A stretch of 64,000 nucleotides of DNA from an uncultured Gammaproteobacteria bacterium (lineage in GTDB: Bacteria; Pseudomonadota; Gammaproteobacteria; Pseudomonadales; Litorivicinaceae). Location: assembly GCA_913057215.1 (NCBI GenBank), contig CAJXNQ010000003.1, positions 1-64,000 of the forward strand, read 5' to 3'. Made by a program: the position numbers and the translations under genes. A model generated the notes under the pieces. That model saw only the letters and a list, made by a program, of their open reading frames with translations, was not told where the DNA came from and made no database searches. Below, in pieces: positions 1 through 64,000 of the stretch; positions within the stretch are counted from its first letter, which is position 1, and the number at the start of each line of letters is the position of its first letter.

Positions 1-489
1 GATGAAGAAAAAGCACAGCTCCCTGAGAGTGATGAGGCCGAATTGGAATGGCTGGATGATGCAGAGCGTGAATTTGAAGAAGAGCTAGAGAATCAGCGAG
101 AAATATGGGGAGACTATGCTCGGGTTCACGGCCGAGCTGGCAACGTCGCGACGATTTTTTTATTTCTTGAAAAATTTAGTATTGAAGCTTTGCAGTTCGT
201 ATCTGAGCAAACTAACAATTCTGTAGAGTTCAACCCAAGACCACGCCGATCTCTTGTAGATGAAAGACTCCGCTCTCTTAGGGAAGACTATGGCATTAAA
301 TTTAACTATACAGCCGAAGTAGCTGATACTTTATTTGCCCTTCGAAAAGCGAGAAACCTCTACATGCATGGACGCTGGGATGAGTTTGATACTATACTTG
401 CAGGGAGGAAATCATCAGATCTGATATATGTCTGTAGCCAACTAATCCATATGGTTTGTTTTGCGATTACAAAACATGCACAAGGCTAA
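1..489 (+). CDS. Truncated HEPN-like hypothetical protein
   Basis: The reading frame is open from the first base of the window, so the gene starts upstream and only its C-terminal part is present. The visible part is acidic and helical. Near the end it has an R-x4-H motif (RNLYMH, about bases 352-369) inside a predicted helix. That spacing is the signature of HEPN domains, many of which are RNases in toxin-antitoxin and phage-defence systems. The family assignment is an inference from this motif and the helical character. The gene is AT-rich compared with the rest of the window and lies in a region with a tRNA remnant and a toxin-antitoxin pair, which suggests horizontal acquisition. It could equally be an unrelated helical protein. 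Confidence 0.5.
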   Translation, partial: DEEKAQLPESDEAELEWLDDAEREFEEELENQREIWGDYARVHGRAGNVATIFLFLEKFSIEALQFVSEQTNNSVEFNPRPRRSLVDERLRSLREDYGIKFNYTAEVADTLFALRKARNLYMHGRWDEFDTILAGRKSSDLIYVCSQLIHMVCFAITKHAQG

Positions 490-557
490 ATATCGAATCC
501 AGAAGTATTGGAATTATTGAGCTTGATCTAAGATCTTTTTCCTCCGGAGGCAAAAGT

Positions 558-588
558 TAGAGATTCGAATCCTCTCGAGAACGTCACC
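558..588 (+). other. Possible tRNA T-arm-like remnant
   Basis: A TTCGAAT heptamer is flanked by AGAG and CTCT, as in a tRNA T-arm, and is followed by an acceptor-like stretch ending CACC. The closing base pair of the stem would be an A/C mismatch and no other tRNA arms are present. It may be a decayed tRNA fragment left by integration, or chance. Confidence 0.2.
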
Positions 589-678
589 TTATACTTGACC
601 CTCCCTAGACTGGGCAAACAAGTGGATTTAACGCTCAAAATTTTTAAAAAAACTTCATTAAATCATAATCTTAATCAA

Positions 679-752
679 TGGAGGCGCGTACCGGAATCGA
701 ACCGACGTACACGGATTTGCAATCCGCTGCATAACCACTCTGCCAACGCGCC
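679..752 (-). tRNA. tRNA-Cys (GCA)
   Basis: Read on the minus strand, the gene starts GGCGCGT and ends ACGCGCC-T-CCA. This gives a full 7-bp acceptor stem with CCA encoded. The anticodon loop reads TTGCAAA, with anticodon GCA for cysteine, and the T-loop is GTTCGATTC. The 74-nt length fits tRNA-Cys. It lies between an AT-rich hypothetical gene and a Phd-Doc pair, a typical setting for element integration. Confidence 0.97.
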
Positions 753-1050
753 TTTGTGGAAGGCCGCGAATACTACAACCCTCGGCCAGTTGCTACTATC
801 TCAAGGCAGCGTTGGTGCGTTGCGCTCCATTTGCTCGGCTAGTTGATTACCCTACTCAGCGGAGTCTATAAAATATTTTTGGTGGGCATTGTGGTGGGTC
901 CATGTGGATCAATGATACCAAATATATGAAATATAAATTTATTTTTATAAATGATGGCGGAGAGAGGGGGATACATTCTCGCCTCCAACAAGTGATGTTA
1001 TCTCGCCTTAACCCATACTCCGAGGCCGGCAGGACGAGCACTTCAGGCCT
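753..1050. other. Gene-poor AT-rich intergenic stretch
   Basis: I see no convincing gene here. The stretch contains a G-rich imperfect repeat (GGTGGGCATT followed by GTGGTGGGTCC, about 880-902), an AT-rich block, and the tRNA-Ser tail at 955-972. It looks like the edge of a lost or decayed integrated element. Confidence 0.5.
955..972 (-). repeat. 3' end of a tRNA-Ser gene (att-like remnant)
   Basis: On the minus strand this reads ATCCCCCTCTCTCCGCCA, which matches the 3' acceptor and T-stem end, including CCA, that is usual for bacterial tRNA-Ser. No other tRNA arms follow upstream on the minus strand. Integrative elements that insert into tRNA 3' ends leave such duplicated tails at one boundary. 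No integrase is visible next to it, so it is best read as an attachment-site scar. Confidence 0.6.
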
Positions 1051-1422
1051 CTAGAGGTTTCGCAACCAATCTGCAAACATTGCTTCATCGAGCTTTGACT
1101 GCGCCAATAAAACAATTTGATCGCCGATTTCTTCAACATTCCAAGCGATGTGAACTCCATTCAGATCAAGAATGAGATCCATAACCTGAAAGGCGGTGCG
1201 TTTGTTTCCGTCGTTAAAGCAGTGCGCCTGAGAAATCGCTGTGGCATATGCGGCTGCTAACTCATAGACATCGTTGATCAAGCCATAGTGGAGCCGATTT
1301 TCAACGCGACCGATGGCGCTACTGAGCGATTTATCTGCAGCAAGACCTTGGAGCTCGTGCTCGCCCAAAATCAGATCGTGAACTTCTATGATTTGATCTG
1401 GAGAGATCAGTACAAAACTCAT
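1051..1422 (-). CDS. doc: Doc-family toxin (death on curing)
   Basis: This 123-residue protein carries the Doc/Fic signature HCFNDGNKRTA at residues 67-77, close to the P1 Doc form with His, Asp, Gly-Asn and Lys-Arg in place. Doc is known to phosphorylate EF-Tu and so stop translation. The length matches single-domain Doc proteins. The start codon overlaps the stop of the upstream Phd-like antitoxin by 4 bases, the usual coupled antitoxin-toxin order. The active-site residues look intact, so the toxin is probably functional. The pair lies next to a tRNA-Ser 3' remnant, consistent with arrival on a mobile element. Confidence 0.93.
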   Translation of the reverse strand: MSFVLISPDQIIEVHDLILGEHELQGLAADKSLSSAIGRVENRLHYGLINDVYELAAAYATAISQAHCFNDGNKRTAFQVMDLILDLNGVHIAWNVEEIGDQIVLLAQSKLDEAMFADWLRNL

Positions 1423-1667
1423 TTGTCTGTCAAATACTCCAACACGGGTTCAGTGATCGCTCGGCGTGAATCCATGCTCTTTTTAATCTCTTCGGTCGAG
1501 GCCATTCGATGAGATTCATCTGAAATGGCTTGAGCGGGCACAAAGTACCCAACTAATGTGGAGTTTTTTAACACTGCAACGGGCTCGCCATTGGACTGTT
1601 CGATCACCTTATGTGGCTCGCGCATCTCAGTCATTGATGCAATATGCGGAGTTAATAACCGAGTCAT
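1419..1667 (-). CDS. phd: Phd/YefM-family antitoxin
   Basis: This is an 82-residue protein with a Phd-like N-terminal fold: a helix, then EQSNGEPVAVLKNSTLVGYFVP, which is the DNA-binding and dimerisation region of Phd/YefM proteins. The C-terminal tail is charged and probably unfolded, and would bind Doc. A CGGAG ribosome site lies 6 bases before the ATG. Phd proteins neutralise Doc and repress their own operon. The AT-rich region just upstream holds the near-repeats TTAAATGTGCG and TTTAATGTATA, which might be the operator. It overlaps doc by 4 bases. Confidence 0.9.
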   Translation of the reverse strand: MTRLLTPHIASMTEMREPHKVIEQSNGEPVAVLKNSTLVGYFVPAQAISDESHRMASTEEIKKSMDSRRAITEPVLEYLTDK

Positions 1668-1796
1668 ACAAATCTCCGTTTGAATACCAGGCTCAAATAT
1701 ACATTAAATCGCACATTTAACAACATAAAATAAAGCGACTCACGCGGCTACGTGTCCGGCACAAGATGCATATTCAAAGTGCTTCAGGAAGCTGTC

Positions 1797-2408
1797 CTAC
1801 GCCTTTAAAACCGGGTTAAAAACAGCCACAAGCTCAGAGCCACCCTCCGCATCCGGCTCAAACGGAATCACCAAGGATCGCCGCGCTTGCTCGTCGTTAA
1901 TCGCATTCAGGAGAAAATCACCGTCGTTCGTTGATTCACCCTGAACATAAATTTGTGTCACCAATTCAGTCGAAGCTGTCGTGATTTTGATGTGAATATG
2001 CGGGGCACGCCCGGGATAGACGACGGGTTTAATGGTCCGAAATCGATAGCCGCCTTGGCTATCCGTACGCGTTTTCCCAAAGCCCTGAAAATGCGGATCG
2101 ATACCACCGCCTGCACGCGGATGATGGTATGCACCAAAGGCATCGCATTGCCAAATCTCAACCAATGCGTCGGCGATTGGCGCGCCCTGCGTATTGGTGA
2201 CACGCCCGTACAGGTTGGTGATCTCTCCAGATGCAACACCATCGCGTCCCTCGACAAAAGTCAGATCTGCATCGCTGTCAAGCGGCTGCTTTGTCGGATA
2301 GAACGGGCCAAGGCTCTGTCTCGGTGTCAGCGCGCTCACCGACTGGGTCGCAGAAATGAGAGCCATACCGGTCACGCCGGATAAAAATGTTCTACGCGAT
2401 ACTGTCAT
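1797..2408 (-). CDS. Exported intradiol ring-cleavage dioxygenase family protein
   Basis: I chose the ATG at 2408 because GGAGGA lies just upstream and it places a twin-arginine signal (SRRTFL, residues 4-9) at the N-terminus. The mature part has the intradiol dioxygenase fold. Candidate iron ligands are Tyr94 (in GAYHH), Tyr131, His137 and His139 (PHIH). The family contains protocatechuate 3,4-dioxygenase and catechol 1,2-dioxygenase; exported single-domain members of about 200 residues are common and mostly uncharacterised. The substrate is unknown. Tat export implies a folded, metal-loaded periplasmic enzyme. It is divergent from the sulfite dehydrogenase genes. Confidence 0.88.
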   Translation of the reverse strand: MTVSRRTFLSGVTGMALISATQSVSALTPRQSLGPFYPTKQPLDSDADLTFVEGRDGVASGEITNLYGRVTNTQGAPIADALVEIWQCDAFGAYHHPRAGGGIDPHFQGFGKTRTDSQGGYRFRTIKPVVYPGRAPHIHIKITTASTELVTQIYVQGESTNDGDFLLNAINDEQARRSLVIPFEPDAEGGSELVAVFNPVLKA

Positions 2409-2606
2409 GACGGATCCTCCAGGCAGAGATGCTCGGCGCGCCAGCCGTTGTAATATTTTTGATTTGTTGTCTTTCCCGAAATGCAAGCGCCTTCTCAAGC
2501 AATTCAAATCGAAAAAATCGATCAGCGGTAATACAAACTCTGAAAATTATCGCTAAGTATTTGAATCAGGGGTTTTTTATTCATTCTTGAAATGAAATTG
2601 ATTTAG

Positions 2607-2634
2607 TTGACTTTGGTCTAAGCTTAGTAATAAT
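2607..2634 (+). promoter_or_regulatory. Candidate sigma-70 promoter for the sulfite dehydrogenase operon
   Basis: TTGACT (2607-2612) and AATAAT (2629-2634) are spaced by 16 bases, about 60 bases before the next start codon. The inverted repeat CTTAG/CTAAG (about 2623-2643) overlaps the -10 region and could be an operator. This is a motif match only. Confidence 0.4.
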
Positions 2635-2693
2635 TCAGCTAAGGGAAGGAATCCGAAATACCTAATAACGCTTCAAAGTGGAGGATTTCAAAC

Positions 2694-3980
2694 ATGAAAG
2701 CGGAAACTGAAAAGACTTCAGAGTTAGGCACACGTCAGGTGAATGCAGATCTCACACCTGTCGATCACACACGCCGTGGATTGCTCAAAGCAACGACACT
2801 GGCTGGTATTGGATCGGTCATGTCGATCCCATTCGCAAAGTTTTTCCCAGAATCTCTGAGCCCGATTGGCTTTGCCAATGCGTCAGACATGGCAGCTTAT
2901 GAATTCAAAGACGGGCTGACATTACTCAACGATCGTCCTGTGAATGCGGAAACACCTGCGCACCTGCTAGACGACAAGGTCACACCGGCAAACCGTTTAT
3001 TCATTCGGAATAACGGAGGCGTCCCACAGCATGCATTAGATATGAATGCAGAGGGTTGGACACTGACAGTCGATGGCGAAGTGAATAATGCCCTGACACT
3101 CAGCATGGACGACCTCAAAAACCGTTTTGAAGTCGTCGAGCGGCAATTGATTCTCGAATGTGGCGGTAACGGACGCTCGTTCTTCCAGCCCGGCGCATCC
3201 GGGAACCAGTGGAGCACCGGTGCGATTGGTTGCCCAATGTGGACAGGTGTCCGTCTGCGGGATGTGCTTGAAGCGGCCGGCGTAAAGTCAAGTGCAGTCT
3301 ACACCGCGCACATTGGCGCCGATCCGCATTTGTCCGGTGATCCAAACAAGCTCCCGATTTCTCGAGGTATTCCAATTGAAAAGGCGTTGGAAGCTGATGC
3401 TTTAATTGCGTGGGAAATCAACGGCGAGCCACTGCCTGCCATTCATGGATTCCCTCTCCGCTTAGTAGTGCCAGGCTATCCTGCTTCGGCTTCGCACAAG
3501 TGGCTCAACCGCATTTGGATTCGTGATCAGGTGCATGACGGGCCGAAAATGGGTGGATACTCATACCGGATGCCAGCCTATCCGGTTGCACCTGGTACTG
3601 AGGTCCCAACCGAAGACATGGAAATCATGACAACGATGCCAGTCAAGTCGCTGATCACCAACCCCATCACGGGCACCATGGTCAATGGACGGACGTTGGA
3701 TATCCGTGGTCATGCATGGGCTGATGGTGAAGTGGCCGCTATGCATGTTTCACACGACTTCGGACAGACGTGGCAAGAAGCAAATCTCGAAAAACCCCGT
3801 AACCGGTATGCGTGGCAGCACTTCAATGCCACGGTCTCATTCCCGATGAAGGGATACTACGAGGTTTGGGTTCGTGCTACGGATACTGAGGGGCGTACAC
3901 AGCCTGTGACGACACCTGGCTGGAACCCACGTGGATATGGAAACAACATGATCCACCGGATCGCAGTTGGCGTAAGCTAA
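2694..3980 (+). CDS. sorA: Molybdopterin sulfite dehydrogenase, SorA/SoxC type
   Basis: This 428-residue protein belongs to the sulfite oxidase family. It has a twin-arginine signal (TRRGLLKAT, residues 26-34), then the molybdenum-cofactor domain with the ligand Cys156 in LECGGNGR, the substrate-pocket arginines, and a C-terminal Mo-co dimerisation domain ending near GYGNNMIHR. Family members oxidise sulfite to sulfate in the periplasm and pass electrons to a cytochrome c. The next gene is a small monohaem cytochrome, as in sorAB, so SorA is more likely than SoxC; no sox genes are visible. GGAGG precedes the ATG. The exact donor (sulfite or a sulfur carrier) is inferred. Confidence 0.9.
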   Translation: MKAETEKTSELGTRQVNADLTPVDHTRRGLLKATTLAGIGSVMSIPFAKFFPESLSPIGFANASDMAAYEFKDGLTLLNDRPVNAETPAHLLDDKVTPANRLFIRNNGGVPQHALDMNAEGWTLTVDGEVNNALTLSMDDLKNRFEVVERQLILECGGNGRSFFQPGASGNQWSTGAIGCPMWTGVRLRDVLEAAGVKSSAVYTAHIGADPHLSGDPNKLPISRGIPIEKALEADALIAWEINGEPLPAIHGFPLRLVVPGYPASASHKWLNRIWIRDQVHDGPKMGGYSYRMPAYPVAPGTEVPTEDMEIMTTMPVKSLITNPITGTMVNGRTLDIRGHAWADGEVAAMHVSHDFGQTWQEANLEKPRNRYAWQHFNATVSFPMKGYYEVWVRATDTEGRTQPVTTPGWNPRGYGNNMIHRIAVGVS

Positions 3981-3991
3981 AAACCATCTGA

Positions 3992-4013
3992 GGTGGGCAC
4001 ACTCGTGCCCACC
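3992..4013 (+). promoter_or_regulatory. Intercistronic hairpin between sorA and the cytochrome gene
   Basis: A perfect 9-bp stem (GGTGGGCAC / GTGCCCACC) closes a four-base ACTC loop, 12 bases after the sorA stop and 29 bases before the cytochrome start. No T-run follows, so it is more likely an mRNA-stabilising or partial-attenuation element than a full terminator. Confidence 0.6.
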
Positions 4014-4041
4014 GATTGATTCATCAAAAGGAACGACCAGC

Positions 4042-4458
4042 ATGAAGCAAATCCTATGTGGAACCTTGGGCGCTGTGGTACTGGCCGGAACTCTCAGTGT
4101 CACAAGTTTGAATATTGAGGCGAATACGGTTCCAAACCCAATGGCAATTCCGAACCCCATGGGAATTCCGAATCCTATGGCGCCGACTCAATCAAATGCG
4201 GCAAACCCCACCGAGTCTGAGTATGAAATCAGCGCTGAATTTGGTGGACTGCCCGTCTCAGAAGGAGTCGACACCACCTATTATCTATGCACGGCATGTC
4301 ATTCGGTCCAGACCTTTGCCCAGCTCCGCGTGACCGATGAGCGCTGGGACTACTTGTGGGACTGGATGATCAAAGAGCAAGGGATGGCTGATTACGGCGA
4401 GGAAAATAAAGAAATCATTCTCAGCTACGTGAAGCGTCACTTTTCCTCCGAACGATAA
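4042..4458 (+). CDS. sorB: Periplasmic monohaem cytochrome c, SorB-like
   Basis: This 138-residue protein has an N-terminal signal sequence, then a low-complexity linker with three Asn-Pro-Met units (residues 31-46), and a single haem site CTACH at residues 83-87. A methionine in the C-terminal part (MIKEQGMADYG) is the likely sixth ligand. It follows sorA by 61 bases with its own AAAGGAA ribosome site. In SorAB systems the cytochrome subunit takes electrons from the molybdenum centre and gives them to the respiratory chain. The name rests on context; sequence similarity within small cytochromes is weak. Confidence 0.8.
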   Translation: MKQILCGTLGAVVLAGTLSVTSLNIEANTVPNPMAIPNPMGIPNPMAPTQSNAANPTESEYEISAEFGGLPVSEGVDTTYYLCTACHSVQTFAQLRVTDERWDYLWDWMIKEQGMADYGEENKEIILSYVKRHFSSER

Positions 4459-4473
4459 AGGATGCGTCTGCCT

Positions 4474-4493
4474 GTCCCAACCCCAACTGGGAC
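4474..4493 (+). terminator. Weak hairpin after the sulfite dehydrogenase operon
   Basis: GTCCCA and TGGGAC form a 6-bp stem with an 8-base loop shortly after the cytochrome stop. No T-run follows, so termination here is uncertain. The rest of 4459-4655 shows no gene. Confidence 0.25.
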
Positions 4494-4655
4494 TTGGCTG
4501 ATACAAGCCCCGCCTGCTTCATTACCTCGAGCGCTTCAGAAAGTCAGAGCCAACACATTTTTGATATACTTAAGCCTGCAGAGCCTTCAGGGACAACATG
4601 AGGTTAATCAGGCACTGGTTCACTCTGCATTCTGGGTTCATGGTGTGATATGAGG

Positions 4656-5003
4656 TCAAGCCGTGAATCCATCTTCCTCGTCCGCCAAAGGCTGCACGCA
4701 GGCCCAGCACACATCAAAGGTGCCGGGGTTTAATTCTTTGCATGTGGGACAGGTCCACTCCTTGGCCGCCGGTCGATTGATAAATTCCATCAACAGCTTT
4801 TGAGCGCGCTCGCTGTCTCGGCTATGTGTGAGCCAAATCTCTGGCCACATCTCGACGAATGGCAGTTCACCTAAACCGGATTGCAGACTCTCATTTTTGA
4901 TAAATGCATCAATACCCTCAGCACTGAGCAACTTTTCGACGACCTGTGCTTCAATCAAGTCGCTGGCCGTAAAGAGTTTGACGTGCTCGCGCTGTGTCGT
5001 CAT
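4656..5003 (-). CDS. DUF2007-type protein with zinc ribbon
   Basis: The ATG at 5003 overlaps the stop of the upstream protease gene in an ATGA, which fixes the start. The N-terminal ~70 residues resemble the DUF2007 signal-transducing fold (VKLFTASDLIEAQVVEKLLSA, then IKNE). The C-terminus carries a zinc ribbon, CPTCKELNPGTFDVCWAC, with four cysteines in two CxxC pairs. DUF2007 proteins have no firm biochemical role. Coupling to the membrane protease gene suggests shared control or a partnership, which is an inference. Confidence 0.8.
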   Translation of the reverse strand: MTTQREHVKLFTASDLIEAQVVEKLLSAEGIDAFIKNESLQSGLGELPFVEMWPEIWLTHSRDSERAQKLLMEFINRPAAKEWTCPTCKELNPGTFDVCWACVQPLADEEDGFTA

Positions 5004-5683
5004 CGCCGAAGGACCACCAGCCAGCGCCAAAAATTCAGTAACTGAACCAAGGCCCCGGCGACATAGGTCAGTGCAGCAGCACGCAGTATGGTGCGAGAGG
5101 GTTTCAGCTGGGCGTTTGAAACATACCCTGTACTCAAGATTGGGAGCGCCTTATTGAAACTCGCATCCAGCTCGACAGGCAAGGTGACCAACTGCACGGC
5201 AACCCCATACCCAAGCACCAAAAAGGCGCCCGCAAACGACAGAAGCCCCAAATGCGGCATCACAGTTAAACCACCAATGAAGGGACTCGCCGCTAAGAGC
5301 GCCGAGCCAACGATTTGGGCACTCTGCGCGGATTGCGCAAGCCGATAGCGAAGCAAAAAGAAGGGTTCGCGCCGTGCATGTTGAATCGCATGCCCGCACT
5401 CATGGGCGGCAATCACAATTGCGGCCAATGTCCGCCCATTGAATTTATCTTCGGTCAATGCGACTTGACGGTCTGTTGGATTGTAATGATCGCCATGTTC
5501 TGTCACGACAACATCGACATCCTTTAGATCAAATTTGTCGAGTAAATGCCGTGCAAGCTCACCGCCGGTTCCTGGAAAGTTCGGCTCAGGATGACGGTTG
5601 TACTTCTTCAGTACGTAGGACACCCACAGATTCGGGCCGAACAAAATGGCGATGATGAGACCAAATAACAACACCCAGAGCAT
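5000..5683 (-). CDS. yugP: YugP-type membrane zinc metallopeptidase
   Basis: This 227-residue membrane protein has an N-terminal membrane segment (residues 1-20), a zinc site HECGH at residues 94-98, and further hydrophobic helices (about 125-165 and the C-terminus). This is the layout of the YugP neutral zinc metallopeptidase family. Substrates are not known for most members; membrane-protein quality control is the usual suggestion. It ends in an ATGA overlap with the DUF2007/zinc-ribbon gene. Confidence 0.88.
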   Translation of the reverse strand: MLWVLLFGLIIAILFGPNLWVSYVLKKYNRHPEPNFPGTGGELARHLLDKFDLKDVDVVVTEHGDHYNPTDRQVALTEDKFNGRTLAAIVIAAHECGHAIQHARREPFFLLRYRLAQSAQSAQIVGSALLAASPFIGGLTVMPHLGLLSFAGAFLVLGYGVAVQLVTLPVELDASFNKALPILSTGYVSNAQLKPSRTILRAAALTYVAGALVQLLNFWRWLVVLRR

Positions 5684-5799
5684 TGTGATTCCTCGGTAAG
5701 TTCACACGCTCGTCCATGAGCACAGATCCCTCTCATTACCTCAGGACGGATGCCACAAATACAACCCGACACTCAGCCACTTAAGAATACATGACATTC

Positions 5800-7005
5800 T
5801 CAGGCGTCTACTAAAACATGCATGCCGGCTGCATATCCTGACGACCACGCCCACTGAAAGTTATATCCACCCAAATGACCGGTTACATCGACCACTTCCC
5901 CAATGAAATAGAGATCGGGATGCTCACGACATTCCATGGTTTTTGACGAGAGATGCCGCGTGTCAATGCCCTGTAAGGTCACCTCAGCGGTCCTATAGCC
6001 TTCAGTGCCCGCCGGTCTCAGAGGCCACGATGACAATTGCATCGCAATCTCAGACAGCGTCGCATCCGGAATTTCGGCGATCAACGTCTGAGCCCAAGCC
6101 GGCCAGAATAGCGCTTCAAGCTCAGCCACCAGCGCTTTAGGGAGTTTGCTCGCAAGCACTGTCCGAAGTAAATTTTTAGCGTGGTGTCGTTTGGCTTCGA
6201 TGAGCCAGGTTTTCACATCAATACTCGGCAAGAGATTTAATCGGATCTCAGTCCCAGGCACCCAATAACTCGAGATCTGCAAGGCCGCCGGGCCACTTAA
6301 TCCACGATGCGTGAATAACAGGCCTTCACGAAAACACACATCAGCGGTTGACAGTTCTGCATCCAATGACAAGCCCGCCAAGCGAATACAGACCTCTTTC
6401 ATGGGTTCGCTGAATGTAAAAGGAACCAGTCCCGCTGAGCGCGGTAAGACACTGAGATTAAATTGCTCTGCAATCTGATAGCCAAGTCCAGAGGCGCCCA
6501 TGGTCGGAATCGACAAACCGCCGGTCGCGACCACAAGCGCACGGCTGACAAAGTCGCCTTGATTGGTTGTGACACGAAAACCAGGCTCAAGTGCTTCGAT
6601 CGACTGGATATCAACGCGGGTATCGATGGTGACCTTGGCATCCGCACACTCTGCTAATAACAGAGCCAGGATGGCTTTCGATGATTCATCACAAAATAAC
6701 TGACCGAGCGTTTTCTCGTGATAGGCAATCCCGTGTTGTTCCACCAACTGGATGAAATCCCACTGTGTGTATGAGCTCAGCGCCGATTTCACAAAATGTG
6801 GATTGGAGGAGAGATAGTTTTCAGGCTGGATGTCGAGATTGGTGAAATTACACCGCCCACCACCCGACATTAGAATTTTCTTGCCAGGCTTGTTACTGCC
6901 CTCAAGCACCCGGACGCGGAGCCCCCGATTGGCGGCCGTAAAAGCACAAAACAAACCTGCGGCACCGCCGCCGAGAATCAATACGTCAACAGTTTGACTT
7001 GACAT
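5800..7005 (-). CDS. yhiN: HI0933/YhiN-family flavoprotein
   Basis: The N-terminal dinucleotide fold LILGGGAAGLFCAF is followed by GKKILMSGGGRCNFTN, a hallmark of the HI0933/YhiN family of FAD-binding proteins. A second FAD contact near the C-terminus is LYFIGEVVDVTGHLGGYNF. The ~400-residue length is normal. An in-frame GTG lies one codon upstream of the chosen ATG at 7005. The family is predicted to act as NAD(P)/FAD oxidoreductases with unknown substrate. It is a single transcription unit by spacing. Confidence 0.92.
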   Translation of the reverse strand: MSSQTVDVLILGGGAAGLFCAFTAANRGLRVRVLEGSNKPGKKILMSGGGRCNFTNLDIQPENYLSSNPHFVKSALSSYTQWDFIQLVEQHGIAYHEKTLGQLFCDESSKAILALLLAECADAKVTIDTRVDIQSIEALEPGFRVTTNQGDFVSRALVVATGGLSIPTMGASGLGYQIAEQFNLSVLPRSAGLVPFTFSEPMKEVCIRLAGLSLDAELSTADVCFREGLLFTHRGLSGPAALQISSYWVPGTEIRLNLLPSIDVKTWLIEAKRHHAKNLLRTVLASKLPKALVAELEALFWPAWAQTLIAEIPDATLSEIAMQLSSWPLRPAGTEGYRTAEVTLQGIDTRHLSSKTMECREHPDLYFIGEVVDVTGHLGGYNFQWAWSSGYAAGMHVLVDA

Positions 7006-7199
7006 CACATGACCCCAACACGGTCAGATCGCGTTGCAATTAAGTTGTTACGACACCCAAGCATTGGTGATCCTATTTGAGGCGGCATTTACGATTGCAC
7101 TCGACACTACGATTTGGAAAATAACCCAGATCGCACCTACCGAGACACATCAAGCACGACAGGTTACCCTTCAGTCAATTCAATCGGGAACTTGTGTGT

Positions 7200-8015
7200 A
7201 TGGCCATCAACAAAGCCAATCTCATCGTCACCAATGCGACTTGGGGAGACACCGTCAATCCACTCGCTGACATCTTGGCGAAAGACGGTAACCGGTACTC
7301 GGTCGATGTTGATGTGTGCCCTCTCAGTCAACTGGAACTCACAAATGATGCTCGACAACGCGCGGTATTGCGTGAGCTTGCGGACTGGGATGAGATTAAT
7401 GATACCCGACCACTTCGTGTCATTGCAGCCAATCCCTATGCTCCAGAGGCACTGGAGAAATTTGAGCAACTGGTCTCAGCACTCAAACTCCGCAAGGATC
7501 GCATCCGTTTTGCTGCGATCGACAATGATACAGGGCTCTTACTCTCGGAAATTGTGCGTTTCATTGGCTTAAGTGACGCACAACTGACAGACATTCAAAC
7601 ACCAAAACTACCGGGCAGTGTGGTCGACCTGTCCAAGCAGATCTCAAATCACAGTGAGGCGAATGAACTGTGCCTTGTGCTTGAAGAGGTTGAAGAAGTC
7701 GGCGGTTTAGCTAAACGGTTGCTTTCCGATCGCCAACGCGTCATTCGGATGCCGATCTTCCAGCGGATCAAACATAGTCCAGACGAATTAAAGTTGAGCG
7801 AAACGCCAAACTTTATTTTGATTAACGATGCATTTGCGCTCGCCATCGCAATTCAAGGACTCAAGCGGCTCGCAGTCGACATGCAAGACATTGTGTGGGT
7901 CGGTACCAGCTCGTCGCTTGAGGTTGCCGTTAAAAGAGACGCACCGGGTTCAAAATGGCTTGGGGTCAGTGACTTGCGACACGATGTCATCTTAGACCAG
8001 GTGTCTAAATATTAG
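7200..8015 (+). CDS. Unrecognised 271-residue protein
   Basis: The ATG at 7200 has GGGAA seven bases upstream; a GTG two codons earlier is an alternative. The product is soluble, without signal or membrane segments, and looks like two alpha/beta halves of roughly 130 residues. The second half begins near residue 150 with NELCLVLEEVEEVGGLAKRL. That pattern faintly recalls uroporphyrinogen-III synthase (HemD)-like folds, but the conserved residues are not clear and I do not assign the function. It stands alone between a flavoprotein gene and tRNA-Thr. The 280 bases after it hold no gene I can support. Confidence 0.7.
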   Translation: MAINKANLIVTNATWGDTVNPLADILAKDGNRYSVDVDVCPLSQLELTNDARQRAVLRELADWDEINDTRPLRVIAANPYAPEALEKFEQLVSALKLRKDRIRFAAIDNDTGLLLSEIVRFIGLSDAQLTDIQTPKLPGSVVDLSKQISNHSEANELCLVLEEVEEVGGLAKRLLSDRQRVIRMPIFQRIKHSPDELKLSETPNFILINDAFALAIAIQGLKRLAVDMQDIVWVGTSSSLEVAVKRDAPGSKWLGVSDLRHDVILDQVSKY

Positions 8016-8295
8016 AGGGGTTTAGACCATGTGGTTGATGCAATGATTGGATCACAACGTCGATGCTCCGGCTACTGCGCTGCAGAATCACGACACTGCG
8101 CAGACACACCCAAAACCGACGCTGCAATCACGCATGTGAATTGGAAAGAACCTTCGCGGAAAGAGAGCTTTGTTCGTGGATCCGATTATTTTTGTTAGAC
8201 TACGCGAACCAATTGACCGCGGATTCACGTGAGATAACGAGTTAAAAACCAGGTCATAATTTGGCGCGACCAAAGTAATCTGCGCTGAAGCGCGC

Positions 8296-8371
<76 letters not shown>

Positions 8372-8397
8372 ATGGGTGCGGAATTATTAAGGGCTAA

Positions 8398-9459
8398 GTG
8401 CACCAAGTCAACATGCAACGCCAGATACCCAGACACACGATCGATGATCTGATTGACCGACTCAGCGCATTCGATTCAATCATTGATGTCAGGGCACCCA
8501 GCGAATTTATAGAAGACCATATCCCGGGCGCGATCAACTTGCCCGTGCTGGATGATCATGAGCGCGATGAGGTGGGAACACTTTATAAACAAGTGAACCC
8601 CTTCACAGCCAGAAAACGAGGTGCGGCACTGACGGCTCAAAATATCGCCCGACACCTCGAATCCCTCAGTGATCGCGATAAAAACTGGACTCCACTGATC
8701 TATTGTTGGCGAGGCGGCCAGCGCTCAGGATCGATGGCGCTGGTTTTCAATGAAATCGGCTGGCCCGTGACTTTGATTCAAGGGGGGTATAAAGCTTACC
8801 GCCGCCATGTCATTGAAGCGCTTGAGACGCTCTCAACCGCCTTTGAATTTCGCGTACTGACAGGTCCAACTGGATCAGGCAAAACGCGCCTCCTCCAGGG
8901 CTTAGAGGCGCGCGGAGCGCAAGTCCTTGACCTTGAAGGATTGGCAAATCATCGCGGCTCCTTACTGGGCGAGGCGCCGGAGAGTGATCAACCAAAACAG
9001 AAACTGTTTGAGTCGAGGCTCTATGCCGCACTTCGCAGGTTTGACCGCAAACAGCCCGTTTGGATTGAATCTGAGTCATCCAAAATCGGGGAGATTCACC
9101 TACCCAACCAACTCTTTAAACATCTCATGCAATCCAAAGGCATACGGGTTGATTGCGCCCGCGCCAGCCGAGCTGAATACCTATGTCAGGACTACCAGCA
9201 CCTGATCGACAATCCTGACAAGACACGGGCACTGATCGAAAAGCTGACCTTCCGGCATTCTCGTGCACAGGTCGATCTGTGGCGGCAACTCATCGATGAT
9301 CAGGCCTGGTTGGAATTGGCGGATAGTTTGTTGGACGTACACTACGACCCTGCTTACGCACAGTCACAAAAACGACTTCAAGTGATCGCAGACTGTCGGT
9401 TAGAGCGCCCCGGAGAGCTCAGTGATGCGGTCTATAACCAACTGATGGATGCCTCGTGA
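8398..9459 (+). CDS. selU: tRNA 2-selenouridine synthase
   Basis: The N-terminal rhodanese domain has its catalytic Cys103 in YCWRGGQRSG. The C-terminal domain carries a P-loop, GPTGSGKT, at residues 156-163. This two-domain layout and ~350-residue length are specific to SelU/MnmH. The enzyme converts the 2-thiouridine at the wobble position of tRNA-Lys, Glu and Gln to 2-selenouridine, using selenophosphate from SelD. A SelD domain is encoded in a fusion 4.3 kb away. The start may be the GTG at 8398 or the ATG at 8413. The stop overlaps the next start (GTGA). Confidence 0.95.
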   Translation: MHQVNMQRQIPRHTIDDLIDRLSAFDSIIDVRAPSEFIEDHIPGAINLPVLDDHERDEVGTLYKQVNPFTARKRGAALTAQNIARHLESLSDRDKNWTPLIYCWRGGQRSGSMALVFNEIGWPVTLIQGGYKAYRRHVIEALETLSTAFEFRVLTGPTGSGKTRLLQGLEARGAQVLDLEGLANHRGSLLGEAPESDQPKQKLFESRLYAALRRFDRKQPVWIESESSKIGEIHLPNQLFKHLMQSKGIRVDCARASRAEYLCQDYQHLIDNPDKTRALIEKLTFRHSRAQVDLWRQLIDDQAWLELADSLLDVHYDPAYAQSQKRLQVIADCRLERPGELSDAVYNQLMDAS

Positions 9460-11849
9460 GTACACGACACCTGCAAAGCCTGACCCAGTTTAAACACCTG
9501 TGGCTCTGGGTACCGGAGCCGGCATTGAACACTGAGTGTGCTCGATGGATGCAATGGCTCGAGGCTCATCCTCCAAAATCGAGGGTGCAGCTCTGTGAGT
9601 CAGACACACCCCCTGCGCTTGACTCGGTACAGGACCCTCAATCGTTGCTGGTGCTACTCGCGCATCCAGAGTCCTTGCCAACCCATGTTGAAAAAGCCTG
9701 CCAAGCCCAATACCCACTGGTGATCTTGCCGAAGATCACGCATGAGCGAGCGCCCCGATGGGTTCGCAGCCAACTGAGCGAATTGGCGCTGAATTATCGA
9801 ACACGGATTATTGGACCCGACACCCAAGCAGTGGTTCTACCGCATCAGGCGTTTGCAACGCCACCCGGTCACTTTCCTATCCTCACCGCGCCTGACATTG
9901 CTGCGGGCTCCATTGCTGTGCTGACACAATCACCCTCAATCACCAGTTGCATCCGTGACTGGGTGATTGGACGCAATATTGGCCTCTCCCATCTCATTTG
10001 TGTGGGTGGTTCGAGTGACGTCAATATCGCGGATCTTGTTGACACACTGATCCAAGACACGCATTGCCGTGCATTGGTGATCCAAATTGACAGACTGCGC
10101 ATTCCGGCGCGATTTATCAGTGCATTACGCAGTTGTTCGCGCCACAAACCGGTGATGGTGTTGCACACCGGCCGCGTGCGTGATTTTCAAACCGAACAAG
10201 ACCCTGCGATCGATACCTTTCTCGACCGCGAATTGCTCTATCAGGCTGCAATCAATCGGGCCGGTGCCTCAAGCCTCGACACCTTGGACGACCTCTTTCA
10301 AGCCTTGGAAAGCCTCACCAAACGGCGCACCCATGATGGCCATCGTTTGGCGATCATTGGCGCTGGAGATGGCCTTGAGGCGCTTGCAGCAGATCACCTC
10401 TATGCAGCCAACGAGGGTGCAATCGACTTCACGGTACGAAAAGAACCACGGTGGTTTGATGCGCCCGAGCAGTTCCCGAACGATCCCGAGACCTTGGATC
10501 AAATTCGAGAATCCGCCGATGGCGTGCTGATTCCACTGGTGGCTGAGCGACTCATCCACGCCGAGGATATTGAGTTTACGAATTGGGCAAACACGCTCAA
10601 AACCTTTGAGCGCGCACTCAATCGGCCGATTTACCTCGCAGCCCCCGGTTTGGTGGTCGGCAGACGTCTACGAAAGGCGCTCGATCGCGCCGGCCTTGCC
10701 GTCTACACCACCCCCGAGCAGGCGCTCAATGGGTTTTTAAGCCTTGCCCGGCATGAATTCGCCAGCCGCCTGGTGGATGCGCATGTCGAGGCCAATGATC
10801 TGGATGCACTGGCCGAGGCCGAACAAATCCTCAAATCCTTTCTGCCGGCCCCGGTGCAACTCGATGCCAGCCAACGTCGGCAGGTCGCAGACGCAATCCC
10901 TCACATCGCCAACCAAGACATGCCACAGGGAAGCCTCACACGCGTGGCTTCCGGGATTGCTCGGGACCCTATCTTTGGTCCTGTCATTTATGTACATGAA
11001 CCACCGGGGCACTTCCCAAAGCTTGCATTAACTTTACCGCCGATCAATCAAGCCCTGGCTGAAGATTTATTACATCGATCAGCCTCAGGTCGAACGCTTG
11101 AATCCACAGACCCCGAAGGATTTGCAAAAGCTGCACTGGTGCTTGTGAATTGCTCACGACTCTTAAGCCGCGTGCCGGAACTCGCATCTTTAAAAATCCA
11201 ATTGAGTGTTGCGCGCGGTCAGGTCCACAGCTCACTCAACGAAATCATACTGGCCGAACGCGTGGTGCCAGCCATCACACCCTATCCAGAAGCATTGGAT
11301 CGCGCTGTGACACTCAAAACAGGACAAGCCGCACGACTGCGTCCGCTACGACCTGAAGATGAAACCGCACACCGCGTGTTTTTATCCAAGTTGTCACGCG
11401 CCACGCTTCGATTCCGGTATTTCTCGGACAAACACAGTTTCAGTGCCCGGGAATTGGCCGCCATGACCCATGTGGATTATTCACGCGAAGTGGCCCTGAT
11501 TGTGACACTGCCTGGAGATCCCATCGATGAGACGCTCGGTGTGGTACGCGTCATCTTTGATGCCGATGGGCTCAGTGCTGAATTCGCCATGGTCGTTCGC
11601 GATGATTTACAACGCACCGGTGTCGGCCAGATGCTCCTACAAGCCGCAGTTGATCTCGCCAAAGACCGTGACGCGCGGATGATTTATGGCGAAACCATGA
11701 TTCAAAACAAAGGTATGCAAGCGCTTTCCAAACGCGTTGGATTTAAAATCAAAACCGATTTTGATGCCGAATGCGTTTGGATGACCTATCTGATCAGTCC
11801 ACCCCGAGACGCCTGGGAGGCCAGTCGTCTCGAGGCGCTCACGGGCTGA
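9456..11849 (+). CDS. pat: Pat-type protein lysine acetyltransferase (acyl-CoA synthetase-like plus GNAT)
   Basis: This 797-residue protein has a large N-terminal region resembling ADP-forming acyl-CoA synthetases (CoA-binding and succinyl-CoA-ligase-like parts, about 1-450), a degenerate ATP-grasp part, and a C-terminal GNAT domain (about 625-790, with RLRPLRPEDE at its start and RTGVGQMLLQAA as the acetyl-CoA loop). This matches Pat/PatZ (YfiQ), which acetylates and switches off AMP-forming acyl-CoA synthetases. The convergent neighbour is propionyl-CoA synthetase, a known Pat substrate class, which supports the call. It starts with GTG overlapping the selU stop. Confidence 0.88.
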   Translation: MSTRHLQSLTQFKHLWLWVPEPALNTECARWMQWLEAHPPKSRVQLCESDTPPALDSVQDPQSLLVLLAHPESLPTHVEKACQAQYPLVILPKITHERAPRWVRSQLSELALNYRTRIIGPDTQAVVLPHQAFATPPGHFPILTAPDIAAGSIAVLTQSPSITSCIRDWVIGRNIGLSHLICVGGSSDVNIADLVDTLIQDTHCRALVIQIDRLRIPARFISALRSCSRHKPVMVLHTGRVRDFQTEQDPAIDTFLDRELLYQAAINRAGASSLDTLDDLFQALESLTKRRTHDGHRLAIIGAGDGLEALAADHLYAANEGAIDFTVRKEPRWFDAPEQFPNDPETLDQIRESADGVLIPLVAERLIHAEDIEFTNWANTLKTFERALNRPIYLAAPGLVVGRRLRKALDRAGLAVYTTPEQALNGFLSLARHEFASRLVDAHVEANDLDALAEAEQILKSFLPAPVQLDASQRRQVADAIPHIANQDMPQGSLTRVASGIARDPIFGPVIYVHEPPGHFPKLALTLPPINQALAEDLLHRSASGRTLESTDPEGFAKAALVLVNCSRLLSRVPELASLKIQLSVARGQVHSSLNEIILAERVVPAITPYPEALDRAVTLKTGQAARLRPLRPEDETAHRVFLSKLSRATLRFRYFSDKHSFSARELAAMTHVDYSREVALIVTLPGDPIDETLGVVRVIFDADGLSAEFAMVVRDDLQRTGVGQMLLQAAVDLAKDRDARMIYGETMIQNKGMQALSKRVGFKIKTDFDAECVWMTYLISPPRDAWEASRLEALTG

Positions 11850-13718
11850 TTACAGTTTCTCTGAAATCTCAGACAGGACCGTTGGATCTTCAATGGTCGA
11901 TGGCATGGAGTAACTCTCGCCATCGGCTATTTTCCGAAGGGTCGCACGAAGGATCTTTCCAGATCGAGTCTTCGGTAACCGCTCAACAATCACTGCTTTA
12001 TTAAAGCAAGCGACCGCACCAATCGATGCACGCACCGACTGAATCAAGGCAGCCTCGACGGTCTTCGGGTCCTCAGTCACACCATCTTTGAGCACCACGA
12101 GACCGAGCGGCAACTGCCCTTTCAACTCATCAGCCACACCAATCACCGCACACTCAGCAACCGCCGGGTGTGCTGCCACGATTTCTTCCATTTCACCGGT
12201 TGAGAGTCGGTGTCCAGCGACGTTGATCACATCATCGGTGCGACCCATGATGAAGATGTACCCCTCATGGTCGATGAATCCGCCATCGCCCGTGAGGTAA
12301 TAGCCTGGATAGGGATTGAGATACGACTCCTCAAAGCGGGTGTGATTCCCCCACACGGTCGGTAAACACGAAGGTGGCAATGGCCGTTTGATGACCACAC
12401 TGCCCTGTTCACCGGCTTCAACAGGCTCACCGTTCGGGTCCAAAATCTCGACCTTAAACCCAGGCGTTGGCATGGTGGAGGAGCCCGCTTTTGGTGTGAA
12501 AGACTGAAGCCCTCTGGGATTTGAAGCAATCGCCCAACCGGTTTCAGTTTGCCACCAGTGATCGACAATCGGCAGATCCGTCAGTTCATCCAGCCAATGA
12601 TAGGTTGGCGGATCCAATCGCTCTCCGGCTAAGTACAGTGCATCGAGGCTCTCTGTGTTGTACTGCTGAAAGAACGCACCGTGCGGATCTTCTTTTCGAA
12701 CGGCCCGAAACGCTGTGGGAGCAGTGAATAACACCTTCACCTTGTACTCTTCAACAACACGCCAAAACGCGCCGGCATCGGGTGTTCTAACTGGCTTTCC
12801 TTCATACAACACCGTTGAGCATCCGAATAAGAGCGGTGCATAGACAATGTAAGAATGCCCAACAACCCAACCGATATCACTGGCCGCCCAGAACACCTCA
12901 CCGGGCTTCATGTTATAGATGGCTTGCATTGAATAGGTCATTGCCACCGCGTGGCCGCCATTATCTCGGACCACGCCCTTGGGCTTACCCGTCGTTCCAG
13001 ATGTGTACAGGATATACAACGGATGCGTTGCACTGACTGGCACACATTCAAGGGGCTCTGCCTGTTCGAGAACCGTTGCAAAGGAGTAGTCACGACCCTC
13101 AACAGGTGTATAGCTGGCCTCTGGGCGTTCCAGCACAATCACGTGACTCGGAGCGTGGTCAGCCATCTCGATGGCTTCATTCACAATCGGCATGTACTCG
13201 ATGACTTTGGAGACTTCGATGCCACAGGTTGCCGTGACAATCACTTTGGGTGCTGCATCACTCAATCGAACGGCCAACTCACTGGCTGCGAATCCGCCGA
13301 ACACCACGGAATGAATGGCACCAATCCGGGCACAGGCAAAAATTGCCACCAGCGCATCGGGAACCATCGGCATGTAAATCACCACCCGATCACCGGTGGT
13401 CACCCCCATAGACGCCAGAGCACCCGCAAACTTCGCCACCCGAGCCTGGAGCTCGGCATAGGTGATGGCTGATTTGGTCTGCGTCACCGGTGAATCGTAA
13501 TAAATCGCGACCTGATCACCGCGACCAGCCACCACATGACGATCGATGGCGTTGTAGCAGGTATTCAATGTGCCATCGGGATACCATCGTTCGATGCCTT
13601 CGATGTCATTGGCAAGGCCTACCTGAGGCGGTTGCACCCAATCCACAAGTTCCGCTTTTTCAAGCCAAAAGCCCTCAGGATCCTCAATTGAGCGAGTGTA
13701 CTCGGTGTGGTAATTCAT
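11850..13718 (-). CDS. prpE: Propionyl-CoA synthetase
   Basis: This AMP-forming acyl-CoA synthetase of ~622 residues has the adenylate P-loop YTSGTTGKPKGVVRD, the WWQTETGW motif, and the C-terminal catalytic-lysine motif PKTRSGKILRA. Best-fit features, such as VVRDNGGHAVA and the length, point to PrpE rather than Acs. I chose the ATG at 13718, preceded by AGGAA. The PKTRSGK lysine is the residue that Pat-type acetyltransferases modify in this family. The stop codon abuts the stop of the pat gene with no space between. It makes propionyl-CoA from propionate, ATP and CoA. Confidence 0.92.
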   Translation of the reverse strand: MNYHTEYTRSIEDPEGFWLEKAELVDWVQPPQVGLANDIEGIERWYPDGTLNTCYNAIDRHVVAGRGDQVAIYYDSPVTQTKSAITYAELQARVAKFAGALASMGVTTGDRVVIYMPMVPDALVAIFACARIGAIHSVVFGGFAASELAVRLSDAAPKVIVTATCGIEVSKVIEYMPIVNEAIEMADHAPSHVIVLERPEASYTPVEGRDYSFATVLEQAEPLECVPVSATHPLYILYTSGTTGKPKGVVRDNGGHAVAMTYSMQAIYNMKPGEVFWAASDIGWVVGHSYIVYAPLLFGCSTVLYEGKPVRTPDAGAFWRVVEEYKVKVLFTAPTAFRAVRKEDPHGAFFQQYNTESLDALYLAGERLDPPTYHWLDELTDLPIVDHWWQTETGWAIASNPRGLQSFTPKAGSSTMPTPGFKVEILDPNGEPVEAGEQGSVVIKRPLPPSCLPTVWGNHTRFEESYLNPYPGYYLTGDGGFIDHEGYIFIMGRTDDVINVAGHRLSTGEMEEIVAAHPAVAECAVIGVADELKGQLPLGLVVLKDGVTEDPKTVEAALIQSVRASIGAVACFNKAVIVERLPKTRSGKILRATLRKIADGESYSMPSTIEDPTVLSEISEKL

Positions 13719-13771
13719 AAAGCATTCCTCAAAATCTGCGCACAATGTGACCTATTTTTAAGACACTGTCT

Positions 13772-15862
13772 TTAAGACGTTTCGGTGGTCAAACGACCGA
13801 TTGGATGTGGCCTTAACCCCAGTTGTTGCCATTGGTCCAGAAGTGACGACAGCTGGCTCGGCTGAATCGCGACCAGCAGCGGACCGGCTGTTTGTGGATC
13901 GAACACGACCGGATGAGGGGCGCCTCGAACCAGACTTCCCGCATAGTCACGATTGCCCGGCATCGCGGTCGATTCAACGCCCGCGTCCAAAAGCGCATCC
14001 ACCCCGTCAAAACGCGGAATATCGTGATCCCACACAAACTCAGTCTGTTGCCCATCGAGCATTTCCTTCAAATGCCCCGCCAAACCAAAGCCTGTCACAT
14101 CAGTCATGGCAGAGACCTCGAGTGACACAGCCACTTGCGCCGCCGCATCCAGCGAGATCAACGCCTGCTCGATCCATGCATCAATCCAGACTGAGGAGGC
14201 TTTGTGTGCGTTCATCCCAGCCATCAGGATTCCACTACCGAGTGGCCCTGAAATCACCAATACGTCACCCGGTTGCGCACCCTGCTTACTCACAGGAGTG
14301 GCTGTTTTTCCCTCGACACTGACCGCAATCAACGCTTGACCGAGCGCCAAGCTGTGTCCGCCATCGAGCGTCACGCCATACTGCTTCGCAGCTGCTTTTA
14401 AGCCGGCATGCACCAACCGAAATTCATCGGCTTCAAGTCGTGGATTGGCGGCCCGTGATACACCGATTAAAGCCAAGGCACGCTTCGGACTTGCACCCAT
14501 GGCCCACACATCTGAAACCGCATGGCGCATGGCCAAACGGCCCATCAGGTAGGGGTCTTCCAGAACATAGGTCAGGGCATCCAATGATCGGTATCGGGTG
14601 CCTTTTTTACCCCGACTGCCGACAGCATCCTCAAATCCACCCCCGAGTGCACTCTCAAGCGTCAGTCCCGGGAGTTTCGCAGCACAGCCCTCACAACGCA
14701 TGGCCTGGTCCGACTGCATCGGCGGCAACCGAAAACGCGCCATAAAGGTTCGATCAATGCGGTCTTTCATGCGCCACACCCAAGCACCTGATACAGCCAA
14801 AGGACCCTTGATACCAATGGCCGTCCCATCACCCCGATTGAGTAACGTCAGCCACCGTGTTTGCGGTCGAAATGCAGCCACCGTCTGGCCGGCCAAAATG
14901 CGGGGAATCGCGCGCGCTAAATACTGACCAGCACGCACCGCCATCACTCCAGATCGTGGTCGGCTCGTTTCGAGTTCGGCAATATCGCCACAGGCATAGA
15001 GTCCTTCACAGCCACGCACAGACAACCGCGCATCCACTGCCAAAAAGCCACTGTGCGCGCGCGGGAGATCTGAGGCATCCAACCATTGTGGACTGACCAC
15101 GGGTGTTGCCACCAACACCACATCTGCGGCCAACACTGTTTCATCGTCTAAATGCACTTCGCCGGGTGTGGCCTTGATCGCCGGATTGCATTCATAGAGC
15201 TCGATGGTGTGTGCACGCAATGCGTCACGGATCTGCTGAGCGGCCGGTTGTATTGACGGATCGTCCTCAAATGGGCGTTTGGTGACCAAGCGGATCGTCT
15301 TCGCAGACCCGTGGCGTGCACGCATGGCAAAGGCCAGCTCGATGCCCGCTGCGCCACCACCGACAATCACAAGACTCGTTCCCGCCTCCATGGCTCGGTC
15401 AATGGCTGGCAAGGCCTCCAACAGTCGACCCAGCGGCTTCACGTAATAGAGCGCATCGTGTGAGGATTCAAAGGCATGGGCAGGCGATGCGCCGGTGTTG
15501 ATGACGGCAACATCGTATTGAAGCGGTGGTAACACCGCCCCATTGACTGAGGGTTTGATGAACACCTGTTGGTGTCTGGCATCAACTGCAGACAGTTGGC
15601 CGCGGATAAGCCAGGCGCCCGCCTGCTTGGCAAGGCGGCCAATATCAATAAAGAGTTCGTCGGCTGTGTATTGACCGGCGAGAAAACCGGGCAACATGCC
15701 GGAGTATGGTGCGCGCCCGGAGGGGTTCACCACAATGAGGCGAACGTTGGGGTCTGGATGCATTGCGTAGTGGCGGATCACGGCCACATTGGCGTGACCC
15801 GCCCCAATTAGGATCAGTGTTCGAACAGGTCTCGGGTCAACCGATGACACGTGTTGGCTCAC
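13772..15862 (-). CDS. selD: Fusion of FAD-dependent oxidoreductase and selenophosphate synthetase (SelD)
   Basis: Residues ~1-385 form an NDH-2-like pyridine nucleotide-disulfide oxidoreductase, with LIGAGHANVAVI near the N-terminus, VIVGGGAAGIELA as the second nucleotide fold, and GLYACGDIAE. Residues ~388-696 are SelD. Cys393 and Lys396 in CEGCAAK replace the usual catalytic Cys/Sec-x-x-Lys; SDVWAMG and DGGHS are conserved. SelD makes selenophosphate from selenide and ATP. The oxidoreductase half is thought to help supply reduced selenium. The active-site residue is Cys, not selenocysteine. The start overlaps the end of the glutathione reductase gene by 26 bases, and SelU in the same window is the likely user. 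Confidence 0.93.
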   Translation of the reverse strand: MSQHVSSVDPRPVRTLILIGAGHANVAVIRHYAMHPDPNVRLIVVNPSGRAPYSGMLPGFLAGQYTADELFIDIGRLAKQAGAWLIRGQLSAVDARHQQVFIKPSVNGAVLPPLQYDVAVINTGASPAHAFESSHDALYYVKPLGRLLEALPAIDRAMEAGTSLVIVGGGAAGIELAFAMRARHGSAKTIRLVTKRPFEDDPSIQPAAQQIRDALRAHTIELYECNPAIKATPGEVHLDDETVLAADVVLVATPVVSPQWLDASDLPRAHSGFLAVDARLSVRGCEGLYACGDIAELETSRPRSGVMAVRAGQYLARAIPRILAGQTVAAFRPQTRWLTLLNRGDGTAIGIKGPLAVSGAWVWRMKDRIDRTFMARFRLPPMQSDQAMRCEGCAAKLPGLTLESALGGGFEDAVGSRGKKGTRYRSLDALTYVLEDPYLMGRLAMRHAVSDVWAMGASPKRALALIGVSRAANPRLEADEFRLVHAGLKAAAKQYGVTLDGGHSLALGQALIAVSVEGKTATPVSKQGAQPGDVLVISGPLGSGILMAGMNAHKASSVWIDAWIEQALISLDAAAQVAVSLEVSAMTDVTGFGLAGHLKEMLDGQQTEFVWDHDIPRFDGVDALLDAGVESTAMPGNRDYAGSLVRGAPHPVVFDPQTAGPLLVAIQPSQLSSLLDQWQQLGLRPHPIGRLTTETS

Positions 15863-17195
15863 GCATGGTCACAAATTCTTCCGCTGCGGTTGGGTGAATG
15901 CCAATGGTGGCATCAAATACAGCCTTGGTTGCACCTGCTTTCACAGCCACAGCAAAGCCTTGCAGCATTTCACCGGCATCGGGGGACAACAGATGCAACC
16001 CAAGGATGCGATCGGTGGCATCTTCGACAATCAGCTTAAAGACGCTCTGCTCACTGCGGCCACTCAAGGTGTGTTTCATTGGCCGAAACCGACTCACATA
16101 GACACGTGCTCGGATGCCCGCCTCGATGACGGCCTCCTCAGACAGGCCGAGCGTTCCCACATTGGGCTGGCTGAAAATCGTCGTCGGCAGGTGATCGTAA
16201 TCAACAGATGCCGAAGGCGCCTTGCCAAATAAGTACTTGGAAAGCGCCATGCCCTCGGCTAAAGCGACCGGAGTCAGCGCCACGGTGCCTGTCACATCGC
16301 CAACGGCGTAAATCGAAGGCTCATCAGTTTGGAAGTTTTCACCAACCACCAGAGTGCCATCCTCCCGCGTTTGCACCTCGGTATTTTCAAGACCCAGACC
16401 AAAGGTGTTGGGTACACGCCCCACTGCCATCAGCACTTCATCGGTGACAAGCGCGTCGTCATCGGAGTGATCAAACACCAACCCAGCGTCCGTTTTCTCG
16501 ATGCCATAGAGCCGATGATTCAAGCGGACCTCGACACCTTTAGTCTGCATTTCTGCAATCAGGGTCTCGACAATCTCGCGGTCAAATTCTTTCAACAGAT
16601 TTGGCCCGCGATACGACAAGGTTGTCTGCACGCCAAGACCTGCAAAAATCCCCGCAAATTCAACTGCAATATAACCGCCGCCGACCACCACGATGCGCTT
16701 GGGCAGTGTGTCTAAATCAAAGATTTCATTGCTGCTTTTGGCATGCTCAATCCCAGGCATGTCTGGCATCCGCGGCCATCCACCGGTGGCGATGAGGATC
16801 CGGTCTGTATCAAGCACCTGATCATTGACGGCCACTTGATGGGCATTGAGGATCCGCCCACGTCCTGTGATGAGCTCGGCGCCTGAATTCTCGAGAAGCT
16901 GATCATAAATACCGTTCAAACGGCTAATTTCGCGTGTTTTATTGTCACGGAGCGTTGGCCAATCAAAGGCCGTCTCAGTGGTTTGCCAGCCATAACCCCG
17001 TGCATCCACCAAGCTTTCCTGAAATCCCGATCCAAACACATAGAGCTTCTTCGGGACGCATCCGACATTGACACAGGTCCCGCCCAGATAGCGATCCTCG
17101 AGCACACACACCTTGGCACCGAAGCTGGCCGCCATCCGCGCTGCGCGGACGCCCCCGCTGCCAGCGCCAATGACCACGAGATCATATCGACTCAT
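15837..17195 (-). CDS. gor: Glutathione-disulfide reductase
   Basis: The FAD fold VVIGAGSGGVRAAR at the N-terminus is followed by the redox-active disulfide GGTCVNVGCVPKK (Cys41 and Cys46). An NADPH-binding fold (VVVGGGYIAVEFAG) and a C-terminal interface domain with the catalytic His in GIHPTAAEE complete the family layout at ~450 residues. GAGGA precedes the ATG. It reduces glutathione disulfide in the cytosol. The 3' overlap with the SelD fusion suggests co-expression; glutathione is a known carrier in selenium reduction, so the pairing makes sense functionally. Confidence 0.94.
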   Translation of the reverse strand: MSRYDLVVIGAGSGGVRAARMAASFGAKVCVLEDRYLGGTCVNVGCVPKKLYVFGSGFQESLVDARGYGWQTTETAFDWPTLRDNKTREISRLNGIYDQLLENSGAELITGRGRILNAHQVAVNDQVLDTDRILIATGGWPRMPDMPGIEHAKSSNEIFDLDTLPKRIVVVGGGYIAVEFAGIFAGLGVQTTLSYRGPNLLKEFDREIVETLIAEMQTKGVEVRLNHRLYGIEKTDAGLVFDHSDDDALVTDEVLMAVGRVPNTFGLGLENTEVQTREDGTLVVGENFQTDEPSIYAVGDVTGTVALTPVALAEGMALSKYLFGKAPSASVDYDHLPTTIFSQPNVGTLGLSEEAVIEAGIRARVYVSRFRPMKHTLSGRSEQSVFKLIVEDATDRILGLHLLSPDAGEMLQGFAVAVKAGATKAVFDATIGIHPTAAEEFVTMREPTRVIG

Positions 17196-17202
17196 ACATT
17201 CC

Positions 17203-18165
17203 TCATTTCATCACCACGATGGATTTCGCAGTTTGTTCACCAGTTTGCATCCGTTGATAGGCGGCATTCACCTCATCCACTGCATAGATCTGTTCAACCC
17301 CATGATGTACGCGGCCACGCTGCAATGCAGGCCACACAATGGTCTCAAGCTCCGCAAGCAAACGTCGCTTGGTTGAATTCGGTTGAGTCCGAAGCGTCCG
17401 ACCGAAGAGTGTCACATTTCGCGATAATAACTCCACCAAGTTGGCCTCGGTTTTCACACCACCCAGTAAGCCAATGAGCGCGATCCGTGCCGAATCAGCG
17501 GCCAATCTCAAGTTCTGATCCAAATAGCCACCACCGACTGGATCCAAAATCACATCGAATTTCAGCCCTTGGCCTCTGAAGTAAGCAGCCCAATCGTCCG
17601 ATCGCAACACGCCGTGTTCCGCTCCGCGCGCCAGACTGTAGGCCAATTTCTCGTCTGACCCGCACGTCACATAGGGGACGGCCCCTAAAAGACGTGTCAG
17701 TTGAATGGCGGCCACCCCAACACCTGAGCCGCCCGCATGGATCAACACCCGTTCCTTGGGTCGAGTCCCGGCTTGATCCCAGAGGTTAAATAGCGCCGTA
17801 CACCAGGTTTCGCAGAGACCTGCCGCAAGCGCCAATTCCATACCGTCCGGTACCGACACCAAGACCTGCGGACTGCAGGTCACCGCGTCGGCCAATCCTC
17901 CACCGGGTAGCAGCGCACAGACCTTGCGGCCGAGCCAGGCACGATCGACACCGTCGCCGACTTGATCGACCACACCGGCACACTCCAACCCAAGTACAGG
18001 ATGTTCAACATGGCCGGGGTATTTACCCTTGATTTGCAGGAGATCCGCGCGGTTGAGGCCGGCTGCCTCAACGGAGATTCGCACCTCGCCGACCCCAGCA
18101 TCGGGCATCGGAACCTCTGTCCAAACTGCCTGTTCGGCAGACGTGTCAATACACAAGGCTCGCAT
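17203..18165 (-). CDS. NAD(P)H quinone oxidoreductase, PIG3-like
   Basis: This is a medium-chain dehydrogenase/reductase of 320 residues without the zinc ligands of alcohol dehydrogenases. It has GLNRADLLQIKGKYP near the N-terminus and the nucleotide-binding segment LIHAGGSGVGVAAIQL, both typical of PIG3-type quinone oxidoreductases. It probably reduces quinones or enones with NADPH. It precedes gor by 7 bases in the same direction, so it likely heads a redox operon qor-gor-selD. I see no clear ribosome site before the ATG. Confidence 0.88.
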   Translation of the reverse strand: MRALCIDTSAEQAVWTEVPMPDAGVGEVRISVEAAGLNRADLLQIKGKYPGHVEHPVLGLECAGVVDQVGDGVDRAWLGRKVCALLPGGGLADAVTCSPQVLVSVPDGMELALAAGLCETWCTALFNLWDQAGTRPKERVLIHAGGSGVGVAAIQLTRLLGAVPYVTCGSDEKLAYSLARGAEHGVLRSDDWAAYFRGQGLKFDVILDPVGGGYLDQNLRLAADSARIALIGLLGGVKTEANLVELLSRNVTLFGRTLRTQPNSTKRRLLAELETIVWPALQRGRVHHGVEQIYAVDEVNAAYQRMQTGEQTAKSIVVMK

Positions 18166-18256
18166 CAGTTAAACAATCCTCTCATCACAAACACGCCACT
18201 CCGGCGCTCACCAAGGATGGCGGAGGTGAATTCTGAACGGACCGCACAGTTTGTGC

Positions 18257-18281
18257 AAAAAAAAGCCGGCATCCTGCCGGC
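18257..18281 (-). terminator. Rho-independent terminator after the phasin-like gene
   Basis: On the minus strand the stem GCCGGCA / TGCCGGC with a 3-base loop is followed by eight T residues. It starts 24 bases after the stop of the phasin-like gene and should separate it from the quinone oxidoreductase operon. Confidence 0.88.
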
Positions 18282-18304
18282 ATTTAAGAATCAGATCCGT
18301 CTGA

Positions 18305-18781
18305 TTACTTATTCATGAGCTGCTTGGCTTGGCCAATCCAGTCATCACGTGTGATCCGACCGGCGAACTTCACGACGTGCGTCTCGAGTTCTGTGATCTC
18401 ACGTGCAGTGAGTTTGGCAATTTGCGCATAGGTGGTAATGCCCGCATCTTGAAGCTTCTTCTCAAGCCCCGGTCCCACGCCTGAAATCAGCTTGAGATCG
18501 TCTTTACGAGGCGGCGTCTGCGCAATCGCTTTGGTCGCCGCTGCACGTGTTGGCTTGATTGATTTTTTTTTGGCTCCGGAAACCGGTGCCACGCCTGGAA
18601 ACATCAACTCCATCGCCTCATCGACGCTCAACACATCCATGCTGAAGTCAAAATCCATCATGGCTCGGTTCAGAGCCAATGAATCATCAATCATTTGGTT
18701 AAAAAAACGGTGCTGTTGGGCCAGCATCGTTTCGGCCTGTTTGAGTGTGTACATCGCAAGCGACGTATCCATCTGGTACAT
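18305..18781 (-). CDS. Phasin-like protein with C-terminal helix-hairpin-helix domain
   Basis: The ATG at 18781 is favoured by AGGA seven bases upstream; an upstream ATG at 18811 is possible. The N-terminal ~70 residues form an amphipathic helical segment like phasins, which coat polyhydroxyalkanoate granules. After a Lys/Ala/Thr-rich linker, residues ~95-157 hold DDLKLISGVGPGLEKKLQDA and RDDWIGQAKQL, a helix-hairpin-helix module often attached to phasins. Granule binding is an inference, since no PHA synthase lies in the window. A strong terminator follows, and palindromes lie upstream in the region shared with the Anr/FNR regulator. Confidence 0.7.
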   Translation of the reverse strand: MYQMDTSLAMYTLKQAETMLAQQHRFFNQMIDDSLALNRAMMDFDFSMDVLSVDEAMELMFPGVAPVSGAKKKSIKPTRAAATKAIAQTPPRKDDLKLISGVGPGLEKKLQDAGITTYAQIAKLTAREITELETHVVKFAGRITRDDWIGQAKQLMNK

Positions 18782-18805
18782 ACGAAGTTCCTCATGTGAC
18801 TGATC

Positions 18806-18856
18806 GTGCACTGCACAATTTTGTTGACACTACCATATTTATGTTGCATTGCAACA
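18806..18856. promoter_or_regulatory. Two TGCA-core palindromes and a -35 box between the phasin-like and Anr/FNR genes
   Basis: The intergenic region holds GTGCA-c-TGCAC (18806-18816) and TGTTGCA-t-TGCAACA (18842-18856), both perfect around one central base. A consensus -35 box TTGACA (18824-18829) lies between them. Repressors of phasin genes (PhaR type) are known to bind TGC/GCA-rich palindromes, so these may be operators; other regulators are possible. Confidence 0.45.
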
Positions 18857-18926
18857 ACTATCCATTGGTTGAATTCCCAGCCCAATCTGAGACACTTCGT
18901 TCTACAAACCAAAAGCAGGATGTCTT

Positions 18927-19658
18927 ATGGGTTCAGAACGTCAATTGACGCATCTTGAGCATACGGAAAATGCAAGATGCAACCGATGCGCACTACACGC
19001 GCTCTGTCTGCCTGGTATCGCAGGTTCCATCCAGACCTCATTTGGCCCAGTGGTCAGTGATGACCTGATCTTATCGAAAGGTCAGACGCTCTATGAAAGC
19101 GGAGACACCGCTGACGACCTCTACGTCGTAAAAAGTGGCGCGTTTAAGATCATGACCCCCTTGTGTGGACATGATGCACACGTCTCAGGATTTCGGCTCC
19201 CCGGTGATTTGGTGGGTGCATGCGGTTTGACCTGTGGGCAATATGCCTTTACCGCCCATGCACTGGACCGCTCGACCGTGTGTCGTCTGCCAATAGAACG
19301 CTTTCGAGATGCATCGCTCTTGCAACCCTCATTGATGCAAGGTCTGTTGCAAGCACTGTCGAATCAGGCCGCACAAGCCCAACGGCAAATTACACGCACC
19401 AACCTTCCCGCGTTGGCACGTTTATCGTTGTTTATCAAAGATCTCAGTTCGCATCATAAAAAGCGTTCGTTATCGGCTGTTGAATTTGAACTACCCATGC
19501 CACGCACCGACATCGCTGACTTTTTGGCACTCGCGCCTGAGACCATCAGTCGACTGATCAAAACACTTGGCCAAGAGAACATCCTGACGATCGAAGGCAA
19601 AACCGTACATATTCACAATATGGACGCACTGGAACGCGCGTGCGAGACCATGGTCTAA
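18927..19658 (+). CDS. anr: Anr/FNR-type oxygen-sensing regulator
   Basis: This 243-residue CRP/FNR family protein has three N-terminal cysteines, Cys18, Cys21 and Cys27 (C-x2-C-x5-C), plus Cys119 in STVCRLP. Together they match the four [4Fe-4S] ligands of FNR. The C-terminal helix-turn-helix reads DIADFLALAPETISRLIKTL, whose ETISRL recognition helix is that of FNR and predicts binding to TTGAT-N4-ATCAA. Such a site lies before the cytochrome c peroxidase gene at 53.8 kb. It should activate low-oxygen genes. The 3' end overlaps an LplT-like gene. Confidence 0.92.
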   Translation: MGSERQLTHLEHTENARCNRCALHALCLPGIAGSIQTSFGPVVSDDLILSKGQTLYESGDTADDLYVVKSGAFKIMTPLCGHDAHVSGFRLPGDLVGACGLTCGQYAFTAHALDRSTVCRLPIERFRDASLLQPSLMQGLLQALSNQAAQAQRQITRTNLPALARLSLFIKDLSSHHKKRSLSAVEFELPMPRTDIADFLALAPETISRLIKTLGQENILTIEGKTVHIHNMDALERACETMV

Positions 19659-20827
19659 CACCGGGAATCCCCTTCTTCGGTCTTCTCGGGGGGATGGTGG
19701 CTGGTGCCGCCAATGACAATGCGGTCAAAACCGCCTTTGTCATCGCAGTGACAGTCTTAAACTGGGAGTTCTTCGGAATCTCGCCTGTGATCCTCGCCAA
19801 TGTCGCGGCTCTTTTATTCATCTTGCCCTTTATTTTCTTGGCCAGTCGCGCCGCCCATCTGGCCAACACGCGCCCCCCAAAACAATGGCTTCTATTTTTG
19901 AAGCGCCTCGAGATTCTGCTCACTGGGATGGCACTTGTCGCCATCTGGAGTGAGACAGGATGGCTATTACTGCTGGTGCTCTGTGGATTTGGGGTGCAGT
20001 CGGCATTGATCGGCCCACTCAAATATGCACTGATCCCCAGACTTTCGACCGGGGATCGGCTGGTCAGCTCAAACGCTTGGATGGAATCTGGAACCTTTAT
20101 CGCCATTTTGATTGGCACCCTGTTTGGTGCGGACTGGATGGTGGATCAACCCGAACAACTGATGGCGCTCTTAGCACTCCTCGCTGTGACAGGCTTGGCA
20201 AGTCTGATGGTCTTACCCTCACTTCCACCCACTGGTGATCAAGACCGTCTTCCGCTGCCTCAACTGATCCACAAACTGCGCCAAGACCGCAAAGCCATGG
20301 CAGCGATTTGGTGCTTGAGTGGATTTTGGGCACTCGGCTCGGTGTGGCTCACCCATCTGCCGATCCTCGCGACTGAAATCTGGGTCGTCTCCGCTCGATC
20401 CGTGGGAACGCTTTTGGGCCAATTTGTCATGGGCGTCGCCTTCGGCGCACTGGCGGGTGTGTTACTGCGCCGATTGCCCCAATTTCTGCGTGTCGGTTTA
20501 GGCGCGTCGATCTTGGTTGTGGGAACCCTGATGGTACAAACCTATGATCCAGAACTCGGTCAGCTCGGTCTGTTTGTCACCGCGGCAGGCGGTGGGTTTT
20601 TGGCGTTGCCACTGTACACCAGTTTGCAACAAGACCAGCATGCAGTTGCCGATCGGATCGCCGTCAATAACGTCGCCAATGCCCTGATGATCGTGGCCGC
20701 AGCGATCGCCTCAATTGCAGCGCTGACACTCTTGAATCTGAGCCTATTGCATTGGCTCCTGGTGTTGGCCTTTGGACAGTTGTTCCTCTGCCTCTACCAT
20801 CGCAGCAATTTGCGCCTCAGCCAGTGA
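19640..20827 (+). CDS. LplT-like MFS transporter
   Basis: About 12 hydrophobic segments span the 395 residues. The N-terminal GAANDNAVKTAFVIAVT resembles the lysophospholipid transporter LplT and the transporter half of LplT-Aas fusions. LplT flips lysophospholipids inward for re-acylation by Aas; no acyltransferase is next to it here. Translation probably begins at the GTG at 19640, inside the regulator gene, so the two are likely co-transcribed. The last 84 bases overlap the convergent ycgL. Substrate is inferred only from family resemblance. Confidence 0.8.
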   Translation: MRDHGLTPGIPFFGLLGGMVAGAANDNAVKTAFVIAVTVLNWEFFGISPVILANVAALLFILPFIFLASRAAHLANTRPPKQWLLFLKRLEILLTGMALVAIWSETGWLLLLVLCGFGVQSALIGPLKYALIPRLSTGDRLVSSNAWMESGTFIAILIGTLFGADWMVDQPEQLMALLALLAVTGLASLMVLPSLPPTGDQDRLPLPQLIHKLRQDRKAMAAIWCLSGFWALGSVWLTHLPILATEIWVVSARSVGTLLGQFVMGVAFGALAGVLLRRLPQFLRVGLGASILVVGTLMVQTYDPELGQLGLFVTAAGGGFLALPLYTSLQQDQHAVADRIAVNNVANALMIVAAAIASIAALTLLNLSLLHWLLVLAFGQLFLCLYHRSNLRLSQ

Positions 20828-21064
20828 ATGCGGAGGTGGTGGCATCTGTAGGAAGAAGCCATCGTTGGCAATGCCCTCCAAGACTTCGGTGGCCGTAACT
20901 CGAGCCAGTGTCCGCTCAGCAGTCAACGGCAACACCATGACCGACTGCAGTTCGCCGAAAGACTGCAGTAAGGCGTCAGGCACATCCTTCAATCCATTTT
21001 TTTGATCAACGTAGAGATACATCTCTTCTTTTTTTGAGCCTTTAAAGATCTCAACAACACGCAT
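20744..21064 (-). CDS. ycgL: YcgL-domain protein
   Basis: This 106-residue protein has the YcgL core: RVVEIFKGSKKEEMYLYVDQ, then FGELQSVMVLPL and GFFLQMPPPPHSL. YcgL is a small gammaproteobacterial family of unknown biochemical role and is commonly found next to rnd. Here the rnd stop codon abuts its ATG (TAAATG). Its 3' 84 bases lie antisense within the end of the LplT-like gene, a long convergent overlap. Confidence 0.93.
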   Translation of the reverse strand: MRVVEIFKGSKKEEMYLYVDQKNGLKDVPDALLQSFGELQSVMVLPLTAERTLARVTATEVLEGIANDGFFLQMPPPPHSLAEAQIAAMVEAEEQLSKGQHQEPMQ

Positions 21065-22135
21065 TTAAAACACTCCTTCCAAGACATCGGCCCGCCACCC
21101 GTCGGGTGTCCAACCACGCCCATCGAGCGAGGCCACCAGTTCACGTTTCCGAACCAAAAATTCAGGTGCAATGCCAAGATCACGCGCTACAGCCTCGCAC
21201 GCCTGTTGTCGTTCTTTCAAAGCATCCTTCAGCTTTTTCGATAACGGCGGTGGCGGTGGGTTGATTCCACCGGCTTGGCTGGCCTCTTCAAGTACGTCTC
21301 GAATCTCTCGACCGTATCGATCGGCCTGCTGATGGCTGAGCCCAAAGGTTTGCACCAGATGATGGTCACGTTCAACCCGTCCACTGGCGGCCAACTGAAA
21401 GACCGACTGATCACCCAAGATGTGTTTTCTGGGTTTATCCACGCGCCGAGCGGTGTCTTCACGCCATTGCACCAGATGCACAAGTCGACTCATGCCCTCA
21501 GGTGACAATCGCCAGGCATTGCCAAACCGGTGCACCTGGGTCTCAATGTCGCCGTTGTCAAAGATACGCTGATTGCGTGTTTGGATCCGACGCATCTCCT
21601 CAGCCATCCACTCGAGTCGACCCTTGGACTCAAGCTCGGAATACAACACGTCATAGAGTGGCTCGAGCACTCTGACATCTTCACGGGCATAACGACACTG
21701 CGCCTCGGTCAGTGGTCGCTGCGTCCAATCAGAACGGGTTTCGTCTTTTGAAATCTCAACGCCCAGTTTCGCCTCACAGAGCGCTGACAAACTGAGTGAC
21801 ATCTCTGGCGCCAACAGCGCATGCGCAATCTGCGTATCAAACACCGGCGTCACGATGGCACCGGTTAACTGATACAACACCTCGTAGTCCTCCTGTGCGG
21901 CATGCAGCACCGAGACGGTGGTTCCACTCAAGACTTCACCCAAGGGCTGTAAATCCAGATCAACAATGGGGTCGATGAGAAATGACCGCTCGCCTCCCGC
22001 CACCTGAATCAGTCCTGGTCGCGGATGAAAGGTCGACACACGGACAAATTCGGTATCAAGTCCAATCACAGGGTGCGATGCGATCGCGTCAATCACCTCG
22101 GACAATCCAGCCTCAGTCTGGATCAGTCCTGTCAT
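21065..22135 (-). CDS. rnd: Ribonuclease D
   Basis: This DEDD exonuclease has motif I IGLDTEFVR near residue 25, Asp-containing motifs downstream (HAAQEDYEVL, and YAREDVRVLEPLY as motif III with Tyr), and HRDC-like helical parts in the C-terminal half. At 356 residues it is close to the usual size. RNase D trims tRNA 3' ends. It overlaps recR by ATGA and precedes ycgL, a common gammaproteobacterial order. Confidence 0.94.
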   Translation of the reverse strand: MTGLIQTEAGLSEVIDAIASHPVIGLDTEFVRVSTFHPRPGLIQVAGGERSFLIDPIVDLDLQPLGEVLSGTTVSVLHAAQEDYEVLYQLTGAIVTPVFDTQIAHALLAPEMSLSLSALCEAKLGVEISKDETRSDWTQRPLTEAQCRYAREDVRVLEPLYDVLYSELESKGRLEWMAEEMRRIQTRNQRIFDNGDIETQVHRFGNAWRLSPEGMSRLVHLVQWREDTARRVDKPRKHILGDQSVFQLAASGRVERDHHLVQTFGLSHQQADRYGREIRDVLEEASQAGGINPPPPPLSKKLKDALKERQQACEAVARDLGIAPEFLVRKRELVASLDGRGWTPDGWRADVLEGVF

Positions 22136-22734
22136 GGGTAGCGCACCTCAGTTCTCGAACTCAACGCCTGTGACAAGGTGGAGATATCCAGATGATCCAA
22201 CTCACCACCCACAGGGACACCCTGTGCGAGGCGTGTGGCCCGCGTGGTTTTCGGCAATTGCGTCACGATTTGATGCGTAGTCGCCTCCCCCTCAACGGTG
22301 GATGCTAGGGCAAGTAGGCACTCGGTGGGTGCGTCCTGATGAACGCGCGCGATCAGTTTCGACAAACCAATTTCTTCAGGGCCGAGCCCTTCAAGCGGGC
22401 TTAAAAGCCCGGTCAAACAGTGATAACGCCCCCGAAAAAGACCCGCCTGTTCGATCGCCAGAATATCGCTCGGTGAGGACACCACACAGAGCACCTGTGC
22501 GTCACGGGTGTCATCTTGGCAAATCCCGCAGGGCTGTGATTCGGTTAAATTACGACAAATCTCACAATGGGTAATGTGTGTCAGGGCTTCTTGCATGGCC
22601 TCAGCGAGCTGAAGACCGCGCGTTCGGTCGCGCTCAAGCAAATGCAGCGCCATCCGCGTCGCCGACCTTGGGCCAACGCCTGGTAGACATCGAAGGGCTT
22701 TTTCAAGCGTATCGAGGCGTGGGGTTTTACTCAT
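22132..22734 (-). CDS. recR: Recombination protein RecR
   Basis: The 200-residue protein shows the RecR layout: an N-terminal helix-hairpin-helix with CLPGVGPRSATRMALHLL, a four-cysteine zinc finger (CEICRNL and CGICQD, about residues 57-74), and a Toprim domain with VVSSPSDILAIE. RecR works with RecO and RecF to load RecA at gapped DNA. The start overlaps the ybaB stop (ATGA), giving the classic dnaX-ybaB-recR operon. Confidence 0.97.
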   Translation of the reverse strand: MSKTPRLDTLEKALRCLPGVGPRSATRMALHLLERDRTRGLQLAEAMQEALTHITHCEICRNLTESQPCGICQDDTRDAQVLCVVSSPSDILAIEQAGLFRGRYHCLTGLLSPLEGLGPEEIGLSKLIARVHQDAPTECLLALASTVEGEATTHQIVTQLPKTTRATRLAQGVPVGGELDHLDISTLSQALSSRTEVRYP

Positions 22735-23052
22735 GAAAACGGAAATTTAAATCCAGGCGGCAGATTCATGCCCTGAGTCAAAGCACCCATCGAATCCTGT
22801 TTAAGGGCTTCTAATTTCCGATTGGCATCATTGATGGCGGAGGCAACCAATTCACCGACAATGGCCGGGTCGTCTGTAAGGACATTGGGGTTGATCTCGA
22901 CACCTAAGCAATCGCCCTTGCCATTGAGTCGGACCGACACAAGCCCCGCACCGGCCTCTCCAGTGACTTCTTTTTCCAGTAACGCATCCTGAGCTTCTTT
23001 CATTTGCTCAGTCATTTTCTGCGCCTGTTTCATCATTTCTTTCATCGGGCCA

Positions 23053-23060
<8 letters not shown>
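22731..23060 (-). CDS. ybaB: YbaB/EbfC nucleoid-associated protein
   Basis: The ATG at 23060 has GGAG six bases before it; a GTG four codons earlier is possible. The 109-residue product begins with the long helix MKEMMKQAQKMTEQMKEAQ, followed by VSVRLNGKGDCLGVEINP and a C-terminal helix, as in YbaB/EbfC. These dimeric proteins bind DNA and coat the nucleoid. It sits between dnaX and recR as usual. Confidence 0.95.
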
Positions 23061-24798
<1,738 letters not shown>

Positions 24799-24821
24799 GC
24801 ATGCCTCACTACAATGGAAGC

Positions 24822-24928
24822 GACCCTTGCCAGCCACACCCCGGCACACCGAACATCTGCTGCCGCTGCTCCCTTCCGGGCCTGACGGGGTTCACACATG
24901 CTGAGTTGCGAGGGGACCGACAAGAGCC
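24822..24928 (-). ncRNA. ffs: 4.5S (small SRP) RNA
   Basis: On the minus strand the conserved apical part reads GUCAGGCCCGGAAGGGAGCA, with the GGAA tetraloop, and GCAGCAGAU follows. These are the Ffh-binding elements of the small bacterial SRP RNA. The flanks GGCUCUUGUCGGUCCCC and GCCGGGGUGUGGCUGGCAAGGG pair to form the long hairpin and align closely with E. coli 4.5S RNA. The ends are approximate within a few bases. It lies directly before dnaX. Confidence 0.95.
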
Positions 24929-24964
24929 ACCATCGACGTTCGGGCGAACCCGAGCGCGCTATTG

Positions 24965-25726
24965 TCATGGCAACCACGCCTCCGATGCAAGTTTGATCGC
25001 CATCGCCGAGCACATCAAAACCACCAGCGGACGCACCAGTGCAATGCCCCGGCCGAGGATCAACCGTGTGCCGAGAAGTGCGCCTGCGATCTGTGCCGGA
25101 ATCATGACTGCCACCGCCGACCAGACCACCAGATCACTCCACACGAACAAACAAAACGCGGCGAGATTCGTCATCGCATTGAATAGCTTCGCGTGAATCG
25201 TTGCGTCCCTGAGCGCGAGCCCCATCACAGCAATCAGAAGAAGAGCGAACAGACTGCCGGTCCCGGGACCGAAAAAACCATCGTAAAAGCCCACCGCCAT
25301 GATCCCAACGATGCCAAGGAGCGGGAACTGAAGTGTGCGTTCAGGCCGATCTGTGGGTAGCCTAACCAACCCAAAATACGCAGAGGCAGCCAACAATAAC
25401 AGCGGCACCGCCCATTCTAACCAATCCGAGCCTGCAGATTGACTGAGCACATAGGCGCCTACAAGTGAGGAGACAAAAGCGATGAGGGCAAATGGCCAGA
25501 GCTGTCTCAGATTGAGATGACCGCTTTGCAACAACTTCAAAGACGCAGTCAGTGTGCCCGCGAAGGCTTGGCATTTGTTGGTGGCGAGCGCGACGGCTGG
25601 AGGCATTCCAGCAAATAGAAATGCCGGGATGGTGATCAATCCCCCACCGCCGGCTAAGGTGTCGAGCACACCCGCAAGGAAGGCGGCCGATGCCAAGAGC
25701 ACCAGCCACTCAGGCTCAAGTATCAA
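24965..25726 (-). CDS. TSUP-family permease (TauE/SafE)
   Basis: The 253-residue protein has about eight hydrophobic segments. The N-terminal repeat contains [16 protein letters not shown] and [13 protein letters not shown]; the second has [17 protein letters not shown]. These are the paired motifs of the TauE/SafE sulfite/sulfonate exporter family. Substrates range from sulfite and sulfoacetate to others, so the exact cargo is unknown. Translation seems to begin at a TTG overlapping the purC stop, though a later GTG at 25702 is possible. It ends the dapA-bamC-MBL-purC operon. A second TSUP gene lies at 34.8 kb. Confidence 0.88.
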
Positions 25727-26432
25727 ACACGATTCCTAAACGCGCCCCAACCTCTCGATAGGCATCGAGCACCCCGCCCAAGCCTTGACGGAAACGATCC
25801 TTGTCTTTCTTTTCACCGGAGTGCACGTCCCAAAGGCGACATCCGTCTGGACTGAATTCATCGCCCAGCACGATTTCGCCATGAAACCGACCGAACTCAA
25901 GTTTAAAATCGACCAAGGTTAAATCGGCTGCCAAAAATAGCTTTGACAAGACCGCGTTCACTTCGAGTGTCAAACGGTGCATGACGTCCATTTCGTCCCG
26001 CGTGGCCCAGCCAAAAGCCTCCACATGATGCTCAGTGATCATTGGGTCATGTAGGGCATCGTTTTTCAGAAACAGCTCAAATAATGGGGGGTCGAGCATG
26101 AGCCCTTCCTCAACACCCAATCGCCTGACCAGCGACCCAGCGGCGCGATTTCGAGCGACACACTCAACCGGAATCATCTCCAACCGCTTCACCAACGCCT
26201 CAGTTGGGCTGAGTTGCTTCACAAAATGCGTCGGAATGCCGGCTTCACCGAGCTTTTGCATGATAAAGGCATTGAACTGATTATTGATCGCACCCTTGGC
26301 TTCAAGTTGCTCGATCACTTCACCGTCAAAGGCCGAGGTGTCATCACGAAATGCCAACACCAAAAGATCCGGATCCTCCGTCAAATACGCGGATTTGGCT
26401 TTGCCTTGGTACAAGAGTTCGGTTGTGTTCAT
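25716..26432 (-). CDS. purC: Phosphoribosylaminoimidazole-succinocarboxamide synthase
   Basis: The ATG at 26432 overlaps the stop of the upstream hydrolase (ATGA). The product begins with [19 protein letters not shown], has the SAICAR synthetase nucleotide and substrate loops ([33 protein letters not shown]), and is ~238 residues long, as expected. PurC joins aspartate to CAIR with ATP in purine synthesis. The gene order after dapA and bamC is known from other gammaproteobacteria. Confidence 0.97.
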
Positions 26433-27190
26433 TGTTGTCCTACGTTCATCCAATCCAATCCATCGGCTTGACTGGCGACGATGCGCTCGATCGTCGACCC
26501 ATTCAGTGCCTGATCCAAGGCATCGCGCACCAGTTCAGGGGTGTTATTGGTCTCACTGACATGGCACGCAACCACCGTGTGGAGCCTTGGATCCTGAACA
26601 GCCTGCACCAGTTGCGCAGCCTGTCCGTTATTTAAGTGTCCGTAATCACCGCCGACGCGCGTTTTTAAAAACTCCGGATAGGGTCCAGCCCAGAGCATCT
26701 CACGATCATGATTGAACTCAACTGACAAGGCATCAAGCTCTTTAAACGCAGCCACCACCGCTTGCGAGACCGAACCCAAATCGCTCAGCACACCCAACCG
26801 CTGCCCATCACTTTCAAACACGCATTGCACCGGTTCACGCGCATCATGTGGCACCGTCACTGGCTGTACCGAGATGTCACCCACCTGAAACGCGCCACGC
26901 ATTTCCACCGCATGCGACAGGTTGTGACCACGGACTTCGATCCAGGTGCCTCGGGAGGCATACACCGGGAGATCATGTTTCGAGGCCAGGGCGGCAACGC
27001 CACCCCAGTGGTCGCTGTGCTCATGCGTGACCACAATTGCAGCCAGTGCGTCTGGCTCTAATCCAAGCCGCGCCAGCCGAGTCACCGCATCCCGATACCC
27101 AAAGCCGCAGTCCAGTAACACATGCGTATCGTGATGCGAGATCACCGTCCCATTGCCACGGCTGCCGCTTCCAAGCGACGCAAATCGCAC
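26429..27190 (-). CDS. Metallo-beta-lactamase-fold hydrolase, YycJ-like
   Basis: The protein begins [16 protein letters not shown], and the metal-binding motif [10 protein letters not shown] (HxHxDH) follows at about residues 55-64. This combination is characteristic of YycJ/WalJ-type MBL proteins; related members are DNA 5'-exonucleases. Translation starts at a GTG that shares one base with the bamC stop. The gene lies between bamC and purC in an overlapping operon. The biochemical role here is inferred from family. Confidence 0.87.
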
Positions 27191-28230
27191 TAGTAAAGCC
27201 GCTCTCTGAGCTCGCGAACCAACTCATTCGCACCGCCAATCGATGCGGCTTGACCGGTTGGGACCACCTTCAAGGTCAGCTCCCCATCCGCCTCACTCAT
27301 CTGCACTTGATATGCACCCACAGGATCTTCAATCGTCGTCGCAATGGCTCGGTTCAGTGCGCTCATCGAGGCAAGACGGCGCTCGGTTGCCTTTCGAACA
27401 TAGCGAATGTTCAACAACCCTTGTTCTAAATCGCCGCCATCAATGGCCGCGCCGAGATCGCGAACAGCATCCACTGTCACTCCAAATACACGCGGAATCG
27501 AGGCATCAATTGACAATTCATCCAGCCCCTCGACACGCTCGACACGCATCCGGTTACCCACAGCCAATAAGCTCAGCGCACGCGATACCGCCTTACCCTC
27601 GTCTTCACGGCGTTCGAGATGGTATTTCAATTCGTCGAGCACCCGTCCAGTCAGAACAGCATCAAATGACCCGCTCGCCGGGGAGAGACGGACTTCACTG
27701 GTCCCAGGACGGAGCCCCGGTTCCAATTCGAACCTGAGCGCAACCGGTCCGACTTCAGGTGCAAAATGTCGAATGATGCGACTGCCTGAATGCGTATTGA
27801 CCCCCTGGAACACCGATGATTCGATGCGCTGCACACCATCGGCCTTTTCAGACACGCTGACGGTGAGCTTATTATCCGTTAAAAATCGCTCCATTTCTGG
27901 CCATACCGCACTCGGGCTGTCTGGGATTGATAGCCAGTGCAGTGAGCCAATCTCATACCGCCGAATCGTGGGTAACGTCAAAGTCCGCAGGGCCGCCTCG
28001 GCACGCGGCGCATCAAAGGATCCGCCATAAAGGCCGGCAGTAGGCTCATCAACGCCTGGAATTTCCAGAGACTCATTGACGCGCTCATCGGAGAGACCCT
28101 CTGGCACTTCAAGCTTTGGTTCAACATAGGCCGCCTGATAGTCAAGCTGTCGGTCCCGAATGGCCGCCTGCTCTGAGCTGCTGCAACCGACCAGCGCCAA
28201 TAATCCGATGCACACGATGATCTGCTTCAT
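27190..28230 (-). CDS. bamC: Outer-membrane assembly lipoprotein BamC
   Basis: The ATG at 28230 overlaps the dapA stop and gives a lipoprotein signal KQIIVCIGLLALVGC with a lipobox ending at Cys. The mature N-terminus is extended, then two helix-grip domains follow, with GSLHWLSIPDSPSAVWPEMERFL in the first. The ~346-residue length is near that of E. coli BamC. It is a BAM-complex component that contacts BamD. Placement directly after dapA is the conserved gammaproteobacterial arrangement and supports the name. Confidence 0.93.
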   Translation of the reverse strand: MKQIIVCIGLLALVGCSSSEQAAIRDRQLDYQAAYVEPKLEVPEGLSDERVNESLEIPGVDEPTAGLYGGSFDAPRAEAALRTLTLPTIRRYEIGSLHWLSIPDSPSAVWPEMERFLTDNKLTVSVSEKADGVQRIESSVFQGVNTHSGSRIIRHFAPEVGPVALRFELEPGLRPGTSEVRLSPASGSFDAVLTGRVLDELKYHLERREDEGKAVSRALSLLAVGNRMRVERVEGLDELSIDASIPRVFGVTVDAVRDLGAAIDGGDLEQGLLNIRYVRKATERRLASMSALNRAIATTIEDPVGAYQVQMSEADGELTLKVVPTGQAASIGGANELVRELRERLY

Positions 28231-29105
28231 AGGGCAATCCCAGCTTGCAGACAAGCATCTCGAACCTGTGCCATGCCGCTCTCGGTGAGATCGACCAGCG
28301 GAAGTCGACAGTCCGGACGCATCAAACCCATCTGAGCCAGCGCCCATTTTGAGGGAATCGGATTGGGTTCGGCAAAGAGTGCTGCGTGCAGACCAAGAAG
28401 CTGTTGATTCAGTGCCTGAGCACCGGCGCGATCGCCCGCGATCGCAGCCTCAATCATCTGCGACATCAATCGCGGCGCCACGTTGGCGGTCACTGAAATA
28501 TCGCCGTCGCCGCCGAGTAGACACAGCTCCATGGCCGTGGGGTCATCCCCCGAGTACACCCGAAAACCATCGGGTCTGTTGGCCAGTAAAAACTGCGCGC
28601 GCTTCAGATCCCCGGTTGCATCTTTAATGCCGACAATATTTGCGGTCTCCGCCAACTCCAAGGTGGTTTCATCGGCGATATCAGTCACGGTTCGACCGGG
28701 TACGTTATAGAGAATAACCGGCAGATCGGTGGCGGCCGCCACGGCCTTGAAGTGCGCAATCAGGCCACGTTGTGGCGGCTTATTGTAATAGGGAGCCACA
28801 GACAGGATGGCATCTGCACCGGCGCGGGTGGCAGCCTCTGTCAGCTGACAGGCCTCGGCTGTGGCGTTGGAGCCCGCTCCTGCAATCACCGGAATACGGC
28901 CTGCGGCATACTCGACAGTGGCCGCAATCACCTGTGCATCCTCATCATGCGACAAGGTTGCCGACTCACCGGTGGTACCCACCGAAACAATGCCGTGTGT
29001 ACCGGCATCGACATGAAAATCAACCAACCGTTGTAAGGCATCAAAATCCACGTCGCCGGATTCTAGAAATGGAGTCACGAGCGCAACAATGCTGCCTTGG
29101 ATCAT
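28227..29105 (-). CDS. dapA: 4-hydroxy-tetrahydrodipicolinate synthase
   Basis: The ATG at 29105 gives the usual start MIQGSIVALVTPF. The active-site parts are present: GTTGES for pyruvate binding, VAPYYNKPP with the catalytic Tyr, and IVGIKDATGDL with the Schiff-base Lys. At 292 residues it is the standard length. It condenses pyruvate with aspartate semialdehyde on the way to lysine and peptidoglycan. It appears to be the first gene of a long operon continuing to at least purC and the TSUP permease. Confidence 0.97.
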   Translation of the reverse strand: MIQGSIVALVTPFLESGDVDFDALQRLVDFHVDAGTHGIVSVGTTGESATLSHDEDAQVIAATVEYAAGRIPVIAGAGSNATAEACQLTEAATRAGADAILSVAPYYNKPPQRGLIAHFKAVAAATDLPVILYNVPGRTVTDIADETTLELAETANIVGIKDATGDLKRAQFLLANRPDGFRVYSGDDPTAMELCLLGGDGDISVTANVAPRLMSQMIEAAIAGDRAGAQALNQQLLGLHAALFAEPNPIPSKWALAQMGLMRPDCRLPLVDLTESGMAQVRDACLQAGIAL

Positions 29106-29223
29106 GTTTGGGAACCTACCTGTGTATGTCAGCCTGCCATAGTACCGACCGACTGAATCTATCGGCAAGGTTGGAAAAGAGAAAAAAATCCGCACTCAGA
29201 GGATGGACCACAAGGAGAATACG

Positions 29224-29691
29224 ATGAGCATCGACATTGGAAGCACCGTTCCTGCCTTTGAATTGCAAGCCACCGGCGGACATCAGATCACACAGGCTGA
29301 TCTCACCGGGCAATACACCGTGTTGTATTTCTACCCCAAAGACAGCACACCCGGCTGCACCACAGAGTCTCAAGACTTCACCCGCCTGCATTCCGAATTC
29401 CAGGCCTTGAACTGTCAGATCTTTGGTGTCTCACGGGATTCATTGAAGAGCCACGATAACTTCAAAACAAAATATGAGATGCCCTTTGAGCTGATTTCAG
29501 ATCCGGACGAGACCTTGTGTACGCTCTTTGACGTGATGAAGCTCAAAAACATGTACGGCAAACAAGTGCGTGGCGTTGAGCGTTCCACTTTTTTGATCGA
29601 CCCGAACGGCGTTGTGGTTGAAGCGTGGCGAAAAGTGAAAGTCCCTGAGCATGCTGAGACCGTTCTCGAAAGCCTGAAATCTCGGACTTAA
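29224..29691 (+). CDS. bcp: Peroxiredoxin, BCP/PrxQ type
   Basis: This 155-residue thioredoxin-fold protein has the peroxidatic Cys45 in STPGCTTESQDF. In E. coli BCP a resolving Cys sits five residues later (CTVQAC); here that position is Gln, so this is the form lacking Cys50. Cys61 (LNCQ) might serve instead, or an outside thiol. AAGGAG precedes the ATG. It reduces hydroperoxides in the cytosol. It is divergent from dapA, and its stop shares bases with the convergent tusA-like gene. Confidence 0.93.
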   Translation: MSIDIGSTVPAFELQATGGHQITQADLTGQYTVLYFYPKDSTPGCTTESQDFTRLHSEFQALNCQIFGVSRDSLKSHDNFKTKYEMPFELISDPDETLCTLFDVMKLKNMYGKQVRGVERSTFLIDPNGVVVEAWRKVKVPEHAETVLESLKSRT

Positions 29692-29906
29692 CCCGCCTTT
29701 TGAATCTGAAAGCGAAAGGGATCCGCGCCGTCTTGCAGCAGCAACTGGTGCCCCGCTCGCGCACAAAACGCAGGAATGTCTCGACAGGAGACCGCGTCGG
29801 TTGTTGTGAGCTCGATGACCTGACCGGCGTCTAATTCAGCCAAGGCCACTTTGAGTTTTAAAAGTGGCAAGGGGCATTTCAGATCGGTGCAATCCAATGT
29901 CTGCAT
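29688..29906 (-). CDS. tusA: TusA-family sulfur carrier protein
   Basis: The 72-residue product from the ATG at 29906 has the family hallmark LDCTDLKCPLPLLKLK, with the conserved CPxP cysteine, followed by a two-layer alpha/beta fold. TusA-type proteins carry persulfide sulfur for tRNA thiolation, molybdenum cofactor or sulfur oxidation. A second Cys (DAVSCRD) is common in the family. No tus or dsr partner is adjacent, so the exact pathway is open; nearby sulfur genes make a role in sulfur oxidation plausible. Confidence 0.88.
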   Translation of the reverse strand: MQTLDCTDLKCPLPLLKLKVALAELDAGQVIELTTTDAVSCRDIPAFCARAGHQLLLQDGADPFRFQIQKAG

Positions 29907-29953
29907 ACGGCTTCCTGTTACACTGCCAACAGTATACGAATTCAAGGAGACGC

Positions 29954-31321
29954 ATGCGACGCCTACTCAGTGCTCTGCTGGTTTTTTTAAGCGGATTCGC
30001 AGTCCCTGCGCTTGCGATCACGGCTGAACAGTTGGCCACGCGCGATGGCGAGGTGGCCTTTGGTCAGGCATGGCTGCGTAATACGCGAGGCGCACTGGGT
30101 GAGCGAATCGATCCATTCTGCGTCGACGTACTTGAGACCTGGCTCACACGACTGAAGAATCATTACACCCTCGGCACCATGCCCTTGACTGGGTTGTGTT
30201 TAAATGCGCCGATCTTCAATGCTTTTGCCGCGCCCGGCGGCATCATTGGTGTCAATCGCGGGATATATCTCGATTTAACCCAAGAATCTGAAGTCATGGC
30301 GGTTCTCGCGCATGAGCTTGCCCATTTGTCACAACGGCATCACTACCGAGGTCTCAAAAATTCAGAGCGTGTCAGCCCAGGCACGCTCGCGACCCTCGCC
30401 GGTGTCGTAGCGGCCATCGCGACACGTCAGGGGCAAGCGGCACAGTCATTGATCATGGGCGGGCAAGCCGCAAATGTCAGCCAAGCCTTATCCTACTCAC
30501 GCGACTATGAACGTGAAGCCGATCGCATTGGTGTGGCCGCGCTCGATGCTGCAGGCTACGATCCAAATGCCATGGCGTCCGTACTTCAGGTATTGGCCGA
30601 TAAGCAATCACGGATGACGCGCGAACTTGCGTTTTTAAGCACCCACCCGTTGGGTATTGAGCGCCAATCAGATCTTGAATCACGTCTGGATCAAATGCCT
30701 TTGGATACGCCACGGCCGCCTGTGTTGAACAACCAAGATTTTGCACTGTTTCGGTGTGTGCAGGTTGAAGGGCTCGATTTGAGCTTTGCCCATGCGGCCA
30801 GCTTTGATTGTGAATCCATCCATCGTGTGATGCAGGCGTATCGGAGTGCCGAGTACCAAGACGCATGGGAGGGATGGCAGAACCAACCGGCGTCTGTTCG
30901 AAACACACTGACCGGCTTGGATCTCACCATCGCCTTTGCTATCAAGGCTGCTCAATTTGATACCGCGCGCGATGCCATCGAAACCATGGAGGTCTTGTTC
31001 CCGTCATGGGTCACGCCCACCGTGGCCCGGCTTGACTTGGCGTTGGCCGAGGGCGCCACAGATCTCCCACGGGCGTTTCGCGAGCAGACCGTGGAGCGAC
31101 CCGAACGCCTCGAGCTTTGGCGTGCCCTCTCACGCTTTGCAGAGGCCACCCGTCAGCAACATTTCTTGTTTGAAGCCCGTGCCTGGGATGCGCTCATGCA
31201 TGGAAAACTCGAAGCATCGCGCACACAACTCACGCGCGCTCGGGATCAATGGCCAGACGCGCTCGATGCTCGACCACTCGAGCGACTCGAAGAAACGCTC
31301 AGCGCACTCGAGCGCGATTGA
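29954..31321 (+). CDS. bepA: Periplasmic M48 metalloprotease, BepA-like
   Basis: The ATG at 29954 follows AAGGAG and starts a signal peptide [20 protein letters not shown]. The zinc site [11 protein letters not shown], with the third ligand in YEREADRIG, is that of M48 peptidases, and a TPR-like helical C-terminal half follows. Size (455 residues) and layout match BepA, which checks LptD and BAM assembly in the periplasm. The 3' end overlaps nadA on the other strand by 23 bases. Confidence 0.93.
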
Positions 31322-32363
31322 ATTCAAGCATCCGATTGAGTGGGATCAGGGCCTTGTCAGCCAAGGCCGGGTCGACACGCACTTCGCAGCGCGCATCCCA
31401 ATCTGTTAACAACTGATCGAGCCGACTCAATCGGTTCATGGCCATCCAAGGACAGTGCGCACACGACTGGCAGCTGCCGCCCGCCCCGCGTGTCGGAGCC
31501 TCGATCAATTGCTTTTCAGGCACGCGTTGCTGCATCTTGTAAAAAATGCCCTTATCAGTTGCCACAATAAACGCCGGATGTGGCAGCGAGACGGCCGCCT
31601 CAATTAACTGTGAGGTGGAACCAACCGCATCAGCGCACTCAATCATTTCTGCGGGCGATTCTGGATGCACCAAAAGCCCGGCCTCGGGGTACTGCGCTTG
31701 CAGGGCTTGAAGATCATGCATCCGAAACTCTTCATGCACCACACAGGCCGCATCCCAGAGCACCATGTCAGCCCCTGTTTGTTGCTGCACATATCGCCCC
31801 AAGTATTTATCGGGCGCCCACAAAATTCGCGCACCCTCGCGATCCAGCTGATCCACCACGTCAACCGCGATCGATGAGGTCACCACCCAATCCGCACGAG
31901 CTTTAACAGCCGCCGAGGTGTTTGCATAGACGACCACGGTATGGTCGGGATGCGCATCGCAAAAGTCTGAAAATGCGGTGTCCGGGCACCCCAGATCCAA
32001 ACTGCAGGTGGCATCGAGTGTCGGCATATACACCTGCTTCTCGGGGCTTAAGATCTTCGCGGTTTCACCCATAAAGCTCACACCAGCAACGATCAATCGC
32101 TTCGCCTCAGTCCGCGCACCAAAGCGCGCCATCTCCAAGGAATCGGCAACCACTCCACCGGTTTCTTCCGCCAATTGTTGTAACAACGGATCAACGTAAT
32201 AGTGTGCAACCAAGACGGCACCGCTTGATTCAAGCTTCGACTTTACACGGTCATACAACAACGCCTCAGAGGCCTCACTGGTTGTCTGATCGGCCAAGGC
32301 GCGTTCAAGATAATCGCGCACATCGGATCGCGTGGCGATGTATTCATCGGCAGTGGCAGTCAT
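31299..32363 (-). CDS. nadA: Quinolinate synthase A
   Basis: The protein has [14 protein letters not shown] near the N-terminus and [12 protein letters not shown] in the first repeat. The three [4Fe-4S] cysteines are in [22 protein letters not shown] and the C-terminal [13 protein letters not shown]. This is the long (~354 residue) NadA type. It condenses iminoaspartate with dihydroxyacetone phosphate to quinolinate for NAD synthesis. The start overlaps the stop of a small HNH-type gene (ATGA). Confidence 0.97.
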
Positions 32364-32692
32364 GGCGTTTTCTTCCGTCGTGATAAGCGTGGTTTAAAAT
32401 CATCGGGCTTTCGTTGCAGCCACTGTGCGAATGATTGAATGTCAGGGTGTGCCCTTAATAAGTCAACCGTCGCATAGTCCACACCCAATTCACGTTCACT
32501 CAAACACCGATGTACATGCTTATGACAGGCCAAGCACAACCAGGCAATTCGCGTGCGTAAGGTGGTCCGTCCATAGCGTGCAATGATCCGTTGATTCCGA
32601 TGCAATCGTTTGGGAATCAAATGATGCTGTGTCAGCTTGGTCTGTCGATAACAGAGCTCGCATCGACCGGGATTGGGTGGGATTTGACTCAT
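32360..32692 (-). CDS. Small HNH-nuclease-like zinc protein
   Basis: The 110-residue basic protein has [18 protein letters not shown], then [12 protein letters not shown]. The two CxxC pairs plus HH and H-x3-H positions match the zinc-bound beta-beta-alpha core of HNH endonuclease-like proteins. Several such stand-alone proteins lie near nadA in gammaproteobacteria, with no proven function. The gene shares an ATGA with nadA. Whether it cuts DNA or only binds it cannot be told. Confidence 0.8.
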
Positions 32693-32727
32693 ATCGATCT
32701 TTTAATTAATTTCACATTGATTAATAA

Positions 32728-32760
32728 ATTTCGAATAATATTCTGTATTCAATTCGAAAT
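32728..32760. promoter_or_regulatory. Inverted repeat before the Lrp-type gene
   Basis: ATTTCGAAT (32728-32736) and ATTCGAAAT (32752-32760) are exact inverted copies 24 bases apart centre to centre. They lie in very AT-rich DNA, 18-50 bases before the Lrp-type start. Lrp/AsnC proteins often bind such sites and repress their own gene. Confidence 0.55.
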
Positions 32761-32778
32761 CCGTGTATTCTTCGTCAA

Positions 32779-33237
32779 ATGAGCATTGACGACACAGATA
32801 TCAAAATCCTCAAAGTCCTCCAATCAAATGCAGATTTGAGTAATCAAGCATTGGCTCAAGCCGTTGAGCTGTCGGCATCAGCCTGTCACAGCCGCGTTAA
32901 AAACTTAAAATCCAAAGGGCTCATTCGGCACATTCAGGCGAAGGTGAATGCCAGCGCACTCGGTTTTAATCTGCATGTCTTTGTGTATCTAAAACTCGAC
33001 AACCAAATTCGCGACACACTGGCCTATGTCGAGGGTGCTGTGAAAATGAATCCCAAAGTACAGGACTGTTTCCGCATGACCGGTGAATATGATTACAGTC
33101 TCAGGCTTCTTGTCAAAAACACTGAAGAGCTTGAGTGGTTTTTGACCCATGAATTGAGTCGCATTCCACACGTCGCCGCCATTCGCACAGACGTCGCCAT
33201 GAAATGTGTCAAACAAGACACTGCCGTCGCCCTTTAA
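32779..33237 (+). CDS. Lrp/AsnC-family transcriptional regulator
   Basis: The 152-residue protein has an N-terminal winged helix (DDTDIKILKVLQSNADLSNQ, with a recognition helix around ELSASACHSRV) and a C-terminal RAM/ligand-binding domain with MTGEYDYSLRLLVKN. The size and two-domain order are typical. Targets are unknown; it stands alone and divergent from HNH-nadA. Its stop shares bases with the convergent FGE-like gene. An inverted repeat upstream fits autoregulation. Confidence 0.94.
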   Translation: MSIDDTDIKILKVLQSNADLSNQALAQAVELSASACHSRVKNLKSKGLIRHIQAKVNASALGFNLHVFVYLKLDNQIRDTLAYVEGAVKMNPKVQDCFRMTGEYDYSLRLLVKNTEELEWFLTHELSRIPHVAAIRTDVAMKCVKQDTAVAL

Positions 33238-33968
33238 CGATCGCGTGCACACCGAAATCCGATATAGACCACGGCTGTATCACGGGGCTTCGTGGCACGA
33301 TCATCCCGGTGCATGCGCCGCGCGCCGTACCACCAACTGCCACCCCGTGTCACTTTTTCGCGCTCCGATCCACTGTCCACCCACTCCCACACATTGGCAC
33401 CCATGTCATAAAGTCCATTGACCCCTTGACGCGTGGTGCCAACAGGTGCAGGCCCAATGCCCCGCATCAGCTGGTCTGAATAATCGATCCGACTCGGAAC
33501 ACGCCCACAATCACTGAGACAATTGGCGCCGCGCGGCGAATCGCCTGTCGGATAGGGATAGGTGACATCGGTGGCAAAGCCGGCGGGCGGGTTCAGCCGA
33601 CGCTCAGTATAGGCCGCCTCCATCCATTCGGAATCAGTGGGTAACCGTGCGCCACGCCACTGACAAAACGCCTGCGCCTCATCAAAGGTCAAATGCACCG
33701 CCGGCTCATTTGGATCCGGAGTCTGTCCAAATGGCGTCTTCCACGTCCAACCCGCTTGTTGTTGCCAGCCCAACGCATACACTTCCCCGCCGCCGGCACG
33801 CTCTGCTTGGCTGACAAAGCCGGTCTCATCTGCAAACTCGGCAAACTCAGCAATCGACACTTCGGTGCGATCGATTTCAAACTCACCGATTGCGACTATC
33901 TCTTGGGCGTTCGACACCTGACTGGTCGAACCAATCAGGACAGCCAGTAAACACGCTTTGAAAATCAT
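33234..33968 (-). CDS. Exported formylglycine-generating-enzyme-domain protein
   Basis: I chose the ATG at 33968 because AGGA lies 8 bases upstream and it begins a signal peptide IFKACLLAVLIGSTSQVSNA. The mature part is an FGE-sulfatase domain: IDRTEVSIAEFAEFADETG, VHLTFDEAQAFCQWRGARLPTDSEW, GLYDMGANVWEWV and RGGSWWYG. FGE activates sulfatases by oxidising a Cys, but many FGE-fold proteins have other roles. No sulfatase lies nearby. Export to the periplasm is clear; catalytic function is not. Confidence 0.85.
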   Translation of the reverse strand: MIFKACLLAVLIGSTSQVSNAQEIVAIGEFEIDRTEVSIAEFAEFADETGFVSQAERAGGGEVYALGWQQQAGWTWKTPFGQTPDPNEPAVHLTFDEAQAFCQWRGARLPTDSEWMEAAYTERRLNPPAGFATDVTYPYPTGDSPRGANCLSDCGRVPSRIDYSDQLMRGIGPAPVGTTRQGVNGLYDMGANVWEWVDSGSEREKVTRGGSWWYGARRMHRDDRATKPRDTAVVYIGFRCARDR

Positions 33969-34106
33969 GCCATTCATCCTCACCACTTGACTAAAGGGTT
34001 GGGGCAACAACAACGAACCCAAGTCACAGGAACGGGTTACAATGCACTGATGAAGATCCAAGAACGTCCGATACATCTTGGGTCTACTGACATAATTGGA
34101 GAACGC

Positions 34107-34373
34107 ATGGGATCGGAATTTAAGTGGATCATGGGTAGTATTTTCAGCGTTGTGATTTTCAGCGCTGGTCTTTTGATTTACGGCATCATTGATTCCAACA
34201 CTTCGCATGCGCCGCCACCGAAAGAGACCAAGGATGCCGGTGGAGCGATCATTAAGATTGATCAATGGGAATGTATGAGCGGGACAGATGCGCGTGGCAA
34301 TCCATATCAATACTCGAAAAATATGCGAAATGGGGCTTCTGGGCCTGCATCACTGGCCTGTAAAAAGGAATAG
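34107..34373 (+). CDS. Small single-span membrane protein, unknown
   Basis: The ATG at 34107 follows GGAGA. Residues ~5-30 form one hydrophobic span (WIMGSIFSVVIFSAGLLIYG). The remaining ~58 residues are polar, with two cysteines (WECMSGT and the C-terminal ACKKE). An upstream in-frame ATG at 34050 is possible but has a poorer ribosome site. It precedes a YtoQ-like gene by 9 bases. I do not recognise the family. Confidence 0.6.
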   Translation: MGSEFKWIMGSIFSVVIFSAGLLIYGIIDSNTSHAPPPKETKDAGGAIIKIDQWECMSGTDARGNPYQYSKNMRNGASGPASLACKKE

Positions 34374-34382
34374 GAATAAACA

Positions 34383-34820
34383 ATGACGTATCAGGTGTAT
34401 CTATCAGGCGAAATCCACACCGACTGGCGCGATGCCCTTATAAACGCCACATCAGATTTGGATGTCGCCTTCACGGCACCGGTGACGGATCACCCCGCAT
34501 CCGATGCAGCCGGTGACTTCTTAGGGCCGGTTGAGCCGGGGTTTTGGCGAGACCAGCAATCGAGCGGCGTTAATGCAATCCGCACACGGCATGATATCGA
34601 CCACGCAGATTTGGTGGTGGTCCGCTTTGGTGACAAATACAAACAGTGGAATGCTGCCTTTGATGCAGGCTACTGCGCCGCCAAATCGATTCCCTTCATC
34701 ACCTTGCATGCCGAAGATCTTGTGCATCCATTGAAAGAAGTCGATCAGGCCGCCTTGGCCTGGTGCCGAACCACCGATCAGGTGGCAGAGCTCCTGCGGT
34801 ACGTCCTGACTCAAAAGTAA
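34383..34820 (+). CDS. ytoQ: YtoQ-family protein
   Basis: The 145-residue protein starts TYQVYLSGEIHTDWR and has FTAPVTDHPASDAAGDFLG and DLVVVRFGDKYKQWNAAFDAGY, all typical of the YtoQ family. It has a nucleoside 2-deoxyribosyltransferase-like fold by sequence pattern. No reaction is established. AGGAATAAACA precedes the ATG. It is followed at 3 bases by a TSUP permease, so the two are probably co-translated. Confidence 0.85.
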   Translation: MTYQVYLSGEIHTDWRDALINATSDLDVAFTAPVTDHPASDAAGDFLGPVEPGFWRDQQSSGVNAIRTRHDIDHADLVVVRFGDKYKQWNAAFDAGYCAAKSIPFITLHAEDLVHPLKEVDQAALAWCRTTDQVAELLRYVLTQK

Positions 34821-34823
34821 TCC

Positions 34824-35588
34824 ATGGAGCAACTCCTCTGGTACGAGTACGCGGCCATTGCACTGATATTTGTGTGGAGTGGGTTTGTCAGGAGTGGGCT
34901 TGGTTTTGGGGGCGCCGTCCTTGCCCTGCCATTTTTACTGCTGGTTGTGAACGATCCCGTCGTATTTCTGCCCATCATTGCCGTCCAACTGGTGCTGTTC
35001 TCAAGCCTCATCATGTGGCAAAGCACCCAAGGTCAGGCGCCCGATCAACCACCGAGTATTAACTGGCCCTACTTAAAGCGCATTCTCAGCATTATGATTG
35101 TGCCGAAAATCGCCGGCGTCATCGGGCTCTTGACGTTGCCTGCGGTCATCATGAGCAGTCTCATTTTCATCATCGTGCTCGCCTATGCCATCGGCTATAT
35201 CATCAACCGCCCAATTGCCATCAACAGTCGCTGGCAGGAATATGGGTTTCTAGGCGTCGGCGCTTACATTTCCGGGACGTCACTGACAGGCGCGCCGCTG
35301 ATTGTGCCCGTGGTGGCCTCCAAGGTGGCCAAACACGAGCTCCGCAATACCCTGTTCGTGTTGTGGTGGATCCTCACCGTGATCAAACTGATCTCATTTG
35401 TGATTGCCGGGATTGATTTGCAGTTGATCCATCACCTGTGGCTGTTGCCCTGTGCTTATATTGGACACATCCTGGGTCAGCGCACGCATGATTATCTGGT
35501 CCGCCAAGAAACGCCGACGTTTTTTAGAGTGCTCGGTGTGGCCTTGGTGGTCGTGAGTCTCACAGGACTCGCCAGACAGCTGCTTTAA
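34824..35588 (+). CDS. TSUP-family permease (TauE/SafE)
   Basis: About eight hydrophobic segments over 254 residues. The first repeat reads SGFVRSGLGFGGAVLALPFLL and the second GVGAYISGTSLTGAPLIVPVV, the paired TSUP signature. Substrate is unknown; sulfite or an organosulfonate are family options. It is a different subgroup from the TSUP gene at 25 kb. Its stop shares the bases TTAA with the convergent HEPN gene, so no terminator separates them. Confidence 0.87.
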   Translation: MEQLLWYEYAAIALIFVWSGFVRSGLGFGGAVLALPFLLLVVNDPVVFLPIIAVQLVLFSSLIMWQSTQGQAPDQPPSINWPYLKRILSIMIVPKIAGVIGLLTLPAVIMSSLIFIIVLAYAIGYIINRPIAINSRWQEYGFLGVGAYISGTSLTGAPLIVPVVASKVAKHELRNTLFVLWWILTVIKLISFVIAGIDLQLIHHLWLLPCAYIGHILGQRTHDYLVRQETPTFFRVLGVALVVVSLTGLARQLL

Positions 35589-36250
35589 GGAGTGATCACC
35601 GGATAGATGGCCTCTTTCCAGGGATGCTCGGGGTGATCCATCATCAGATCGACAAAAATTGGTAACAGTGAGCCGAGAATTGCAGAGCCATCACCGACCT
35701 GAGCCCGGTTAATGGCTCCATTCCAGGTGGCACCACCGTGGATCATCTGATTACGCAGGACATACAGTCGATCAAATAATTCATTGAGGACCCGTTCTGT
35801 ATCCTTTTCAGACAGCGCAATCTTGGCTTTTCTCACCGATGCATCCAAGCGCTCTTGCCAATCTTCATGTCCATCGACGCCGTTGAGATGATTCCAAAAA
35901 GGACCAAACACATACTGGTTTTCCAGTACCAATCGAATCTCATGCGGAAAGCGCGTCCAGACGACCTCATAAATCCGATCTTCAGTATCAAATGCCAAGA
36001 GGGTCGACAGAAAACTTTTAAACCGGCCTTTTTCAGACACGTGATAAGCGATCCCGATGTCTTGAGAATAGGCTGAGTTGAAGGCGATCCACAAAAATAC
36101 GAAGGCCGCATCTGGATCCTCTTGCTCTTGAGCAGCTCGCGTCAGCCAGCTGATCGCACGGTGCACGCGAAGGCCGAGACTGTCTGGAAACGCATCTCGC
36201 AGCGCCCGTTGCTTGTCTTTCAATGCAGTTGTTTCAGTTAATGTCAGCAC
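35585..36250 (-). CDS. HEPN-domain protein (ApeA-like)
   Basis: The 221-residue helical protein starts at a GTG with GAGGTGA upstream. The conserved R-x4-H motif is RNQMIH (residues 166-171), followed by GGATWNGAINRAQ. An upstream motif FVFLWIAFNSAYSQ is seen in the same family. These fit the ApeA/HEPN group, in which the Arg and His form an RNase active site. Some members act in phage defence by cutting RNA; others are chromosomal and unstudied. It stands alone here without a clear antitoxin. Function is inferred from the motif. Confidence 0.8.
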   Translation of the reverse strand: MLTLTETTALKDKQRALRDAFPDSLGLRVHRAISWLTRAAQEQEDPDAAFVFLWIAFNSAYSQDIGIAYHVSEKGRFKSFLSTLLAFDTEDRIYEVVWTRFPHEIRLVLENQYVFGPFWNHLNGVDGHEDWQERLDASVRKAKIALSEKDTERVLNELFDRLYVLRNQMIHGGATWNGAINRAQVGDGSAILGSLLPIFVDLMMDHPEHPWKEAIYPVITP

Positions 36251-36293
36251 AAATCACCTCAAGGGTGACTGTAGCTGAGCACGCGTGGAAAAC

Positions 36294-36602
36294 CTAGTCA
36301 GTCAAACAACGCGCTTGGGTTTGATATCGAGTGAGCTGATACACATTGGGGATCACACATTTCGGCGGTGCAGGCGGCAACGGAACATGTCGCGGATTAC
36401 GAGCGATTGATCGCGGCTCGATCGCTGGAATCCGACCGGTTCGATATTGGGGAATGGTTCGAATTTCGTAATCAAGATCACAGGCGACCCGAATCCGGAC
36501 CGGTGTGTAGGGGTTGTTGTCGTGGTCATAATGATAGCTTCGACAGCCTGCATGAGCCTCAGGCAGCCACCATAGAACCAGAATACAAAGACACCATCGC
36601 AT
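36294..36602 (-). CDS. Small exported protein, unknown
   Basis: The 102-residue product starts with a short signal peptide RWCLCILVLWWLPEAHA ending in a good AHA cleavage site. The mature part has four cysteines (GCRSY, VACDLD, KCVIP, ARCLT) and is proline-rich near the C-terminus. The cysteines could form two disulfides in the periplasm. I do not recognise a family. No clear ribosome site precedes the ATG, which lowers confidence. Confidence 0.55.
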   Translation of the reverse strand: MRWCLCILVLWWLPEAHAGCRSYHYDHDNNPYTPVRIRVACDLDYEIRTIPQYRTGRIPAIEPRSIARNPRHVPLPPAPPKCVIPNVYQLTRYQTQARCLTD

Positions 36603-36633
36603 GGGGTTGTAATCGACTGTAGATCACAAAACT

Positions 36634-36984
36634 TCAGGACGACGGAATGGGCATACCGATTTCGTGCGTGGCCTGATCTAAAATCTGCACGGCCGTCTCA
36701 GACTGCATCCAACCTGCATCAATCAGCTGCTGCAAATAATTCCGAACCGCGACGAGTTCATCCGGGTGTTGGGTCAAATAATCGATCAACTGAGCCGGTT
36801 GTAAATCACGCCGCGTCTGAAAAGTTGCTCGGAACGCCTCAGACACAACCGGCTTCTGGTTCACGCGGACCGTGTGGGGCAGGACCACCCGAAAGGCCTC
36901 TTCCATATGACGGATGCGCTCACTGGCACTGTAGCCAAAGGCACTGGCTGACAGCAGACACAGCACTGTCATCAGCCAACGCAT
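36634..36984 (-). CDS. Exported helical protein, unknown
   Basis: The ATG at 36984 shares its last base with the stop of the sulfur transporter gene and has GGGAG upstream, which fixes the start. Residues 1-18 (RWLMTVLCLLSASAFG) are a signal peptide. The rest is helical with SERIRHMEEAFRVVLP and PDELVAVRNYLQQLIDAGW, without cysteines. Being coupled to a YeeE-type transporter, it might be a periplasmic accessory factor, but this is only from position. Confidence 0.65.
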   Translation of the reverse strand: MRWLMTVLCLLSASAFGYSASERIRHMEEAFRVVLPHTVRVNQKPVVSEAFRATFQTRRDLQPAQLIDYLTQHPDELVAVRNYLQQLIDAGWMQSETAVQILDQATHEIGMPIPSS

Positions 36985-38006
36985 CAAGACGCTCCCCGCA
37001 TGACAATCAAACGATGCGCCCAAAACCCGGTCACCAAAATCACGGCAGATACAATCACCGACCACAGACTCCCTGTAGACAGTCCAGTGATGGCTTGGCC
37101 GGTGTTGCATCCTAAGGCCAAAATTCCGCCGATGCCCATGAGCGCGGCTCCCAAAAAATACCGTGCGTGGTCGGCTGCACTCTCAAAGGTTTGAAGCGCC
37201 CACTCGCCCCGGACAATCGCCATCAGTGCAGAACCCACCAGGACCCCCAACACCAAGGTCACATTGAATGAAGGCTCGAGCCCGGAAGCGAGCTGCATGT
37301 AGGTCATCGCCTCACCAATGGGCGCGACAAAGCTGAGCGACATCGCGGGCATCGGATCAAAATCATCGGCACCAATGACCGATGTTGTCGACCAGGCGCC
37401 TGCAACCAGCACACCCACCGCCAAACCACCGATCAGACTCCGATTGAGACCATGGCGGAGCGCGAAAAATCCAAGAATCACGGTGGCGACGATTAACAAA
37501 GGGACAGTTGCATCCTCAACCCACATAAACACTGACGTTTGCGGCAGCGACACTGCACCCATCGCTTGCAAGTCAACACGTGTTTGCGCAAATAAGCCAC
37601 GAAAGGTGGCGTATGCAGTCACACCGATGACCAGCAAACCAAACCAGGCTCTCAGATTGCCACTGCCTGCCAAGACCAAGAGTCGTGCAGGACAACCTCG
37701 GGTCAGGATCATGCCGATGCCAAACAGAACAGCACCGATGAGCGTCGTCACAAGCGATAAGCTTGCTGGGAAATACACCATCCCCTCTTGACTCAAATGA
37801 CCATCAAGCATCATCCATTGCGTCATCGGAATGGCAATCAAAAGTGCACCCAACCAACCGGTCAGCGTCTCACCACCGCGCCCCTCGGCAAGATCGGTTA
37901 CACCACGTCGAACACAGAAGCGTGTCGCTTGTGCGACGAGCCCGTATAACAACCCAATCACCAAACCGACCACTACAAAGAGGGTGCGTACGTCCCATGC
38001 ATCCAT
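36984..38006 (-). CDS. YeeE/YedE-family sulfur-compound transporter
   Basis: This 340-residue membrane protein has about nine hydrophobic segments. Paired Cys motifs are near ATRFCVRRG and in RGCPARLLVLAGSGNLRA, and the C-terminal GCNTGQAITGLS is the third conserved site. YeeE proteins take up thiosulfate by passing it along cysteines. The ATG at 38006 is favoured by GAGGA seven bases upstream; the ATG at 38024 is an alternative that would overlap a tiny upstream ORF by ATGA. It is divergent from a second YeeE paralogue and followed by an exported protein. Confidence 0.9.
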   Translation of the reverse strand: MDAWDVRTLFVVVGLVIGLLYGLVAQATRFCVRRGVTDLAEGRGGETLTGWLGALLIAIPMTQWMMLDGHLSQEGMVYFPASLSLVTTLIGAVLFGIGMILTRGCPARLLVLAGSGNLRAWFGLLVIGVTAYATFRGLFAQTRVDLQAMGAVSLPQTSVFMWVEDATVPLLIVATVILGFFALRHGLNRSLIGGLAVGVLVAGAWSTTSVIGADDFDPMPAMSLSFVAPIGEAMTYMQLASGLEPSFNVTLVLGVLVGSALMAIVRGEWALQTFESAADHARYFLGAALMGIGGILALGCNTGQAITGLSTGSLWSVIVSAVILVTGFWAHRLIVMRGAS

Positions 38007-38142
38007 CACATCGTCCTCGTTCATCGCCAAAAGCGCCCCAAAGCCCTGAGCCGCTTGATCCGCATCAAGTCATCCCGAAGTTGCATAGCACGGGTTTTGA
38101 AAACCTCGCACACTGAGAGCTCAGGATGATTGAGACCTCGCA

Positions 38143-39225
38143 ATGATTGCATTTTTTGAACAATTTTCCACTGGTGAAGTTGCCGCCCTGCTCGGTTTGA
38201 TCGCTGGATTGATGTTCGGCGTCTTTGCACAACAAAGTCGTTTTTGTTTGCGCGCGGCCTGCATTGAGTTTTGGCGCTCCAAGCCGGCTGCCAAGTTCTC
38301 GATCTGGCTCTTTACCTTCTCCACAGCACTGATTCTGACCCAACTGCTGATGCGTGACGGATGGCTTGAAACAACCAGCGTCCGACAGTTGGTCACCACG
38401 GGGTCGTTGTCGGGAGCTATCCTCGGTGGTTCCTTGTTTGGCATCGGCATGATCCTTGCCCGCGGCTGTGCGAGTCGGCTGTTGGTATTATCCGCCACCG
38501 GCAACCTCCGCGCATTGGTGGCAGGCTTGGTTGTTACTCTCGTCTCACAAGCCGCGCTCCGCGGCGGTCTGTCACCGGCCCGAAATGAGCTGTCGAGTTG
38601 GTGGCTTATTGATGCCAGTCAACGCAACTTAGGACGCTACTTTCCGGAATTTGGCGCAATAGTCTTTGGCATCTTGTTATTTGCGGCTGCCGTCTGGCTC
38701 GCTCGGAAACATCGCGCAGTCGCTTGGCATCAGTTTGGCGCCGTGATGGTCGGTGCCTCCGTGGCACTCGGGTGGGCACTGACGGCGTGGCACGCCAGCT
38801 GGTCATTTGATGTGGTTGCCGTGAAAAGTGTCAGTTTCACAGGACCTTCGGCAGATACCTTGATGGGGCTGATCAATGTACCCACGCTCCCGCTGTCATT
38901 CGATGTTGGGATCGTTGTTGGTGTCTTTGCCGGAAGCTTCCTAGCTGCCAGTGCAACCGGTGAATTTAAAATCCAAGGATTTACGGAATCCACCGGATTG
39001 TCACGCTATCTCATTGGTGCCACCTTGATGGGCTTTGGCGGCATGTTGGCAGGCGGGTGTGCCGTTGGCGCCGGTGTGACAGGAGGGGCAGTCTTGGCAC
39101 TGACCGCCTGGGTGGCCTTGCTGTTTATGTGGTTGGCCGCCGGACTGACCGATCGATTGTTGGATTACAAATCAGAATCGGAGCAGCCGAGCGCCAAACC
39201 ACAGGTTTTGAGCGCTCAGTCTTAA
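38143..39225 (+). CDS. YeeE/YedE-family sulfur-compound transporter, second copy
   Basis: This 360-residue paralogue has the same layout: QQSRFCLRAACIEF near the N-terminus, RGCASRLLVLSATGNLRA in the middle and GGCAVGAGVTGG near the C-terminus. It has an extra Cys in FCLRAAC. Its position, divergent from the other YeeE gene with 136 bases between, suggests joint control from one promoter region. The two may form a heteromeric transporter or handle different sulfur compounds. The stop shares TTAA with the convergent thioesterase gene. Confidence 0.9.
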   Translation: MIAFFEQFSTGEVAALLGLIAGLMFGVFAQQSRFCLRAACIEFWRSKPAAKFSIWLFTFSTALILTQLLMRDGWLETTSVRQLVTTGSLSGAILGGSLFGIGMILARGCASRLLVLSATGNLRALVAGLVVTLVSQAALRGGLSPARNELSSWWLIDASQRNLGRYFPEFGAIVFGILLFAAAVWLARKHRAVAWHQFGAVMVGASVALGWALTAWHASWSFDVVAVKSVSFTGPSADTLMGLINVPTLPLSFDVGIVVGVFAGSFLAASATGEFKIQGFTESTGLSRYLIGATLMGFGGMLAGGCAVGAGVTGGAVLALTAWVALLFMWLAAGLTDRLLDYKSESEQPSAKPQVLSAQS

Positions 39226-39635
39226 TCAATCTGCGGAATGGGTCGCGGCCGGCCGGTCTCATCCAAAGCAACAAAGGTAAACATGGCCTCTGTGACTTTT
39301 TCACAGGTATCCCCGTCTCGTGGACGACGCCATGCCTGCACTTCGATGGTCATGGACGTCCGACCCACCGACTGAAGTTCTGCAAACAGCGTGACTTCAT
39401 CACCCACATACACCGGTTTTAAAAACTGAATACCATCCACGGCGATGGTGGCACTGCGCCCCCGCGCAACCCGAGCGGCTGTATTCCCGGCCGCCAAGTC
39501 CATTTGTGCCATCAACCAACCGCCAAAAATGTCCCCGGCGGGATTGGTGTCGGCCGGCATCGCGATGGTCCGAATCGCCGGCTCAGCCTGCGGCATCTCC
39601 GAGTTGCCTGCCTGCTCGTCTACTCGGTTCACCAT
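39222..39635 (-). CDS. yciA: Acyl-CoA thioesterase, YciA-like
   Basis: This 137-residue hotdog-fold protein has ADTNPAGDIFGGWLMAQMDLAAG, with the catalytic Asp, and DEVTLFAELQSVGRTSMTIEV. It matches YciA, which cleaves a broad range of acyl-CoAs. The ATG at 39635 lies inside the stop region of a tiny membrane ORF (ATGGTGA), so translation is probably coupled. No strong ribosome site exists of its own, which fits coupling. Confidence 0.9.
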   Translation of the reverse strand: MVNRVDEQAGNSEMPQAEPAIRTIAMPADTNPAGDIFGGWLMAQMDLAAGNTAARVARGRSATIAVDGIQFLKPVYVGDEVTLFAELQSVGRTSMTIEVQAWRRPRDGDTCEKVTEAMFTFVALDETGRPRPIPQID

Positions 39636-39739
39636 AGCAAAACCACCACCATCAGAAGCAGATAGAGTCCGGCCAGCCACATCGAGGCGACAATAAAACC
39701 ATGCAGTATCCGCACTGTGAAACGTTGTAACTTCGACAC
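39629..39739 (-). CDS. Tiny single-span membrane protein (36 codons)
   Basis: A GTG at 39739 follows GAGG at a good distance and opens a 36-codon frame. After a short basic head (SKLQRFTVR), nearly all of it is one hydrophobic helix (FIVASMWLAGLYLLLMVVVL) ending in Trp. The stop TGA lies within the yciA start region. The composition, start signal and coupling argue that it is translated. It could be a real small membrane protein or only a leader peptide controlling yciA. Confidence 0.6.
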   Translation of the reverse strand: MSKLQRFTVRILHGFIVASMWLAGLYLLLMVVVLLW

Positions 39740-39854
39740 ATACACCTCGCGCAAACAAAAAGCATGCGACTTCTTGGCTTGAAAAGCCAGCCCCTGAAAA
39801 ACCTGTCTTAAGACCCCATCTCAATCACACCGACCATTCAAGGAGCGCGATTTC

Positions 39855-40433
39855 ATGCAATTGACCGACAGCCAACTTTTCTTAGATGCCCGATCACACA
39901 AGAAGTTTAAAGACACACCGGTGTCACTGGACACCCTTCAATCAGTCTATGAACTCACCAAAATGGCACCGACCGCGAATAACTGTTGCCCGTTACGGAT
40001 CGTTTTTGTCACCTCAAAAGGCGGATTGAGTACGCTTGCTGCATCAGCGCATGGCTACAACAAAGAAAAAGTAGAAACCGCGCCTGCGGCTGCGATTTTG
40101 GCCTATGACATGCGCTTTTATGATCATTTCGCGGAACTGGCACCGCACTTAAGTCAACCACCTTCCCAAGCACAATGGCCAGAAGACCGGATCGAGAAGA
40201 TGGCGATCACAAGCGCCAATATTCAGGCAGGATTTTTCTTGATCGCAGCGCGTGCGCACGGACTGGATTGCGGACCGATGGCTGGATTTGATGCAGAACC
40301 CATCGAGCAAGCGTTCTTTGACGTGCCAAGCTGGCGTTTTGGTTGGGTGGTATTACTCGGCGAGGGTGACCCAGATGCACTGTATCCCCGCGCAGACCGC
40401 CTGGCCTTTGAGACCGCTTGTAAGGTTGTTTGA
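39855..40433 (+). CDS. rutE: RutE-like nitroreductase-family protein
   Basis: This 192-residue nitroreductase-fold protein contains DARSHKKFKDTPVSLDTL and APTANNCCPLRIVFV for FMN binding, then DCGPMAGFD. It is closest in pattern to RutE (3-hydroxypropionate dehydrogenase / malonic semialdehyde reductase), which acts in pyrimidine breakdown. No other rut gene is nearby, so the substrate may differ. AAGGAGCG lies before the ATG. The stop abuts the convergent methyltransferase stop. Confidence 0.82.
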   Translation: MQLTDSQLFLDARSHKKFKDTPVSLDTLQSVYELTKMAPTANNCCPLRIVFVTSKGGLSTLAASAHGYNKEKVETAPAAAILAYDMRFYDHFAELAPHLSQPPSQAQWPEDRIEKMAITSANIQAGFFLIAARAHGLDCGPMAGFDAEPIEQAFFDVPSWRFGWVVLLGEGDPDALYPRADRLAFETACKVV

Positions 40434-40955
40434 TCAGTCAGGCATCTGACGCTGAAAACAAGCCCGCGCTCGTATCGCGGGCTTGGGTGTTTCAACCAAC
40501 CCAAAAGATGACTCAAGCAGCATGCAGTCGCGAGGGGCACGCTCGGCAAGCTCTCCGTCTGCCAACAGAAACTCAGCGCGCGCCGGTCGCCCGTACGCTT
40601 CATTGCCAACACCAAAGGTTTCATAAATCAAGATGCCGCCAGGCTCCAACAGCGCGAAGATCTCTGCCAATCGCGGTCGATAGAGATAATTCGACACCAC
40701 GACGACGTCGGCATACACGTCTGTCAGAGGCCAGACAGGTCCTTCAAGGTCCAGACACTGAAATTGCACGCCCTCCCAGTCAGCGAGCGTCTCTCGCTCT
40801 GGGTTGTGATCAACTGCAAGTACCGATAATCCGTGTGCTCTGAGCAACTGGGTGTGTCGACCGGATCCACAGGCGATATCGATGGCTCGACCGTGATGCG
40901 GAGCATGCGCGGTCAGCATCTTGGAAATCCAAAGCGACGGAGACATCAACGGCAT
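40434..40955 (-). CDS. Class I SAM-dependent methyltransferase
   Basis: This 173-residue protein from the ATG at 40955 has motif I AIDIACGSGRHTQLL, then VLAVDHNPE and VVVVSNYLYRPRL, a normal small Rossmann methyltransferase. The TAA of a 38-codon ORF overlaps its ATG (TAATG), so it is co-translated with the upstream operon. Substrate unknown. A hairpin that may terminate rutE is encoded within its last codons. Confidence 0.88.
   Translation of the reverse strand: MPLMSPSLWISKMLTAHAPHHGRAIDIACGSGRHTQLLRAHGLSVLAVDHNPERETLADWEGVQFQCLDLEGPVWPLTDVYADVVVVSNYLYRPRLAEIFALLEPGGILIYETFGVGNEAYGRPARAEFLLADGELAERAPRDCMLLESSFGLVETPKPAIRARACFQRQMPD
40460..40484 (+). terminator. Hairpin inside the methyltransferase 3' end, possible terminator for rutE
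   Basis: AAGCCCGCG and CGCGGGCTT form a perfect 9-bp stem with a 7-base loop, starting 26 bases after the rutE stop. It overlaps the coding end of the convergent gene. The T-run is weak (GGGTGTTTC), so efficiency is uncertain. Confidence 0.5.
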
Positions 40956-41071
40956 TATGACAGCCACCACCACACGAGCAGCCCGCCGACCACAAAGCCT
41001 TCAATCCAACACGCCACCAGCAGCCAAAGTGGGCGTTCAGCAAACCAATTCAGAAGACTCCACATACTCAT
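40955..41071 (-). CDS. Tiny Trp-rich membrane protein (38 codons)
   Basis: The ATG at 41071 overlaps the stop of the upstream binding-protein gene (ATGA), and its TAA overlaps the methyltransferase ATG (TAATG). This double coupling is strong evidence of translation. The 38-residue product has one hydrophobic span (WLLVACWIEGFVVGGLLVW), with seven Trp in total and a WWW run near the end. A charged pair (AERP) precedes the span. Function unknown. Confidence 0.75.
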   Translation of the reverse strand: MSMWSLLNWFAERPLWLLVACWIEGFVVGGLLVWWWLS

Positions 41072-42072
41072 CGAGTGCGTTGACTCCGTTGATCCCAGAC
41101 TTTGAAAAACGCATCTCGAGCAACGGGATCAAGATGTACAATTAAAGCTGGACTTAAGCGAATTGGCTTCATGGGCCCACCGGCATTTGAGCGATTCAAA
41201 ACGGCTAAACGCACCGTCGGTGACAGTCGACTCTGGCCCTCATCACTCACAACATAACTGAGTAGTTCTAAAGCAAGATCCCGATCATCGGCTCCACGAG
41301 GAATAAAACCGGTTCTTGGGATCGCCAACTGATAATCGTTGAACCTCAATATTTGCACATCAGGAGCTACTTCGAGCAGGGGCGTCACATACGATTCGAT
41401 GACGTTATAGGCCAGGGCTGACTCGCCAGACACCACTTGATCAATCATCTCACCTGAACAACAGTTTGGGCGTAATTGATGCCGCCCCAACTGATCAATC
41501 AAATCCCAGAACTGCGTATCTTGTAATAAATCTTGCTGGCTCAGTAAGTATCCGACGCCTGATTCCCTTGGATCATACAGTGTGGCCGTCAGCGCTTTGT
41601 TTTGATGTTTCAGCCATTGAATCAGCGCAGCACGTGATCTCAGTTGATCCACGTCCTCGCCAATCAAGCGCCTGTTGACGAGCGTCACAATGGGTTCGAG
41701 TGCCCATTGAACCAGCTCACCCCGCCAGTTCGTCGAGCTCGTCAATTCGTCCGACAGAGATTGCCCAAAGCCGTCATTAATCAACCGCACTTGGAGATCA
41801 ACAGCAGACGACATCACCAAATCAATCTCTTCGGACAATCCCGCACGTACTGCTTGATCAATCTCACGACTTGATGCCTGAATATAGCGGACTGAACGAT
41901 CAGAGCCGTTTTGTACAAATCCCGCTAACACAGGCTGAATGCGCGCAAAATCTCCCGTGCCAAGGACTGTCACCTGTTGATTCCCTTGCCCCACAACAAA
42001 GTTCCCTTCAGGTGTCAGTCCGTGCGCCAGAGTGGCGGTAAACATTAGGAAACAGGCAGTGAGATAACGCAC
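41068..42072 (-). CDS. Periplasmic substrate-binding protein linked to TctDE
   Basis: The 334-residue protein begins with a signal peptide (RYLTACFLMFTATLAHG) and has the two-lobed solute-binding pattern of iron/spermidine-type binding proteins (VTVLGTGDFARIQPVLAGF, then WALEPIVTLVNRRL and ESALAYNVIESYVTPLLE). No ABC permease is adjacent. Such proteins are often encoded with TctE-type sensors and may present ligand to the kinase. It is the third gene of the tctD-tctE-this operon. Ligand is unknown. Confidence 0.82.
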   Translation of the reverse strand: MRYLTACFLMFTATLAHGLTPEGNFVVGQGNQQVTVLGTGDFARIQPVLAGFVQNGSDRSVRYIQASSREIDQAVRAGLSEEIDLVMSSAVDLQVRLINDGFGQSLSDELTSSTNWRGELVQWALEPIVTLVNRRLIGEDVDQLRSRAALIQWLKHQNKALTATLYDPRESGVGYLLSQQDLLQDTQFWDLIDQLGRHQLRPNCCSGEMIDQVVSGESALAYNVIESYVTPLLEVAPDVQILRFNDYQLAIPRTGFIPRGADDRDLALELLSYVVSDEGQSRLSPTVRLAVLNRSNAGGPMKPIRLSPALIVHLDPVARDAFFKVWDQRSQRTR

Positions 42073-43397
42073 TTGGCTCCCCCATCTGGTCGATCTGAGA
42101 TTGTAAGCTCACCATTATGCGAACGAGCCACACGATTGACGATCTCAAGACCAAGTCCCACATGACCGTCCTCAGAAGCCAACTTGACAGCATCCAAGTC
42201 GTCTGAGGGGAATCCCGGACCTCGATCGAGAATTGCGATGCAAATTTTGCCAGACACTATCGACACTTCAACATCCACATCGGTCAAGGCCGGAGTGTGC
42301 CGAATCGCGTTATCGAGCAGACAGATCACTGCCTCGCGAATCGCAACACGATCTGCATACAGTGAGGGCACCGATTCGCTCGCATGCAGATGAATCGCCA
42401 CTTCCTTGGCTTCAGCAGTCGGGTCCATGGCTCGGACGATACCCTGTAAAAGCGCCATCAGATCAATCCACTCCTTGGCGCCCACCAACTCTCGATACGT
42501 TAAACTCGCGCGCAACAAGAGTTGAGTCACAAGCTTACTTGCGTACCGCGCACGCACCGTCAGATCATGCGCCTCAGCACGATGCGTCTCCGGAAGCTCA
42601 CGTTCCAATAACTCAGAACGCGTCATAATTGCCGCGATCGGCGTTTTAATTTGATGTGTTGCCTCGGCGATAAAAGCACGGTTTTCGGCCAGCAAGCCAC
42701 GATGCTGATCAAAAACTCGGTTCAATGTCTCGACAAGTCTTGAAATCTCCATCGGGACGCGCGCTTGAATGGGACTGAAATCATCCGCCTTCCGGACTTC
42801 AAGATCTGCTGCAATACCGACAACTGGCTTGAGGGCATGCCGTAAACTGGCCTCAGCCCAGACTGCAAGACAGGCAAAGGCGATCAGAACAGCCAATGCG
42901 ATCCAATTGGCAATCTGTTGCGCTTGAGTCAAATAACTGGCCCGTGTTTGCCCAACCGTGACCGTGACTTCAAGATCTGAATCTGAAAAGACCCGCTTGC
43001 GGGCTGTCACGAATCGTGTGCTCTCGCCTCGGTAACTGTGAGTCTGAAAGACGATGGGTTCAGACCCCTGAAGATCCGCCGGGACATCGTCATAGCCCGC
43101 CAAATTGCGTTCGCCAAGGGTTACTCGATAAAAGATTCGCTCTGGAGCCGAGTAAGCCAAGACTTCGAATGCCTGATATGGCAGGTCAAAATCAATCCCT
43201 TGATCCGAGTTCACAACGCTGTCCAAAATGATGAGCGCAACCGGCTTTAAGTTCCTGTCTTGACCTGTTTGCAACGAGCGCTCAACAACGGCGCTTGTAG
43301 TTAGATATACGGCAACCGAAACCAACAAGAGCATCAATAGCCAAAGCCCAAACAAGCGGCCGCGAATACTCCAATCACTCTGCATCATCAGTCTCAA
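42045..43397 (-). CDS. tctE: Sensor histidine kinase, TctE-like
   Basis: This 450-residue kinase has one membrane span near residues 14-34, a periplasmic sensor domain, and a second span near 165-185. The H-box FIAEATHQIKTPIAAI then carries the phospho-His, followed by an N-box (LLDNAIRHTP) and a G-box (DRGPGFPSDD). It overlaps the response regulator upstream and the binding-protein gene downstream. TctE senses tricarboxylates and activates TctD; the divergent tctCBA genes fit. The start may be the ATG at 43397 or at 43385. Confidence 0.92.
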   Translation of the reverse strand: MRLMMQSDWSIRGRLFGLWLLMLLLVSVAVYLTTSAVVERSLQTGQDRNLKPVALIILDSVVNSDQGIDFDLPYQAFEVLAYSAPERIFYRVTLGERNLAGYDDVPADLQGSEPIVFQTHSYRGESTRFVTARKRVFSDSDLEVTVTVGQTRASYLTQAQQIANWIALAVLIAFACLAVWAEASLRHALKPVVGIAADLEVRKADDFSPIQARVPMEISRLVETLNRVFDQHRGLLAENRAFIAEATHQIKTPIAAIMTRSELLERELPETHRAEAHDLTVRARYASKLVTQLLLRASLTYRELVGAKEWIDLMALLQGIVRAMDPTAEAKEVAIHLHASESVPSLYADRVAIREAVICLLDNAIRHTPALTDVDVEVSIVSGKICIAILDRGPGFPSDDLDAVKLASEDGHVGLGLEIVNRVARSHNGELTISDRPDGGAKCVISLPVS

Positions 43398-44058
43398 TCA
43401 ATCGATACCCTAAGCCACGCAATGTCTGGATCGCCAATCCATAGCGCTTCAACTTGGGCCGCAGTCGACTCACATGCACTTCGACTGCATTATTTGAACC
43501 CTCTTGATCCAGTCCGTAGAGATGGCTCTGAAGTTGTTCTTTCGACGCGGTCCAGCCACTGGACTCAATCAGCGCTTCAAATAGTTTCAGTTCTTGTGTT
43601 CGCAACTGTACCTGATGTTCATCAGCCCATACCGTGCGATTGGTCGGATCATAGGCCAGTCGACCAACCAATCGCACATTTTGCGGGCGCGTTAAGTGCC
43701 GGCGCGCTACGGATCGAATACGAGCATCGAGCTCCTCGAGCGCACAGGGTTTGGTGAGGTAATCATCTGCACCGGAGTCAAGCACCTGAACCTTATCCTC
43801 AATATCAGCTCGCGCGGTGAGCATTAACACTCCCACACTTCGCTCAGATTGACGAATCTGGTGCAACAGGGTTAGGCCTGATCCATCTGGTAATTCGATG
43901 TCGAGCACAACCACATCATAGGCAGCCTGCTCGACAACCCAAAACTGACGTGCAGCGCGCAAAGTCTGAGCCCAATCCACTGTATGCCCAGTAGTCCTCA
44001 AATGCTTTTGCAGAGCGCCTGCCAAATCTTCTGTGTCTTCGACCAATAAAATACGCAT
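43375..44058 (-). CDS. tctD: Response regulator, TctD-like (OmpR family)
   Basis: The receiver domain has the acidic pocket (LLVEDTE) and the phosphorylation site Asp53 in VVVLDIELPDGSGL. The C-terminal winged helix with VDWAQ...RTQELKLFEALIE and VSRLRPKLKRYG is OmpR-type. At 227 residues it is standard. It should control the divergent tctCBA promoter at 44.1 kb. It is the first gene of its operon. Confidence 0.93.
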   Translation of the reverse strand: MRILLVEDTEDLAGALQKHLRTTGHTVDWAQTLRAARQFWVVEQAAYDVVVLDIELPDGSGLTLLHQIRQSERSVGVLMLTARADIEDKVQVLDSGADDYLTKPCALEELDARIRSVARRHLTRPQNVRLVGRLAYDPTNRTVWADEHQVQLRTQELKLFEALIESSGWTASKEQLQSHLYGLDQEGSNNAVEVHVSRLRPKLKRYGLAIQTLRGLGYRLIETDDAE

Positions 44059-44089
44059 GTCAGGTTGTTGTCAGCTTATTGTGATCTCA

Positions 44090-44118
44090 TTGCATCCAGG
44101 CACTGTGTTGCCTATATA
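44090..44118 (+). promoter_or_regulatory. Candidate tctCBA promoter
   Basis: TTGCAT (44090-44095) and TATATA (44113-44118) are spaced by exactly 17 bases, 24 bases before the tctC start. The upstream TTGTTGTCAGCTTATTGTGA may hold the TctD site. This is a motif match only. Confidence 0.55.
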
Positions 44119-44141
44119 AAAACCATAACAGGAGAGTCAGA

Positions 44142-45116
44142 ATGAAACTGTCTTTTTTTAAGGCGGCCGCTGTTGCCGGTCTTGCCAGTCTCGCTGCCAT
44201 GAGTCCAATGACTCACGCCGGCGGACACCAACAACTCGATAGCATCCATTTCTTAGTTCCTGGTGGCGCCGGTGGCGGCTGGGATGGAACGGCGCGCGGA
44301 ACAGGTGAAGTACTCACCCGCTCTGGGCTGATCGGGAATGCATCTTACGAAAACATGTCAGGTGGTGGCGGTGGAAAGGCCATCGGATATCTGATTGAAA
44401 ATGCGGAGTCCAATCAGGGCACCTTAATGGTGAATTCGACACCAATCGTGATTCGTTCACTGACCAAAGTGTTTCCACAAAGTTTCCGCGATCTCACTCC
44501 GATTGCTGGAACAATTGGGGATTATGCTGCCCTTGTTGTCAAAGCCGACAGTGACATCAACTCGTTTTCTGACCTAGTGGAAATCTTCGAGAATGACCCA
44601 AACGAACTCGCAATTGCGGGTGGCTCGGTAGCCGGTGGAATGGATCATTTAGTAGCTGCACTGGCTATGAAGTCGGCAGGTGCTGATCCACTTGCGGTTA
44701 AGTACTTGCCCTTTGATGCCGGTGGAGAAGCCATGGCATCACTACTCTCGGGTGAAGCAGATGCACTCTCAACAGGTCTCTCAGAGGCGGTTGGCTTAGC
44801 TGAGCAAGGCGAAGTCCGAATCCTGGTTACCACAGCACCAGATGTGATCGATGGAATCCCTTCGCTTAAGAGTGAAGGCTACGATGCAGAATTCGTGAAC
44901 TGGCGTGGATTTTTCGCAGCTCCAGGTATTTCGGACGCCCAGCGTGATCAATACGTGAAAGTTCTCGGCGATATGTACAACACGCCCGAATGGGAAGAGG
45001 TCCGTGCCCGGAATAAATGGGTCAACATCTATAATCCCGGTAGTGACTTCGTGCAATTCCTCGAAAAGCAAGAAGCAGAAATTGGCGGGTTGATGAAAGA
45101 ACTCGGATTCCTGTAA
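44142..45116 (+). CDS. tctC: Tripartite tricarboxylate transporter binding protein TctC
   Basis: The 324-residue protein has a signal peptide (KLSFFKAAAVAGLASLAA) and the TctC fold: SIHFLVPGGAGGGWDGTARG at the entry loop, ENMSGGGGGKAIGYL, and FDAGGEAMASLLSGEADAL. AGGAGA precedes the ATG. TctC proteins capture citrate, tricarballylate or other carboxylates in the periplasm with high affinity. It leads the tctCBA operon. Confidence 0.93.
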   Translation: MKLSFFKAAAVAGLASLAAMSPMTHAGGHQQLDSIHFLVPGGAGGGWDGTARGTGEVLTRSGLIGNASYENMSGGGGGKAIGYLIENAESNQGTLMVNSTPIVIRSLTKVFPQSFRDLTPIAGTIGDYAALVVKADSDINSFSDLVEIFENDPNELAIAGGSVAGGMDHLVAALAMKSAGADPLAVKYLPFDAGGEAMASLLSGEADALSTGLSEAVGLAEQGEVRILVTTAPDVIDGIPSLKSEGYDAEFVNWRGFFAAPGISDAQRDQYVKVLGDMYNTPEWEEVRARNKWVNIYNPGSDFVQFLEKQEAEIGGLMKELGFL

Positions 45117-45119
45117 TCC

Positions 45120-45593
45120 ATGGCCCGTATTGATCGATACATTGCACTCGCGCTCCTTGCCTTCTCGATTGGATACGGGTATCTCGCTTGGACGCATCCG
45201 CTCCTCCCCTTTGAGGCGCGGATGCCTTTTAAGCCAAACACATTACCGATCGGCCTTGCGGGACTGGGCGTTTTATTTTCCAGTCTGATCATATTGCTCC
45301 CAAAGATGGACGATCTCTCTAAAGACGCTGAAGGCTACCGCGGATTTGCATGGGGTCAGGCACTGATCCTGGTTGCCATGATGGTTGCCTATGCGCTGTT
45401 GTTACGTCCGCTTGGATTTATTGCCTCGACCACTCTCTTCATTGTGGCTGCGGCCTGGCTCCTCGGCGAAACACGCCACGGACGTTCATTCACCATTGGG
45501 CTCATCGCCAGTGGATTGATTTGGTACTTAGTCGATAACTTACTTGGCATTTATTTGGTCGCCCTCCCTGCATTCCTCGCGGAGCTTTTATGA
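45120..45593 (+). CDS. tctB: Tripartite tricarboxylate transporter small subunit TctB
   Basis: The 157-residue protein has four hydrophobic segments, with FKPNTLPIGLAGLGVLFSSL and LLRPLGFIASTTLFIVAAAW, the TctB pattern. It starts 3 bases after tctC and overlaps tctA by 4 bases. It forms the small membrane part of the transporter with TctA. Confidence 0.9.
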   Translation: MARIDRYIALALLAFSIGYGYLAWTHPLLPFEARMPFKPNTLPIGLAGLGVLFSSLIILLPKMDDLSKDAEGYRGFAWGQALILVAMMVAYALLLRPLGFIASTTLFIVAAAWLLGETRHGRSFTIGLIASGLIWYLVDNLLGIYLVALPAFLAELL

Positions 45594-47101
45594 TTGAGGG
45601 AATGTTGACTGGGTTAAGTGCGGCCATCAGCCCATTCAACTTATTGATGGTTTTTATCGGATGTTTTCTAGGCACCTTCATTGGAATGTTGCCTGGTCTG
45701 GGGCCAATGTCCATCATCGCCATCATGATTCCGGTTGCCATCCAGCTCGGTGATCCAGCCTCGGCGCTGATCTTATTAGCCGGTGTGTACTACGGTGCGA
45801 TTTTTGGAGGCTCAACCTCTTCGATTTTAATCAACGCACCTGGGGTCGCCGGAACTGTCGCGTCCTCATTTGATGGCTATCCAATGGCACGTGCTGGTCA
45901 AGCTGGTAAAGCACTCACGATCGCTGCGATTTCATCATTCGTGGGCGGCACCATTGGTGCGTTGTTATTGATGATCTTCGCACCTGTCTTGTCTTCGGTG
46001 GCCAAACTGTTTTGGTCTGCTGAATATTTCGCACTCATGGTGCTCGGTCTTACCGCAATTGCAGCCTTTGCTGGAAAGGGCAAGGTCATCAAAGCCATGT
46101 TGATGACCATTTTTGGCGTCATGCTGGCAACGGTTGGGGAATCGGCACTGCACAATGCTGCACGGTTCACCATGGGAATCATGGATTTACAAAGTGGAAT
46201 CTACTTCGTCACGCTGGTCATGGGACTCTTCGCACTCCCTGAAGCCATCTTCTTGGTTCTGGATCGCAAACGTAGTCAGGCAATGGAAAACAACAACAAA
46301 ATTGAAAATTTGAGAATTAGCGGATCTGAGGCCAAAGAAATCGCGCCTGTTGTCGCTCGTCAGTCCGTCCTTGGGTTCTTAATCGGCGTCTTGCCAGGAG
46401 CCGGGGCAACCATGGCATCCTTCCTCGGGTATGGCGTAGAACGCAATCTTGCGCCGGCGGGCGAACGTGAAAAATTTGGCAAGGGGTCAGTCCGCGGTCT
46501 AGCAGCCCCCGAGACTGCCAATAATGCAGCCTGCACAGGTTCATTCGTTCCCATGCTCACCCTTGGTATCCCGGGCTCCGGTACTACGGCGATTTTGCTG
46601 GGTGCATTGGTTGCACTGAGTATCACGCCCGGACCTCGGATGATCGAGGAACAGCCTGAGGTATTTTGGGCGGTGATCATCTCGATGTATATCGGAAATT
46701 TTGTGTTGTTGATCCTGAATCTGCCGTTGATACCGTACATTGCGAAGCTGCTGACTGTGCCGCGCTATTACCTCATCCCATTCGTCGTGTTTTTCTCACT
46801 CATTGGCGCCTACATTGGCCAAAATAATGCAACAGAACTTCTGATTATGGTTGCACTCGGATGTTTAGCTACGTTACTCAGATTCGGGGGATACCCACTG
46901 CCACCTCTGATCATCGGCTTCATTCTGGGCGGGATGCTCGAGGACAATTTAGGCCGTGCGATGCGAAAAGCAGGCGGGCTCGAGTTTTTGTGGGAGCGCC
47001 CGATGACACTTACCATCATGATCCTTGCACTGTGCCTCTTGATCTATCCGATGCTTCGAACAAGTCAGTCAAACCACAATGAGCCACCAAAAACCGCTTA
47101 G
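45590..47101 (+). CDS. tctA: Tripartite tricarboxylate transporter large permease TctA
   Basis: The 503-residue protein has about 11-12 hydrophobic segments. It shows GTFIGMLPGLGPMSIIAIMIP, then GAIFGGSTSSILINAPG, and FLIGVLPGAGATMASFLGYG with ETANNAACTGSFVPMLTLGI, the duplicated signature of TctA. It moves the carboxylate across the membrane using a cation gradient. It overlaps the downstream CoA-transferase gene by 23 bases, so transport and metabolism are co-expressed. Confidence 0.94.
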   Translation: MIEGMLTGLSAAISPFNLLMVFIGCFLGTFIGMLPGLGPMSIIAIMIPVAIQLGDPASALILLAGVYYGAIFGGSTSSILINAPGVAGTVASSFDGYPMARAGQAGKALTIAAISSFVGGTIGALLLMIFAPVLSSVAKLFWSAEYFALMVLGLTAIAAFAGKGKVIKAMLMTIFGVMLATVGESALHNAARFTMGIMDLQSGIYFVTLVMGLFALPEAIFLVLDRKRSQAMENNNKIENLRISGSEAKEIAPVVARQSVLGFLIGVLPGAGATMASFLGYGVERNLAPAGEREKFGKGSVRGLAAPETANNAACTGSFVPMLTLGIPGSGTTAILLGALVALSITPGPRMIEEQPEVFWAVIISMYIGNFVLLILNLPLIPYIAKLLTVPRYYLIPFVVFFSLIGAYIGQNNATELLIMVALGCLATLLRFGGYPLPPLIIGFILGGMLEDNLGRAMRKAGGLEFLWERPMTLTIMILALCLLIYPMLRTSQSNHNEPPKTA

Positions 47102-48272
47102 CGGCTTCCGTATTTTAGACATTACAAATGTCCTATCTGGTCCATTTTGTGGATTTCAATTAGGACTGCTCGGTGCTGAAGTCATCAAGGTTGAAGCGCT
47201 CGATGGAGACCTTGCACGCCAATTGGGTGCAAATCCAGCGTGGAATGATGCACGGATGGGTATTTCGTTCCTTGCCCAAAATGCAGGGAAACGCTCGATC
47301 TCAATCAATCTAAAAACCGAAGACGGCCGAGACATATTCAAACAGCTCGTCGAAACATCAGATGTGATTATCGAAAACTTCAGGCCCGGCGTCATGGAGC
47401 GACTCGGCCTTGGCTACGGCGATTGTTGCAAATGGAAAGACCCAATCATCTATTGTGCAATTTCAGGATTTGGGCAATCAGGGCCCATGCGGGATCTTCC
47501 AGCGTATGATCAGATCGTACAGGGCGTTTCAGGAGTGATGGACATCACGGGGGATGCTGAAACCCCACCCTACCGCGTAGGCTATCCGATTGCGGACACC
47601 ATCGGTGGTTTGACCGCTGCCATGGCCATCGCGGCCGCACTCCATCGCAAAGAATCTCAGTATCTAGACGTCTCAATGCTCGAGAGTGTACTGACCACTA
47701 TGGGCTGGGCGGCCTCAAACTTCCTGATGTACGATCAAGAACCGAAGCGAGTTGGCAATGAGAATATGACCTCAGCACCGTCAGGCGCGTTCCAAACACA
47801 AGATGGCTTAATCAATATTGCCGCCAATCAAGATCGCCAATGGATTGCGCTGATCGAAGCGCTTGGTCAGCCACAACTGCAAGATGATCCAAGATATGCC
47901 ACACGCGAGACGAGAAAGCGTAACCGGCAAGAACTCAAAGCGGATCTCGAGGCAATTTTGAAAATGCGACCCACGACTGAATGGCTTGAGGTCTGTCGCA
48001 TTGCCGGTGTGCCCGCAGGACCTGTACTGACCGTAGCGGAAGCGCTCCAAGCAGAGCACATCCAATCAAGACGATTTGTACATCAACTGGCACAACATGC
48101 GCCTTGTGACAATATTGAAATTGTAACCAACGGATTTTTATACAATGATCAACGACTTACCCCGGACCAAGCGGTCGAGCAATTGGGGCAGTCTACAGAA
48201 ACCATCATGTTAGAACTTGGTTTTACAGCGGAGACGATTGAGAGGCTCCGAGCCGATGAGGTGATTCGATGA
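47079..48272 (+). CDS. CaiB/BaiF-type (class III) CoA-transferase
   Basis: The 397-residue protein has GFRILDITNVLSGPFCGFQLG at the N-terminus, VIIENFRPGVMERLGLGY, and AYDQIVQGVSGVMDITG, which carries the catalytic Asp of the family. The enzyme moves CoA from a donor such as succinyl- or acetyl-CoA to a carboxylic acid. Given a tricarboxylate transporter upstream and a citryl-CoA-lyase-type gene downstream, the acceptor is probably citrate or a near analogue. It overlaps both neighbours. Confidence 0.88.
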   Translation: MSHQKPLSGFRILDITNVLSGPFCGFQLGLLGAEVIKVEALDGDLARQLGANPAWNDARMGISFLAQNAGKRSISINLKTEDGRDIFKQLVETSDVIIENFRPGVMERLGLGYGDCCKWKDPIIYCAISGFGQSGPMRDLPAYDQIVQGVSGVMDITGDAETPPYRVGYPIADTIGGLTAAMAIAAALHRKESQYLDVSMLESVLTTMGWAASNFLMYDQEPKRVGNENMTSAPSGAFQTQDGLINIAANQDRQWIALIEALGQPQLQDDPRYATRETRKRNRQELKADLEAILKMRPTTEWLEVCRIAGVPAGPVLTVAEALQAEHIQSRRFVHQLAQHAPCDNIEIVTNGFLYNDQRLTPDQAVEQLGQSTETIMLELGFTAETIERLRADEVIR

Positions 48273-49075
48273 GCGATGTCAGTGACTGGTGGCGAACCGC
48301 CATCATTGAGATGCAACCCGGCCAAATCAAACTGCGCGGTCATCCCATTGAGAATTTAATTGATCAGGTCTCAATGACAGAAATGATTTGGCTCATGACG
48401 ACCGGATCCCTACCCTCCCAAGCACAGAAAAGACTCTTAGATGCGGCGTTGGTCGCAGCTGTTGATCACGGCCCACAGGCTCCATCCATTGCTGTCGCGC
48501 GCATGGCGATAACCTGTGGTATTGGGATCAATAGCGCACTCGCATCCGGCGTCAATACTCTCGGTGATATCCACGGAGGCGCAGGAGAGCAAGCGCTGTC
48601 ACTGTATCTAGAGATTCGGGATAGCCTCGATCAAGGGGTCCCCCTTCAGAGTGCAGTTGATGAGACGCTGGCAAGCTACCGAGAGCGTCAAGGGGTACAC
48701 ATTCCAGGTTTTGGTCACCGATTCCATAAGCCAACAGATCCGCGGGCTGCTCCCTTGATGGCAGTATTGCGTGCCACTGCTGAAGAGGATGCCCAAATTG
48801 ACGGACGCTTTGCACTGATTGCTGAGACCATACAATCTGAATTGAGCCATGGACGCACGCAAGGTATCGCAATGAATATTGATGGCGCCACCGCAGCGAT
48901 CTACGGAAGCTTAGGGGTTGATCCAACACTCGCGCGCGGTCTTTTTTGTCTGTCTCGAAGCGTTGGGCTCGTCGCACATGCATACGAGCAAGCCATGCAA
49001 GGTGGTCGTAATAAAGGACCTACGCCGCCTGACTATCGCTGGACTTATGATGATCCAAATGCAAGCTCGACTTAG
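48269..49075 (+). CDS. Citrate-synthase-family lyase, citryl-CoA-lyase type
   Basis: The 268-residue protein is much shorter than citrate synthase (~430). It keeps the active-site segments: GDIHGGAGEQALSLY and GFGHRFHKPTDPR with His, and NIDGATAAIYGSLGVDP with Asp. This small form corresponds to citryl-CoA lyase, which splits citryl-CoA to acetyl-CoA and oxaloacetate. With the CoA-transferase it would form an ATP-free route for citrate. A citramalyl- or methylcitryl-type substrate is possible too. Confidence 0.82.
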   Translation: MSDVSDWWRTAIIEMQPGQIKLRGHPIENLIDQVSMTEMIWLMTTGSLPSQAQKRLLDAALVAAVDHGPQAPSIAVARMAITCGIGINSALASGVNTLGDIHGGAGEQALSLYLEIRDSLDQGVPLQSAVDETLASYRERQGVHIPGFGHRFHKPTDPRAAPLMAVLRATAEEDAQIDGRFALIAETIQSELSHGRTQGIAMNIDGATAAIYGSLGVDPTLARGLFCLSRSVGLVAHAYEQAMQGGRNKGPTPPDYRWTYDDPNASST

Positions 49076-50334
49076 ATCACGGCGCCAACAGTTGCTTGGC
49101 TCTTCGGCACTTCTTTGACCGGCAGATGCACAATCGCAGACAGTAACCCCGTACCCACACCGACCCACCAGACCACATCATACCCACCGAACCGGTCGTA
49201 TAAATCACCGCCAAGCCAGACCCCAACGAAGGACCCAATTTGATGTGATAAAAACACAAGTCCATAGAGGGTGCCCATGTACCGGATACCATAGATGTAT
49301 GCGACCAATCCCGAGGTCAAAGGGACAGTAGCCAACCACAACGAACCCATAATGGCCGAAAAAATCAACACCGTGGTCGGTGTCATCGGAACCAAAATGA
49401 ACCAAGCTGCCAGGAGTGTTCTGGCAAAATAAATACCGGCTAAAAGCCATTTCTTTGGATACCGGCCACCAAGGATACCGGCGGCGACCGTACCGAAAAT
49501 GTTGAAGACCCCAATCACAGCAATGGCGACAGCACCGAGTGCAGCAGTGTCATCTATACCGAGGCTGGCCAACACGCCGTTGGGATCGATGGATGCACAG
49601 GCTTCGGTCACAAACGCCGGAAAATGTGCGGTTACGAAGGCTAATTGAAAGCCGCAACTGAAAAATCCGATAAAGATCAACATGTAACTCGGATCACGGC
49701 TGGCCGATAACAAAATTCGAGATAAGGATGCGTCGACAGAAGCCTTCGGTTGGGGCTTGGCAACATTGAAAAATGGCAAGGCGAACAGCGCTAAAAGAAT
49801 CACGACGGCATAGACCCAAAACACACCCTGCCAGGTCATGATCTCTAACAGATACTGGGTTGCAGGCGGCCCCACGATTTGCCCTGCACTTCCAGCCGCC
49901 GTCGTGACCCCGAGTGCCATCGAACGGTTCTCATCATTGGCAGCTCGGCCAACAACGCCCAAAATGACGCCAAAACCGGTTCCAGCAATCCCAACACCCA
50001 CCAAGATTTCCAACAGTTGATGAGACAACGCAGACTCTGCCATGGCGCTGAAACCCAGACCGAGGGCGTAGACGATCACGCCGATCACAATGGCCACTCG
50101 ATCACCAATCTTCTCAGCTAAGGCACCAAAAAACGGCGTGGCGATGCCCCAGGCAAGATTTTGAATCGCAATGGCGAGCGAAAATTCGGACCGAAACCAG
50201 CCAAGATCGTTTGCAATCGGGATTTGAAATACGCCAAAGCTCGCACGGATGGCAAAGCTCACCAGTAACACCAAGGACGCCGCAATCAGAATGGGCGTGA
50301 ATACAGACGCCCGCGGAGCAGTCAGTGTATTCAT
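49072..50334 (-). CDS. MFS transporter
   Basis: The 420-residue protein has about 12 hydrophobic segments, with a central cytoplasmic loop (FFNVAKPQPKASVDASLSR). RSEFSLAIAIQNLAWGIATPF and GDRVAIVIGVIVYALG resemble the oxalate/formate and monocarboxylate porter group. Substrate unknown. The start overlaps the isochorismatase-like stop (ATGA). The convergent stop shares TTAG with the citryl-CoA-lyase-type gene. Confidence 0.87.
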   Translation of the reverse strand: MNTLTAPRASVFTPILIAASLVLLVSFAIRASFGVFQIPIANDLGWFRSEFSLAIAIQNLAWGIATPFFGALAEKIGDRVAIVIGVIVYALGLGFSAMAESALSHQLLEILVGVGIAGTGFGVILGVVGRAANDENRSMALGVTTAAGSAGQIVGPPATQYLLEIMTWQGVFWVYAVVILLALFALPFFNVAKPQPKASVDASLSRILLSASRDPSYMLIFIGFFSCGFQLAFVTAHFPAFVTEACASIDPNGVLASLGIDDTAALGAVAIAVIGVFNIFGTVAAGILGGRYPKKWLLAGIYFARTLLAAWFILVPMTPTTVLIFSAIMGSLWLATVPLTSGLVAYIYGIRYMGTLYGLVFLSHQIGSFVGVWLGGDLYDRFGGYDVVWWVGVGTGLLSAIVHLPVKEVPKSQATVGAVI

Positions 50335-50909
50335 TGTTTAATCAACGAAAGAACGGCCCGAAACTCTGGATGTTCTGGACGTTGCACGGCCTCAAAGAGC
50401 ACCATTTCTGTGGTCACGATCGACACCCCCCAATCGCGCATCCGTTGTACAGCCTGCACATGATTCTCAAGCGTGCGCGTTCCACAGGCATCAGACACCA
50501 CAAAGATATTTCGATCTCCGGACCTTAAAAGCCCTGCCACTGTCTGCAGTACGCACACATGGGTTTCACAGCCAAATACGACGACTTGCTTCGCTGGACT
50601 GATGATCGCTTTCGGGATCGATGCCGTGGCATCAAAGGTCTGTTTGTGAACGACCTTGGCGTGAGCAGCCATGATCTGATCCGTGACGCCACCGAGCTTG
50701 TCTGGACAATGCGCCGTGAGGACCGTCGGGATGGACAACAGCTCGGCAGCCTCAATCAATCGAGATGCCTGACGACACACAGATGCACTGTTGTGGATTG
50801 CCGGTAATAACCGGGTCTGGAAATCAATGCCGAGAAACGACACCTGATGTGGATCGATACACTGTGCAGCTTTCATCTTGGCATCAAACCATGGTTTATC
50901 CTCCGCCAC
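50331..50909 (-). CDS. Isochorismatase-like hydrolase
   Basis: The 192-residue protein has the cysteine-hydrolase triad of the family: Asp in FLGIDFQTRL, Lys in VVHKQTFDA, and Cys in VFGCETHVCVLQTV. It is like YcaC and related amidases of unknown substrate. Translation appears to begin at a GTG at 50909; an ATG at 50876 is an alternative but lacks a ribosome site. It lies 4 bases after a 2OG oxygenase gene and precedes an MFS transporter, so the three form one operon. Confidence 0.86.
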   Translation of the reverse strand: MAEDKPWFDAKMKAAQCIDPHQVSFLGIDFQTRLLPAIHNSASVCRQASRLIEAAELLSIPTVLTAHCPDKLGGVTDQIMAAHAKVVHKQTFDATASIPKAIISPAKQVVVFGCETHVCVLQTVAGLLRSGDRNIFVVSDACGTRTLENHVQAVQRMRDWGVSIVTTEMVLFEAVQRPEHPEFRAVLSLIKQ

Positions 50910-50913
50910 AAAC

Positions 50914-51579
50914 CTATCGCGGCGGATCTAAAACATCCATTGAGGTCTGATTCAGGCGATACCAACCCGCAATCGAATAACGTGTCCGTTGTGCTGGGAG
51001 CACTTCGTGAGGGAATTCTTCGCTTAAAAAGCACACCAGCGTGCCAAAGGCCGGAGTCACACGCAGTCCAGTCTGATCGGCTGCTGACTCATAGATCACC
51101 AGTTCACCTCCGTCCTCAGGCGTCCAACCCGGATTCAGATACAACACAGTTGAGACGACTCGGTTCGCCTGTCCTCGAAACGCATCGACATGACGTTTAT
51201 AGAAATCACCCGGCAGATACCGCGCGTAATGCGATTCATACGAAAATAAGCCCAGAAATAGCTGTCGATTTAAATCCAATCGAAGCTGATCAGCCAGTGC
51301 AATCCACTGCGCACTGGGATCGGTCCGGCCGTCCATCCAGCAGACCGAATCGGTCCGATTAAACCGATTCAGGTGATGGTCTTTGAGTCGGCCAACACCT
51401 GCTTGTCTGAACCAGCCATCATCAAGGGCCGTGACTTCAGACCGAAGCGCATGAGCCACCTCAGGCTCCAGCGCGTTCGGCTGAACGCTCAATCCACGCT
51501 GTGCAAGATCCTCAGCAATGGATTCGCTGACACCGGCCACAAGCCCTGCGCGTGCAGGGCGATTTAATTCTAGGTTCAA
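50914..51579 (-). CDS. 2-oxoglutarate-Fe(II) oxygenase, prolyl-hydroxylase-like
   Basis: The 221-residue protein carries the iron facial triad: HVDAFRG (His-x-Asp) and a distal His in FPHEVLP, followed by the 2-oxoglutarate Arg in RYSIAGWYR. YLNPGWTPEDGGEL is typical of prolyl 4-hydroxylase alpha-like and PKHD-type enzymes. The target, a protein or a small molecule, is unknown. The intact triad argues for activity. Confidence 0.88.
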   Translation of the reverse strand: MNLELNRPARAGLVAGVSESIAEDLAQRGLSVQPNALEPEVAHALRSEVTALDDGWFRQAGVGRLKDHHLNRFNRTDSVCWMDGRTDPSAQWIALADQLRLDLNRQLFLGLFSYESHYARYLPGDFYKRHVDAFRGQANRVVSTVLYLNPGWTPEDGGELVIYESAADQTGLRVTPAFGTLVCFLSEEFPHEVLPAQRTRYSIAGWYRLNQTSMDVLDPPR

Positions 51580-51633
51580 TGCGGTTTCTGTGCACCTTTC
51601 TCAAACGGATGCATTAGTGTACCGCACTCGCAA

Positions 51634-51837
51634 TCAAGCGTCTGACCGCGCCAACGGGCAGCTTGAAATACCGACCAATGAATACATCGGACAATGCCCA
51701 ACAATTCCACTCAGCATCGGAATTGCTGCGAGATAAAACCAAGGGGATACCGCACCAACGAGTGCTAAACCCACAAACAAGGCACCGATTAAAATCCGCG
51801 CCCACTTATCTAATCCACCGACATTTTCTTTCATCAT
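51634..51837 (-). CDS. Small inner-membrane protein, DUF2892-like
   Basis: The 67-residue product starts at one of two adjacent ATGs after AAAGGAGAATC. It has ENVGGLDKWARILIGALFVGLALVGAVS, then a second span and GHCPMYSLVGISSC, the usual DUF2892 pattern with two membrane helices and a Cys in each of the GHCP and SSCP motifs. Such domains are found in rhodanese-linked membrane proteins (YgaP type). Function unknown. Confidence 0.87.
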   Translation of the reverse strand: MMKENVGGLDKWARILIGALFVGLALVGAVSPWFYLAAIPMLSGIVGHCPMYSLVGISSCPLARSDA

Positions 51838-51966
51838 GATTCTCCTTTCACTGACATCAGTACACACGATCCCGTGCTGTATTGCCTTGAGCGGCGTCAA
51901 GGACCTGTGACTTCGAGCAGACATCGTCATAGCTCCACTCAATCAACGTCATCATTAAATACCATT

Positions 51967-51988
51967 TGGTTATAAGGTTATAGCCAAA
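51967..51988. promoter_or_regulatory. 22-bp near-perfect palindrome before the peroxiredoxin gene
   Basis: TTGGTTATAAGGTTATAGCCAA reads TTGG-x-TATAA-xx-TTATA-x-CCAA, so all but four bases are paired. It lies 43 bases before the peroxiredoxin ATG and ~130 bases from the divergent DUF2892 gene. This is a strong operator candidate. Both OxyR-like and other regulators are possible; the repeat does not fit the full OxyR consensus. Confidence 0.6.
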
Positions 51989-52030
51989 TAATCTATACCC
52001 GTCCCATTCAACAACTCAAGGAGAGCACGC

Positions 52031-52675
52031 ATGGACACTCAAATCGTTGGACTACCGCGCCTCAATGAACGCGCACCTGAATTTAATGCAGAAACCACAG
52101 CCGGTCAGAAGTCACTGGATGACTACAAGGGAAAGTGGCTCGTTTTATTTTCTCACCCTGCTGATTTCACGCCGGTTTGTACGACTGAATTCATGGCCTT
52201 TGCAGTCCGCCAGGAAGAATTTGCAAAGCGCAATTGTGAACTGCTCGGTCTTTCAATCGACAGCACTCACTCGCACATTGCCTGGATTAAAAACATCAAA
52301 GACAACTTCGGTGTGGAGATTAAATTCCCAATCATCGCCGATTTGTCGATGGATGTAGCCCGTGCCTACGGCATGATCCATCCGGGTGCAGCGGATACGT
52401 CTGCGGTCCGTGCGACCTTCATCATCGACCCAGAGGGCAAACTCCGCGCCATGGTGTACTACCCCATGAGCAACGGACGTTCAATCGATGAGTTCTTGCG
52501 CGTCCTCGATGGTCTGCAAACATCAGATGAGCATGGTGTTGCAACACCAGAGAACTGGAAGCCGGGTGAGAAGGTCATCGTTCCACCTGCAAAGACAGCA
52601 GAAGAAGCGCTGGCACGGCTTGAGAGTAATGAATACGAATGCACAGATTTCTACTTCTGCAAGAAGTCAATCTAA
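52031..52675 (+). CDS. Peroxiredoxin (AhpC/TSA family, Prx6-like)
   Basis: This 214-residue peroxiredoxin has FSHPADFTPVCTTEF with the peroxidatic Cys50, and a long C-terminal extension ending YECTDFYFCKKSI with two more cysteines (about 205 and 210). This is the Prx6 fold, with possible resolving cysteines as in archaeal 2-Cys forms. AAGGAG precedes the ATG. It reduces peroxides in the cytosol. A near-perfect palindrome lies upstream, and a bidirectional terminator follows. Confidence 0.93.
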   Translation: MDTQIVGLPRLNERAPEFNAETTAGQKSLDDYKGKWLVLFSHPADFTPVCTTEFMAFAVRQEEFAKRNCELLGLSIDSTHSHIAWIKNIKDNFGVEIKFPIIADLSMDVARAYGMIHPGAADTSAVRATFIIDPEGKLRAMVYYPMSNGRSIDEFLRVLDGLQTSDEHGVATPENWKPGEKVIVPPAKTAEEALARLESNEYECTDFYFCKKSI

Positions 52676-52692
52676 GCCTCGTATCGCAACGC

Positions 52693-52720
52693 AAAAAGGG
52701 CCGCATAAGCGGCCCTTTTT
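52693..52720. terminator. Bidirectional rho-independent terminator
   Basis: AAAAAGGGCCGC / GCGGCCCTTTTT forms a 12-bp stem with an ATAA loop, with A-run and T-run on both sides. It serves the peroxiredoxin on the plus strand and the cytochrome c peroxidase on the minus strand. Confidence 0.93.
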
Positions 52721-52736
52721 GTATCCATCCAATGTG

Positions 52737-53711
52737 TTATGGATTTGGACGCGGTGTCTTCGGTGAAGACGGTGGCAAAATCGGCAACTTAAAATCTGGC
52801 TGCTGACCGGTCAGTGTCTTTAAGAAGGCCACCATTTGATCGGTTTCTTCTGCCTTTAGCTCTCGACCCAACTGGATCTCGGCCATGATGTTAACCGCTT
52901 CACCCAGATCCCAGACTGCACCGTCGTGAAAGTAGGGATAGGTCAGCTCAACATTTCGAAGGGTCGGCACTTTAAATGAGAAGCGGTCAATTTCTTGTCC
53001 TGTAACCGCCGAGCGTCCCGCCACTTCACTGTCGGTCTCATAGGGCTTGACGATTCCCATTTTTTGGAACGAAGAACCACCCACGGCCTTGCCATTATGA
53101 CAGGCTGTACAGCCCACATTTTTAAAGAGCTCATAACCTGCCTTGGCCTCCATGGTGATTGCAGACTCATCACCCATCAAAAAGCGGTCAAAGGGTGAGT
53201 GCGGTGTCACCAACGTATCTTCAAAGGTGGCAATGGCATCTGTCACCTCTTCAATTGTGATGACCTCATCACCGTATACGTGACGGAAATCATGCACATA
53301 GCCAGGAATTGTTTCTAAGGTTCCAATCGCCAAGACGTGCGTGAACGCCATTTCGCCTGGGTTGGCAATGGGTCCACCGGCTTGTTCTTGAAGATCGGCT
53401 GCGCGTCCGTCCCAGAACTGAGCGACATTGAATTTGGCGTTCAACACTGTCGGCGAATTAATAGGACCGAGCTGCCAATCATGGCCAATGGAGGTTGGCA
53501 AATTGTCAGACCCACCCATGGACAGGTTGTGACATGAGTTACAGGAAATAAAGCCAGAGGCAGACAAACGTGGGTCAAAAAACAGTTTTTTACCCAACTC
53601 AACCTTGGCTGGATCTTCCACAGTGGTTGCATAAATTGGCTGAATGGGTTCAGCGGCCATTGCCGATGCTGAAATCCCAAGGGTTGCCGCGAATACGAGC
53701 GATTTCTTCAT
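52737..53711 (-). CDS. ccp: Di-haem cytochrome c peroxidase
   Basis: The 324-residue protein has a signal peptide (KKSLVFAATLGISASAMA) and two haem sites, CNSCH (residues 57-61) and CTACH (201-205). FDPRLSASGFISC and VPTLRNVELTYPYFHDGAVWDLGEAV are typical of bacterial CcpA/MauG-family peroxidases. It removes periplasmic hydrogen peroxide with electrons from cytochrome c. A Pro-rich tail ends the protein. An FNR/Anr box upstream fits the low-oxygen expression known for such enzymes. Confidence 0.93.
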   Translation of the reverse strand: MKKSLVFAATLGISASAMAAEPIQPIYATTVEDPAKVELGKKLFFDPRLSASGFISCNSCHNLSMGGSDNLPTSIGHDWQLGPINSPTVLNAKFNVAQFWDGRAADLQEQAGGPIANPGEMAFTHVLAIGTLETIPGYVHDFRHVYGDEVITIEEVTDAIATFEDTLVTPHSPFDRFLMGDESAITMEAKAGYELFKNVGCTACHNGKAVGGSSFQKMGIVKPYETDSEVAGRSAVTGQEIDRFSFKVPTLRNVELTYPYFHDGAVWDLGEAVNIMAEIQLGRELKAEETDQMVAFLKTLTGQQPDFKLPILPPSSPKTPRPNP

Positions 53712-53847
53712 TGTTGCATTCCTTGCGTCGATTTCACCGAGTGCCGATCACTCAGTGGCTTTCAAATTGCTCCCTTGGTTTTGTTATCGAGCATGAGAAA
53801 ATGTATCCAACTTTCAGAATCAGAGAATACGAGCAACAGACCGACGA

Positions 53848-53861
53848 TTGATCTTGATCAA
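53848..53861 (-). promoter_or_regulatory. Perfect FNR/Anr box before ccp
   Basis: TTGAT-CTTG-ATCAA is an exact match to the FNR/Anr consensus. Its centre lies ~143 bases before the ccp start. With a usual -41.5 position, transcription would begin near 53813. The Anr/FNR-type gene at 18.9 kb supplies a matching regulator. Confidence 0.75.
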
Positions 53862-53872
53862 TCCGAGGCTGA

Positions 53873-54784
53873 TCAATCTCGGACTGGCGAGAGACATCGC
53901 TGAAATGCGTCCGACATCGCCAGCAACAGCTCAGCATACAAATGCGCTCCAGGCGCAATGTCTGTGCCCAGAGGATCCAAAGAAACTACCCGCACGTCGG
54001 TTTGATCCGCAATCATCTGGACCAATTTGGATGGAAACTGTGGTTCGGAAAACACACAGGTCACAGACTGTTGATCAATGGTGTCCATCAGCATGCGAAC
54101 CTGTCGAACCCCGGGCTGGCGCTCCGGCGACAACGCCAGTGCGCCGGCATAGTTCAAGCCAAATGCGTGTTCAAAGTATTGATAGCCGTCATGAAAGACC
54201 ACAAAGGGCTCGGATTGAACACCCTGTAGCACACGCATGACGTTGTGCTGGATTTCATTGATCTCTTGGATGGCATGGTCTCGGTTGGCTGCGTAGCGCG
54301 ACGCATTGCTCGGGTCCATCTGACTCAGGGTGTCTGTAACTGCCTGAAGAATCCCCACGGCGTTTTTCGGATCCAGCCACACATGGGGATCGACACTGCC
54401 CTTTGTGCGGCCGACTGCCGGCCTCGCGAAGGAGTAACCACGGGATTTCAGAGGGGTGATCAATGGATTTGACTGCAGTTGTAACTCCCGCGAGGACACC
54501 GCGCGCATCTGGGTCAGGGGGCGTACCAAAAAGGACTCAAGTGACGGTCCGACCCATACAACTAAATCAGCATCCGCCAATCGAGCGGCCTCAGAGGGAC
54601 GCATCGCATACTGATGTGGCGATGCAGCGCCTTCAATCAACAGCTGCGGTTCACCCAAGTCGCGCATGATCATCGAAACCAACGAGTGAACGGGCTTAAT
54701 CGACACCACTACATCAGGGACTGCCCAACCTGAAATCGGCATCAACCAGGCCACTAACCATACGCCAATTCGCTGCCTGCTCAC
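53873..54784 (-). CDS. znuA: Zinc ABC transporter binding protein
   Basis: I favour the GTG at 54784, which begins a signal peptide SRQRIGVWLVAWLMPISGWA; longer forms would start inside the Zur box. Metal-ligand histidines are in PHQYAMRPSEA, DPHVWLDP and VFHDGYQYFE, with an acid at SLDPLG. The His-rich loop of many ZnuA proteins is missing. It captures zinc in the periplasm for ZnuBC. Divergent from znuC, with the Zur box between. Confidence 0.9.
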   Translation of the reverse strand: MSRQRIGVWLVAWLMPISGWAVPDVVVSIKPVHSLVSMIMRDLGEPQLLIEGAASPHQYAMRPSEAARLADADLVVWVGPSLESFLVRPLTQMRAVSSRELQLQSNPLITPLKSRGYSFARPAVGRTKGSVDPHVWLDPKNAVGILQAVTDTLSQMDPSNASRYAANRDHAIQEINEIQHNVMRVLQGVQSEPFVVFHDGYQYFEHAFGLNYAGALALSPERQPGVRQVRMLMDTIDQQSVTCVFSEPQFPSKLVQMIADQTDVRVVSLDPLGTDIAPGAHLYAELLLAMSDAFQRCLSPVRD

Positions 54785-54817
54785 ATCAAGCGCCCTTTTC
54801 CCCTGAAAACCAAGCGC

Positions 54818-54830
54818 GTTATGATATAAC
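54818..54830. promoter_or_regulatory. Zur box between znuA and znuC
   Basis: GTTATGATATAAC, inside TGCAATGTTATATCATAAC on the minus strand, matches the core of the gammaproteobacterial Zur palindrome. It lies 34 bases before znuA and 30 before znuC, so zinc-loaded Zur could shut both. Confidence 0.8.
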
Positions 54831-54859
54831 ATTGCAACTAAAGATTCGACGGAAAACCC

Positions 54860-55621
54860 ATGCAGCCCACACCGCTGGTCACACTCAATCAAGCCGGAAT
54901 TCAGGTTTCGGGGAAATGGCTTGTCAAAGATGTTTCATTTTCAGTGGCCCCTGGTGAAATCGTCACCTTGATTGGCCCAAACGGCTCTGGCAAGTCGACG
55001 ACTGCGAAATTAGCGCTCGGTATCCTCAAACCAAGTCAAGGCCAAGCAACCCGTCGGGCCGGGCTTCGCGTGGCGTACGTCCCTCAGCAACTCGCCATCG
55101 ACTGGACCCTGCCACTGAATGTCAGTCAGTTTTTACAACTCACAGGCGCCTTGAGTCGCGAAGAAATCCACGATGCGGTTGATGCCTGCGGTCTTCAGAG
55201 TCCGCTCGATGCGGAGGTTCGCACACTGTCTGGTGGCGAGTTTCAACGGGTCTTACTGGCACGTGCCATCGCCAAACAGCCCGAACTCTTGGTCTTGGAT
55301 GAGCCGGTTCAGGGAGTTGATTTTGCAGGCGAAAACGCGCTGTATCAGCTGATCTCAGAGATTCGGGACGCACTGAATTGCGGCATTTTATTAATTTCAC
55401 ATGATCTGCATGTGGTCATGGCGCAGACCGATCGCGTTCTGTGTTTAAACGGCCATGTCTGTTGTTCGGGCACACCGACGGCTGTTGCAGCCAGTGAAGA
55501 ATTTCAAACGCTGTTCGGCCTTCGTGCAGAGAATCAACTCGCGGTCTATACCCACCATCACGATCATGAACATGCATCGACAGGTGCAATTCAGCCCTGC
55601 GAGGATCACCATGTGGGATGA
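54860..55621 (+). CDS. znuC: Zinc ABC transporter ATPase
   Basis: The 253-residue ATPase has Walker A GPNGSGKST, the signature LSGGEFQRVLLARA, Walker B LLVLDEPVQGVD and the switch His (LISHDLHVV). The C-terminal tail is His-rich (YTHHHDHEHAS), common in zinc ABC ATPases. It overlaps znuB by 11 bases. It powers zinc uptake with ZnuA and ZnuB. Confidence 0.95.
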   Translation: MQPTPLVTLNQAGIQVSGKWLVKDVSFSVAPGEIVTLIGPNGSGKSTTAKLALGILKPSQGQATRRAGLRVAYVPQQLAIDWTLPLNVSQFLQLTGALSREEIHDAVDACGLQSPLDAEVRTLSGGEFQRVLLARAIAKQPELLVLDEPVQGVDFAGENALYQLISEIRDALNCGILLISHDLHVVMAQTDRVLCLNGHVCCSGTPTAVAASEEFQTLFGLRAENQLAVYTHHHDHEHASTGAIQPCEDHHVG

Positions 55622-56435
55622 TTTTTTGATTCGAGCCCTGTTTGCAGGACTCGGTGTTGCACTGATTGCAGGGCCTTTAGGCTGTTTCGTCATTTGGCGT
55701 CGGCTGGCGTATTTTGGCGACACCTTGTCGCACGGTGCACTGCTCGGTGTGGCACTTGCTTTGTTATTTGAAGTCCACGTCACCGCCGCGGTCTTTGTGT
55801 TGTCTGCGCTGATCGCATTGAGTCTGTTGTGGCTTCAACGACACGCCAGTATCTCCAGTGATGCGCTTTTGGGTTTACTGTCTCACTCAGCACTCGCAAT
55901 TGGCTTGGTAGTCTTGGCATTTATGACATGGGTCCGTGTCGATCTGTTGGGATTACTGTTTGGAGACATTCTTGCCGTGTCCTGGCTTGATGTTGGCCTG
56001 ATTTGGTTTGGCGCACTCGCCGCACTTGGATTTCTCGGGATCATGTGGACGTCGCTCTTTGCCAGTACCGTCAACCGAGAACTGGCTGAAGCCGAGGGAT
56101 TGAAGCCAGAACGCGCTGAGCTTCTGTTGATGCTCTTACTCGCCGCCATCATTGCCGTCGCCATCAAAATTGTCGGGGTGTTGCTGATTACGTCTCTATT
56201 GATCATCCCAGCCGCTGCGGCCCGCCGGTTCGCACCGGGCCCGGTTTGGATGGCGGGTTTGGCGTCTGGGCTTGGCATGTTGGCAGTCACAGGCGGGCTA
56301 CTTGGATCCATGACATACGACACGCCAACCGGCCCATCCATCGTGGTCATGGCCTTGATACTCTTCCTCGTCTCACTGACACCCATCGCCTCCCGAATCC
56401 AACACCGGATCCGTCATGCCAAGATCGCTGACTAA
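55611..56435 (+). CDS. znuB: Zinc ABC transporter permease
   Basis: The ATG at 55611 begins MWDDFLIRALFAGLGVALIAG. About eight hydrophobic segments make up the 274-residue ABC-3 permease, with RLAYFGDTLSHGALLGVAL and EAEGLKPERAELLLMLLLA as the ATPase-contact motif. It overlaps znuC and zur, so znuCB-zur is one unit. Confidence 0.94.
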   Translation: MWDDFLIRALFAGLGVALIAGPLGCFVIWRRLAYFGDTLSHGALLGVALALLFEVHVTAAVFVLSALIALSLLWLQRHASISSDALLGLLSHSALAIGLVVLAFMTWVRVDLLGLLFGDILAVSWLDVGLIWFGALAALGFLGIMWTSLFASTVNRELAEAEGLKPERAELLLMLLLAAIIAVAIKIVGVLLITSLLIIPAAAARRFAPGPVWMAGLASGLGMLAVTGGLLGSMTYDTPTGPSIVVMALILFLVSLTPIASRIQHRIRHAKIAD

Positions 56436-56814
56436 AAATCAACAGTTGGTGCTTGATGTATTGATGCGCGAGCGTGTGCCTATGAGTGCATATACGATTT
56501 TAGAGCACCTGCGGGAAGCCGGGTTGAAAGCGCCGCCTCAAGTCTACCGTGCTCTCACCGCACTGTGTGAACAGGGCCGAGTGCATAAACTGGCGAGCCT
56601 CAACCGATTTGTCGCATGCCAGCATCCGGGCTGCTCACCACAAACAGTGCATGCCTTTGCGATTTGTGATGCGTGCGAACGGGTCTCCGAAATTCAAAAC
56701 GATGCGTTAGTCCGCTGCCTCAATACCATCTCAGCGGATGCACGTCTTGAGGCCACGCAATCGACCGTTGAAATCCACGGTCGCTGCGCGCGCTGTCAAG
56801 ATGCTCCGTCTTGA
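56416..56814 (+). CDS. zur: Zinc uptake regulator Zur (Fur family)
   Basis: The 132-residue Fur-family protein has the winged helix LTKNQQLVLDVLMRE...PPQVYRALTALCEQG and cysteine pairs in VACQHPGC, ICDAC and RCARC, which form structural and regulatory zinc sites. Its place after znuCB fixes the identity. It represses zinc uptake when zinc is enough. It overlaps the convergent small membrane gene by 19 bases. Confidence 0.92.
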   Translation: MPRSLTKNQQLVLDVLMRERVPMSAYTILEHLREAGLKAPPQVYRALTALCEQGRVHKLASLNRFVACQHPGCSPQTVHAFAICDACERVSEIQNDALVRCLNTISADARLEATQSTVEIHGRCARCQDAPS

Positions 56815-57020
56815 TCACGCTCTGCTGGTAAGGCGGTAAATGGAATGGGACTGCCCAAGGAGACAAAGCGCAGTAATCCATAGGGCACACCGATCACAAC
56901 GGCAAAAATCAGAATATCCAGGTCGTCAGACCCACCGAGCCAGACATTGACAACGCCAATCAAACAGACGGCAAACAACACCGTCAAAAAGCTATCAACC
57001 CAGATCATTGCACGACGCAT
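56796..57020 (-). CDS. Small two-span membrane protein, unknown
   Basis: The ATG at 57020 has GGAGG six bases upstream. The 74-residue product has two hydrophobic segments (FLTVLFAVCLIGVVNVWL and ILIFAVVIGVPYGLLRFV) split by an acidic loop (GGSDDLD). I recognise no family. It overlaps zur at its 3' end. Confidence 0.7.
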   Translation of the reverse strand: MRRAMIWVDSFLTVLFAVCLIGVVNVWLGGSDDLDILIFAVVIGVPYGLLRFVSLGSPIPFTALPAERDQDGAS

Positions 57021-57074
57021 CACATCCCTCCTCGCCCTCTCCAGTTATAGAGTCCTCGGAGGCAAATTGAAAGA

Positions 57075-57326
57075 CTAATGACTCGATTGTTCAGGCGCGT
57101 GGCCATTGATTTTGCGAACGATCCACAGTGTGATCTTCGGGGCGATGGGCAAGGCTAAAAAAGCAGCCACTGACGCGACCGGCCACGCAAAGATAAACGC
57201 ACGCGCCCACCGGTAGAGAAAATCTTCGGTGAATCCAAGATTCATCCACGTGACAAAGCCGGTCATGATGGTCGCCATGATACACGCCATGACAATTGGC
57301 CCAATGAATTTCGCAGATACGTGCAT
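57075..57326 (-). CDS. DUF2798-family membrane protein
   Basis: The 83-residue product from the ATG at 57326 (GAGGGAG upstream) has SAKFIGPIVMACIMATIMTGFVTW and WARAFIFAWPVASVAAFLALPIAP, the two-span DUF2798 pattern. No function is known for the family. It is divergent from a DUF4177-like gene; the region between holds a weak half-match to an FNR box. Confidence 0.85.
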   Translation of the reverse strand: MHVSAKFIGPIVMACIMATIMTGFVTWMNLGFTEDFLYRWARAFIFAWPVASVAAFLALPIAPKITLWIVRKINGHAPEQSSH

Positions 57327-57499
57327 CGACTCCCTCCTCTCAATGTTTCGGCATCCTGACACAACGTCGGCCGAATGCATGCGATCTAGATCAAGTCACG
57401 GCAAGCCAACGCTTTTTTCATCAGATGAGTCCGCCGATTGTATGTTTAATTGATGAACGATAGGATCAGGCCTCAGTTCACCAGCGCAAACAGGTCACT

Positions 57500-57676
57500 A
57501 TGGACACCTACGAATTCCGTCAATTGTTTTTAATGAAAAACAGCCCCGATGAACTCAATCCGATCCAGCGGGTCATGGACGAAATCAATGAAATGGGCAG
57601 CAACGGATGGCAACTGACCGCCATGTCTGAGAGTAAAAAGCGGGTTATGATCATGTTTCAAAGAAAGAAACAATAA
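57500..57676 (+). CDS. Small DUF4177-like protein
   Basis: This 58-residue frame has TYEFRQLFLMK at the start and INEMGSNGWQLTAMSES in the middle, the beta-strand plus GWxL pattern of DUF4177. The C-terminus is basic. It begins at an ATG without a strong ribosome site. It is too short to be called with certainty, but the motif and codon pattern look real. Confidence 0.65.
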   Translation: MDTYEFRQLFLMKNSPDELNPIQRVMDEINEMGSNGWQLTAMSESKKRVMIMFQRKKQ

Positions 57677-57699
57677 CTCCCCGGACAGGATCCGGGGAG
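57677..57699 (-). terminator. Terminator hairpin after the coiled-coil gene
   Basis: CTCCCCGGA / TCCGGGGAG forms a 9-bp stem with a 5-base loop. On the minus strand it is followed by TTATTGTTTCTTTC, a moderate T-rich tail. It should end the DUF1538-PII operon; on the plus strand it directly follows the DUF4177-like stop. Confidence 0.7.
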
Positions 57700-57709
57700 C
57701 AATCTGCCG

Positions 57710-58459
57710 TTAGAGCTTGATCAGTAGATCCGCAGCACGCTTCTGGTTCGCCACCACGCGTTCACGGTCGGCCTGGATCCGCTCACGACGACTGGCGATG
57801 TCATCACCGAGCTCCAAAATGCCCTTGGTATCTGCCTCAACACGGCGTACCACATCTTCTGCTTGCTGCTCTGCGATGTGAGCCCGCTCAAGCAATTTCT
57901 GCAACCGCTCTGTGTTCGATGCCACGCCCTGAGAGTTCGAGTTGGGTGTCGCTTCGCTCATCTGTTTGGCGATTTTTCCCTCAGCCCACTCAGCGTTCTC
58001 GGCAATCATGTCATCACCCATATCAACGACTTTTTCGTTGGCTTCAGCGATCTTGGTATTGATGGTTTGCAAGAGCACGTTGACTTCGATCATCCGTCCC
58101 GCGATATCACGGAGGGTGTCGTTCAAGTCTGAGCGATTCTCGAGTTGCTCAATCCGAGTTTGGTTCAGCATGCGTGTTTTGAAATTGGCTTCGACCTCAG
58201 AGCTCGGTTCGAGCGCATCAAGCATCGCCATGCGACAACGGTACAAATCATCGACGTTATCAATCGCGATTGCCCGGTTACCCAAAAACGCCGATGTATA
58301 GTTTCGTTGCAACAGCGCTTTGTTCTCTTCGATGTCTGCCAAAAGCAGCATGAGTTCGGCATAGGTGGTTGAGACTTCTGCATCCAGTTCAAAAATACGG
58401 CGCTGGTTTTTGCGGATATTTGTCTTGTTTTCGGTTACTAATTCGGTTGGATTTGCCAT
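57710..58459 (-). CDS. Coiled-coil protein of the DUF1538-PII operon
   Basis: The ATG at 58459 follows AGGTGACACC. The 249-residue soluble protein is almost wholly helical, with heptad-like stretches at about 10-50 (ENKTNIRKNQRRIFELDAEV), 95-150 and 180-245 (ERAHIAEQQAEDVVRRVEAD). It has no signal peptide or membrane span. I recognise no family. As last gene of the operon it may be a scaffold or cytoplasmic partner of the membrane protein or PII-like proteins. This is an inference from position. Confidence 0.75.
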   Translation of the reverse strand: MANPTELVTENKTNIRKNQRRIFELDAEVSTTYAELMLLLADIEENKALLQRNYTSAFLGNRAIAIDNVDDLYRCRMAMLDALEPSSEVEANFKTRMLNQTRIEQLENRSDLNDTLRDIAGRMIEVNVLLQTINTKIAEANEKVVDMGDDMIAENAEWAEGKIAKQMSEATPNSNSQGVASNTERLQKLLERAHIAEQQAEDVVRRVEADTKGILELGDDIASRRERIQADRERVVANQKRAADLLIKL

Positions 58460-58474
58460 GGTGTCACCTGTCAA

Positions 58475-58861
58475 TCAATCTGTAATTTCTTCGAACTCTG
58501 TTGTGTCGAGTTCAGGGAGCGTATGTGCTGTCGAACGCATTAACTTATTCATGTAGATGATGCCTTTATTCGGCTCAGCCATATCGCAGAACCGATAAAT
58601 AAAATCGAACACGTTTTCGGCTTGATCGGCCGTGACCACCACATGAAATTGCTCGACGTCAAAAGAACCCGAGACGCCTGCAACGGTTTTTTTGCCGATG
58701 GGATTCCCGGCGACGTTGTGGAAATAGACCTCATTGATTCCACGCTTCATCAACTCGGGAATCAAGGTTTCACCACCTCCGTCATACAGAATTCCAGAAA
58801 TCAACCAGGTGTAATCGAGATAGCTCACGCGCGGATCGGTTTTAACGACTGGAAACGACAT
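58475..58861 (-). CDS. PII-like signalling protein (second)
   Basis: The 128-residue protein from the ATG at 58861 (a GTG three codons earlier is possible) has a PII-like ferredoxin fold: LDYTWLISGILYDGGGETLIPELMKRG, then EVYFHNVAGNPIGKKTVAG as the T-loop region and VVVTADQAENVFDFIYRFCDM. It differs from classical GlnB and lacks the uridylylated Tyr context. It overlaps neither neighbour strongly but lies 1 base after the first PII-like gene. The ligand is unknown. Confidence 0.78.
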   Translation of the reverse strand: MSFPVVKTDPRVSYLDYTWLISGILYDGGGETLIPELMKRGINEVYFHNVAGNPIGKKTVAGVSGSFDVEQFHVVVTADQAENVFDFIYRFCDMAEPNKGIIYMNKLMRSTAHTLPELDTTEFEEITD

Positions 58862-58862
58862 A

Positions 58863-59222
58863 TCAAGCACTCGCGTATTTGGATAGGATCGAAGGTGGGA
58901 CGTAGGTCGCTGCTTGCATCAAGGGCGTTGCATACATGAATCCCATCCCGGGCGTGTCGAGCTTACCGGCTAAGAATACCCGCTCAAACACACGGTCAAC
59001 CTCGTCACTCGAAACCATGACGTTGACGACGTCCCGCTCGGCATCGACAGCCACACCCAAGGCACCAAGACGCTCTCGGATTCCGACGCCCATCGCGGCG
59101 TGCACAGTCGATCCCTGAATACCGACCTCAAGCAAAGCTTCTGTAATCACTTCACCATAGCCATGCTGGACGACTGCAGTGATCAGGGTCGCATCTGTCA
59201 GTGTCGTAAATGAACGTTTCAT
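58863..59222 (-). CDS. PII-like signalling protein (first)
   Basis: The 119-residue protein has TLITAVVQHGYGEVITEALLEVG in the first beta-alpha unit, a shortened loop HAAMGVGIRERLGALGV, and VVNVMVSSDEVDRVFERVFLAGKLDTPGMGFMYATPL, the PII C-terminal core. AAGGAG and an ATGA overlap with the DUF1538 gene fix the start. PII proteins commonly gate membrane transporters (GlnK-AmtB, SbtB-SbtA), so it probably binds the DUF1538 protein. No uridylylation Tyr is evident. Confidence 0.85.
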   Translation of the reverse strand: MKRSFTTLTDATLITAVVQHGYGEVITEALLEVGIQGSTVHAAMGVGIRERLGALGVAVDAERDVVNVMVSSDEVDRVFERVFLAGKLDTPGMGFMYATPLMQAATYVPPSILSKYASA

Positions 59223-61009
59223 GCCATTTCTCCTTCACGAGCGAGCTCACGTGCGATGCGGCGTTCCTCTCGCTTTACTTTAAATTGAACATAGATACCA
59301 AGTGTCAACACAGCCACGATTGGACAAATTGAGGCGGCTGCTAAAATCCCGAAGCCCTCTGTAGACCCCAAAGCATTACCGAAGCCAAGACCCATCGCCA
59401 GAACCAGTGGCACCGTCACAGGACCTGTGGTGACACCCGCTGAATCCCAGCCGACGTTGACGAATTCCTCAGTCGATAAAAGCGTTAAAATCAAACCGAT
59501 GGTGTAACCGGGAATCAGGATGTACATGATGTGGAAATCATAAATCAGCTTGAGAACCCCAAGCATGATGCCGGTCGCAACCCCAAAGGCCACCGCGCCC
59601 ATCAGCATCGACTTCTTAAACGCACCATTGGTGAGATTCTGTACGGTCATACCGAGTGCATTCAACGCAGGCTCAGCCAAGGTTGCTGACAAGCCCAACA
59701 CCCACGCAAAGAGCGCGGCAATCCCAACACCGACGGACACGCTGTAGAGCGGACTGGCTGTGATGGCATCGATCGATGTAAAGGCGCCGGCAATCAGGCC
59801 ACCGGACTGATCACCAAGCTTTGCCAATCCATAGGTCAAGCCGATGTTGAAAATACACATACCAACCACGGCTAAAATGATCCCGTAGTAAGTGATGAAT
59901 GCGTTTTTCAACTTCTCACGCAGGATCACAAACAAGACGATCCCGAGGAAAATCACAAGCGGTACGATTGCACGCACGCCGAGAATGATTTCTGTCCAAG
60001 GTGTTGCTTCATACCACTGTGGCTGAGCGGCAGCGAACTGAGCAGCCAGCTTCACTTCAGCGGCCTTGGCAATAATGACCTCAGGCGGAACTGTATAGGC
60101 GGTGTAAAAGCTTAACAGCAACACACCCAGAATCGGGAACACCGAAGCCAGTGTGACGATTCCGAATCCAGACAATGAGGAATCCGCCCCTTTACCGGCT
60201 GCTGATGCCACGCCGATCCCGAGCGCAAGGACCAAGGGAACTGTCACAGGACCTGTGGTCACCGCACCGCAATCCCAAGCAAGACCGACAATCTTGTTCA
60301 GCTCAGGATCCATAAAGGCAATGACACTTAAGATAATTGTCGGCGTGAGACTGATAAAAATCAGCGGCTTCAAACTCCAACCCCTCAAGAATCGGACCGT
60401 TCCAAGAACGGCTGCCAATCCAACACCGAGTCCGACCAGCAATACGGTTGCACCGGAGCGGTCATTGAGGAGTGTAAATAAATACGGGGCTTTTTCTGGA
60501 TCGACGATGGATCCTGCGACCTGCAATGCACCGATCGCCGGTTCTGCAAAGGTCACACCGATGCCGAGCAAAAATGCAATACAAAGTACACCCGCGAGTG
60601 GCAGTTTGCGTGGCAGCGTGTTACCAATGATCTCACCGAAGGGCATCAGACCGAGCTTCAAGCCCTCCATGAACATCATCAAACCGATCATCACGGCAAA
60701 CAAACCACCGGCGATGATACTGGCATCCATCACAGGCGTTTGAAGCACCAGATATTGGAACGCTGCAAGATACAGTGCCAGAGGCACAACGGCGCGCGCC
60801 TGGTCGATAAAGCGCGTGGACAAATAGGGTTGAAGTATTTTGACCACATCACCGCCACCCAATTTCATTTTGGGGACCGGTTGAGGAAACTCGTTTCCGT
60901 GCCGATCGAAGAGGGGCTCTGGCATCAGTTCTTGGTATGGAATCTTTTGGCTGTCGATGGACATCGCTTGGATGTAATCACCGAATCGGATGGTATTGCG
61001 TCGCGACAT
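59219..61009 (-). CDS. Tandem DUF1538 membrane protein
   Basis: The 596-residue membrane protein is an internal duplication. Half one has FAEPAIGAL (154-162) and WDCGAVTTGPVTVPLVLALG (245-264); half two has LAEPALNAL (444-452) and WDSAGVTTGPVTVPLVLAMG (521-540). Each half has about six hydrophobic segments, joined by a polar loop around 310-340. A soluble N-terminal ~60 residues precede the first span. DUF1538 proteins are predicted transporters with no proven substrate. The coupled PII-like genes strongly suggest regulated transport. The first gene of a four-gene operon. Confidence 0.88.
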   Translation of the reverse strand: MSRRNTIRFGDYIQAMSIDSQKIPYQELMPEPLFDRHGNEFPQPVPKMKLGGGDVVKILQPYLSTRFIDQARAVVPLALYLAAFQYLVLQTPVMDASIIAGGLFAVMIGLMMFMEGLKLGLMPFGEIIGNTLPRKLPLAGVLCIAFLLGIGVTFAEPAIGALQVAGSIVDPEKAPYLFTLLNDRSGATVLLVGLGVGLAAVLGTVRFLRGWSLKPLIFISLTPTIILSVIAFMDPELNKIVGLAWDCGAVTTGPVTVPLVLALGIGVASAAGKGADSSLSGFGIVTLASVFPILGVLLLSFYTAYTVPPEVIIAKAAEVKLAAQFAAAQPQWYEATPWTEIILGVRAIVPLVIFLGIVLFVILREKLKNAFITYYGIILAVVGMCIFNIGLTYGLAKLGDQSGGLIAGAFTSIDAITASPLYSVSVGVGIAALFAWVLGLSATLAEPALNALGMTVQNLTNGAFKKSMLMGAVAFGVATGIMLGVLKLIYDFHIMYILIPGYTIGLILTLLSTEEFVNVGWDSAGVTTGPVTVPLVLAMGLGFGNALGSTEGFGILAAASICPIVAVLTLGIYVQFKVKREERRIARELAREGEMA

Positions 61010-61193
61010 AAATCAAACCTGTCAAACTATAATTGTTATATCGTCACTCTGTTTAAGTTACAGAATGAAGACAATTTGATTAATAAAGAAACAAATGTAA
61101 AGCCCTGATTTAACGTGCTCCATCAAAACCTACGTGTTTTTGGAAATCCATTTCATTGCCCTGACTCGCCAAAATCATTAGGCTCAGGGTCTT

Positions 61194-62789
61194 TTGAACA
61201 AGTGGCGAGTCGACGTGACACAGAACCCGACACCAAATTACCAAGGCCGTTTTTTTGGCTATTCGGTTGATGTTGACCGCACGGTTTTTCTCATCTCCGC
61301 TGGGGTTGTCCTCAGCTTTGTTGTCTTCACCATTGCCTTTCAAGCGGAAGCACAAGCCACATTTACCGGGCTGAAAACCCTCCTCACTGAACAACTGGGT
61401 TGGTTGTTTTTAGTGGCGGCAAACATCGTCTTAATCACAGCGATCTGTATTGCACTGTCACCCTTGGGACGCGTCAGACTCGGTGGCATTGGTGCCCGAC
61501 CCGCCTACTCCTATACCGCCTGGTTTTCCATGTTATTTGCAGCCGGCATGGGTATCGGTTTGGTCTTCTACGGGGTGGCTGAGCCGCTTGCACATTTCCA
61601 AAGTGCCATGGCAGGACCCTCGCTCTCTGAGGGCGTACGCACCGACTACGCGCCACTTGGTGGCGCATTGCAAGATGCTGATGACGCACGCCGTTTGGGC
61701 ATGGCGGCCACAATATTTCACTGGGCACTCCACCCTTGGGCGATCTACGCCATGATGGCACTTGGATTTGCATTGACCAGTTATAACAATGGATTGCCTT
61801 TGACGGTCCGATCTATTTTTTATCCCATCTTGGGTGATCGGATTTGGGGCTGGCCGGGTCAACTGATCGATATTCTGGCGATTTTTGCCACCCTCTTCGG
61901 GCTTGCGACATCACTGGGATTGGGTGCCTCGCAAACAGCCAGTGGCATCCAATATTTGTTTGGGTTGACCAATTCAATCACGTTACAGTTGATTCTCATT
62001 GCATTTATTACCCTGCTGGCAACTTTATCCGTGGTTTCAGGACTCGACCGCGGGGTCAAACGCCTCTCAGAACTCAATCTTGGACTGGCGACATTGCTGT
62101 TTTTGTTTGTACTGCTCGCAGGCCCAACCTATGTCTTAGTCGATGTTGTTTTTGAATCCCTCACGAGCTATGTGGGTCATTTACCCGCACTCGCCTCACC
62201 CGTGGGCCGAGAAGATCGCGCGTTTAGCGTCGAATGGACAGCCTTTTACCTGGCCTGGTGGGTATCTTGGTCGCCTTTTGTTGGGATGTTTATTGCACGG
62301 GTTTCCATTGGACGCACCGTCCGCGAATTCATCGCCTGTGTCCTGATCATTCCATCGATTGGCTGCATTCTCTGGATGAGCGTCTTTGGCGGCAGTGCCA
62401 TCGTGCTGAATGAACTCACAGGTGACATTGCCCGCGCCGAATTACCCCTGAAACTGTTTGTCATGCTCAATCAACTGCCGCTGGCCGAGCTGACATCCAT
62501 CATTGCCATGCTGTTGGCTGTGATTTTCTTTGTAACGTCTTCAGACAGCGGATCCATGGTCATCGACGGTATCGCCTCCGGTGGTGTAACCAACACCCCC
62601 ATCACGCAACGGATTTTTTGGTGCACCTTGGGTGGTTCAGTCGCAGCCGCACTGGTTCTCGGTGGTGGTCTGGTGGCGCTCCAAGCCATGGCAATCTCCA
62701 CAGGCTTACCCTTTGCGATCGTTCTTCTGATTGGCACAGCTGCAACCGTCAATAGCCTCCGCCAGGAGTGCCTCAAACCACATGAGTGA
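61194..62789 (+). CDS. BCCT-family transporter
   Basis: The 531-residue protein has about 12 hydrophobic segments and the betaine/choline/carnitine transporter signatures SMLFAAGMGIGLVFYGVAEPL and FYLAWWVSWSPFVGMFIARVS. It probably takes up glycine betaine or a similar quaternary amine with sodium or protons. The frame seems to start at a TTG at 61194; a GTG at 61215 is an option. It overlaps a small membrane gene downstream by 8 bases. Divergent from the DUF1538 operon across 184 bases. Confidence 0.9.
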   Translation: MNKWRVDVTQNPTPNYQGRFFGYSVDVDRTVFLISAGVVLSFVVFTIAFQAEAQATFTGLKTLLTEQLGWLFLVAANIVLITAICIALSPLGRVRLGGIGARPAYSYTAWFSMLFAAGMGIGLVFYGVAEPLAHFQSAMAGPSLSEGVRTDYAPLGGALQDADDARRLGMAATIFHWALHPWAIYAMMALGFALTSYNNGLPLTVRSIFYPILGDRIWGWPGQLIDILAIFATLFGLATSLGLGASQTASGIQYLFGLTNSITLQLILIAFITLLATLSVVSGLDRGVKRLSELNLGLATLLFLFVLLAGPTYVLVDVVFESLTSYVGHLPALASPVGREDRAFSVEWTAFYLAWWVSWSPFVGMFIARVSIGRTVREFIACVLIIPSIGCILWMSVFGGSAIVLNELTGDIARAELPLKLFVMLNQLPLAELTSIIAMLLAVIFFVTSSDSGSMVIDGIASGGVTNTPITQRIFWCTLGGSVAAALVLGGGLVALQAMAISTGLPFAIVLLIGTAATVNSLRQECLKPHE

Positions 62790-62988
62790 CCTGTTCGGAT
62801 TGGTCTATGCCGTTGTGCTCTGCGGCTTTGGGGGATTTGTTGCACAACTGATCTATCAGTTTCTGCATCCGAAACTCGGCATGATCTGGTCGGGTGGCGT
62901 GGCAGCCATGGTGGCTTTTTTCGTGATGGTCATGCTTGCAACGCTGACCCAGGTGGTATTTGGCTACCCACCTTTGGATGCCGGCTAA
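62782..62988 (+). CDS. Small membrane protein after BCCT transporter
   Basis: The ATG at 62782 lies in the BCCT stop region. The 68-residue product has two spans (LVYAVVLCGFGGFVAQLIYQFL and GVAAMVAFFVMVMLATLTQVVFG). I recognise no family. Translational coupling suggests a transporter accessory role. Its stop shares CTAA with the convergent gene. Confidence 0.72.
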   Translation: MSDLFGLVYAVVLCGFGGFVAQLIYQFLHPKLGMIWSGGVAAMVAFFVMVMLATLTQVVFGYPPLDAG

Positions 62989-63785
62989 TAGAAACTCCGT
63001 CGGTCTGCAGACACATCAAAATCTTGCGTGCTGTCGGCCTGCTCGTCTTCGCCCTCTGATGTAGACGCAGATTCTGCGGCCGTTGAGCCCGTTGATTCAG
63101 AGCTCGTGACATCCGTGTTGGATCGATCAGCCCCGGCCTCTGCTGAGGCAGATGATGAGACTGATGGGTCGCCCCCGCCCCCATCTGAATCGTTTCCTCG
63201 GTCGTCTCCCGTTGATGTTCCATCAGATCGACTGGTCCATCGACCCGTATTGGGTTGAACAGGCGCCACGCGCTCGATGCCTCGATTCTGAATCAGTGCA
63301 ATGACCCGCGGCATTCCACCGGCCAACGATCGAGTCAATGCATTGCGGATTCGAGCCACTTCGTCAGGTGTCAGTGACGCGAGGCGCATTGTATCGGCTG
63401 TGCCAGCGGTCAACACCACAATACCGGTTGGCACACCGGCTGAGCGAAACGCCGGAAATTGGAACGCCGCACCCGCATCGTCCAATTCAACTGCAAGGCG
63501 ATTGACGCCCAGTCTGGGCCTGACATACCGGAGTGAATTGGTGCGCAAACGGCCCAAGGTCTGGGCATTTAATGAGACATCGACGCCTCTGAGCCGGTTT
63601 GACAACTGCGTGGTCCATTGCGTTTGGCCCCGTGGGTCATTCACCATCGCGACAATGACATTGCCGGTCCTTTGATTGAGCGCATCCAACACAGCACCCG
63701 GAGACGTCAGAGGTTGGTTTGCGAACACACCCATCGACCAGATCAAACCGATCAAGCTCAACCCGTACAACATCTTCGCTCGCAC
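62985..63785 (-). CDS. Exported protein with Ser/Asp-rich tail, unknown
   Basis: The 266-residue product begins with a signal peptide (LYGLSLIGLIWSMGVFA). Residues ~25-175 look globular, with NRLRGVDVSLNAQTLGRLR and GIVVLTAGTADTMRLASLT. From ~178 on the tail is low-complexity, rich in Ser, Asp, Gly and Glu, without cysteines. The tail may be a flexible or surface-exposed region. I recognise no family. It follows a GGDEF gene by 52 bases. Confidence 0.72.
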   Translation of the reverse strand: MRAKMLYGLSLIGLIWSMGVFANQPLTSPGAVLDALNQRTGNVIVAMVNDPRGQTQWTTQLSNRLRGVDVSLNAQTLGRLRTNSLRYVRPRLGVNRLAVELDDAGAAFQFPAFRSAGVPTGIVVLTAGTADTMRLASLTPDEVARIRNALTRSLAGGMPRVIALIQNRGIERVAPVQPNTGRWTSRSDGTSTGDDRGNDSDGGGGDPSVSSSASAEAGADRSNTDVTSSESTGSTAAESASTSEGEDEQADSTQDFDVSADRRSFY

Positions 63786-63837
63786 TCAATACTCTCCTAC
63801 CGCTCCCTTGTATGCATCGACCGAAGAACCCAAAACA

Positions 63838-64000
63838 TTACGCGGCAATTGTACGCGTCGGATCGGCGACCTTATTTTGGAACATCTCTTGATCGGCGAC
63901 AGCAACACGTTCGGCAAAGCAATCCCCTGGGGCCACCTCGGCCATACCAATACTGGCAGACACTGGCAGTCCATGACCTTCAAAACTCACTTCTTGATCA
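63838..64000 (-). CDS. C-terminal end of a GGDEF diguanylate cyclase (cut by window edge)
   Basis: The frame is open to the end of the window, so the 5' part is missing. The visible ~53 residues include LPVSASIGMAEVAPGD and AVADQEMFQNK, which match the last strand and helix of GGDEF domains (usually SIGVA ... RAD-AMY-AK). Such enzymes make cyclic di-GMP. The GGDEF motif itself lies outside the window. Confidence 0.8.
   Translation of the reverse strand, partial: DQEVSFEGHGLPVSASIGMAEVAPGDCFAERVAVADQEMFQNKVADPTRTIAA

Follow-up and report, generated by a model that had tools for sequence, protein, structure and literature searches.

A four-gene marine operon encoding a fused DUF1538 protein with two PII-like proteins: a candidate PII-gated Na+/H+ antiporter

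What does a fused DUF1538 membrane protein do in an operon with two PII-like proteins, and are these proteins its dedicated regulators? The question arises from four genes in the window, that is, the whole 64,000-nucleotide stretch of DNA that was analysed. ORF calls revealed four tightly packed minus-strand genes, M, PA, PB and CC in that order, which bears out the overlaps and 1-15 base gaps described in the first-pass annotation: the ATG of PA overlaps the stop of M by four bases (ATGA), PA and PB are spaced by one base and PB and CC by 15 bases, and a longer CC ORF of 254 aa would need an upstream TTG. The duplicated motifs reported earlier in M are exact, and the hairpin said to end the operon is present just beyond the CC gene, at 57700-57676. 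The features are as follows.

61026-61055, minus strand: weak promoter-like site upstream of M (9/12 consensus bases, no better than expected by chance)
59219-61009, minus strand: M, fused DUF1538 pair, UmpAB-like (596 aa; PF07556, NCBIfam and structure model)
60107-60778, minus strand: repeat 1 of M (DUF1538), with WDCGAVTTGPVTVPLVLA (PF07556 match)
59282-59993 (approximate), minus strand: repeat 2 of M (DUF1538), with WDSAGVTTGPVTVPLVLA (PF07556 match at 59294-59956)
58863-59222, minus strand: PA, PII-like protein 1 (119 aa; PF00543 match)
58475-58861, minus strand: PB, predicted PII-like protein 2 (128 aa; ATG at 58861; profile-profile and fold comparison)
57710-58459, minus strand: CC, low-proline protein, putative clade-specific accessory (249 aa; ATG at 58459)
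57676-57700, minus strand: terminator-like hairpin (11-pair stem, loop of 3, T-rich tail)

PA matched the P-II family (PF00543) at 1.9e-6, with 28.6 bits against a cut-off of 25 bits. PB had no Pfam match and fell short of the P-II cut-off; it aligned with PA in a profile-profile comparison (hhalign; 24% identity, probability 95%, E = 3e-8), and its counterparts in other lineages were matched directly by the PII profile. The structure model of PB, of moderate confidence (mean pLDDT 71.7, core 80-92), has the PII-like topology strand-helix-strand-strand-helix-strand, and a fold search of the PDB gave, among the 50 matches listed, PII-family structures throughout, with GlnK best (E = 2.7e-5) and SbtB structures included. 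Judged from its profile and its model, PB is a PII-like protein, hence the operon encodes two distinct ones, as had been proposed.

Sensing of nitrogen and carbon is the role for which PII proteins are chiefly known. Canonical members bind the phosphates of ATP via K90, R101 and R103, are uridylylated at Y51, and bind 2-oxoglutarate via Q39 and K58 among others. Neither PA nor any of the 27 DUF1538-linked PII proteins compared has K90, R101, R103 or Y51. All 27 kept T29, nearly all G37 and many a basic residue at position 58; PA has R in place of Q39. In the DUF1538-linked proteins, as far as the aligned residues indicate, the PII fold is retained and the effector site is altered. Since the canonical ATP-phosphate and uridylylation residues are missing, classical nitrogen status is unlikely to be the signal sensed by PA and PB.

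Searching bacterial genomes with PB yielded 27 close loci, all of which (27/27) kept the M-PA-PB-CC order and strand, so the grouping is not due to chance. Their hosts belong to SAR116, Kordiimonadaceae, Planktomarina/Rhodobacteraceae and marine Gammaproteobacteria; many are labelled as single-amplified-type SAR116 assemblies and the rest are metagenome bins and the isolate IMCC1909, and agreement across such assemblies speaks against an assembly artefact. Identity to the closest SAR116 set is ~93-96% for M and PA, and ~75-80% for PB and CC. M alone is 92.6-93.4% identical to the SAR116 copies, versus 69% for RecA in the same genomes, and DUF1538 occurs in only 5 of the 22 genomes compared from the window's genus (its own genome counted). 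The M tree interleaves Alpha- and Gammaproteobacteria; the window falls in a supported group with 13 other records, all of them alphaproteobacterial (14 members in total). Given the identity gap between M and RecA and the mixed tree, the four-gene operon seems to transfer laterally as a unit between Alpha- and Gammaproteobacteria. Its surroundings vary between groups. A BCCT gene adjoining the window copy was rejected as part of the system, as none of the 27 close loci has one. Near two further loci of the same genus (L141 and L143) lies a CHASE2-cyclase gene, with an oppositely oriented gene in between.

CC had no Pfam, NCBIfam or PDB match of note, and its SMC- and V-ATPase-like scores were rejected as coiled-coil noise; with 3 prolines in 249 aa, it is probably helical. 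It was present in 27/27 close loci and in 1 of 398 sampled Pseudomonadota genomes, its carriers forming one clade of the M tree with support of 100/100. CC has a single origin, and marks a marine clade spanning Alpha- and Gammaproteobacteria. None of the other two-PII lineages examined has it; there, the downstream gene instead encoded a SpoIIE-type phosphatase (L110) or a LEA_2-domain protein (L115, L116 and L118). This distribution weakens the earlier idea of the coiled-coil protein as a scaffold: CC is not a core component.

Across lineages, DUF1538-PII loci took the following architectures.

(i) separate umpA-umpB-PII genes: 41/99 loci
(ii) long fused DUF1538 + PA + PB: several families
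(iii) fused DUF1538 + 222-aa tandem PII: Clostridia
(iv) fused DUF1538 + 424-aa protein with three PII-like domains: one genome
(v) fused DUF1538 + PA + PB + CC: the form in the window

The outer two PII-like domains of the 424-aa protein scored 1.5e-4 and 5.8e-5, whereas the best score among 600 shuffled pieces was 1.3. No protein combining DUF1538 and PII in one chain was seen. The two-PII arrangement recurs beyond the window's clade, also as tandem or triple PII fusions, and this recurrent pairing and fusion suggests that PA and PB cooperate and act jointly. A comparable pair is NifI1/NifI2, two adjacent and different PII genes whose products presumably cooperate, although they act on an enzyme, whereas M is a transporter. 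PB varies far more than PA among relatives (66-80% versus 88-96% identity), is truncated in L141 and L143, both without CC, and is followed by partner genes that vary by lineage, all of which would fit a division of labour in which PA and PB each assemble as a homotrimer, M being gated by one while the other signals to CC or another partner gene. We regard such a division as possible but rather unlikely: the PII domains fused in twos and threes next to DUF1538 favour one joint assembly, and CC is missing from many two-PII lineages.

M contains two PF07556 (DUF1538) stretches (1.2e-98, 329 bits against a cut-off of 22.6), its first half aligning best with UmpA and its second with UmpB, fused and not encoded as separate genes. 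Against NCBIfam, it scored 209 bits with UmpA (NF041627) and 163 bits with UmpB (NF041628), under the equivalog cut-offs of 490 and 500 bits; ten separate umpA genes from other genomes likewise fell under their cut-off (337-393 bits). Because of these scores, we filed M as a DUF1538 protein presumably working like UmpAB, not as UmpAB itself. The first-pass annotation had listed the substrate of the transporter as unknown, which is outdated, as UmpAB, a DUF1538 pair from Halomonas zhaodongensis, was found by experiment to be a two-component Na+(Li+,K+)/H+ antiporter: in antiporter-deficient E. coli, umpA or umpB singly gave no rescue whereas both together did, and the two proteins, described as a heterodimer, co-immunoprecipitate (PMC5484666). 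Both UmpAB and M comprise two homologous DUF1538 halves, UmpA-like then UmpB-like, but UmpAB consists of separate proteins and M is a single fused protein. Extrapolating from UmpAB, M would catalyse Na+/H+ antiport. The active 4.2-kb UmpAB clone carried ORF1-4 (a citrate-transporter fragment, an efflux permease, umpA and umpB) and no PII gene, and the study does not mention a PII partner (PMC5484666); antiport in the absence of a PII gene implies that PII is a regulator, dispensable for transport.

Among 22 fused M homologues, D522 never varies, and E156, E446 and D246 hardly do; these acidic residues are candidate ion or proton sites. The structure model of M (pTM 0.77, mean pLDDT 76.6), built from an alignment of 22 sequences after three plasmid sequences had been left out of the folding alignment, comprises two helical halves. 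Its fold search against the PDB returned nothing at E <= 0.001 (best E = 0.02, TM ~0.13), and a sequence-profile search found no solved relative; with 22 sequences and that mean pLDDT behind the model, we do not claim a new fold.

M might be gated by the PII-like proteins and yet carry something else, such as bicarbonate or an organic ion, if UmpAB activity did not hold for the fused, divergent clade. M does lie far under both equivalog cut-offs, a single DUF1538 pair has been characterised, via heterologous expression (PMC5484666), and nutrients are the cargo of known PII-locked transporters (PMC10710835). We nevertheless consider another substrate unlikely, given that distant fused homologues share with M the DUF1538 signature and its acidic residues D246/D522 and E156/E446 and that mrp/mnh antiporter genes lie close to several SAR116 operon copies. 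DUF1538 is also one feature of a growth-pH model (PMC13255231), and together with the mrp/mnh neighbours this makes a context that fits ion and pH homeostasis.

We examined the DUF1538-PII partnership in 398 Pseudomonadota genomes, with other phyla covered by plasmid records only. DUF1538 was found in 126 of these genomes and strong matches (E < 1e-20) to a DUF1538-linked PII profile in 127, while the remaining genomes, with canonical PII, gave best scores of ~1e-4 to 1e-13. When the two genome sets were compared by hand, 122 genomes had both, 4 had DUF1538 alone (several of them fragmentary assemblies), 5 had the PII alone and 267 had neither (Fisher p = 1.6e-90, related genomes not being independent). 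Direct adjacency is the better test because the PII profile was built from linked copies. Among 99 distinct loci with room downstream of DUF1538, 95 had a PII gene as the immediate downstream neighbour in the same orientation, and in one more (L096) it lay directly upstream, giving adjacency in 96/99. Adjacent PII genes were missing from L068, L103 and L123, the latter two in genomes that carry a PII gene elsewhere. The same adjacency was present in the public annotation of five named plasmid records, from Clostridia and alphaproteobacteria, and the linkage outlasts lateral transfer and changing surroundings and extends over two phyla. The condition named earlier as refuting the proposal, PII genes mostly apart from DUF1538, thus does not hold, and the proposal of a transporter with dedicated PII-like partners gains support, with 122 of the 126 DUF1538 genomes carrying such a PII. 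DUF1538 and a distinct PII-like subfamily form a well-supported, near-obligate partnership in about one-third of the sampled Pseudomonadota genomes.

Some PA relatives are located away from DUF1538, and related PII genes that lack a DUF1538 partner have argB-like genes nearby in some families or adjoin a malic enzyme gene in another. Such placements could mean that the PII-like proteins never contact M, the operon merely giving co-expression so that enzymes or transcription are targeted upon a change in Na+ or pH. This is improbable in view of a pairing with DUF1538 that is near-obligate in both directions and immediate in 95/99 loci, in two phyla, and of PA being conserved to the same degree as M across the 27 close loci. 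A chance or ancestral neighbourhood of no functional meaning, to which the three loci with a DUF1538 pair and no adjacent PII might point, is very improbable indeed: it is contradicted by the co-occurrence counts (122 both versus 4 and 5 alone) and by the adjacency counts, the linkage persists through lateral transfer and changed surroundings and reaches across two phyla, and one family that lost the adjacency has nonetheless kept the PII gene in the genome.

The reading we prefer, and consider probable, is that M is a Na+/H+ antiporter and that dedicated PII-like subunits gate it. M would join the UmpA and UmpB halves in a single antiporter protein, and PA and PB would assemble, perhaps as a mixture, into a PII trimer docking at the cytosolic face of M and locking or unlocking the carrier depending on a bound small molecule, the ligand probably being other than the classical ATP/2-oxoglutarate pair. 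CC would be a later, clade-specific accessory. Counting against this reading are the scores of M under the equivalog cut-offs, the lack of any DUF1538-PII fusion or solved M relative among our findings, the three loci with no adjacent PII, and the PA relatives located away from DUF1538. We infer the direct gating, and the role of PII as a lock on M, by analogy with GlnK-AmtB and SbtB-SbtA; docking, trimer make-up, direction of control and ligand are likewise proposals. A bolder and more doubtful version holds that the DUF1538 family has its own PII-like regulator and that, in two-PII lineages, a hetero-PII assembly departs from the usual three-fold PII symmetry so as to match an antiporter with pseudo-two-fold symmetry, its ligand being something other than ATP/2-oxoglutarate. 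In that same tentative version, the assembly would consist of PA with PB, of the tandem PII in Clostridia, or of three PII domains in one chain in a single genome.

PII proteins lock transporters in known cases, and this control is seemingly confined to transporters able to act as trimers (review, PMC10710835). GlnK-AmtB resembles the DUF1538-PII pair in having a PII-family gene in an operon with a transporter, with both sides conserved, but AmtB is unrelated to M, and the DUF1538-linked PII proteins lack the uridylylation tyrosine as well as K90, R101 and R103. SbtB-SbtA is similar in that a non-canonical PII-like protein is encoded with a secondary ion transporter; SbtA, however, belongs to another transporter family than M, SbtB matches the DUF1538-linked PII profile only in part (3e-4), and the operon here has two PII genes. 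The individual parts all have known relatives, and PII control of transporters is a known kind of system. No papers linking DUF1538 or UmpAB with PII were found among the open-licence literature, and the antiporter-PII partnership is apparently previously undescribed, though the adjacency is visible in public annotation and priority is uncertain. If true, the proposal would add cytoplasmic pH and sodium homeostasis to the processes under PII control. It would also supply a target for many proteins annotated as 'P-II family nitrogen regulators', a name that is probably misleading for them, and the UmpAB heterodimer would break or refine the rule that PII control is confined to trimers (PMC10710835).

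In the window, the operon is flanked by the following genes, among which the transporter gene next to M, the fused DUF1538 pair, was not conserved beside the other copies of the operon in the 27 close loci checked:
53873-56814, zinc-uptake cluster, ordinary, with a ZnuA-like gene divergent from genes for an ABC ATPase, an ABC-3 permease and a FUR-family protein
57075-57380, DUF2798 membrane protein, beyond the DUF4177-like ORF
57500-57676, DUF4177-like ORF of 58 aa, opposite the operon end (match below the cut-off)
61194-62789, BCCT-type (betaine/choline) transporter, divergent from M

A second type of M, 57% identical to the first, was found in two genomes of the window's own genus (L141 and L143), where it is accompanied by the PII-like protein PA and a shortened version of the other, PB, without the probably helical protein CC; a CHASE2-cyclase gene lies nearby, past an oppositely oriented gene.

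PII-like genes also occur apart from DUF1538. Nine loci, from a few families, carry PA relatives without an adjoining DUF1538 gene (L149, L153, L155 and L161, likewise L148, L150, L151, L162 and L163), several of them close to genes that, named by eye rather than by family search, appear to be argB-like and glutamate-cysteine ligase-like. The argB product, N-acetylglutamate kinase, is a classical PII target. In one family, umpAB lacks an adjoining PII gene and the DUF1538-linked type of PII gene is located elsewhere (L158:624-1082, L159:557-955); its two neighbours, also named by eye, appear to encode a malic enzyme on one side and a CBS-domain protein on the other.

In other two-PII lineages, PB is directly followed by a gene for a SpoIIE-type phosphatase (L110:5334-6998) or a LEA_2-domain protein (L115:4178-4723), each a candidate alternative partner. 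Directly 3' of another fused DUF1538 gene, L144:4402-5673 encodes a protein of 424 aa that unites three PII-like domains in a single polypeptide, possibly a single-chain PII trimer.
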